30,911 nucleotides of DNA, taken from the IMG/VR virus record IMGVR_UViG_3300031977_000172, positions 1 through 30,911 of that record. The stretch is one strand, 5' to 3'. Positions 1-30,911 of this stretch are shown here, piece by piece. Within the stretch, counting starts at the first letter, position 1, and each line of letters begins with the position of its first letter. The stretch is from a virus. A program made the position numbers and the translations under genes. Below the pieces are notes generated by a model. That model was given only the letters and a program-made list of their open reading frames with translations, made no database searches and was not told where the DNA came from.

Positions 1-2207
1 GACTGTATAATTTGTTGTGACTTAAACACTTCAACTTGTTGTTCATTAGACAAGTTAGCTAAATCCATGTTTAAAAAATTCTGAGCATTTTGTACAGATG
101 TTTGTTGACGGTTGTTTAGATTACCCATGTCTAGGTTAGCTAGTGCAGATGCCTCTGCAAGAACCATAGCTTGACGATTAGACAAGTTCTCTAGGTTCAT
201 TGTTTGTACCATACGAGCATTTTCTAACTGTATTTGTTGGTCAGCAGTAAAGTTCATATTAGCAATGTCACTAATTTTACTTGCGTTTAGTACACGTGTC
301 TGAAACTCTTGATCAAACTCTTGACCCAAGAACTTAGCACGTTGTTCTGCTGCAAGCATAGCACGTGCCTGACGATTTGACAAGTTCTGTGCTTCAAACT
401 GTGCCTGTGTAGCTGCATCAGCTTGTGCAATTGGTAGTGCACTTTCCATAGCTGCTTGCATAATGGCTTGTCCTGCCATTGACGAAGCACTAAGACCACG
501 AGCCGCCATCTGTTGATTAGCTAAACGTACAGCACCTGCAGCCCATGCAGGTGGTGTTGTACCATCAAACTGTTCCATCAAGCCTACAAGTTGGCCTTGT
601 ACTGTAGCTTTCTCTGATGGTGTAGCAGTAGCTGCATCAATCTGTTCAGTAAACTTAGCTGCTTTAGTTGCATCTGCAGCAGCACCTGAAATTAATTCAC
701 CATCTTGTATCTCACGTTGTACTTCATTGTCAAATTGATGTGCTGTACCTTGTGCTGCATTAAGGTCGCCCACCATACTTTTTGTAGCTGTAGCAGCAGC
801 CACTTTAGCACGAGGATCATCTTCATTTGTTTGTGCTGCATTTAGTGCTTCTGTTTGAGCCATAACATCATCTGAAACCACATCTGCTTCATATTTAGCT
901 GTATCAGGTTGTTGTACGTTTTGTGCAAGGTAAGTGTCTGCCTGTGCTACGGTGTCTACTGCACCTGCACCAGTTACTTGACCACTAGTTTGTTTAATAA
1001 GTTCTTCCTGCATAGGAGCACCTATTAATGTAGATTCCATTGTTGCACCTTCAGGCAAAGAAGGATCAGTTGCACGTTCAGTCATTACATCTTTTATAGT
1101 TTTTTGTCGTGCCTGATACAGTGGTGCTATTTGTTGTAGTTTTGCATAAGTTTCTGAAAACTCTTTACCTTTAGCTTCTACAAGTTCTTTTAAATATGGA
1201 TCATTGGGATTAGCTGCAGCTTGAGCTTGCAGTCTCTGTAATTCAATTTCTTGTTGTTCATATAAAGCAGTTGTATCTGCATAAACTTGATCAACATTTT
1301 CAATATCACCAGTTACACCACTACCAATTTGTTGTGTAATGTAGTTACGATATGCATCTTCTTTTAATTTATGTGGGTCTTGTACTTCTGTTTTATATTT
1401 ATTTGCAGCATCTACAATCATCTGAGCTTGTTCAGGTGTTTGTGCTTGTATTGTTTTACCATCAGAAAATGTTACCGTATTACCTTCTACTTTAATATTA
1501 CTAAGATCAGCACCACCCATAACAATATCTTTTAATGGTCCTTCGGCATAGTCAGGTAATATATATCCTGGAACATCTTTAAAGTTTGGTTCTGGTAAGG
1601 GTTCTGGCATACCTTTAGTTGGATCATAACCACCAAGATCAGGCATTACAGGTAATGTAACTATAGGGTCTGGTTTTGTTAAAGGTGGTCCACCGTATGA
1701 TGGTGGTGGCATTGCAGGACCACCTACAGGTGGTATACTAGGCTTTTCAATTTCTGCACCACCATAATGATTTAATGCAGATTGATAATCTTGAAAAGTA
1801 GAATCTCCTACTTTATAATATGTAGTATTACCTTCAGATGTTGGTCCTTGTAAGGTTTGTATACCCTGACTAAAATCAGCAGGACTATCATTTTCTGTAG
1901 GATCAGGTAAGCCTGTTAGTTCAGTGTAAGTTTTATTAGTTACAGGATTACCAAAACCATCTGTAACAGCATTACCAAAACCATCTGTAACAATACCACC
2001 AGTTTGATATTTACCTACTACACCACCTTTAGCCATCATCATAGCTGCTTGTTTAAACTGTTCCATTTGATTTTTCTTATCAGGGTTTTGCTCTAGGTAA
2101 GAATTAAACCCAGACATGTCTCCTGTATAACCTAATGTTCCTGCAATACGTTGCATTGCATCTGGTTTAAAACCACCGAATGTAGGATTTTTAAATTGAT
2201 TATTCAT
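1..2207 (-). CDS. Large virion-associated protein, C-terminus cut by window edge
   Basis: The frame is open from an ATG at 2207 to the left edge, giving at least 735 residues with no stop. The N-terminus reads MNNQFKNPTFGGFKP and has a Met/Gly segment (MMMAKGGVVGKYQTGG), then two copies of the peptide VTDGFGN coded by a 24-bp tandem repeat at 1947-1992. A Pro/Gly-rich linker follows. The rest is Ala/Gln-rich and looks alpha-helical. Its last 180 residues repeat the motif NLSNRQA / NLNNRQQ / NLSNEQQ at intervals of about 20-60 residues. It is the last visible gene of the structural operon, after the fibre genes. I infer a virion protein, perhaps internal or ejected, of the kind common in uncultured marine phages. 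No enzyme motif is visible and no firm function can be given. Confidence 0.75.
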   Translation of the reverse strand, partial: MNNQFKNPTFGGFKPDAMQRIAGTLGYTGDMSGFNSYLEQNPDKKNQMEQFKQAAMMMAKGGVVGKYQTGGIVTDGFGNAVTDGFGNPVTNKTYTELTGLPDPTENDSPADFSQGIQTLQGPTSEGNTTYYKVGDSTFQDYQSALNHYGGAEIEKPSIPPVGGPAMPPPSYGGPPLTKPDPIVTLPVMPDLGGYDPTKGMPEPLPEPNFKDVPGYILPDYAEGPLKDIVMGGADLSNIKVEGNTVTFSDGKTIQAQTPEQAQMIVDAANKYKTEVQDPHKLKEDAYRNYITQQIGSGVTGDIENVDQVYADTTALYEQQEIELQRLQAQAAANPNDPYLKELVEAKGKEFSETYAKLQQIAPLYQARQKTIKDVMTERATDPSLPEGATMESTLIGAPMQEELIKQTSGQVTGAGAVDTVAQADTYLAQNVQQPDTAKYEADVVSDDVMAQTEALNAAQTNEDDPRAKVAAATATKSMVGDLNAAQGTAHQFDNEVQREIQDGELISGAAADATKAAKFTEQIDAATATPSEKATVQGQLVGLMEQFDGTTPPAWAAGAVRLANQQMAARGLSASSMAGQAIMQAAMESALPIAQADAATQAQFEAQNLSNRQARAMLAAEQRAKFLGQEFDQEFQTRVLNASKISDIANMNFTADQQIQLENARMVQTMNLENLSNRQAMVLAEASALANLDMGNLNNRQQTSVQNAQNFLNMDLANLSNEQQVEVFKSQQIIQ
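1947..1992. repeat. 24-bp tandem repeat inside the large virion gene
   Basis: A 22-bp string, identical in both copies, starts at 1947 and again at 1971. It encodes a duplicated VTDGFGN peptide in frame. This looks like a recent in-frame slippage duplication. Confidence 0.8.
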
Positions 2208-2217
2208 TGTTTATGCC

Positions 2218-2472
2218 TTACTTACCGAATGTCATCCAAACAGCACCTGCTATGAATGTTAGTGTTCCGACTGTAGCTAACTTTACCACAGTGCTCCATA
2301 TACTTCTACGTGTATCTCTCCATGCTTCAAGTAGTCCACGTATTTCTATTATATCTTTTTGTGCATCCTCATCAAGTAACCCAATAGAACGTAGTGCCTC
2401 TTTAGCTCCACGCCTAGCTGCACGGTCTAGCATGTCTTCTACTTCTTCTGATGTTAACTTAATATCTGCCAT
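2218..2472 (-). CDS. Small membrane protein, DUF6127-like, possible holin
   Basis: This 84-residue protein has an amphipathic, charged N-terminal half with the signature RRGAKEALRSIGL and a GLLEAWRDTRR segment. A single hydrophobic helix follows at about residues 62-81 (VVKLATVGTLTFIAGAVWMTF). The arrangement matches, from memory, a small family (DUF6127) found beside tail genes in alphaproteobacterial phages and prophages. One C-terminal membrane helix after a helical cytoplasmic region is compatible with a holin-like or membrane-anchoring role, but that is inference. It lies between the tail-assembly chaperone and the large virion protein. The other membrane protein that could be a holin is at 23161-23490. 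Confidence 0.8.
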   Translation of the reverse strand: MADIKLTSEEVEDMLDRAARRGAKEALRSIGLLDEDAQKDIIEIRGLLEAWRDTRRSIWSTVVKLATVGTLTFIAGAVWMTFGK

Positions 2473-2482
2473 AGCCTACGTC

Positions 2483-2977
2483 TCATGGTTTAGTAGGCCA
2501 ATCGTCCTCTTCTAAATGAGGCCAGTTAGAATGAGTAGTTATATCACGTAATGCTTGACGATATGTAGTTTGAGCAGAGGTCATTGTTCGATCTGATACA
2601 GCCCACCAATCTGTTTCTGCAAGAAGATTATCACGTTGATGTCGGTTATTTAATGCAACCCCTTCATCCAGATTTGTTTGATATTCAACCTCTTGCTCTG
2701 CTTTAGTTTGCCCACCTTCAATATCAGCAAACATGTCAACAATTTGCCATGCATATACCCAATTATTTTCACTATCTTGTACTACACCATTGCGTACTGC
2801 ATTTTGGTATTCACCTATTCCTTCTGTTGGTTTTGGTGTAGCAAACACAGGGTCTACATTTAATGCATCATGTACATTACTATTCCATATTCTAGGCATA
2901 GACATGTTTGGGTTGTCACGCCTTAGTTCACCCTGTGTTTTTATTTCACCTGTTGTTCTGTTTCTATATTCACTCAT
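2483..2977 (-). CDS. Tail fibre assembly chaperone-like protein
   Basis: A 164-residue protein. The C-terminal 50 residues (RDNLLAETDWWAVSD ... TYRQALRDIT ... WPTKP) carry the pattern of the phage tail assembly chaperone family (PF16778 type): RD-LL-TDW, a YRQALRDI helix and a terminal W-P-x-x-P. The N-terminal half (MSEYRNRTTGEIKTQGELRR) resembles the leading part of other phage fibre-assembly proteins. Such proteins bind fibre tips and help them fold or trimerise, and are often coded next to the fibre they serve. Here the next gene upstream is the 664-residue fibre-like protein at 3005-4999, which is its likely client. Confidence 0.75.
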   Translation of the reverse strand: MSEYRNRTTGEIKTQGELRRDNPNMSMPRIWNSNVHDALNVDPVFATPKPTEGIGEYQNAVRNGVVQDSENNWVYAWQIVDMFADIEGGQTKAEQEVEYQTNLDEGVALNNRHQRDNLLAETDWWAVSDRTMTSAQTTYRQALRDITTHSNWPHLEEDDWPTKP

Positions 2978-3004
2978 TTGATTGATCCTTTCGTATGAGC
3001 TTGA

Positions 3005-4999
3005 TTATGACGGATATGCTACTGCATAAAAAATATACGTTGCATTATTTACATTTAAATCGGAACCACCTGCTGATCTAAAATCAAAACCTGTAGTAGT
3101 TGAATTAATATCGTTAATACCATTGTATTGTGCAGCAGTAGTATTTAAATTCATTCTAGTATCTGCCCCAGATGTTAAACCTCTTTCAGTATCAAAAAAC
3201 CACCAATCTCCTGTGCTATCAGTTCTTTTAAAAAGGACATACCTAACTCCGTTAGAAAAACCACAGTCTATAGCATGAGAGCCATCGGATGTTCCATCAC
3301 CAGTATAGCTTCCCACTTTAGATATACCATCAAGGGTTGCAAAAAGATAAGCTACATAATTATCTGACCCTCTAGCAGTTAAATAATCTCTACCTACTTC
3401 AAAATCTACAGCAGTTGGATAGTATGAGTTATAGCCACCAAAAACATAAATACTGTTTGCTTCTCCCGAATTGCCATTCAGTCGTAAATAGTAATCCTCG
3501 GCATTTGTACCGCCATTTAAATCTTTATGGAAAACTGCCCAGTCATATGACGAACTTATATTTTTGACCCAGATCATTTCAGGTATTACGCCAAGATTAT
3601 GCTTAATTCTCTGACCAAAGGTATTGTTCGACTGATACGTGACTACATCGAAATAATTAGGAGCACGTCTCCACATGTGAGCATGGTAGTTTGAACTATT
3701 TACAAGATGTACACCGTTCATGTACTCAAAACTTTCACTACCTGACCCACTTTGCTGTCCAGAAGTTGCATCTGTAAGAAGTTTCTGATTATATCTATTT
3801 CTATCATACAAACGTCTGTTTGACGTACCTGTACTTGTGTATATATTAATAGCCATATCAACTGGAAAACCATTATGGCTAGCACTAGAGTTTGAATAAT
3901 TAGGTAAGTTACTTGTGTTTGCGGAATTTGAGTCAAAAACATCTCTTACGTTTGTAGGAACTGCCATAGGGCCTCTACGTATAGCTATATAAATATACTT
4001 ACGACCAGAGTAATTAAATTGTGCATTATTACTATCTAATTTAAAACCTGTTGGAGTAAGGCTTATACGATCTCCACTTTGTTGACTTGCTGTAGTTTTA
4101 TTATTGTTCCACCAAAAATCTACTGTTCCAGAAATATGTATACCACTTATATTATCTAATATAATATAATCTTCTATATTTGCTTGCCACCCTAAACCAT
4201 ATTGAGGTTTTATTATAAGAAACTGAGGTTCAAATCCTAGATCTATTTCAGGACCAGTAGAAGAACCATTACCAGTATATTCATCACACTTTATAATATC
4301 TTTATCACCATCTAGACCAAACCCACCATCATTATTATTATGAGCAAAAAGATATGCAGTAATTGTATCACCATTTCTATTAATTGGATTTGCTGTTCCT
4401 ACAGTAAATACTGAAGCTGTAGGTTCAGTATTATTAAAATAAGCAGATTGAGTTTGAGGCCCATCGGTTTCATTCCAACGCATATACTTTGTTGCACCTA
4501 AAGACCTATGGTAAATGTAAGAATCATATCCTGCGTTTGATTTAAAAATTATAAATCCAGGTGCAGTACCAAGATTATGGGATATTGTTCTTACAGAGCC
4601 ATTTCCTGTATACTGTACTACATCAAAAAATTTAGAAGCTTTTCGAAACGTATAACTTCTATATCTTGCCGAACCTGTATTTACTTTAGCATTTGTACCA
4701 ATACTAAAACCATTACTATTAAAAGCAGTAACACAATCTGCTGCTGATATATAACTACTGTTGCTGTTTGATTCCCAATGAGATGAAGCACCATTTTCAG
4801 TATCTTGCATTATAGGTTTTACACTAGTACTATTTATATTTTTAATTAAAACTGCACCGCCTTCTGTACTTATATCAATGTCATTTACAATTGATGTATT
4901 AGAACCAGTGCCTCTATAGGCATAAGAACTAAATATTTCTTCTACATTAAGACCTGCACCACCTGCGGCAGACATCATTAATTTTTTAATATTACTCAT
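3005..4999 (-). CDS. Tail fibre / receptor-binding protein with repeated beta domains
   Basis: A 664-residue beta-rich protein. At least four copies of a domain can be seen, each opening with a pattern such as FFDVVQYTGNGS, then an H-N-L-G-x-x-P or D-L-G-F-x-P turn and a hydrophobic strand ending in lysine (IIFKS, LIIKP, MIWVKN, VLFKR). They start near residues 124, 235, 447 and 565. This matches the repeat I associate with DUF7483-type phage tail proteins. The C-terminus (YIFYAVAYPS) ends in the 'YAIA.P'-like strand common to them. It starts 5 bp after the preceding fibre gene and is followed by a tail-assembly chaperone. The host-recognition role is inferred from context and repeat type. 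Confidence 0.8.
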   Translation of the reverse strand: MSNIKKLMMSAAGGAGLNVEEIFSSYAYRGTGSNTSIVNDIDISTEGGAVLIKNINSTSVKPIMQDTENGASSHWESNSNSSYISAADCVTAFNSNGFSIGTNAKVNTGSARYRSYTFRKASKFFDVVQYTGNGSVRTISHNLGTAPGFIIFKSNAGYDSYIYHRSLGATKYMRWNETDGPQTQSAYFNNTEPTASVFTVGTANPINRNGDTITAYLFAHNNNDGGFGLDGDKDIIKCDEYTGNGSSTGPEIDLGFEPQFLIIKPQYGLGWQANIEDYIILDNISGIHISGTVDFWWNNNKTTASQQSGDRISLTPTGFKLDSNNAQFNYSGRKYIYIAIRRGPMAVPTNVRDVFDSNSANTSNLPNYSNSSASHNGFPVDMAINIYTSTGTSNRRLYDRNRYNQKLLTDATSGQQSGSGSESFEYMNGVHLVNSSNYHAHMWRRAPNYFDVVTYQSNNTFGQRIKHNLGVIPEMIWVKNISSSYDWAVFHKDLNGGTNAEDYYLRLNGNSGEANSIYVFGGYNSYYPTAVDFEVGRDYLTARGSDNYVAYLFATLDGISKVGSYTGDGTSDGSHAIDCGFSNGVRYVLFKRTDSTGDWWFFDTERGLTSGADTRMNLNTTAAQYNGINDINSTTTGFDFRSAGGSDLNVNNATYIFYAVAYPS

Positions 5000-5004
5000 T
5001 TATA

Positions 5005-6354
5005 CTATCCTAAATTTTTACCTACTGTAAAACCGTACCAGTTACTTCCACCATCGTGTGTATAAAATACAAACTGATCTATTGCATTAGCAGTGTTTGT
5101 AAGTGTTGGTATAGTTGCATTAGGCCAATCTATAGTTGTGGGCCACGTTAATGTATAACCACTAGCACTTGCATCTTGTACAATCTTTAAACTAAACCCA
5201 TATGCTGTACCACTAGCAGGTGGATTAGTAAAAGTAAATGTTGTATTTTCACTTAATGTTGATGCAAACACATTACCAGTTTCACAGTTTATAGTTGTTG
5301 TACCACTTGATGATGAAACACTTTGATATGTTTCGTTGTAGGATTGTACCACAAGTTCACCAGTAATGTCAACATCACCTGTATGTGTTTCATCAACTTT
5401 TGCATCTAGTTGAGTTTGTATTGCAGATGTTACACCATCTATGTAGTTTATTTCTGCAGTGCTTGCAGTTACACCATCTAACAAGTTTAGCTCTGCAGTT
5501 GAAGCTGTAACACCATCAAGTATATTTAACTCACCACCATCAGCAGTTACTGCTGTACCACCAAGAGTAAGACCACTTGTTGTTATTGTTATATTATCCG
5601 ATCCATCAAAATTAGCTGCACCTGAAGTTACACCTGCAATTGTAATTGTACGTGCAGTTGTTAATGCATCTGCTGTAGTTGCAACAATAGAACCAGAACC
5701 ACTTATACTACCATTAACAGTAAGATCACCTGTAATTGTACCGTTACCTGATACAGCTAGAGTTCCCACATTTGCAGTATCAATAGAGCCAGTATCAATA
5801 TAGGCAGTGCCATCAATATATGCATCTTTCCACTCAGAGCCACTAGCACCCAGATCGTAAGTGTCATCAGCAGAAGGAATAAGATTTGAGGCCACATCAG
5901 CAGTCACCGTTACTGTATCAGATGCTGCATTACCAAGTGTAGTATTACCATTAACAGTAAGATTACCAGTATTAGTTTGATTACCTGTAACCGCCAATGT
6001 ATCACTTAATGTAGTTGCACCAGTTACACCTAGTGTTCCACCTACTGTAGCATTAGTAGCTATGGCTGCAGTACCTGCCATATGTAAATCTTTATACTTT
6101 AAACTTGTAGTACCAAGATCAACTGTATTATTTGTTTTAGGACGTAGTAATGAAGCTGTAACAACTATGTCTTGACTAGGGCCAAGTACTTCAATAGGAG
6201 CACCCTCTGACGTAGTACCATCGTGGGTATGGCCTGTACTATTGTTAAATGCGTCAACTATGGCATTAAACTCACCGTCTAAATCATTAGCATTAATAAC
6301 ATTACCATTAGCAATATTATTAGCTGTATCATTTCTTACATAGCCTGTACCCAT
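5005..6354 (-). CDS. Tail fibre protein with LDGVTAST repeats
   Basis: A 449-residue fibre-like protein. The N-terminus (MGTGYVRNDTANNIANGN) is an attachment-type segment. It is followed by degenerate beta-helix repeats of the form TVGGTLGVTGATTLSDTL / LTVNGNTTLGNAAS. Then comes the familiar ILDGVTASTAELNLLDGVT run seen in many trimeric phage fibres and a short DVDITGELVV linker. The last ~105 residues form a separate domain ending TFTNPPASGT ... WPTTIDWPN ... FYTHDGGSNWYGFTVG. That domain is clearly related to the C-terminus of the fibre at 9805-12066, so two fibres share a tip or trimerisation module. Confidence 0.85.
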   Translation of the reverse strand: MGTGYVRNDTANNIANGNVINANDLDGEFNAIVDAFNNSTGHTHDGTTSEGAPIEVLGPSQDIVVTASLLRPKTNNTVDLGTTSLKYKDLHMAGTAAIATNATVGGTLGVTGATTLSDTLAVTGNQTNTGNLTVNGNTTLGNAASDTVTVTADVASNLIPSADDTYDLGASGSEWKDAYIDGTAYIDTGSIDTANVGTLAVSGNGTITGDLTVNGSISGSGSIVATTADALTTARTITIAGVTSGAANFDGSDNITITTSGLTLGGTAVTADGGELNILDGVTASTAELNLLDGVTASTAEINYIDGVTSAIQTQLDAKVDETHTGDVDITGELVVQSYNETYQSVSSSSGTTTINCETGNVFASTLSENTTFTFTNPPASGTAYGFSLKIVQDASASGYTLTWPTTIDWPNATIPTLTNTANAIDQFVFYTHDGGSNWYGFTVGKNLG

Positions 6355-6365
6355 AAGACTTTCCT

Positions 6366-7949
6366 TTATTTCCTATTATTTTCAGCATATTCAAGTATTG
6401 CTGTATCTAACAAAAATGCAGCATTTGAACTATCATCTTCTATTCTTAATGCTACTGTATTACCTGAACCTACAATATTGTTATTAAATGATTGCGTTGT
6501 TGGTTCTCCATATGTAGTAGTATTAAATATTGCTGTACTGTTTCCATAAAAACCAATGCCACCTGCACCTGATGATAATGTAAATGTAGCAGGTTGTATT
6601 TTGTCTCTGTCATTCTGGTTATATTTTACACCTGCAACAACATTAACTGCACCAAATGGTTTTATATACAAATCTAATTTATAAAATGTTTTTCGTTTTT
6701 GTGGGTCTGTAATCGGCATAAATGGAGATTCATATATTGCATTTATATTACTACTATCTCTTGATGTACCACTTTCCATTCTATAAACATAACCATCTTC
6801 ATTTGCAAAAAGTACAAACTCATTATCTCCAATGTACTGAGAGTCTGTTATATAACATTTATATCCTTTTAACTCACCCCACTGAAAACCTTGACCACCT
6901 TGATCTACAAACTTTGTTCCTAGTACACCTTTAGCTACATCTACAGTTTCGCCACTTACATAACTAAATAATCTGTACTGAGCTTTACCTCTAATAACAG
7001 TGCTTGAAAAACTTTGTGTAAAACTTTGCATTTCATTTACTGTAGGTCTTATATTTTTAGATGCAACATCAATTCCAAAGTCACCAATACGTTCTGTTGA
7101 ACTTAATGTACGTAGTCCATCAGGACCAAGGAACATAATATCAGAACCAATCTCTTGTATTGTATCTGCACTCAAACAACCAAGGTCTTCTGTAACTGCA
7201 CTTAACGTAAAATCAGCAGAGCTTGATCCTGTTAGCCTCATAATTTTATCACGACAAAATACTATTAATGCATCACGATAAACTTTAAGACCAGTTATTT
7301 CAGAGTTAAGACCAATGCTACCTGCACCATTTGCAGGATCAAAGTCTGTATCTGAGTAAGGTGCAGTAAATATTAACTCTGTACCCTTACCAAAAAACAA
7401 TGTACTTTTAAATAATTCTACAGTGCTTGCACCATTTACTGCGGATTGACCAGTACCACTCCCTGTTATATAAGCCATTGACTGACTACTATCTGTATAA
7501 TAAACAGGATAGTTTGTACCATCAACAAATACTATTTTAAGTGCATTGTTAAAGTTATAAGTTACATGTCGAGCACGAGCAAATCCTGTGTTACTTGCTG
7601 TAACTTTAGATGACCATGAAGGAGTAGTGTCAGTAGCATCTATTAAATAATATATACCGTTACGTGCAGCAATAACTCTTTCTTCATCTTCATTTTCAAC
7701 AATAGCAAGAGCTTGTACTACACCTGATCCAGTTAATACTGGATCATTAGTAGGAGATCCATTTCCATCAAAAGATTCTCCAAATTTAGTATATCCTGCT
7801 ACTTTACGATAACCTCCATCAAGTGAAGGTTCAAAGTTTTGCAGTATAGAGGCAGAACCTACAGCATTAATACCTTGTTGCAAAGGACTTATGTTTGTAA
7901 CTAAACCACCTGTAAACTGTACAGGAAATGTAGACCATGCTGTAGTCAT
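6366..7949 (-). CDS. Tail/neck structural protein, stabilisation-like
   Basis: A 527-residue protein starting MTTAWSTFPVQFTGGLVTN, with the opening pattern 'GGL-tni-sp-Q-G--GSA--l-NfepSldGGYrk--GY-kF'. I know this pattern from short-tailed phage neck or tail proteins (P22 gp10 / tail tubular B-like architecture). The body is a series of beta hairpins with internal repeats such as YYLIDATD and YVYRMESGT, compatible with a propeller-like fold. It follows the head-tail adaptor gene with a 4-bp gap, the usual position for a tail hub or stabilisation protein. The exact family assignment is inference; a minor structural protein of another type is possible. Confidence 0.7.
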   Translation of the reverse strand: MTTAWSTFPVQFTGGLVTNISPLQQGINAVGSASILQNFEPSLDGGYRKVAGYTKFGESFDGNGSPTNDPVLTGSGVVQALAIVENEDEERVIAARNGIYYLIDATDTTPSWSSKVTASNTGFARARHVTYNFNNALKIVFVDGTNYPVYYTDSSQSMAYITGSGTGQSAVNGASTVELFKSTLFFGKGTELIFTAPYSDTDFDPANGAGSIGLNSEITGLKVYRDALIVFCRDKIMRLTGSSSADFTLSAVTEDLGCLSADTIQEIGSDIMFLGPDGLRTLSSTERIGDFGIDVASKNIRPTVNEMQSFTQSFSSTVIRGKAQYRLFSYVSGETVDVAKGVLGTKFVDQGGQGFQWGELKGYKCYITDSQYIGDNEFVLFANEDGYVYRMESGTSRDSSNINAIYESPFMPITDPQKRKTFYKLDLYIKPFGAVNVVAGVKYNQNDRDKIQPATFTLSSGAGGIGFYGNSTAIFNTTTYGEPTTQSFNNNIVGSGNTVALRIEDDSSNAAFLLDTAILEYAENNRK

Positions 7950-7953
7950 ACTG

Positions 7954-8673
7954 TTATACTTTCAATAAACCAAATGTACTAGGGTTACTATACTTTACTG
8001 TAGAACGTACATAGTCATACGTGTTTATGTATATACTACGCATAAACTTTATACCTTGTTCAAACTTTTGTTGAGATAGTTGTGCAGATTGATTATCACC
8101 TCTAAACTGATATGCATAAAACATAGCACCGTCAGTGACTACGTGTTTAAAATCTGATGGTACTGTAGGTACATCATCTTGTAATTCTAAATCTACAGGA
8201 TTACGATAATATTCATAAACTAACTCATATGCTTTATCAGGTGTAGGAAATATTATAAATTCTTGACTAGGTGCTCTACTTACGTATCTTGGTTTAGCAC
8301 GTATACCTGTATCACTATTGTACTCATAGTCAGAATACTTGTCAAGATATTCTTGATATGTCATGCTTTGTAATTTAGTAGTTGCGATATTTAAGTCACT
8401 ATTACGTTTAATTCTAAAGCTATCCATATTAATTGACTTAGCATCGTAAGGATAACCATATCGTGTAACACCTGCAGTTAATGTATCTTCCTCTTCTACG
8501 TGATTCCAAGGCCAACCAAACTCTTCGTGATTGATGTGTCTTATAGCACTATTAACTGAATCTTTAGCTGTGTTATAATAACCAGTTGCTGTTGCAAAAT
8601 TATTAGCAGTAAGCTCTACTTCGTTTAGTCTACGATTAACCTCATTGACAAGACCTAAAAAATTGTATGCCAT
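7954..8673 (-). CDS. Head-to-tail adaptor / tail tubular A-like protein
   Basis: A 239-residue protein beginning MAYNFLGLVNEVNRRLNEV. It has an alpha-helical start, then a segment with NHEEFGWPWNHVEEEDTLT and a YPYDAKSINMDSFRI strand. Later features are YEYYRNPVDL, a conserved V-P-SDFKHVVTDGAMFYAY helix and a C-terminal amphipathic helix (QLSQQKFEQGIKFM). This order (early helix pair, central beta hairpin, late helix with DGA-x-Y-A) is that of phage gp4 / tail-tubular-A adaptor proteins, which dock to the portal and connect the tail. Its stop region abuts the 527-residue neck protein, and its start shares one base with the previous gene's stop (TAATG), implying coupled translation. Confidence 0.7.
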   Translation of the reverse strand: MAYNFLGLVNEVNRRLNEVELTANNFATATGYYNTAKDSVNSAIRHINHEEFGWPWNHVEEEDTLTAGVTRYGYPYDAKSINMDSFRIKRNSDLNIATTKLQSMTYQEYLDKYSDYEYNSDTGIRAKPRYVSRAPSQEFIIFPTPDKAYELVYEYYRNPVDLELQDDVPTVPSDFKHVVTDGAMFYAYQFRGDNQSAQLSQQKFEQGIKFMRSIYINTYDYVRSTVKYSNPSTFGLLKV

Positions 8674-8993
8674 TATTTTTCCCTCACACGTAAAAATACT
8701 GTACGTTCAAATGTCAAGCCATCAGATGTAGTTACAGTACAATAAAACTTATATTTTATATTGTCTGTTCCTAAACTTACTCTTGCTGTAGCCACTGTAT
8801 TTGTAAGTGTTGAAGATACAAGTTGTATACCATGTACTATAGGACCACTTGCAACTAGTGTAGTTTTAACTCCATCTGCATTGTCTATACTCCAAGTCAC
8901 AGTGCTTAAAGTTGCAGAGCCAATAAAACGTGACCAGTCTATGTTGTAGTCTAGTATTTCATCAGGGTCTTTGTTAGGCCATTTTAATGACAT
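8673..8993 (-). CDS. Small fibre-tail adaptor-like protein
   Basis: A 106-residue protein starting MSLKWPNKDPDEILDYNIDW, followed by an Ig-like set of beta strands. The opening 'K.P-KDPDE-LDY-IDWS--L--' is that of a small protein found in many tailed phages between capsid and tail genes and often annotated as a fibre-tail adaptor. It lies between the repeat protein at 9006-9794 and the head-tail adaptor, which fits such a connector. The sequence shows no catalytic residues or membrane segment. The function rests on family resemblance recalled from memory. Confidence 0.65.
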   Translation of the reverse strand: MSLKWPNKDPDEILDYNIDWSRFIGSATLSTVTWSIDNADGVKTTLVASGPIVHGIQLVSSTLTNTVATARVSLGTDNIKYKFYCTVTTSDGLTFERTVFLRVREK

Positions 8994-9005
8994 TATATAT
9001 TCCTA

Positions 9006-9794
9006 TTATGCTGCACGTACATATGACGTGTTTGTGTTTGAAGAATGTGAAGATAGATAAACTGTACGTGCTCTACTGTAGTTTTCTTTTATTGACTCAT
9101 AGTCAAACTGTACTGCATTAATTGTTTCATCGCCTACAGTAAATGTTCCTTGAACTCCTGTTGGCACAACTACAGCTTGACAGTCTGGTGTTACAGTTCC
9201 TACTGCACTTGTACCTGCAACACCTGTAAGTGTTAGTACACATTTAGCTACGATAGTTACAGAGCCAATAGAACCTGTTGCTGCTAAACCTGTAGGTACA
9301 TTCGTTGAACCACCTTTACCTACTGCAGTTCCTAGTGCACTTGTACCTGCTACACCTGTTATTGCTACAGTAGCATCTGCTGCAGGAACAATTTCATCTC
9401 CAGTAACAGCAGGGTCATCTGTAATACAGGTAGCTGATACGCCTGTTGGTACAACTATAGCTTTAGCAACTAATGTAAGAGAACCTACTGCACCTGTACC
9501 TGCTACACCTGTAATAGATATTACAGTACCTGCACCACCAGTAATTGCAATTGTACCGAGTGCACTTGTACCTGCTACACCTGTAACACCTTGTACAACT
9601 CGACCTGCTTCAACAGTAGCACCTATTGTGCCTGTAGCAGATACACCTGTAATTGATACGTCTGCTGCAGCTTTACCCTCTGCTGCAGTTACAGCACCTG
9701 TACCTGCTACACCTGTGAGTGTAAATGTTGCATCTTCTTGTTGTGAGCTTTCACCAAAAGCTACTACACTAAAAGGATTTTGTCCAAAAGACAT
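9006..9794 (-). CDS. Repetitive beta-strand structural protein (TGVAGT repeats)
   Basis: A 262-residue protein built mostly of degenerate tandem repeats around the core TGVAGTGAVG / TGVSATGTIG / TGVAGTSALG. I count about ten copies between residues 27 and 215, spaced roughly 17-25 residues apart and separated by strands such as VTIVAKCVLT. A non-repetitive C-terminal segment (FDYESIKENYSRARTVYLSS) closes the protein and may be the docking part. It sits between a long fibre and the fibre adaptor, so a spike, whisker or head-fibre role is plausible. No named family can be assigned. The Ala/Gly/Thr/Val composition contrasts with neighbouring genes, and the DNA is repetitive, so copy number may vary between relatives. 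Confidence 0.75.
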   Translation of the reverse strand: MSFGQNPFSVVAFGESSQQEDATFTLTGVAGTGAVTAAEGKAAADVSITGVSATGTIGATVEAGRVVQGVTGVAGTSALGTIAITGGAGTVISITGVAGTGAVGSLTLVAKAIVVPTGVSATCITDDPAVTGDEIVPAADATVAITGVAGTSALGTAVGKGGSTNVPTGLAATGSIGSVTIVAKCVLTLTGVAGTSAVGTVTPDCQAVVVPTGVQGTFTVGDETINAVQFDYESIKENYSRARTVYLSSHSSNTNTSYVRAA

Positions 9795-9804
9795 TAGTTA
9801 CTCC

Positions 9805-12066
9805 TTATGCTGCTGCATCACTCGAAAGTACACCGTACCAGTTTGTACCACCATCACGTGTAATAAATACAAGTATGTCTGTCTCACCGTTTGCAGGAGC
9901 ATCTGGAGCAGTACCCCCTGCCCATCGAACTGTATTAGGCCATGTAACTGTTGAGCCGTTGCCTGTTAGCTGTAGGACAAAACCTTGAATATACCCACTA
10001 GAAGCACCACTAAATGTAAATGTCGTATTGCCTGTCATAGTTAGGCTGAACATACCACCATTATCTACGTTACAGGTTGGAGTTGTTCCTGATAGTGCAT
10101 CATAATCTTCTGCTACTGAGCCGTCATTAACAAAAATACCAGAACTGTTTAGTGTTGCAGACGTGCTGTTACCTGCGATTAAATTAATGTAATTAGTGCC
10201 AAACTCAAGTTTGGTATCAGTATCACCTTCATGTATTAAACTACTGGCAAGATAAATATTATCGACTGCGTTTAGATCGCCATCTATGTTTGCCCCAGAG
10301 CTAATTGTATTTAGTTTACTTGTACCGTTATGATATAAATTAGCTCCACCACCATGAGTTGCTGAAAAGAGCCAGTGATTATTCACATCATTAGATATGC
10401 CAGTAGTTGTACTGTTATTATGTAATAACGAAGCCCTGCCACCAATGTTGTAGCCCTCGTAGCCACCATGCGCCCCACCATCAATTTGGATAGAGCCATA
10501 GTCACCAGTGACAGGTTGGAAGTAGCCGTTGCCTGTATCGCCTAGTTGGACGCCTGTGGGCGTAATTGTAACCTCTTGTGATCCCCCTACCGCCATACGG
10601 ATTTCATCAGTTTGAAAATTAAGGTATGTGTTGGTGTCATTAGTATGATAAAGAGTATCGTTAAGATAAATGTTAGGAGTATAAACGTAAGAATTACCAT
10701 TTACTATACTTGCATTAACTGTCTGACCACTTGCATTTAAAGTACCACTAAGTGTTAGTGTTCCAGTAAACGTATCGTCAGCATCACTACGCAAATAGCT
10801 AGAGCCTTGCACACCATCTAATGTATCAGCATCAAGACCAGAGCCAGAGCCATCTACTGTTTTAATAGCAGTTAGTATTTCACTCGCAGATTGATCCCCA
10901 GTAGCACCACTTTCGATACCGTCTAATTTTGTACCATCTGTTGCAACATCACGTCCATCAACTGTACCTGAAACAACAATGTTTCCAGTTACGTCAATAC
11001 CACTGTTATCAATATGTAACCTTTCAGCTCCACCTGTATAAAACTGTATAAGATTACTGCTTTTATTTCCAGTTATAGAAGGTCTACTAGAACCACCACC
11101 CCAACCAAGGTATACACCGTTAGCAATATCTAGTTTTGCATTAAACGTAAGTTCACCTGTAGCTGTATCGTTAGCATCACTGCGAAGGAAGCTGCTTGCA
11201 TGTAAACTGTCTACAGTGTCAGCATTTGTTGCTGATGATGCAGTACCAGTAAGATTACCTGTAACATTACCCTCTACGTTAGCTACAAGTGTTCCTGTAG
11301 TAATTGTAAGATTGCCTGTAGATGCACCTGTAAATGATCCTGTACCTACAGTAAATTTATCTGCACTTTCATCATAACCAATAAATGCATTATTACTATC
11401 GCCACGTTCAATGACAATACCTGCATCGTTAGATGGACTACCTGTTGTTCCATTTGCTAATTCAATAAGTGAATCAGTTACTACTGTATTAGTTGTATTA
11501 ACAGTAGTCGTTGTTCCGTTGACAGTAAGATCACCAGTAACAGTTAAGTTACCGCCCATACTGACATTACCACTTGTATCTTCATTTACAAGTTCAATCC
11601 AGTTACCTGCATGTGCATAGTAAGCTTTTCCTGTACCATGAACATGGGCAAACATACCGTGATAAGTAGATGCACTAGGTAAGTCACCTGTAGTAGAATA
11701 CAAGTTACCAAATAATATTTTGTTACCACCTAAATCTACATCACCGTTAGAATCTTGGAATACTGCTTTTTCAGCAGGTTGTGTAATAAATACTTCAGCC
11801 TGTGCAGTAAGGTTGACTGCACTACCTGAGTTAGAACTTTCAAGAACAGTAGTACGAGCTAGGGTGGCACTACTTTCTGTCCACGTTCCTAGCCCGACTT
11901 CATATGCATTTGTACTAGGCACAAAGATACCATAGTAAGTAGTATCACCGTTTGCTAAAGCAGCAGCAAAAGTTTGAAACCCATCAACGTTACCGTTAAG
12001 GACTATACTGCCTGTGCCAGTTGTGGTTGTTGTTTGTTTTACTCTGTCTTTAACTACGAGAGCCAT
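9805..12066 (-). CDS. Long tail fibre protein
   Basis: A 753-residue fibre. The N-terminal ~110 residues (MALVVKDRVKQTTTTTGTGS ... GFQTFAAALANGDTTYYG ... TWTESSATLARTTVLESSN) form a virion-attachment domain that recurs in many marine phage fibres. The next part is beta-helical, with VTGDLTVNGTTTTVNTTN repeats and repeated 'ADTLDG-HASSFLRSDA / VQGSSYLRSDADDTFTG' segments near residues 285-300 and 420-440, a familiar phage-fibre motif. The last ~105 residues are the same kind of domain as the end of the 449-residue fibre (WPNTVRWAGG ... FITRDGGTNWYGVLSS). It is the first of the fibre genes after the capsid cluster. Host recognition is the likely role. Confidence 0.85.
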   Translation of the reverse strand: MALVVKDRVKQTTTTTGTGSIVLNGNVDGFQTFAAALANGDTTYYGIFVPSTNAYEVGLGTWTESSATLARTTVLESSNSGSAVNLTAQAEVFITQPAEKAVFQDSNGDVDLGGNKILFGNLYSTTGDLPSASTYHGMFAHVHGTGKAYYAHAGNWIELVNEDTSGNVSMGGNLTVTGDLTVNGTTTTVNTTNTVVTDSLIELANGTTGSPSNDAGIVIERGDSNNAFIGYDESADKFTVGTGSFTGASTGNLTITTGTLVANVEGNVTGNLTGTASSATNADTVDSLHASSFLRSDANDTATGELTFNAKLDIANGVYLGWGGGSSRPSITGNKSSNLIQFYTGGAERLHIDNSGIDVTGNIVVSGTVDGRDVATDGTKLDGIESGATGDQSASEILTAIKTVDGSGSGLDADTLDGVQGSSYLRSDADDTFTGTLTLSGTLNASGQTVNASIVNGNSYVYTPNIYLNDTLYHTNDTNTYLNFQTDEIRMAVGGSQEVTITPTGVQLGDTGNGYFQPVTGDYGSIQIDGGAHGGYEGYNIGGRASLLHNNSTTTGISNDVNNHWLFSATHGGGANLYHNGTSKLNTISSGANIDGDLNAVDNIYLASSLIHEGDTDTKLEFGTNYINLIAGNSTSATLNSSGIFVNDGSVAEDYDALSGTTPTCNVDNGGMFSLTMTGNTTFTFSGASSGYIQGFVLQLTGNGSTVTWPNTVRWAGGTAPDAPANGETDILVFITRDGGTNWYGVLSSDAAA

Positions 12067-12081
12067 AGTCTATGCTCCTAT

Positions 12082-12519
12082 TTATGCGATACGTATGATT
12101 GCGTTAGATGCATCTGCAGCAGGGAACTGAATAGTAAAGTCACCGTTTGTAGATGTTTTTGTTCCACCAAAGTCAATCACACAAATTGCTTTGTTTGATG
12201 CAGATGAATTGTAAATAATACAACCGTCTGCAGATACTGTTGCAGATGAAAATACTTCATCAGTAAAGTCAACAATAGCCGTTGTACCATCTGTTGAAAT
12301 AGTAGCACCGTCTAAGTTTTGTCCACCTGCTGTATAACCAGTACCTGATGCTTCATCAGAGTTACCAGTTACATTTGAATAGTTTGTTGTTGTGGCATTA
12401 TATGTACCTGATGGTGATGCCTTAATAAGTGCAAGCTTTAAGGTATGGGTGTCCAAATCATGAGTACCACCCAAAAGTTCTGATTTAAAGCTTGTGCACA
12501 TTGCTGTTGTGATAGCCAT
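12082..12519 (-). CDS. Small virion protein downstream of capsid gene
   Basis: A 145-residue, beta-rich acidic protein. It has the pattern MAITTAMCTSFKSELLGGTHDL, then FKLALIK-type strands, GYTAGGQNLDGA, a DFTDEVFSSATVSADGCIIYN segment and a closing FGGTKTSTNGDFTIQFP strand. I recognise this as a widespread but uncharacterised tailed-phage family. It is usually coded close to the capsid or fibre genes and presumed structural. It sits 67 bp after the small capsid-associated gene at 12587 and just before the long fibre gene. Capsid decoration or fibre attachment are the most likely roles; neither is shown by the sequence. Confidence 0.75.
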   Translation of the reverse strand: MAITTAMCTSFKSELLGGTHDLDTHTLKLALIKASPSGTYNATTTNYSNVTGNSDEASGTGYTAGGQNLDGATISTDGTTAIVDFTDEVFSSATVSADGCIIYNSSASNKAICVIDFGGTKTSTNGDFTIQFPAADASNAIIRIA

Positions 12520-12586
12520 TTTTTTGGAGTCCTTCTCTTAAATAAGCCTAGAGGGGCAAGTTTCCCTGCCCCCCAGTTTAGTTTAA

Positions 12587-13069
12587 TTATGCGTTGTCAC
12601 GAGCAACTTCATCAGCAGATGTATCGCCCATGTCTGTGCAGTCCATCATAACTGCCCAAACACGAAACTTACCTGAAGTAACTGCACCACCAGAAAGTGA
12701 AGCAATTGTTACATCAATGTTATCGTCTGCTACAGCCATTACTGGCTGATAAACTGCAGGGTTTTGAGCAACTACTGCTGCTGCAGATGTAGCATCAAAA
12801 CCGTCAACGAATACGTCAGGATCAACTCCAGTACCTAAGTCTACAGTAAATGTAGAACCGTCAGTAGCTGTATCTACTTCGATACCTGCGTTTAAAATCA
12901 TGGTTCCTTTTGGAACTGCAATCACAGGAACAACGTCTGCTGCTGCAAGGGCAGAACCCTTATCAGACAAAGCTGTTGCCCAGTTTAATGTAGTTTGAAC
13001 CATGTATGGGTTACGACCACGTTGAGAGTTTCCTGCTGCTGAACGTAGTGTGTTATCACCGAGTGCCAT
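12587..13069 (-). CDS. Probable capsid-associated (decoration-like) protein
   Basis: A 160-residue protein directly after the major capsid gene with a 16-bp gap. The first 25 residues are polar and flexible (MALGDNTLRSAAGNSQRGRN). The rest is a compact beta-rich domain with an 'IAVPKGTMILNAGIEVDTA' strand and a 'VTSGKFRVWAVMMDC' strand near the end. A small beta-rich protein with a basic or flexible N-arm immediately after the capsid gene is the usual place for a head decoration or stabilising protein. No specific family is recognised, so the role is inferred from position and composition. Confidence 0.75.
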   Translation of the reverse strand: MALGDNTLRSAAGNSQRGRNPYMVQTTLNWATALSDKGSALAAADVVPVIAVPKGTMILNAGIEVDTATDGSTFTVDLGTGVDPDVFVDGFDATSAAAVVAQNPAVYQPVMAVADDNIDVTIASLSGGAVTSGKFRVWAVMMDCTDMGDTSADEVARDNA

Positions 13070-13085
13070 TAATCAGTCCTCCCTA

Positions 13086-14150
13086 TTATCGTAAGTTGTA
13101 TATCGCATTGACCAACGCCTCTGGGCGTAGAATCTTGCGACCATATAGATGCATACCACGAACAATGTCAGCAAAGCTGTCAGGGTCACGATATGTTTCT
13201 GTCTTATTGATCTGCTCTGCAGTTGCGACTGCTGAACTGTGACCACCTACGATAACACCGTAGTTAGTCGCATTTGAAGCAGCTTCAGTTGCAGGACCAG
13301 TACCAAATGTAGGTAGATTGTTTGAAACATGTACTTGGAAGCCATGTAGGTTGTTTACTACAAGACCATTTCGTATTCCACCTGACTCACCGAAATCTGC
13401 GTTTTGAAGACGTGAATCTTCGTCACGTAGGATTTCCATGAATACTGGGTCTACGACAAGCCATCTACCTTGTGAGTCAACATTTTGTTGATCCAACTTA
13501 CGTGCCATACGAGCAATAAGTTGTAGTGGGTTTGCTTCACCTGCAGTTGAAGGTGTAGCAGTTGCACCACCTGTTCGAGGCAATAGTGCAATTGACTGAC
13601 CGCCTGTACCTGCATTAAAGTCAGAACCGTCTAACTTCATTGAGGAAAGCAATTCGTCAGAACCTGCAGTTGATACAGCTTTAGAACCGTTAACAGTTGT
13701 GTTAGCAGTGTCTGCTGCACTATGAATTGCAGATTGTTTGTAACCTGATAGATAACCAAGTACGTCTTGGTCGAACTGATCAGATAGTCGATATGCAGCA
13801 CGATCAGATGCAAGACTTTGAAAATTGACGTGGCTATGAGCCTCTTCAATATCATCGACTTTAAAAGCAAAATAGTTAGCTTTGTCAATAGTCAATGAAA
13901 AATCTTCATCATCTAAATCTTGTGGTGTGATAGTTGTACCACGTGCATATGATTTAACGGTGATTTCAGGTTCTTTAATAATTTTTACTGAATCACCCAT
14001 TTGGGCTATCTCTCCAAAATAATCAGAGTTTGTGATAGCTTCAACAACAGATGCCTTGCGGAAAGCAAGTTGCACCTGTTTGGAATAGATTACTGGACTA
14101 AAGTTACCGTTGGGTAAATTGCCGTAACCTGCTGCTGTTGAAAACGCCAT
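13086..14150 (-). CDS. Major capsid protein
   Basis: A 354-residue protein with the sequence pattern of marine podovirus major capsid proteins of the HK97 fold. The N-arm is MAFSTAAGYGNLPNGNFSPV, then a VEAITNSDYFGEIAQMGDSV segment and an E-loop-like stretch (ITVKSYARGTTITPQDLDD). A spine helix follows (FQSLASDRAAYRLSDQFDQDVLGYL), then the P-domain 'RWLVVDPVFMEILRDEDSRL' and a C-terminal strand with GMHLYGRKILRPEALVNAIY. A strong ribosome binding site (AAGGAG, 9 nt before the ATG) is present. It follows the scaffold gene across a 252-bp gap that holds a promoter, so it can be expressed at higher level than the packaging genes. Confidence 0.92.
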   Translation of the reverse strand: MAFSTAAGYGNLPNGNFSPVIYSKQVQLAFRKASVVEAITNSDYFGEIAQMGDSVKIIKEPEITVKSYARGTTITPQDLDDEDFSLTIDKANYFAFKVDDIEEAHSHVNFQSLASDRAAYRLSDQFDQDVLGYLSGYKQSAIHSAADTANTTVNGSKAVSTAGSDELLSSMKLDGSDFNAGTGGQSIALLPRTGGATATPSTAGEANPLQLIARMARKLDQQNVDSQGRWLVVDPVFMEILRDEDSRLQNADFGESGGIRNGLVVNNLHGFQVHVSNNLPTFGTGPATEAASNATNYGVIVGGHSSAVATAEQINKTETYRDPDSFADIVRGMHLYGRKILRPEALVNAIYNLR

Positions 14151-14402
14151 TATGGTTTCTCCTTATATTAGCAGTAACAGATGCGAAACACACAGATATT
14201 CTACTGGAGGCTAGACATCGTAGGGTGCATAATTACAACACTTGGCCTTTGTGTTGCACTTATGGGCCATGATTTACTAGGTAAGTCCGTAAGCCACTGT
14301 TGTTTGCTTGGGGAAATAGTCAGTGCAGGTAATCCATATAGGGGCTGCACTAAACTACGATATATATAGTTATATCATAAATAACTATAATGTCAATACT
14401 TT
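14151..14402 (-). other. 252-bp leader between scaffold and capsid genes
   Basis: No minus-strand gene lies here. The upstream end holds a promoter (see 14369-14396). The remaining ~200 nt would be an unusually long 5' leader for the capsid mRNA. It contains an inverted repeat CAACAC/GTGTTG with a 9-nt loop at about 14237-14257. A plus-strand frame at 14181-14369 (62 codons) includes a hydrophobic stretch (IVGCIITTLGLCVALMG), but it has no clear ribosome binding site and runs against all neighbours, so I do not call it a gene. Confidence 0.5.
14369..14396 (-). promoter_or_regulatory. Candidate sigma70-type promoter for the capsid operon
   Basis: On the minus strand a perfect -35 TTGACA (14391-14396) is followed after 16 bp by TATAAC (14369-14374) as -10. 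The spacer and -10 are covered by an inverted repeat, ATAGTTAT ... ATAACTAT with a 7-nt loop, which could be an operator. The string ATGATATAACTAT here also occurs near 24580-24593 at the next promoter region. It lies about 220 bp before the capsid start. Confidence 0.6.
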
Positions 14403-15275
14403 TTATCTAGCTGACCCAGATAAATCGTATATAAAGTTGCCTGTACGAATAGCTTCCATAATCTCATCAGATTTCTTTTCGTATTCGACTGCAGACATTT
14501 TCTGTACATCAGATTCTCTGATCGCATTTCCCTGTGGATCAGACTGAGGTTTACTACGTTCATTCCGTGTACCTACGGAACGTGCAGCATCTTTTGATGT
14601 GGCACTTTTCTTTTTACCAATACCACGATCAACTTTGTAAAGATCAATTGCACGAGCAGCAGACTTTGCATCTTGGTCATTCTCATACAGTGCATCTTGT
14701 ACCCACTTAGGCTGTTCTTCTGCCCATTCATGGAAATCGTCACTGTCACGTATTTCACTAAAGTCAGGATGTAATTTAATTAATTCTGATTCAGCTTTTT
14801 CACGTGCTGCTGTTTCACGCATTTCGTCAATAACTTTGACTCGTTTTTCCAAATCTGCAGATTGTTCTTTTGCTTTTTTCATTGCAATTGTTTCTACAAT
14901 AGCTGCTACATCTGGATATTGTGAAGCCCACTTATCTAAGTCTTCGTCTGACTTTGGTAGTTTAAACTCTGACTTAGTTGCTTCAGTAAGTTGTTGCTCA
15001 AGTGCATTTATACGATCTTCGTATTCTTTTTCTTTTGTTTGCTGATGCCTACGTAGATCACCATAACGTTTTTTAAAACTACGTTCTTCAGCATTTTTAG
15101 GTTCAACCTCTTTTGGTTCTTCAACCTGTTCTGTTTCACCTTTTTGTTCAGCAAGTAATTGCTCTAGTTCTTCTTCTTCTTTTTTTAGTCTTTCTTCGTT
15201 AGTATACTTGCGATTTGCAAATGCTACTTTTTTGGGTGACTGCATTTCTTCAGCCATGATTTGTTGTTCTGACAT
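14403..15275 (-). CDS. Capsid scaffolding protein
   Basis: A 290-residue, highly charged, helical protein rich in Glu, Lys and Gln, immediately before the capsid gene, which is the standard place for scaffold. Coiled-coil stretches are evident (NEERLKKEEEELEQLLAEQK and the segment around EKEYEDRINALEQQLTEA). I place the start at 15275 (MSEQQIMAEEM): it has an AAAGGAC ribosome binding site at proper spacing. The upstream ATG at 15308, which would add 11 residues, has none. The C-terminus (FIYDLSGSAR) may be the coat-binding end. The frame contains a conserved 'HPDFSEIRDSDDFHEWAEEQPKWVQDALYEN' type region seen in related marine phage scaffolds, part of which (DDFHEWAEEQPKWVQ) is characteristic. 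Confidence 0.82.
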   Translation of the reverse strand: MSEQQIMAEEMQSPKKVAFANRKYTNEERLKKEEEELEQLLAEQKGETEQVEEPKEVEPKNAEERSFKKRYGDLRRHQQTKEKEYEDRINALEQQLTEATKSEFKLPKSDEDLDKWASQYPDVAAIVETIAMKKAKEQSADLEKRVKVIDEMRETAAREKAESELIKLHPDFSEIRDSDDFHEWAEEQPKWVQDALYENDQDAKSAARAIDLYKVDRGIGKKKSATSKDAARSVGTRNERSKPQSDPQGNAIRESDVQKMSAVEYEKKSDEIMEAIRTGNFIYDLSGSAR

Positions 15276-15349
15276 TATCTGTCCTTTCACTAGGGCCACC
15301 GTAGCCATGTTGGATGGGGGATGGGTAGCTAGTCATATTGGTGGTTTAT

Positions 15350-17392
15350 TTATTTTTTACGTGAAGCCAATCCACCAGACTTCATCATTCCTCTACGTGG
15401 GTCATTTGCATCAGGGTCTTCTTTAGGTTTATTCATTTGCTCTTGTGCTTTAGCTACACTTTGTATTGGGGTCATACCCTTTTGAACAAGACCTTGTTCT
15501 TTAAATTTTTTTGCTGTTTCTTTAATTAATTCTTTTTGTTGAATTATATTTTTTTCTTTTTTCTTTCTATCTTTTTTTCTTTTTGTTCTCATGGCTGTAA
15601 CAGAGCTAGGTTTATCTGCTACTACACCTGCTGATGTAGTATCTTTTATAACAGGACTAGACTCTAATATTTCATTTGTTTGATCTTCTGCTGATCTAAT
15701 ATTAGTTCTTCCTTTATTTCTTCCACGTAAATTAGAAGTTTGCGTTTGATCTATAACATTTGTTACGTTATTTAACGTATCTAAAGCAGTTTGTGGATTT
15801 ATAATACCTTCTATAGAAGAACGTAAATCTACATTTGCAGTAGTAGTATCTACAGGTTCAATGAAACTTAATGAGCCTGTATCACCTTTATCTCCACTAG
15901 ATACACGATCTATATCTGTATCAAATGTCTGTTCTGTTATTTGACCTGCCATTCTATTTAGTTCGGAAGGTAGACCAGATTCATCTGTTTCTAGTTGTAT
16001 GGTATCTTCTTCTTTAGGTTTAGTAATACCTTCATTTACTGCTTCATCTATAGAACCTGCCATTGATAATTTTTCTATTTCTGCATCTGTAGTCTCTGCA
16101 TTAACTTTACCTGCGTCAACTATTTTCTTATCAACTTTAGCTGATTCTTCAGTACCTTTTTCTATTCCAAGTAAAGATTTAAAAGCATCTACTACTGTAC
16201 TCTGTGCTTGTTCAAGTACACTCTGTCCTTCTGGTGACATACGTTTTTTAACTGCTTTTAATGCAGCAACTGAATCTGTTAGCCCTGCTTTTTCTGCCTC
16301 TTTAATACGAGCATCTATAGTATTATTAAGTTTTCTTTTTTCATTTTTTAATGCACCAAATACAAATGCACCTACTACTGGATTTAATGCAGCAGTTGCA
16401 CCTGCAGCCATATTACCATAGGCACTTACTTTTTCTGCTTCTTTAATATACATATCTAATGGAGCACCTGCCCAACTACCTGCTTCAGTAAAAGCATTTA
16501 CACGTGGTTTATCATCTCCACCGCCACCATCATCTTCTGCAGGTGCAGGTGTTTCTGGTGTAGTTTCTGTTGGTGCTTGACCTACAGGAGAATACCCTGC
16601 AGGAATAGGATACACAGGTTCACCGTTTAAAAATGGAATAAATAAACTTTCACCTTTTTCATTTTTATATTCACGTACATCTTGATTTGAGGGATCAAAC
16701 ATAGGTGTTACAAACGTACCTGTTTGTGCTTGTACAACTCCACCCTGTGCCATTTCTTTTGGTTCATCTGAACCTTCAACAATAACTATATCAGCCATAC
16801 CAAATGGCATATCGTCAGGAAGTGTAGCTTCTTCACTGTTACCCATCTGACCCATAGCTTCCATTTTCTTTAAGCCCATCTTAGCTTCTTGACGCATGTT
16901 CATAAGATTATTAAGACCAATATATCTTACAACGTCAGCAGGAAAAACAAATTCACCTTCACTTACCATAGCAGGTATATCATCACGAACTTCTTCTTTA
17001 GTAGAACCAATAGGCACATCGTTTCCAGATACAGGGTCTACTTCTCCACCCTCATCTTTTAAACCACCTTCGTTAAATAATTCCATTTGTTTTTCTAGCA
17101 TAGGGATACCACCTTTATTAAATTCAAGAGAATCACTACGGCTTTGTGCAGCCTGAATAGCTTCTTCTAATTTATTGTGTATACTAGTAGGTTTAATTAA
17201 ACCTTCTTCTAGCATTTCTATTAACTCTGCATCAGAGTATTGTTTACCATTATGTATTGTAGGAATATTAATCCATTTACCTTTATATTCAAAAGTTGTA
17301 GATTTTTCAGATACCATTTCACCTTCAGGTGTTTCATAAACATCTCTACCTGTTTGTGTTTGTTTATCTGTTTTCTTTCCTACATCAGCCAT
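15350..17392 (-). CDS. Large structural or internal protein of unknown function
   Basis: A 680-residue protein between portal-associated and scaffold genes. The N-terminus carries two signatures widespread in marine phages: KGKWINIPTIHNGKQYSDAE followed by a short helix (LIEMLEEGLI), and MVSEGEFVFPADVVRYIG with NNLMNMRQEAKMGLKKM. A Gly-rich MAQGGVVQAQTG segment follows, then a Pro/Thr linker, an Ala-rich possible membrane-active stretch (ASGAT-like AAGATAALNPVVGAFVFGAL, about residues 330-350), and a long, polar, low-complexity C-terminal half. It ends in KSGGLASRKK. The start overlaps the 71-residue gene by 8 bp. I do not know its function. Position and composition suggest an internal or ejected protein. 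Confidence 0.75.
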   Translation of the reverse strand: MADVGKKTDKQTQTGRDVYETPEGEMVSEKSTTFEYKGKWINIPTIHNGKQYSDAELIEMLEEGLIKPTSIHNKLEEAIQAAQSRSDSLEFNKGGIPMLEKQMELFNEGGLKDEGGEVDPVSGNDVPIGSTKEEVRDDIPAMVSEGEFVFPADVVRYIGLNNLMNMRQEAKMGLKKMEAMGQMGNSEEATLPDDMPFGMADIVIVEGSDEPKEMAQGGVVQAQTGTFVTPMFDPSNQDVREYKNEKGESLFIPFLNGEPVYPIPAGYSPVGQAPTETTPETPAPAEDDGGGGDDKPRVNAFTEAGSWAGAPLDMYIKEAEKVSAYGNMAAGATAALNPVVGAFVFGALKNEKRKLNNTIDARIKEAEKAGLTDSVAALKAVKKRMSPEGQSVLEQAQSTVVDAFKSLLGIEKGTEESAKVDKKIVDAGKVNAETTDAEIEKLSMAGSIDEAVNEGITKPKEEDTIQLETDESGLPSELNRMAGQITEQTFDTDIDRVSSGDKGDTGSLSFIEPVDTTTANVDLRSSIEGIINPQTALDTLNNVTNVIDQTQTSNLRGRNKGRTNIRSAEDQTNEILESSPVIKDTTSAGVVADKPSSVTAMRTKRKKDRKKKEKNIIQQKELIKETAKKFKEQGLVQKGMTPIQSVAKAQEQMNKPKEDPDANDPRRGMMKSGGLASRKK

Positions 17393-17600
17393 TCTTTAGT
17401 ACTTCATCTCTTAGTAATTTTAATCTACGTAATTGATATACTGCACCTTGTGCTCTATGCACTGACACAATATTATCAGATTGCTCCATTACTCTATGTT
17501 GTTGATCTATTAAAGTATCTAAATACTTTTCAAACTTATCCCACTGGGCTTGGTTGCTGACCAACGCCTTGAGCTTGTTGAGGTGCTCCCTGTCCTGCAT
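17385..17600 (-). CDS. Small portal-linked helical protein
   Basis: A 71-residue all-helical protein (MQDREHLNKLKALVSNQAQW ... YQLRRLKLLRDEVLKNG). A small protein of this shape directly behind the portal gene is a recurrent, uncharacterised feature of podoviruses with P22-like portals. Its first 65 bp overlap the 3' end of the portal gene in another frame, and its last 8 bp overlap the next gene, so translation is probably coupled on both sides. The pattern 'REHL-KLK-L---W--F--YL----' supports a real gene over a shadow frame. Confidence 0.75.
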   Translation of the reverse strand: MQDREHLNKLKALVSNQAQWDKFEKYLDTLIDQQHRVMEQSDNIVSVHRAQGAVYQLRRLKLLRDEVLKNG

Positions 17601-19662
17601 TACCTGTAAATCCTTGTTCCTGTGGTGTTGGTGCTTGGCCTACGCCTATATTACCACCACCTGCTCCTGATGTATCCATTGGGTTAGCTCCTGCAGGTGC
17701 TCCCTCTGGTGCTTGTTCTGCTTGCATACCTTTCATAAGTTCTGCTTGCAGTGCAGCTTCATTCATATTGTTAGTTACTTTGTCAGGGTCAAGGTCAAGA
17801 GACTTTGCAATCTCTCTAATAATATATTGAAATTTAGCAAAAGGTGCAAGTGCAGGATTGGAAGATACTTGCAAGAATTGCATTAGTCGTTGGCTACGTA
17901 CTTCGTTAGCCATTAGTGATTCAGTACCACGTGCTTTAACTTCTAAGTCACCACGCATTTCTGGATCAAAGTCAAACTGCATATTAAATCTAAACAGTCC
18001 TTCACCAAGAGGACGTAGTAAGTAGTCATCTATATTTTTAATTACATTCTTAATGCCGCCACTAGCTGCACCCATAAGCATACTAATACCACTAGCAGTT
18101 CTACCTACACCCATGACACCAGTTTGTCCATGAGCAAAGGAAGGAAAACCAGTAGACTCATCAGCTAGTACTCGTGCCTTGTCAAACAGTTGTAAGTTCT
18201 CACCTGCAACGTTGGGAAACTTAGTGCCAAAGATAGCTTGTCCTGGAGCACCACCCTGTCTTCTAAACACTTTCCCTGGATATACTGATAGGTCTTGACC
18301 TGGAACTAAGTTAGTTTCATCTACCTCTATTAGTAGGTTGCCTGACAATACAGCATTATCTACAGCCATTCTCATAAAGCCATTCATAAGTGTTTGTGTA
18401 TCATCCATATTTTCGGCAATACCTACACCAAAGAATGAATATGGGTTTAGTTCATATGGTACAGCTTGGTATGGAATACGTGCAGGTTTAAATGGATTAA
18501 GAACCATACGGATTAGTTTACCATTACAAATCCATACGTTTGCTTGTAGTTCATCAAATGCAGATAGTTCTTCTGGAATATCTACACCTTGCTCTTCAAG
18601 CATCTCAACATCACACATACCCCAATACTCAAGTACTTCATATCTTTCTACACCGTGCTCTGGTGCATAGTCAGATAAATCATCTTCCCAGTATTGTTTG
18701 TCGTAGTTTTCACCAAGTGATATGGCTTCATCAATAACGGTACTACGAAAGTATGGACGTTTCTTTAATGCTCTCATTTGTGTACGAGAAAGTTTGTGAC
18801 GTTCAATTACATACTGTGCTTCGTCCATGCTATTTGCATCTGGATCAGGATAGAAGTTCCACACAGATACATGAGATACCTGTGGTATTGTTTTCATTAC
18901 AGGATTATATTCACCTTCTTCATCCCAGTTAGGATACTCTTTGTCTACAGCAAATGGTCCTTTCATTACACCTGTACCAAACAATGCCATTTCAAATGCA
19001 GTGCTTCGTAAATGTTTAGATGCAGAGGACTCTTCTAATTGATCCTGTATTTTCTTTTGCATTTTCTTTGCTGCAATCATTGCAGGACTAAATGTAATAG
19101 CTGTTGGTGTTTTACCTACACCCTTTTTAACATTATCTATACCTTCAAACTTATCCTTGATAGGACCAAGCATTTCATTTAATGTTTTAAGTGTAGCACC
19201 TGCAGGAAATTCTTTACCGTCACCTTTAAAACCGTAAGGACTACTTTCATTTAATTCGTTCTCACGCATCTGCTCTGGTTCAGCAGGATCAAAACTTACA
19301 TCTGCAACTACACCCTCTGGTAATTCTGTAGGTTCTATTGATAGAGGAAAACGATTATTAGCAAAAAGTACATCAACGATTTGTCCATATGCTGCCAGAG
19401 TTTTTGTCTTAGTAACCTTAATAAAAACCCTAGATTTTTCTGCTTCAGTAAATTGTACATCTGGACCATATATACCTCTATAGTTTCTGTACGACTTTAA
19501 CCAACGTTCTTCATCTTGCCTACGATAATCCTCAGACCTATGATAACGTTCCATGATAAATGGAATAATTTTAGAAGTATCTGCATCTTCCTCAACAGAG
19601 TTATCTGTATCCTCTAATGCAATTGAATCGTCTTCAATAAATATGTCGTTTTCTTCTGCCAT
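17536..19662 (-). CDS. Portal protein
   Basis: A 708-residue portal of the P22-like type, forming the dodecameric DNA channel at one capsid vertex. An acidic N-terminal tail (residues 1-30) precedes a 'RRQDEERWLKSYRNYRGIYG' helix. The characteristic 'IKVTKTKTLAAYGQIVDVLF' region follows. Later come the wing/crown strand sections (MKGPFAVDKEYPNW, WNFYPDPDANSMDEAQYVIE), the YEVLEYWGMCD strand, 'PFKPARIPYQAVPYELNPYS' and 'FGVGIAENMDDTQTLMNGFM', the tunnel-loop region near FRRQGGAPGQAIFGTKFPN, and a Gly/Gln/Pro-rich tail. A good ribosome binding site (AAGGA) precedes the start. It is next to the terminase large subunit gene, 11 bp away. Confidence 0.9.
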   Translation of the reverse strand: MAEENDIFIEDDSIALEDTDNSVEEDADTSKIIPFIMERYHRSEDYRRQDEERWLKSYRNYRGIYGPDVQFTEAEKSRVFIKVTKTKTLAAYGQIVDVLFANNRFPLSIEPTELPEGVVADVSFDPAEPEQMRENELNESSPYGFKGDGKEFPAGATLKTLNEMLGPIKDKFEGIDNVKKGVGKTPTAITFSPAMIAAKKMQKKIQDQLEESSASKHLRSTAFEMALFGTGVMKGPFAVDKEYPNWDEEGEYNPVMKTIPQVSHVSVWNFYPDPDANSMDEAQYVIERHKLSRTQMRALKKRPYFRSTVIDEAISLGENYDKQYWEDDLSDYAPEHGVERYEVLEYWGMCDVEMLEEQGVDIPEELSAFDELQANVWICNGKLIRMVLNPFKPARIPYQAVPYELNPYSFFGVGIAENMDDTQTLMNGFMRMAVDNAVLSGNLLIEVDETNLVPGQDLSVYPGKVFRRQGGAPGQAIFGTKFPNVAGENLQLFDKARVLADESTGFPSFAHGQTGVMGVGRTASGISMLMGAASGGIKNVIKNIDDYLLRPLGEGLFRFNMQFDFDPEMRGDLEVKARGTESLMANEVRSQRLMQFLQVSSNPALAPFAKFQYIIREIAKSLDLDPDKVTNNMNEAALQAELMKGMQAEQAPEGAPAGANPMDTSGAGGGNIGVGQAPTPQEQGFTGNAGQGAPQQAQGVGQQPSPVG

Positions 19663-19673
19663 TTATTTTTTCC

Positions 19674-21245
19674 TTAATAACCAAACGTTGCATCTGCTAC
19701 ACGCATACCAACTGAAGGTGTTCCATATGGGTCATAATCAAATACACTAAACCTTGGTCGTGACATTATACCATATCTTAACGCATCATACAAGTGGTCT
19801 TCTGAATGTGTATCAATATCTTCTGGATTCTTTTTATCTAACGGTATTGCAGGTAGTTGTGATACTATGTTAGTACAGGTGTTAAAGAAAACTAATCTTG
19901 GATTTTCTGTAAACTCATCTACCTGTAATCGTCTATGTATTTCGTTTTTACCTGCAACACGAGAACCTTTTGATCTATCTGAAGGACGCCATCTACATCC
20001 TCTGCTTATCATTTGCTCTGCAAGTGACGGTCCAGTGTCTCCACGTTTATGCCACAAAGAACTGTCCAGTACGCCATATTTAATATTACCATCTTCTGCT
20101 TCCATGTTTAAAACCATATCTGCAAGATCGGTAGCTAATACTTTACTTACGTATAGTTCTCTATATACAATCAATTGTTCATCAGGTGCTACAGCAAACC
20201 ACACAACTCCTGATTTACTTCCGTACCCATAGTCACATGCTCTAAACTTGACCCAGTTAGATGGTATTCTAAAAGGCTCAATTACATGTATGTTTCTATC
20301 AAACTCTGTAAAGGCTGCACCTTCTTTTATATCCCAGTCACCTTCTAGTAGTTGCCTACGTTGTTGTTCTGGTAGTGACAGTAGCATTGCTTCATAGTCA
20401 CCTTGTTTAGATAGATATGGGTTATCCGATAATCGTGCAGGTATAAACCTACGTTTGAATAATGCTTTACCTGCTTTCTCATGACCTGCAGGATATTTAA
20501 GAACCTCACCTGTTTCTATGTCGGTAGCTTCAAATGGTTTATTTGGAGCAGCAGGATCAATAAACATTTTCTTTACCCAGTGGTGTCCTCTACCTCCTGG
20601 GTTAGTGGTAGCTCTCATATACACTGGCAAGTCGGGTGCAGTGGACCGTAGACGAGATCGCATGTAGTTCCATGCAAATGGTGAGGGCCATTGTGTCAAC
20701 TCGTCAAAGCCTATCCAACTAAAAGCTAGACCTTGGTAACGCAGGACGTCATCTTCCCTGTCTAGGTAGGACATCCACAACCTCGCACCAGAGGGCGCAG
20801 TCCACTGCATTTTTCGTTCAGACCACTTTATACCCTTCCAGATTTTAGGATACATTTCTTGTGATTTGAATATTAACTCTCTTAGTTCTTCTGTAGTATG
20901 CCGTAGAAGCAGTCCTGAAAAGTCAGGATGACCCATGTACCTCAATGGGTCTGCAAGCATTGCATACGACTTGCCCCCACCTGCACTGCCGCCATATAGA
21001 ACTTCACGTTCACCTGCAGCTAGAAAGTCTGTTTGTGGGCCATCGTTAGGTTTAAATATAACGTTGTGTTGTTCCTCAACAGGAATCTCCTCAACGATAC
21101 TAACTGGCTTTGGGGTAGCTTTCTTCTTCAATGGCTTTTGCACCGAGGCGTTTGTTTTCGATTTCTTCTGCCTTGGCGATTGCCTTTTTCGCATAGTCTG
21201 CCCATCTGCGTAGGCTTCCAACTTTGTTTTTTCTACGTCTTTCAT
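19674..21245 (-). CDS. terL: Terminase large subunit
   Basis: A 523-residue packaging ATPase-nuclease. Walker A is GGSAGGGKS at residues 85-93. Walker B is the hydrophobic strand FSWIGF followed by D181-E182. The coupling motif is TTNPGG near residue 213. The RNase H-like nuclease domain begins with FRACDYGYGS (catalytic Asp about 338), followed by a second acidic motif region (GVLDSSLW, about 405-412) and a final Asp in SEDHLYDALRYG. The ATG at 21245 gives a basic 45-residue N-terminal arm whose DNA also encodes the end of the HTH gene (146-bp overlap). A second ATG at 21194 would leave a 95-bp overlap. No start lies after the overlap and before Walker A. Confidence 0.93.
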   Translation of the reverse strand: MKDVEKTKLEAYADGQTMRKRQSPRQKKSKTNASVQKPLKKKATPKPVSIVEEIPVEEQHNVIFKPNDGPQTDFLAAGEREVLYGGSAGGGKSYAMLADPLRYMGHPDFSGLLLRHTTEELRELIFKSQEMYPKIWKGIKWSERKMQWTAPSGARLWMSYLDREDDVLRYQGLAFSWIGFDELTQWPSPFAWNYMRSRLRSTAPDLPVYMRATTNPGGRGHHWVKKMFIDPAAPNKPFEATDIETGEVLKYPAGHEKAGKALFKRRFIPARLSDNPYLSKQGDYEAMLLSLPEQQRRQLLEGDWDIKEGAAFTEFDRNIHVIEPFRIPSNWVKFRACDYGYGSKSGVVWFAVAPDEQLIVYRELYVSKVLATDLADMVLNMEAEDGNIKYGVLDSSLWHKRGDTGPSLAEQMISRGCRWRPSDRSKGSRVAGKNEIHRRLQVDEFTENPRLVFFNTCTNIVSQLPAIPLDKKNPEDIDTHSEDHLYDALRYGIMSRPRFSVFDYDPYGTPSVGMRVADATFGY

Positions 21246-21531
21246 TATCCAACCGTTTCTTTAATCCTACGTGAGATATAGACCGTCCTGTATTTCTAGA
21301 TAACCAGTTTGCTACTTCACGATATGAATACTGCTTTAGATATTTCTTTGCCTCTTCAAGCATATCAAGCTCGTGCTCAACAGGCTGAAGTATATCAGGA
21401 TCGTCCTTATCTATTTCATATCCGAATGGTATTGTTCTTGAGATACGTGGAATTGCAATCCATTCGTTGTCTTCTTTTATGTCGGTTGGTTGGGGTAACT
21501 TCCACTTCTGTAGAGGTTTAGTCATCGTCAT
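21100..21531 (-). CDS. Helix-turn-helix protein between terminase subunits
   Basis: A 143-residue protein. Residues ~60-95 (AKKYLKQYSYREVANWLSR followed by NTGRSISHVGLKKRLDNERR) form a clear helix-turn-helix with a recognition-helix-like 'SHVGLKKRL'. The C-terminal third is a basic helical segment (RRWADYAKKAIAKAEEIENK). The N-terminal half has a 'DEWIAIPRISRTIPFGYE' type element. Its position between the small and large terminase genes suggests a DNA-recognition accessory of the packaging motor, perhaps for site choice; a transcription factor is the alternative. It overlaps the small subunit gene by 14 bp and the large subunit gene by 146 bp. Confidence 0.8.
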   Translation of the reverse strand: MTMTKPLQKWKLPQPTDIKEDNEWIAIPRISRTIPFGYEIDKDDPDILQPVEHELDMLEEAKKYLKQYSYREVANWLSRNTGRSISHVGLKKRLDNERRRKNKVGSLRRWADYAKKAIAKAEEIENKRLGAKAIEEESYPKAS

Positions 21532-21889
21532 CCATTTGTTTTGGTGGCATAAGCATTACACCACCCTTTGCTTCTACTTGCATCTTTTCTGTTTTAACTA
21601 GACCTGTACGATCAAGTAGTTCTTTGGCAGCTTGCATCTTATCACGAATACCCAACTCAGTAGGATCGTACAATGCACCCACCATAGACATTGCAGCTTT
21701 CGGTGCATTACGTGCCATATAAGTCTGCGTTGCATCTAGTATTTCTTCTTTAAGAGACTTTACCACTTCAGCAGATGATGTAGCATCTGAGTATCCTGCA
21801 AGTTTCTTTGCGGTCACAATGTCTCCACCTGCTTCGTCAAACAGTACAGCCAATAGCTTTTGTTGCTTTTCTGTTAGTGCTCTTGTCAT
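21518..21889 (-). CDS. terS: Terminase small subunit
   Basis: A 123-residue protein with the typical small-subunit order. LTEKQQKLLAVLFDEAGGD and AKKLAGYSDATSSAEVV form the N-terminal helix-turn-helix. A central oligomerisation helix follows (RNAPKAAMSMVGALYDPTEL), and then AAKELLDRTGLVK with an acidic end (DDDD). It should bind the packaging start site and deliver the genome to the large subunit. It overlaps the preceding spanin-like gene by 4 bp (ATGA) and the HTH gene by 14 bp, so the packaging and lysis genes are translationally coupled. Confidence 0.85.
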   Translation of the reverse strand: MTRALTEKQQKLLAVLFDEAGGDIVTAKKLAGYSDATSSAEVVKSLKEEILDATQTYMARNAPKAAMSMVGALYDPTELGIRDKMQAAKELLDRTGLVKTEKMQVEAKGGVMLMPPKQMDDDD

Positions 21890-22239
21890 AGTTTTGATCT
21901 TCCAAATAATAATAGAACAAAGTTAAGTATACCTCTGCCCATTTCTGTAGGTGTTGGCAGTAACCATCCTAGTAACAATAGGATCATTACCCAAGGTGGT
22001 ATGTTTTGAATGTTGAGTTTTTCAACCATACCTGTTTCTACTTCTTTTAAAACTTCTGTAGTTATTACGTCTCTACCTGCAGTAGTTTCTTCTGTTTGTT
22101 CTACAGACATTACTGCCTGTCTATTCTCTGCACCTATCTGTGCATTGCTATTTACGGTTGGCCCACCTGATCCTCCTAGCAGACCTAGAGTACTCAAACC
22201 ACAACCAGATAAAAATAGAACGAGTACTAACCATCGCAT
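21886..22239 (-). CDS. Spanin-like lipoprotein (possible u-spanin)
   Basis: A 117-residue protein with a lipoprotein signal: a hydrophobic start MRWLVLVLFL, lipobox L-S-G-C with the acylated Cys at residue 13. A polar, Gln/Glu-rich periplasmic stretch (about 25-78) follows. Then comes a hydrophobic segment PPWVMILLLLGWLL (81-94) and a second hydrophobic stretch (ILNFVLLLFG). A lipid anchor at one end and a membrane helix at the other is the topology of unimolecular spanins, which fuse inner and outer membranes at the last step of lysis. The gene is directly downstream of the endolysin with a 1-nt overlap, which fits. The name is inferred from topology and place, not from a domain hit. Confidence 0.65.
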   Translation of the reverse strand: MRWLVLVLFLSGCGLSTLGLLGGSGGPTVNSNAQIGAENRQAVMSVEQTEETTAGRDVITTEVLKEVETGMVEKLNIQNIPPWVMILLLLGWLLPTPTEMGRGILNFVLLLFGRSKL

Positions 22240-22706
22240 TACATCAACTCAAAATGAGGGGCATCAATAAATGGTCTACGCCCTTGTGACCTACGTAAAT
22301 CTACATATGCCATCATTGCATCTTCTGCTGATCCTTCGTATGTACGAATATCACCTTCACTCCATGCTGCTCCCCACTTAATACTGCAACCTATTTCTTC
22401 TGCTGCCTGTTTAAATGCATCACAAATATCATCGTACAAGTTTAGTTCCCACGATACATCTGGACCTACATAGGCTACAACATCTACCGCATGGCTAAAG
22501 CCATCGTCCTGTAGTAAATGCTTGGATCGCATCGTCTGAGATCTTCCTGCAGCTACGTTAGCCTTTTGCTCTTCAAAAGTTCGTACACCCTGCGTCACCC
22601 CAAAGTCTACCTTTGTTAGTTGAATAGCTCGTTCAACTACTGCTGTCATATCTGGATGTACTCCTTCAAGTCTATCCATTGATCGTTGTGAAAGTCTAAA
22701 AGTCAT
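22239..22706 (-). CDS. Endolysin, M15-type L-alanyl-D-glutamate peptidase
   Basis: A 155-residue peptidoglycan peptidase. The zinc-site motif is spread over SKHLLQDDGFSHAVDVVAY (residues 61-79), with His63 or His72 and Asp75, and the C-terminal DAPHFEL supplies His151. The FGVTQGVRTFEEQ strand-loop (35-47) and IKWGAAWSEGD (109-119) are the usual supporting segments of M15/VanY-like endolysins such as that of T5. It has no signal peptide, so a holin is expected; candidates in the window are the EF-hand membrane protein at 23161 and the small protein at 2218. Starts and stops overlap neighbours by one base on both sides. Confidence 0.85.
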   Translation of the reverse strand: MTFRLSQRSMDRLEGVHPDMTAVVERAIQLTKVDFGVTQGVRTFEEQKANVAAGRSQTMRSKHLLQDDGFSHAVDVVAYVGPDVSWELNLYDDICDAFKQAAEEIGCSIKWGAAWSEGDIRTYEGSAEDAMMAYVDLRRSQGRRPFIDAPHFELM

Positions 22707-23161
22707 TATCTTCTTCTTCTATTAAAAATTCTACCAATAGCCCTACGATTTGATGCTAAACGTCTTCTCATTGGTGAACGTCTTCCTAGTGGACTTCTAC
22801 TACGTCTTGCCTGTGTTGGTGACATTCTTCTGTCTCTTAAACCTGTATTTCTACGTCTTGTTCGTGAGCTTCTTTTGTAAATATCAGCTAGTGAAGGTCT
22901 ACTCCTACGTCTTGCTTGTGTTGGTACTGAAGATCTATTAGTAGGTTTTGCCTGTGTTGGTACTGAAGATCTATTAGTAGGTCTTGCTTGTGTTGGTCTT
23001 GCACGACTACGACTTGTTGCCCTACGTTGTAATCTATTAAAAGCACTCATTGCATTTCGTTGTGCTGATCTTCTATTAGAGCTAGGTGTGGGTCTACGTC
23101 TGGATCTACCAAATCCCCTGACTCTACTACCAAAAATACTTCTTCTTGTTGGTCTTCGCAT
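22706..23161 (-). CDS. Arginine-rich basic protein with PTQAR repeats
   Basis: A 151-residue protein, about one third Arg plus many Ser, Pro and Thr, with no long hydrophobic stretch. It opens MRRPTRRSIFGSRVRGFGRS and ends AIGRIFNRRRR. The middle has repeats of PTQAR, with two perfect 12-residue copies of PTNRSSVPTQA(R/K) coded by a 36-bp tandem repeat. Such protamine-like composition points to nucleic-acid binding or condensation, perhaps packed in the virion or acting on host DNA. It lies inside the lysis cassette, between the EF-hand membrane protein and the endolysin, sharing single bases with both. No characterised family is recognised. Confidence 0.75.
   Translation of the reverse strand: MRRPTRRSIFGSRVRGFGRSRRRPTPSSNRRSAQRNAMSAFNRLQRRATSRSRARPTQARPTNRSSVPTQAKPTNRSSVPTQARRRSRPSLADIYKRSSRTRRRNTGLRDRRMSPTQARRSRSPLGRRSPMRRRLASNRRAIGRIFNRRRR
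22917..22988. repeat. 36-bp tandem repeat, two copies plus a fragment
   Basis: Two nearly identical 36-bp units start at 22917 and 22953 and differ only at about two positions. A third, truncated unit begins at 22989. They keep the frame of the Arg-rich gene and add 12 residues per copy, so protein length may vary between strains. Confidence 0.8.
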
Positions 23162-23490
23162 TACCTCATGTCCTTTTTCATTGCTAACTTATTGCCCATA
23201 GGTTTACCTGCCATATAAGCAGTTGCACCCATATATGCAGCTACGATACCAGTCTGGGCAATATAAAATAACCCAAGCAAATCTGCAAGGGCATTAACTC
23301 TTGTATCTGACATCATAGGGGTAAATAAAAATACAGTAAAAATAATCATCATAGCCATAGCTACCCATGCCATCTTTTTCTGAGACTCTGCTTTTTCTTC
23401 ACGTAGCTCTATCTCAAGCATACGTTCTTTCATTGCTACTTCAGCTTCTGTGATTTCACCATCACCATCTATATCAAAATCTACTACCAA
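23161..23490 (-). CDS. EF-hand plus two-helix membrane protein, holin candidate
   Basis: A 109-residue protein. Residues 6-17 (DIDGDGEITEAE) are a textbook 12-residue EF-hand loop, with ligands D6, D8, D10, E12, T14 and E17. A charged helix (KERMLEIELREEKAESQKK) leads to a first hydrophobic helix (about 41-59, AWVAMAMMIIFTVFLFTPM) and a second (about 66-93, LADLLGLFYIAQTGIVAAYM). A basic C-tail follows. Two membrane helices beside the endolysin would suit a holin, and the EF-hand suggests calcium sensing. The family is common in marine phages, but I know of no proven function. It shares one base with the Arg-rich gene. Confidence 0.75.
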   Translation of the reverse strand: MVVDFDIDGDGEITEAEVAMKERMLEIELREEKAESQKKMAWVAMAMMIIFTVFLFTPMMSDTRVNALADLLGLFYIAQTGIVAAYMGATAYMAGKPMGNKLAMKKDMR

Positions 23491-23748
23491 TTAGGATCTC
23501 CTGTAACGTCTGGAAGTTTTAGCAGCCCCTTTAGGCTGTTTCGAAAATTGTTTACCTGCTGCCGTATCTTTTCTTTTCTTGGCAGTACTTGCTGCGTATT
23601 GTGAGCTAGACATTGCTTTGATTGCTGCTTCTGGCAAGTATCGTTCACCAGTTGCTTTTGGTCCTTGCGTAGAAGGTTTACCACTTTTAGTTCTCCACTT
23701 TTGTTTTGTCCACCTGTCAAGGCTTTGTTGTGATTTTGCTTTAGCCAT
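23491..23748 (-). CDS. Small basic conserved marine-phage protein (DUF5872-like)
   Basis: An 85-residue basic protein with the motif QSLDRWTKQKWRTKSGKPS, then GERYLPEAAIKAMSSSQYAA and a Lys/Arg-rich end (KQFSKQPKGAAKTSRRYRRS). The 'W-T-KQ-WRT-SGKPS--G--ATGERYLP--A' pattern recurs in cyanophages and other marine phages; I recall it as DUF5872. No function is known to me. The basic charge suggests a nucleic-acid contact or a virion component. It overlaps the next upstream gene by 8 bp and abuts the EF-hand gene start. The overlapping longer frame at 23484-23816 is a shadow. Confidence 0.75.
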   Translation of the reverse strand: MAKAKSQQSLDRWTKQKWRTKSGKPSTQGPKATGERYLPEAAIKAMSSSQYAASTAKKRKDTAAGKQFSKQPKGAAKTSRRYRRS

Positions 23749-24202
23749 TTACTAACCATGCTATAAATATAAGAGCACCTAGTCCTGAAGCTAACAACAA
23801 ACCTGTAACAGTCCATGTAATAATTGCTTCTTGTATTTCAGCTTTACGATACTCTTGCTCTTTCTTTTGTTTACGTATTCTACCTTCTGTGGCTACAAGT
23901 TCATCCCATGCAGATGGACCCATACTGAAACTAATCCAATCTTTAAGTTCCTTACGCATGGCGTCAGCTTTTTTCTTAGCTGTAAATATTTCCAATGCTT
24001 CAGCTTCGACTGACTGTCCATTAAGAGCTTTCCACCAAGGGGGGTTTTTGTTTTTTTGTTCTGCATAAGATAGGTCACTCATAGCCCCTGCCCATTGGGT
24101 CAACTGTCCTGACATATCTTGCAGGTCTTTACCTACCTGAAAGCCCTTCTTGAGGGCATTAAATGCTACAGTAGCCCCACCGATTATTGTAACTGGGTCC
24201 AT
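23741..24202 (-). CDS. Conserved helical protein with C-terminal membrane anchor
   Basis: A 153-residue protein, mostly helical. It has an N-terminal MDPVTIIGGATVAFNALKKG, an 'LQDMSGQLTQWAGAMSDLSY' helix, NPPWWKALNGQSVEAEALE, a 'KADAMRKELKDWISFSMGPS' helix, then a charged coiled coil and one hydrophobic helix at 129-150 (ITWTVTGLLLASGLGALIFI). This architecture is common in marine myo- and podoviruses and usually labelled hypothetical. A tail-anchored protein with a long cytoplasmic helical part could be an inner-membrane accessory to lysis or assembly, but nothing in the sequence decides this. The gap to the next upstream gene is 8 bp. Confidence 0.75.
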   Translation of the reverse strand: MDPVTIIGGATVAFNALKKGFQVGKDLQDMSGQLTQWAGAMSDLSYAEQKNKNPPWWKALNGQSVEAEALEIFTAKKKADAMRKELKDWISFSMGPSAWDELVATEGRIRKQKKEQEYRKAEIQEAIITWTVTGLLLASGLGALIFIAWLVNG

Positions 24203-24210
24203 GTTAGCCT

Positions 24211-24390
24211 CTAAGTTTTGTAGCCACCGCCTTTGGCTTTATATTGTTTTGCAAGCATTTGGGCTTTACGTGCAGACCACTGACCTGCCTTGCCCCCTTT
24301 GGTTCCTGACTTAATGCGGTTAAACAAATTCCTACGCATACTAGGGTTAGTATAATTTCCTGCCGCATTTACTTTAGACTTTGTAGCCAT
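24211..24390 (-). CDS. 59-residue basic conserved phage protein
   Basis: This small gene reads MATKSKVNAAGNYTNPSMRR, then a FNRIKSG hinge, KGGKAGQWSARKAQMLAKQY and a KAKGGGYKT end. The elements VNAAGNYT-P-MR, GGKAGQWSARKAQMLAK and GGGY recur in cyanophage genomes, which supports a true gene despite its length. It is strongly basic and Gly-rich, so a nucleic-acid or virion role is plausible but unproven. Its ATG lies inside the end of the DUF1127 gene (17-bp overlap), so both are probably translated from one mRNA. Confidence 0.75.
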   Translation of the reverse strand: MATKSKVNAAGNYTNPSMRRNLFNRIKSGTKGGKAGQWSARKAQMLAKQYKAKGGGYKT

Positions 24391-24538
24391 ATCTTAAAAC
24401 TCTTTCTATATCGTATCGACCTATGCCTATGTCTCTTAGCTCTGAATCGGTCATGCTATATAATTGATCACGTGCAATTCTTCGTTTTGCAGATTCAATT
24501 CTAGCTTCAATTAGTCTGTTGAATATTCTTTTTAACAT
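24374..24538 (-). CDS. DUF1127 (YjiS-like) small protein
   Basis: A 54-residue protein starting MLKRIFNRLIEARIESAKRR. Its second half, LYSMTDSELRDIGIGRYDIE followed by RVL, fits the DUF1127 consensus 'L---sD-eLrDIGi-R-dI---v'. DUF1127 proteins are short, Arg-rich and abundant in alphaproteobacteria, where some have been linked to RNA turnover and to carbon and phosphate metabolism. A strong ribosome binding site (AAAGGAG, 8-nt spacing) precedes the ATG. It is the first gene after a promoter, so it may be well expressed. A phage copy suggests interference with, or borrowing of, a host regulatory protein; that is inference. Confidence 0.8.
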   Translation of the reverse strand: MLKRIFNRLIEARIESAKRRIARDQLYSMTDSELRDIGIGRYDIERVLRYGYKV

Positions 24539-24596
24539 AATCTATCTCCTTTGTTAACGGTAACTTTTGCTACCAGAGATAGTTATATCATATATA

Positions 24597-24625
24597 GTTA
24601 TAACATACTACAGATAAAAATGCAA
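24597..24625 (-). promoter_or_regulatory. Candidate promoter for the DUF1127-lysis-packaging operon
   Basis: On the minus strand TTGCAT (24620-24625) and TATAAC (24597-24602) are separated by 17 bp. A second TATAACTAT follows just downstream, making a direct repeat with the first. The -35 hexamer lies in the right arm of the terminator-like hairpin at 24616-24640. Confidence 0.5.
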
Positions 24626-24640
24626 CCCCGATATGCATTT
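24616..24640 (-). terminator. Weak rho-independent-like terminator
   Basis: Immediately after the stop of the gene at 24639, a hairpin with arms AAATGCA/TGCATTT and a 9-nt loop is followed on the minus strand by a short T run. The stem has only two G-C pairs, so termination may be partial. It separates the accessory operon from the DUF1127 operon. Confidence 0.45.
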
Positions 24641-25001
24641 ACCTGTTAGGATTGAAATATAGTCTTCCAGACATTGTAACATCAAATGTGCCACCGTCCT
24701 TTGAACATACAAGTTTATCACCTGCATGAAGATGCATACGTGCTGCATCTAAAACGTTTAATGCAGTATTACCTGCAACAGACTTTGCCTCTATAAAATT
24801 ATGATACGTTGTATCGTCTGCGTGATAAAATTCTATAGTAATCTTTTGGTTTGATGTACCACCATTTGTAACCATAAGCATATCAATAGTTGCATCGTGA
24901 TTAGCAGGACATGTAAATAAAACATTACCACTTGCACCACCTGACGTTGCAGCAACTGTAACTGATTCTGTAGTGGTGGTATATCTGAGGTCTGTTACCA
25001 T
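24639..25001 (-). CDS. Small beta-rich conserved phage protein
   Basis: A 120-residue protein with strands VTVAATSGGASGNVLFTCP and IDMLMVTNGGTSNQKITIEF. A middle HADDTTYHNFIEAK segment and an 'LHAGDKLVCSKDGG' turn follow, with a closing strand GRLYFNP. The pattern 'l-t-PA---a-i--l-v-N---------v---f-d' ending in 'aGDkl' is one I associate with uncharacterised proteins in marine myo- and podoviruses. It could be a small structural (tail or capsid) protein or decoration factor coded away from the main structural block. No gene-specific function can be given. The start is adjacent to the end of the gene at 25002. Confidence 0.65.
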   Translation of the reverse strand: MVTDLRYTTTTESVTVAATSGGASGNVLFTCPANHDATIDMLMVTNGGTSNQKITIEFYHADDTTYHNFIEAKSVAGNTALNVLDAARMHLHAGDKLVCSKDGGTFDVTMSGRLYFNPNR

Positions 25002-25289
25002 TTACTTTTTCTTTTTACCTGTAAGCTTTTTAACTACTTTAGTTGTCCATGCTTCATTTTCTGGTGTCGTAGGATCGTCTTTTACATAGTGACCCTTATC
25101 ATTACGAGCACGTACCTTAATTGTTTCTGTTGCTGTCAGTATTGTTTTTAGTTTGGCTACCTCAGTAACCCAGTTACCATCTGCATCTTTAGAGGCAACA
25201 ACATTCTTGTTAATGTCCTCTACATGCTGACCCATGTTTACAACAATGTATCCTAAACTATTTACTTTTTCAATTTGTTCTGGTGTCAT
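25002..25289 (-). CDS. Conserved hypothetical protein
   Basis: A 95-residue protein starting MTPEQIEKVNSLGYIVVNMG, with a central VTEVAKLKTILTATETIKVR element and a very basic tail (KVVKKLTGKKKK). The first part looks like a helix plus strand, and the second like a helix leading to the poly-Lys end. I recognise no family. The basic end resembles those of neighbours at 25286 and 26856, so the proteins may share a target such as DNA or the capsid interior. It overlaps its upstream neighbour by 4 bp (ATGA) and abuts the next. Confidence 0.65.
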   Translation of the reverse strand: MTPEQIEKVNSLGYIVVNMGQHVEDINKNVVASKDADGNWVTEVAKLKTILTATETIKVRARNDKGHYVKDDPTTPENEAWTTKVVKKLTGKKKK

Positions 25290-25552
25290 TTTTTCTTTGC
25301 TACTCCCCCACGTTTCATCTTTTTAACTGCACCACCACGTTTCATGTAGCCCATTTTATTACGGACTGCCTTTGGTAGTTTAGCTAAACCCTTATTTCCT
25401 TTTGGTACTGCTTTCACTGTTCCACCCTTTCTGTATTGATTGTAACCTGCAGCATGGGCGGCTTGTCCTTGTTTAACTGCGTCAATCCTACGTTTGTAGA
25501 CTTTCCCAGTTTTACCCCAACGATAGCCGCCCTCTACTTTTTCTACTGGCAT
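25286..25552 (-). CDS. Basic protein with GYRWGKTGKVY motif and KRGG tail
   Basis: An 88-residue, strongly basic protein. The N-terminal part GGYRWGKTGKVYKRRIDA with KQGQAAHAAGYN matches a small motif common in phage proteins ('G-rWGksGkvY--r--A--QgrAi-asGY'). The C-terminus repeats M-K-R-G-G: MKRGGAVKKMKRGGVAKKK. The same kind of tail ends the proteins at 26207 and 27284. Its ATG follows the stop of the 30-residue gene directly (TAAATG) and its end overlaps the next gene by 4 bp. Virion DNA binding is possible but not shown. Confidence 0.7.
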   Translation of the reverse strand: MPVEKVEGGYRWGKTGKVYKRRIDAVKQGQAAHAAGYNQYRKGGTVKAVPKGNKGLAKLPKAVRNKMGYMKRGGAVKKMKRGGVAKKK

Positions 25553-25645
25553 TTATTTGCACACACACTCTGGGCAACACCTCATATTAAATAAAGCTAA
25601 TACCAATCGTTTAATGTATGTCCAAATACCTCTTACAATTTTCAT
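25553..25645 (-). CDS. 30-residue Cys-rich microprotein
   Basis: The reading is MKIVRGIWTYIKRLVLALFN followed by MRCCPECVCK. It has a short amphipathic-hydrophobic helix, then four cysteines in the pattern C-C-P-E-C-V-C, which could bind a metal. Support comes from architecture: its ATG overlaps the upstream stop as ATGA (25642-25645), and its TAA is directly followed by the ATG of the next gene. It is too short to judge by composition alone, and I know no named family. Confidence 0.5.
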   Translation of the reverse strand: MKIVRGIWTYIKRLVLALFNMRCCPECVCK

Positions 25646-25833
25646 GTTCCTACTCCCACTGTTACACATGTACCTTGTGCAAAGATACCTCTTGCAAATA
25701 TAGTGTCTACCATATCACGCATTTCATTTCTACACTCTTGCTCTTGCATAAAAAGATTATCGTTGTGTACCATGAGTGTGCATGTTCTGGCATCCATTGG
25801 TGTCATGCAAAACATGACAATGGCTAACCACAT
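25642..25833 (-). CDS. Small exported-looking Cys-containing protein
   Basis: A 63-residue protein starting MWLAIVMFCMTPMDARTC. The first 10-12 residues are hydrophobic and could be a short signal or anchor, and the rest is polar with three further Cys (18, 34, 56), which would allow disulfides. It starts at a TGATG junction with the stop of the beta-barrel-like gene and ends at an ATGA overlap with the 30-residue gene. The three genes therefore look translationally coupled, and a shared envelope role is possible. No family is recognised. Confidence 0.55.
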   Translation of the reverse strand: MWLAIVMFCMTPMDARTCTLMVHNDNLFMQEQECRNEMRDMVDTIFARGIFAQGTCVTVGVGT

Positions 25834-26195
25834 CAGAACTTAACTTTAGCACCTACTGTAATATCACCAAACTCCCAATCACTGTCTGATGAAACTTCAG
25901 TATATACAGTTACGCCACTTACTGCATATTCTGCAGTCCAGTCGATACCTTGAAATATATCTTCGTCAAGCTCACGCATATTGATTTCAGTTTCTACAGA
26001 TAGTCCAATACCTGCAGATGTGGTAAATGCTGCATATGGTGTTGCAGTCCAATCCCACTCTTCTACACCTGTAACGTAGTTAATGTCAGACTCTGCTCCT
26101 ACAGAAACTGTCTGACCCCATAGTTCTACGTCAACGGCATTTGCTGCAGTTGCTGTAAGTGCAACCACAGCACTAGCTAGTAATATATGTTTCAT
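25833..26195 (-). CDS. Secreted beta-barrel-like outer membrane protein
   Basis: A 120-residue protein with a clear Sec signal peptide, MKHILLASAVVALTATAANA, cleaved before VDVELW. The mature ~100 residues are alternating beta strands (VELWGQTVSVGAESDINYV, ATPYAAFTTSAGIGLSVETE, WTAEYAVSGVTVYTEV) and end in ITVGAKVKF, with the C-terminal Phe of outer-membrane beta-barrels recognised by BAM. Length and strand number suggest a small barrel or half of a dimeric one. A phage gene for such a protein could alter the infected cell surface, for example to block other phages; that is inference. A clear ribosome binding site (AAGGA) precedes the ATG. Confidence 0.7.
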   Translation of the reverse strand: MKHILLASAVVALTATAANAVDVELWGQTVSVGAESDINYVTGVEEWDWTATPYAAFTTSAGIGLSVETEINMRELDEDIFQGIDWTAEYAVSGVTVYTEVSSDSDWEFGDITVGAKVKF

Positions 26196-26206
26196 AATAG
26201 TTTTCC

Positions 26207-26341
26207 TTATTTCTTTTTCTTTGCCATGCCGCCACGCATCATTTTCTTTTTAGCCATACCACCGCCACGCATCATAGGCTTCTTTGCCATACCGCCTCCA
26301 CGCATAGGTTTCTTTTTCATTGCTCTTGGTTTCATTGCCAT
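26207..26341 (-). CDS. 44-residue Met/Gly/Lys-repeat microprotein
   Basis: The frame opens at 26341 (MAMKPRAMKKKPMRGGG) and is built of three repeats of the unit MAKK(K/P)MMRGGG, ending MAKKKK. The DNA repeats in step, so it arose by tandem duplication. It overlaps the upstream gene by 10 bp and lies 11 bp before the beta-barrel-like gene, and a good ribosome binding site (GGAG) sits 10 nt before the ATG. The M-x-GG-M motif is shared with the tails of neighbouring basic proteins. Likely a nucleic-acid-binding or capsid-targeted peptide; function unknown. Confidence 0.6.
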   Translation of the reverse strand: MAMKPRAMKKKPMRGGGMAKKPMMRGGGMAKKKMMRGGMAKKKK

Positions 26342-26859
26342 TGTTTGTTTCTCCTTTGTCTTCTTTCTAATACAAGAGTTTCATACTCTTCTTTTGGATA
26401 CACACTATAGTATCCCAGTTTTTCAAGCTTCAGACTTGCATCGTCTACCTGAGATAAAGACTGGATAAACAACATAGCATATTCTTCGTCAATACTAGAT
26501 GTCCAGTCATGGTCATACAGAAAATCTAACTCAGCTTCTTCTGCTCCGTATTCTGGATGAAATCCCATTATATGTAGATCACACCACGAGTACGTATCAT
26601 TAAGAAACCCAATAAATTCTGTAAATTGAAAAGGTGTAGGAAACTTGTAAGATGCAACTATAACTAAATCATAGTCGTTATCTTCAAACTTATTAGCTTG
26701 TGCTATAGTTTCAATACCAATATGTTTTGTTTCTACTACACTTACTTTGTTTTGTTTCCATGCTTCCTGTGCATAAGGACAAGCAGGTAAACCATTTAAT
26801 GCAGGATTAGCCACCTCAAGAACTTTGTGTGACCAACTACGTATATCCTGCTCTATCAT
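26332..26859 (-). CDS. Conserved hypothetical protein with CPYA motif
   Basis: A 175-residue protein of mixed alpha/beta character. An early 'NPALNGLPACPYAQEAWKQN' segment with one Cys is reminiscent of small proteins with a C-P-[FY]-A motif. The middle has the strand DNDYDLVIVASYKFP and the motif WCDLHIMGFHPEYGAEEAEL, and a late YAMLFIQSLSQVDDASLKLE helix follows. The soluble, acidic character contrasts with the basic proteins around it. I see no catalytic signature that I can name. It overlaps the upstream gene by 4 bp and the Met/Gly/Lys microprotein gene by 10 bp. Confidence 0.7.
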   Translation of the reverse strand: MIEQDIRSWSHKVLEVANPALNGLPACPYAQEAWKQNKVSVVETKHIGIETIAQANKFEDNDYDLVIVASYKFPTPFQFTEFIGFLNDTYSWCDLHIMGFHPEYGAEEAELDFLYDHDWTSSIDEEYAMLFIQSLSQVDDASLKLEKLGYYSVYPKEEYETLVLERRQRRNKQWQ

Positions 26860-27272
26860 TTTTTAGGTCTAGGTTTTGGTTTTGTTCCACCCATTTTTGC
26901 TTTAGCTGCTTCTTTTTCTGCTACTTGTCTTAGTGCTTTGTTTACTGCAGCACGTTGGTTTGCATCTAAGTTTTTCTGTTTTAATTCTTCTAATCGTTTT
27001 TTACTTTTAATTGCCATTATAGCAGATACAGATAAACCTACGGCAGCACCTGCAGCAGCACCTTGTTTACGTCCAGTTGATAACCCTCTACGTTTTCCAC
27101 CACCAAAGGCTCGTTGTGTTGGTGTAGAACTTTTCTTTTTAGGAGAAGCTACTGTAGCTGCTTTAGCATTACGAACTACCTTTGGCTTCATTTTTGGAGT
27201 TGCTTTTGGTTTAGTTGTACCTTTCTTAGCTGCTTTTTTAGCTGCCATTTTAAATAGTTTTGATATAGCCAT
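26856..27272 (-). CDS. Lys/Ala-rich basic protein with glycine-zipper stretch
   Basis: A 138-residue protein. It is Lys/Ala/Pro/Thr-rich (FKMAAKKAAKKGTTKPKATP) up to about residue 70, then GGGKRRGLSTGRKQ leads into a small-residue hydrophobic stretch (AAAGAAVGLSVSAIMAI, about 71-88). A charged helix KKRLEELKQKNLDANQRAAV and a KPKPRPKK tail follow. The hydrophobic stretch could be a membrane helix or a glycine zipper. The basic flanks suggest nucleic-acid or membrane-surface binding. Histone H1-like composition is evident, but no defined family is. The 11-bp gap upstream contains a ribosome binding site. Confidence 0.65.
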   Translation of the reverse strand: MAISKLFKMAAKKAAKKGTTKPKATPKMKPKVVRNAKAATVASPKKKSSTPTQRAFGGGKRRGLSTGRKQGAAAGAAVGLSVSAIMAIKSKKRLEELKQKNLDANQRAAVNKALRQVAEKEAAKAKMGGTKPKPRPKK

Positions 27273-27283
27273 AATACGTTTCC

Positions 27284-28150
27284 TTACTTATTATAAAACA
27301 TGCCGCCTTTACGCATATCAGTGTGACCTGATCTAACCATTCCACCACGTTTCATATTTGCAAATGGATTAGGTAAAGGTTTTACTGGTTTGCTGCGACC
27401 TGCTGAAGCTTTTAGTTTTGCTTTCTGACCTGCTGCTATATCTTTTTTATCTATAGCATCCATAATTCTATCATACTCAGCTTGGGTAATTTTACCTGAC
27501 CGTAAATCTTTACCTGCTTTTACAATAGCATCTGCACGTTGCATACTTGTATAAGAAGACATCATACCTAAGCCTTCTTTTTTATTACGTTGTGTAGTAC
27601 CTATAGTTCGTACTTTACCAAAACCTGCTCTAGCACGTTCTTCTGCAGACTGACGTTTCTTAGCAGGATCTTTTGGTGCTTCTTTTTTAGCAGGTGTTTC
27701 TGCTCTTTTACGTAAAGTATCTTTTCGATCACTTATTGTACTTCTAAGACTTTTCTTTCTGGCACTCTTTTCAGCATCAGACAAACTCTTTAAACCGTCT
27801 ATTTCTTTTACCATAGTGCTTTGCAAACTTGTTAAAGCTTGAGGTGTAGGAGCATCATTGATACGTTTCCTTTGTGCTGCTGTGAGACTTTCACCTGCAC
27901 TTTTTACACGAGTATCCTCAGACTTCTTTGCTTTGTCTGCTGCACGTTCTCTTTGTGTTTGTTTAAATGCAGGACCACTATCAGATTTTGATGCAGGTGC
28001 ATTTCGTTTTACACTCTCTTGTTTCTTTAGTTTAGACTCTACCTCAGATGACAGTTTACGTTTTGCCTTAAACTTTGGTTTTGGGTCTTCCTTTGCTTTT
28101 TTCTTAGCTCTACTTTTAATTGCCTTCTTAGCTAACTTTGATGCTACCAT
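27284..28150 (-). CDS. Lysine-rich histone-like protein with GG-rich tail
   Basis: A 288-residue, extremely basic, low-complexity protein (Lys, Ala, Ser, Arg, Asp). The opening MVASKLAKKAIKSRAKKKAK is followed by many short Lys/Ala/Ser helices. A small ordered-looking element stands near residues 195-240 (GLGMMSSYTSMQRADAIVKA; AEYDRIMDAIDKKDIAAGQK), resembling a short helical-hairpin domain. It ends FANMKRGGMVRSGHTDMRKG and GMFYNK, a variant of the tail on the other basic proteins. An internal virion or DNA-binding role is likely, but no family is recognised. Confidence 0.65.
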   Translation of the reverse strand: MVASKLAKKAIKSRAKKKAKEDPKPKFKAKRKLSSEVESKLKKQESVKRNAPASKSDSGPAFKQTQRERAADKAKKSEDTRVKSAGESLTAAQRKRINDAPTPQALTSLQSTMVKEIDGLKSLSDAEKSARKKSLRSTISDRKDTLRKRAETPAKKEAPKDPAKKRQSAEERARAGFGKVRTIGTTQRNKKEGLGMMSSYTSMQRADAIVKAGKDLRSGKITQAEYDRIMDAIDKKDIAAGQKAKLKASAGRSKPVKPLPNPFANMKRGGMVRSGHTDMRKGGMFYNK

Positions 28151-28162
28151 AATATATTCCTT

Positions 28163-28456
28163 TTACCATTTAACTTTGTGTGACCAATAACGAGCACTAA
28201 GCTTGCTAGGCTTAGAGTCTTGTGCATTGTGTCTTGCATAATAGCTCTTCTTACGAGCTTTGTCTTTTGCAGATGTAGGATTCTTTCCTGCACCCCTTAC
28301 TCCCTGTTGTCCAAAACGGATAAACTTATATTTACCACCTTCAGACGCCATTACAGCATGAGACTTCTTAGGATGCTTTGGTGTACGTTTAGGTTTATTT
28401 ACACCACTCAGTCCTTCGGCTTTCATTTTTGTTTTGACTCTCTCAGGGATTGCCAT
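28163..28456 (-). CDS. Conserved basic marine-phage protein (DUF6321-like)
   Basis: A 97-residue basic protein. The segments 'SEGGKYKFIRFGQQGVRGAG', 'NPTSAKDKARKKSYYARHNA' and 'KLSARYWSHKVKW' form a signature very common in cyanophages and other marine phages, in which a KFIRFGQQGV strand is followed by an RxxF/Y-ARH helix and a closing YW----KW. I recall it as DUF6321. Function is unknown; the Arg/His/Lys pattern suggests a nucleic-acid contact. It overlaps the upstream gene by 14 bp. Confidence 0.8.
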   Translation of the reverse strand: MAIPERVKTKMKAEGLSGVNKPKRTPKHPKKSHAVMASEGGKYKFIRFGQQGVRGAGKNPTSAKDKARKKSYYARHNAQDSKPSKLSARYWSHKVKW

Positions 28457-28655
28457 CTGTCCAACCTTCCATACGCATCGCCCACTCTACGTGTTCTAAA
28501 GTAAATGGTCTACCGTAGTGAGCCTCTACAGCCTCTCTTACGTAGAATACATCACTGTGGGGAATATGTAAATCTTCAATGTTACCGTCAAGTACATGTT
28601 TATAAAACTCTTCAAGAACATTGTCAGTATATAGTTTTACTGATTTTTGAGCCAT
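28443..28655 (-). CDS. First gene of the minus-strand block, small hypothetical
   Basis: A 70-residue protein starting MAQKSVKLYTDNVLEEFYKH, with acidic helices and an FTLEHVEWAMRMEGWTDGNP end. I take the ATG at 28655; a TTG two codons earlier (28661) is possible but less usual. The ribosome binding site is weak. It is the first gene behind the promoter at 28812-28839, separated by a 150-bp AT-rich leader with repeats, so its expression is likely regulated there. The protein family is not recognised. Confidence 0.7.
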   Translation of the reverse strand: MAQKSVKLYTDNVLEEFYKHVLDGNIEDLHIPHSDVFYVREAVEAHYGRPFTLEHVEWAMRMEGWTDGNP

Positions 28656-28661
28656 TGTCAA

Positions 28662-28811
28662 GAACTTTCGTAATATTTATACAAAAATAATTAATACACT
28701 GTACACTTATAGTGTTACATTTAAGTGTATCTTAGTTAAGTATAATTATATTTAGGATATTTATTATTTAAGTGTAATCACTTTAAGTGAGTCTTAGTTT
28801 AGTTATATATA
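28662..28811 (-). promoter_or_regulatory. AT-rich leader with operator-like repeats
   Basis: A 21-bp direct repeat of type TTTAAGTGnnTCTTAGTTnAG occurs at 28720-28740 and 28782-28802, and TTTAAGTGTAA also at 28767-28777. Two palindromes overlap them: TCACTTtAAGTGA (28778-28790, perfect) and CACTtatAGTG (28704-28714). They lie between the promoter and the first minus-strand gene, so binding there could block transcription; the protein is unknown. Confidence 0.55.
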
Positions 28812-28839
28812 GTTTTACACATTTCACCTTCCGTGTCAA
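28812..28839 (-). promoter_or_regulatory. Candidate promoter of the minus-strand block
   Basis: On the minus strand a perfect TTGACA (28834-28839) is followed after 16 bp by TAAAAC (28812-28817). A further TATAAC-containing stretch lies just downstream, as at the other two minus-strand promoters. The start would be about 150 bp before the first gene. Confidence 0.5.
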
Positions 28840-29095
28840 CCCCTTAAATGTTCAATGCATCAAAAATAGGAACATTGTTCTGCATTTGCCCTGTTTTCCA
28901 GAACCTTGTTCTATGTAAACCAGTATATACGTATTGTGGTTAACACTCCATTTTCCTGATCTGTGTGTGTATACATACATATATACCACGTGACCCCCAC
29001 TGGCCCTTGCACTACCTGCTCTCACTGTGCAATTCCGTGCATTATGCAACGTCATGGCGTGTGGTGAAATCAAATCTGCTGCTTCATCTCACCTT

Positions 29096-29428
29096 CATAT
29101 CAAAGATATGTTTAGTTTCAGTGACTTACTTGTCTTCGACAACTGTTATGGAATCAGTTGCCACACTAAAGTGTGTAAGAAATGCTGACATATCACATCA
29201 AAGATGTGTTGTGATGCCGATGCTTAAAACATACCACCCACCATCTACGATGGTCAGATGCGTGATCCTACAAGCCGTATGTAGCTCTGCCAATGGTCAA
29301 TCCAACTGTCCAACGTTGGACACTTCACATCTAAAGATGTGGCAGAATTGTCACAGTTACTCTGCAATCCTAGGCCAAAAGCCTCGTGAGTTTCACGCAC
29401 GAACTTCAAAAATATATGAAATATTTTT
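29096..29428 (+). ncRNA. Array of ten small stem-loops in the leader
   Basis: Ten perfect hairpins (stem/loop): 29096-29110 (6/3), 29130-29142 (5/3), 29162-29175 (6/2), 29194-29208 (6/3), 29240-29254 (6/3), 29308-29321 (6/2), 29326-29341 (6/4), 29372-29384 (4/5), 29385-29397 (5/3) and 29408-29428 (8/5). Three share arms of the type CAyATC/GATrTG with AAA or TAAA loops. TCTGCC at 29286 can pair with GGCAGA at 29341, enclosing two hairpins in a three-way junction. Whether this is an RNA, an origin or both is not decided by sequence. The ncRNA type is a proposal. Confidence 0.45.
29308..29321. repeat. Palindrome GTCCAACGTTGGAC, copy 1
   Basis: A 14-bp perfect palindrome in the leader. Near-identical copies lie at 30031 and 30696, with a partial copy at the right edge. 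I found it only in the plus-strand region. Confidence 0.8.
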
Positions 29429-29490
29429 TGCAGTCACATAGGAAACGACAGGCGCAGAGGATCACAGGAAGCAGCAAATTCAACTTATAC

Positions 29491-29576
29491 TATCTTCTAT
29501 TCGTTTCTAGTGATAGTTAATATATCTCCCTTTAGGGTGAGAGATATATGTAACTCTCACATAGAAACAGAAGATA
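29491..29576 (+). promoter_or_regulatory. Large stem-loop just before the first plus-strand gene
   Basis: An 86-nt imperfect hairpin. From outside in: TATCTTCT (29491) pairs with AGAAGATA (29569); GTTTCTA (29503) with TAGAAAC (29562); GTTA (29516) with TAAC (29551); TATATCT (29521) with AGATATA (29542); CCC (29528) with GGG (29535), around a TTTA loop. It ends 5 nt before the Shine-Dalgarno, so it could control translation or protect the mRNA 5' end. As it lacks a T run, it is unlikely to be a terminator. Confidence 0.7.
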
Positions 29577-29593
29577 GATAAAGGAGGCCAATC

Positions 29594-30196
29594 ATGGCAA
29601 AATCAGTTTCAATCAGCAAGTCAACTCAAGAAGGAACTTCTTTGGATACTTTAGTAAAAGAAGGCAAAGCCTTATATTCAATCTGGAAACAGACTAACAG
29701 TCTGAAAGACTCAACAAAAGCCAGAGGCTTTGATACTAGGCTTGGTAAATTGCTACAGCAATTGAAAGCTCAATCACCACTAGATAGTGGTCAGATCAGC
29801 AGACAAACTTTGGCAACATATCATGTTGACAAAATAGATCGTAGAAGACGATCTGAAGCTTTGTGGTTCGTTGAAAACGAAGTTGAGTGCCGAGAGTTCA
29901 TTAAGAACTCTAAGAAAGGTTTTACTTCTCTTACAGCTTTACAAGCTGCAATGCGTAAAGCTTCTAAGGAAGCTGAAGCTGAACCTACTGAAGTAGAAGC
30001 TGCTGATGATCAACCTTCTAAAGAAGAAGTGTCCAATGTTGGACGATCTTCCAAACCATCTAAAGATGATATCGTGAAAAGTATCATCAAAGCTTGTCAA
30101 TACTCTGGTATTGATTTACTTGACATTGCTGAAGCTTTAATGGAAATTGATACAGTCAGTGAAACTGACAATACAGAAATCAAGGAAGCAGCATAA
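29594..30196 (+). CDS. Plus-strand gene 1, unknown, hairpin-rich coding sequence
   Basis: A 200-residue protein with a strong ribosome binding site (AAAGGAGG, 29580-29587). The first ~125 residues look helical and basic (KEGKALYSIWKQTNSLKDST; RQTLATYHVDKIDRRRRSEA; LWFVENEVECREFIK). An acidic, Glu/Ala-rich linker follows (AEAEPTEVEAADDQPSKEE). A last helical domain ends it (DDIVKSIIKACQYSGIDLLD, EALMEID). The basic core could bind nucleic acid, but no domain is recognised. About twenty small perfect hairpins occupy the coding DNA, one every ~30 bp, and the stop codon lies in the loop of one. An early regulatory role is a guess from position. Confidence 0.8.
   Translation: MAKSVSISKSTQEGTSLDTLVKEGKALYSIWKQTNSLKDSTKARGFDTRLGKLLQQLKAQSPLDSGQISRQTLATYHVDKIDRRRRSEALWFVENEVECREFIKNSKKGFTSLTALQAAMRKASKEAEAEPTEVEAADDQPSKEEVSNVGRSSKPSKDDIVKSIIKACQYSGIDLLDIAEALMEIDTVSETDNTEIKEAA
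30031..30044. repeat. Palindrome GTCCAATGTTGGAC, copy 2
   Basis: It lies inside plus-strand gene 1 and reads S-N-V-G in frame. It differs from copy 1 only at the centre (AT for AC) and is identical to copy 3. Confidence 0.8.
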
Positions 30197-30204
30197 AGCT
30201 GCTT
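30186..30204 (+). promoter_or_regulatory. Hairpin enclosing the stop codon of gene 1
   Basis: AAGCAGC pairs with GCTGCTT around the loop ATAAA, which holds the TAA stop (30194-30196). A G-T and a G-C pair extend the stem to 9. The extension by a G-T pair is what an RNA helix would allow. Confidence 0.6.
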
Positions 30205-30209
30205 TCACT

Positions 30210-30224
30210 TTAATCGGAGATTAA
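30210..30224 (+). promoter_or_regulatory. Hairpin holding the ribosome binding site of gene 2
   Basis: TTAATC pairs with GATTAA around the loop GGA. The Shine-Dalgarno GGAG (30216-30219) is therefore in the loop and first stem base, 7 nt before the ATG at 30227. The fold could limit or present the site. Confidence 0.6.
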
Positions 30225-30226
30225 CA

Positions 30227-30466
30227 ATGCAAGATTATTCTTATTTCAGTGATCTATACAAAGACGTTTATGGTTTTAGACCACGTAATATTCAGCCTAC
30301 TGCTGAATTGATGGATTATTTACAGTCTGAACTTGATCGTCAGATCAAGGAAGATCGTGAAGAAATGCAAAAAGAAATTGACATATTTATGTCAGTCGGA
30401 GCAGTTGACAAAGAGCAAGCTTTGCATTGGATAGATCAAGCTGAGTATTCAGCTTACTGGAGGTAA
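30227..30466 (+). CDS. Plus-strand gene 2, small acidic protein
   Basis: A 79-residue protein: MQDYSYFSDLYKDVYGFRPR, then a helix-rich acidic body (MDYLQSELDRQIKEDREEMQ, KEIDIFMSVGAV) and DKEQALHWIDQAEYSAYWR. The motif D-L-Y-K-D-V-Y-G-F-R-P-R occurs in several uncharacterised phage and marine bacterial proteins that I remember, but without a function. It contains four perfect hairpins in its coding DNA, at 30290, 30332, 30379 and 30438. The start follows a GGAG site in the hairpin at 30210, and the next gene begins 3 bp after its stop. Confidence 0.75.
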   Translation: MQDYSYFSDLYKDVYGFRPRNIQPTAELMDYLQSELDRQIKEDREEMQKEIDIFMSVGAVDKEQALHWIDQAEYSAYWR

Positions 30467-30469
30467 AAA

Positions 30470-30628
30470 ATGATACCATTTTTAATGTTTATAGTAAATG
30501 GCATGGCACTAATAACTATAGTGCTAATGGGATTTATGTTTGAAACTTGGCAAGCCATTCCAAATATGGTAATCATATTTGTGATTGTGATGGCAATTAA
30601 TTACATAGTAATGTATCTGGATGGATGA
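30470..30628 (+). CDS. Plus-strand gene 3, 52-residue membrane protein
   Basis: The reading is MIPFLMFIVNGMALITIVLM, GFMFETWQAIPNM, then VIIFVIVMAINYIVMYLDG. Two hydrophobic helices (about 3-24 and 33-50) flank a short polar loop with FETWQAIP. A strong GGAGG ribosome binding site stands 6 nt before the ATG, and the stop overlaps the next gene's start as ATGA. A two-helix membrane peptide in an early operon could act on the host membrane or exclude other phages, but nothing here decides that. Hairpins lie at 30506, 30561 (8-bp stem) and 30602. Confidence 0.7.
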   Translation: MIPFLMFIVNGMALITIVLMGFMFETWQAIPNMVIIFVIVMAINYIVMYLDG

Positions 30629-30813
30629 AAATGAAATTTACTGAAGTAAATACAAGGCGTTATAACGTATCGTCAGCTAGGCTGACTGACAAACCGTCCA
30701 ATGTTGGACAGAATGACAGACGTTATGAATTACAACGTAAGTTGTTCGAGAAAAAAATGCAACGTAATGCTCAGTCAGGTATCAAAGATACTGGGTGGTA
30801 CGTTGTTAAATAA
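30625..30813 (+). CDS. Plus-strand gene 4, small basic protein
   Basis: A 62-residue basic protein: MKMKFTEVNTRRYNVSSARL, TDKPSNVGQNDRRYELQRKL, FEKKMQRNAQSGIKDTGWYV, VK. The middle is a charged helix that could bind nucleic acid. It starts at the ATGA overlap with gene 3; an ATG two codons later is possible. The S-N-V-G residues are imposed by copy 3 of the GTCCAATGTTGGAC palindrome, as in gene 1. Several hairpins fill the gene (30636, 30672, 30779), and one at 30803-30817 spans the stop. No family is recognised. Confidence 0.7.
   Translation: MKMKFTEVNTRRYNVSSARLTDKPSNVGQNDRRYELQRKLFEKKMQRNAQSGIKDTGWYVVK
30696..30709. repeat. Palindrome GTCCAATGTTGGAC, copy 3
   Basis: Inside plus-strand gene 4, preceded by AAACC. 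The same AAACCGTCCAA string ends the window (30901-30911), so a fourth copy probably starts there and is cut by the edge. Confidence 0.8.
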
Positions 30814-30832
30814 ACAAATTAGTAGTCTCATA

Positions 30833-30873
30833 GTTATATAACACTTGAAATATATATGAAAGTGTTATATAAC
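30833..30873. promoter_or_regulatory. 14-bp perfect inverted repeat after gene 4
   Basis: GTTATATAACACTT (30833-30846) and its exact complement (30860-30873) flank a 13-nt AT-rich loop. There is no T run after it, and both arms carry ACACTT/AAGTGT, a half-site also found in the repeats at 28704-28790. An operator or an mRNA 3'-end structure are both possible. Confidence 0.6.
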
Positions 30874-30911
30874 ATATGTAGACACTAACAAACCAAACTG
30901 AAACCGTCCAA

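Follow-up and report, generated by a model that had tools for sequence, protein, structure and literature searches.

The early promoters of phage N4 are tiny hairpins with a stem of 5-7 bp, a 3-nt loop and a preferred C-G closing pair, in which the non-contact bases are free provided that they pair (PMC4496689). Such hairpins of 5-7-bp DNA extrude at physiological supercoiling (PMC4496689). At the T4 origin oriF, the non-template strand of the R-loop is single-stranded and hypersensitive to single-strand cleavage, and leading synthesis without helicase runs for ~2.5 kb (PMC3016281). Template switching has been described in RNA genes as a process able to make and mend perfect stems (PMC8794818). 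Structured viral mRNAs, with genome-scale ordered RNA structure, carry covarying stems across coding sequence, and the stoperators of mycobacteriophage L5 are short elements repeated between early genes.

We have analysed a hairpin field that shares some traits with each of these systems. It lies in a virus record of 30,911 bases (the window, meaning the whole stretch of DNA analysed), at the start of the rightward early genes and adjoining the leftward late genes. The window terminase is 82-89% identical to the terminases of roseophages CRP-1 and CRP-345 and of Puniceispirillum phage HMO-2011, and we thus assign the window to an HMO-2011-type marine phage. Phages of this type are widespread and among the dominant marine phage groups (PMC9038755).

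As in the N4 early region, the hairpins are tiny and their stem bases vary as long as they pair. However, N4 has three hairpins, each a promoter with fixed contact bases, whereas the field has dozens, which also lie in genes. An identity as N4-type promoters of the virion RNA polymerase (vRNAP) was rejected: there were no conserved contact bases among >300 unique hairpins, and the largest annotated proteins of HMO-2011, CRP-1 and CRP-345 have ~1,100-1,250 aa, compared, by size only, with ~3,500 residues for the vRNAP. The field also resembles transcript-primed R-loop origins of the T4 oriF/ColE1 type in having a transcribed leader by early genes, and would share with them an exposed non-template strand and an initial leading-strand synthesis limited to a few kb (PMC3016281), but no strand several kb long is saturated with hairpins at these origins, and an origin role of the field would be putative. 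With hairpins made by template switching (PMC8794818) it shares perfect Watson-Crick stems and paired changes; unlike these, it has hairpins gained mostly stepwise, is tuned in stability, is conserved in place and is found in one module only. Compared with structured viral mRNAs, the field is Watson-Crick only and strand-symmetric, and consists of short isolated stems with a length ceiling. The L5 stoperators are comparable to the repeat GTCCAAYGTTGGAC only, whereas the remaining field hairpins share no common sequence. A search of the open-licence literature returned no description of such a hairpin field, an absence that is weak evidence. We rate the field as a new phenomenon of uncertain mechanism, being neither a set of N4 promoters, nor an operator array, nor (by the G-U test given below) ordinary conserved mRNA structure.

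Between positions 29096 and 30817, which comprise the leader and four small genes, we have counted 31 perfect stems that are 6 bp or longer and enclose loops of 2-6 nt, against 2.3 ± 1.4 (maximum 8) in 200 dinucleotide-preserving shuffles. For stems of at least 5 bp the count was 48 against 8.3 ± 2.8. The initial annotation had reported about 45 tiny stem-loops, about thirty of them with stems of at least 6 bp, and both numbers were borne out; its tenfold excess proved real, with the size revised to 13-fold (31 vs. 2.3). The excess in the window was limited to loops of 2-5 nt, with nothing comparable for loops of 0, 1 or 6-8 nt. The density per kb was 14-18 in the field and 0-4 in the rest of the window, which was at chance level.

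We have then permuted synonymous codons within genes, which preserves both protein and codon usage. The late genes contained 19 hairpins against a shuffled mean of 18.8, in agreement with the earlier remark that no comparable run was seen in the minus-strand genes. The early genes, which like all features given below with coordinates are on the + strand, behaved differently: 14 hairpins against 1.7 (maximum 6) in gene 1 (the first early gene; 200 aa, 29594-30196), four against 0.65 in gene 2 (79 aa, 30227-30466), one against 0.15 in gene 3 (52 aa, 30470-30628, holding one or two hairpins in all) and three against 0.26 in gene 4 (62 aa, 30625-30813). The location of the hairpins in both leader and coding sequence was thus upheld, with gene 3 contributing little. 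The excess held under both the dinucleotide and the codon shuffles that had been proposed as a check, and none of the outcomes named beforehand as contrary (a similar density in shuffled or in minus-strand sequence, or arms showing neither conservation nor covariation in relatives) occurred. A regular spacing of consecutive hairpins was sought and no single period was found.

A search with gene 1 identified 53 relatives in IMG/VR. Counting the window, the number of hairpins around gene 1 was above that of all 40 shuffles in 54 of 54 gene-1 sequences, and the median excess was ~11-fold. Gene 1 pooled over 25 relatives contained 193 hairpins against 28.8 ± 4.5 with synonymous codons shuffled. 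The field is also present in HMO-2011 (23 hairpins vs. 2.2 shuffled), which carries a remote gene 1 homologue (hhalign probability 97). An artefact of chance, composition or codon usage was therefore ruled out and retains a negligible probability: no point supported it, and the dinucleotide and synonymous shuffles, the 54 sequences and the late-gene controls were all against it.

In the relatives, the density rose from ~1/kb in the late genes to 10/kb in the leader and 15/kb in the first 500 bases of gene 1, and fell after this peak to ~2/kb by 3-4 kb. The field thus has its start downstream of the presumed early promoter and its maximum in gene 1, and has faded by ~4 kb. The annotated field stands at 29096-30817, but its end at 30817 does not, the hairpins fading over ~4 kb in those relatives with longer sequence. 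Homologous genes at different distances, which bear on position versus gene identity, amounted to four pairs only. Four cultured HMO-type phages in which gene 1 was not recognised (CRP-2, CRP-207, CRP-3 and CRP-738) showed no hairpin excess in the early stretch tested, and CRP-9 showed a weak one. Since the phages without gene 1 lack the field and still have a DNA polymerase gene, the presence of the field follows the leader and gene 1, and not the DNA polymerase.

The presumed early promoter, or leader 5' end, is a hairpin-free stretch at 28900-29095 (GTGGTTAACACT ... TTTCCTGATCTGTGTG) conserved in the leaders of relatives; a consensus + strand promoter was sought within it and none was found. 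The leader hairpins that follow hold their position between conserved linkers while their stem letters change. At 29096-29110 the window has CATATCaaaGATATG, and relatives have other stems at the equivalent site. The hairpin CAACTG-ttatggaat-CAGTTG (29140-29160), with a 9-nt loop, is largely identical in sequence in the leaders of most relatives. By comparison, CACACTaaAGTGTG (29162-29175) has ~12 other perfect stems in its place in relatives: CACACT/AGTGTG is replaced by CACTAT/ATAGTG, CACTCT/AGAGTG, CAGTGT/ACACTG, CATGCT/AGCATG, CACCAC/GTGGTG and others, with up to four Watson-Crick pair types per position and zero G-U. The hairpin CACATCaaaGATGTG (29194-29208) corresponds to CACACC/GGTGTG or CACAAC/GTTGTG, and AAAAATATatgaaATATTTTT (29408-29428), between the conserved flanks CTTC and TGCAG, to AGAATAC/GTATTCT, GCAATC/GATTGC or GGTATC/GATACC. 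Directly before the gene-1 ribosome-binding site, a long bulged stem-loop of ~35-40 pairs (29490-29577) is shared by the window and 18 of the relatives aligned, with diverging sequence and retained structure and bulges; HMO-2011 has one of different sequence. The hairpin TTAATCggaGATTAA (30210-30224), just 5' of gene 2, has the ribosome-binding GGA(G) in its loop. Past gene 4, a 14-bp palindrome (GTTATATAACACTT-13 nt-AAGTGTTATATAAC, 30833-30873) has counterparts that precede other early genes in relatives.

The anatomy of the hairpins was pooled over 29 non-redundant sequences. Stems with 3-nt loops peaked at exactly 6 bp (168 of 5 bp, 196 of 6 bp, 34 of 7 bp and 2 of 8 bp), those with 2-nt loops peaked at 6-7 bp, and stems of more than 7 bp were rare. 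Stem length was negatively correlated with GC content (Spearman -0.41, n=321; -0.62 in the leader, n=65), against -0.17 for chance hairpins of the late region. AT-rich stems are thus longer, which points to selection for a limited range of stability. The loop-closing pair of leader hairpins was pyrimidine-purine in 63 of 70 cases, as expected of a folded hairpin. Many different loops and closing pairs were present among the unique hairpins, and triloops were A-rich on the + strand. Before several early genes, otherwise different hairpins of the CggaG type carried the ribosome-binding GGA/GGAG in their loops (~40 unique matches vs. 14 in a larger control set).

The comparison of relatives, also proposed as a check, showed hairpins kept in place with compensatory changes in their arms. 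In gene 1, the arms changed together, also with coordinated amino-acid changes (AAGAAG-gaa-CTTCTT, AAGTTG-gaa-CAACTT, TTGAAG-gaa-CTTCAA). Double changes from one Watson-Crick pair to another were 3-5 fold above independence, as computed from counts; these, like the repeat matches and the long-stem G-U counts below, were taken from the relatives' genomes, with the window's own sequence left out. Natural selection maintains the hairpins for their pairing and stability, and not for their sequence, in leader and coding sequence alike. Over short times, the change per site was 0.073 in arms, 0.129 in loops and 0.071 in flanks, the flanks being identity-selected. With arms evolving at about the flank rate, the constraint on any single hairpin is weak and turnover is high. 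A rapid conversion of one arm to the other was rejected, since at 1.7% flank divergence there were 47 one-arm changes and zero double changes.

The same near-flank rate of the arms would suit a mutational origin, in which fold-back template switching perfects near-palindromes with little or no function. Perfect stems free of G-U, the peak at exactly 6 bp and the documented action of the mechanism in RNA genes (PMC8794818) are likewise in its favour, as is an asymmetry in unpolarised close pairs, where 14 loci had their multi-base differences in the 3' arm, as against 3 loci with such differences in the 5' arm (loci hand-counted). This 14:3 ratio could mean that fold-back copying on the nascent + strand supplies some of the variation. 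Nevertheless, 34 of 53 polarised gains were single-base steps and only 5 had several changes confined to one arm (3 vs. 2 by arm), stem length is tuned to GC content, the leader hairpins hold their positions across deep divergence, and the field is missing from HMO-type phages that lack gene 1 despite their DNA polymerase gene. We therefore consider this origin unlikely; template switching, one of three causes suggested in the initial annotation, would be at most a minor source, with the 14:3 asymmetry unexplained. Less probable again are double-stranded palindromes for dimeric regulators (operator or "stoperator" sites, with GTCCAATGTTGGAC as the duplex of the repeat). The annotation was right that the arms mostly differ in sequence, with the exception of the hairpin GTCCAAYGTTGGAC, repeated at 29308 (as the element TGTCCAAcgTTGGACA, 29307-29322), at 30031 (30031-30044, inside gene 1, where it encodes S-N-V-G) and at 30696 (30696-30709, in gene 4). 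Its family, GTCC-R-A-NN-T-Y-GGAC, is a true repeat with conserved letters, whose variable pair is Watson-Crick in 264 of 271 matches. This is nonetheless the only repeat that shares a duplex sequence among sites; all other hairpins differ in sequence and their spacers vary from 2 to 5, so a regulator could not recognise the field as duplex.

The selected hairpins could act either as RNA or as single-stranded DNA, and the pairing rules bear on this choice. RNA helices accept G-U pairs but not A-C pairs, so that single defects are expected to be mostly G-U on the transcribed strand, and natural RNA helices usually contain ~10% G-U. In DNA, G-T is also more stable than A-C. Stems with a single defect had 78 G-U and 78 A-C, and conserved loci 3 and 11, respectively. 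Gains from G-U and from A-C were equally frequent (22 vs. 21), and so were losses to them (23 vs. 19). Even the long stem before gene 1, with ample stability, had ~2% G-U (1.7% on the + strand, 2.4% on the - strand) compared with 11% in folds of shuffled sequence, and the folding energy was equal for both strands. G-U thus has no advantage over A-C on either strand, which argues against ordinary mRNA structure; such a pattern is expected of DNA pairing, or of a reader strict about Watson-Crick geometry. A close rival is still early mRNA structure, with transcript hairpins that would protect the transcript, control translation or bind a Watson-Crick-strict phage protein indifferent to stem sequence, perhaps that of gene 1. 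It is favoured by the course of the field, from downstream of the presumed promoter along the direction of transcription, by a mild G-U excess at interior stem positions (34 vs. 15 A-C, or 1.6% of pairs), and by the ribosome-binding sites in loops and the A-rich + strand triloops. The latter two indicate that the + strand likely matters, as RNA or as DNA. On balance we find the RNA explanation less likely than not, and close behind the DNA one. The structured early transcript proposed at the outset is supported as to selection (conserved place, compensatory changes, tuned stability) and not as to its RNA form.

The best explanation, which we hold tentatively, is that selected minihairpins act in the single-stranded DNA of the first-expressed segment. 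It fits a field that begins downstream of the promoter, fades over kb on one side only and makes no difference between coding and non-coding sequence, and it fits the ceiling on stem strength and the DNA-like pairing. The loop-borne ribosome-binding sites and A-rich triloops fit RNA as well and count against it, as do the interior G-U excess and the weak constraint on single hairpins. DNA hairpins had been suggested from the start, and the pairing rules agree with them, their user (a polymerase or a replication system) being putative. The strand exposed around the early promoter would most likely be the coding (+) strand. It might be exposed by a transcription bubble or R-loop, for which T4 oriF is a precedent, as the strand displaced where replication, primed by a transcript, starts with the leading strand, or through supercoil-driven extrusion, as at the N4 promoters. 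Hairpins of limited stability could guard the open strand against re-annealing or degradation, or flag it for a loader, while remaining easy to copy through; on this view the ~4-kb fade would mark how far the opening extends. The product of gene 1, which always accompanies the field, is a candidate partner, although this is a guess. The GC-skew minimum lies at the leader, a position confounded with gene direction.

In broader terms, it is conceivable, if short of probable, that in a group of dsDNA phages the 2-4 kb expressed first, with the genes in them, have evolved so that as a single strand they form a chain of tuned minihairpins. This would be a sequence-free, structure-coded DNA signal laid over the protein code, possibly the fingerprint of the way in which replication or early expression opens the genome. 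If the hairpins act in DNA, they would form a second layer of information across coding sequence, read by shape alone, and point to the mode of replication or early expression of a barely studied phage group. If they act in RNA, they would be a rare case of RNA structure intolerant of G-U pairs.

Rfam yielded no family match anywhere in the window at gathering thresholds. The early gene products matched no Pfam or PHROGs family, except for a weak match of gene 2 to phrog_21968, a PHROG of unknown function. The predicted structure of the gene-1 product (pLDDT 72) had no match in the PDB better than E 0.29, and hence no known fold. Against viral structures, the model gave one match at E<=0.001, S4S2E1 (205 aa), which is probably the HMO-2011 homologue of gene 1.

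Several early-gene start codons were found to be directly preceded by hairpins that carry the ribosome-binding sequence GGA/GGAG in their loop (TTAATCggaGATTAA, TAAACggaGTTTA and TGTTACggaGTAACA), with examples at 30210-30224 in the window, just ahead of gene 2, and in the relatives L008, L009, L010, L011, L017, L053, L055 and L056. Outside the ribosome-binding loop, the stems of these hairpins were unrelated to one another. Within gene 1, the stretch coding for the C-terminal linker of the protein (29950-30060, and its counterparts in relatives) contained hairpin-coded Ala-Lys-Ala units (CTGCTaaAGCAG and variants). The linker appears to grow by addition of such units, and the protein sequence would therefore be shaped by the hairpins.

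Of the loci with multi-base differences among close relatives (hairpin sites, L002-L054), 14 differed in the 3' arm and 3 in the 5' arm, a bias that was absent for single-base changes at the hairpin sites of these genomes (66 vs. 70).

A true repeat was also present, the palindrome GTCC-R-A-NN-T-Y-GGAC, with copies in the leader, in gene 1 and in the vicinity of later early genes (window 29307-29322, 30031-30044 and 30696-30709), as well as in many relatives. Its variable pair was A-T in 234 cases, G-C in 30, G-T in 6 and A-C in 1. The element may be bound by a regulator or may mark gene modules. In several relatives a GTCCAA element comes after an AT-rich palindrome, GTTATATAACACTT-loop-AAGTGTTATATAAC, which recurs upstream of early genes (window 30833-30873; L002, L005, L006 and L008) and looks like a module boundary.

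Upstream of gene 1, a long bulged stem-loop of 35-40 pairs (29490-29577) kept its shape across relatives while its sequence was rewritten, with G-U at ~2%. By analogy, this shape recalls folded single-strand recombination sites, e.g., integron attC. These genomes frequently encoded a tyrosine integrase.

The linkers separating the leader hairpins were conserved in letters, e.g., CTCGTGAGTTT..GCGCACGAACTTC and GAAACGACAGGCGCAGAGGATC at 29380-29475, and this sequence conservation suggests that the leader forms a larger conserved structure or contains protein sites; the putative structure is absent from Rfam. The cultured HMO-type phage CRP-9 (L069, 52500-56157) had a different leader and a weaker hairpin excess (10 vs. 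2.0), its hairpins including three copies of GTTTAA-NN-TTAAAC.
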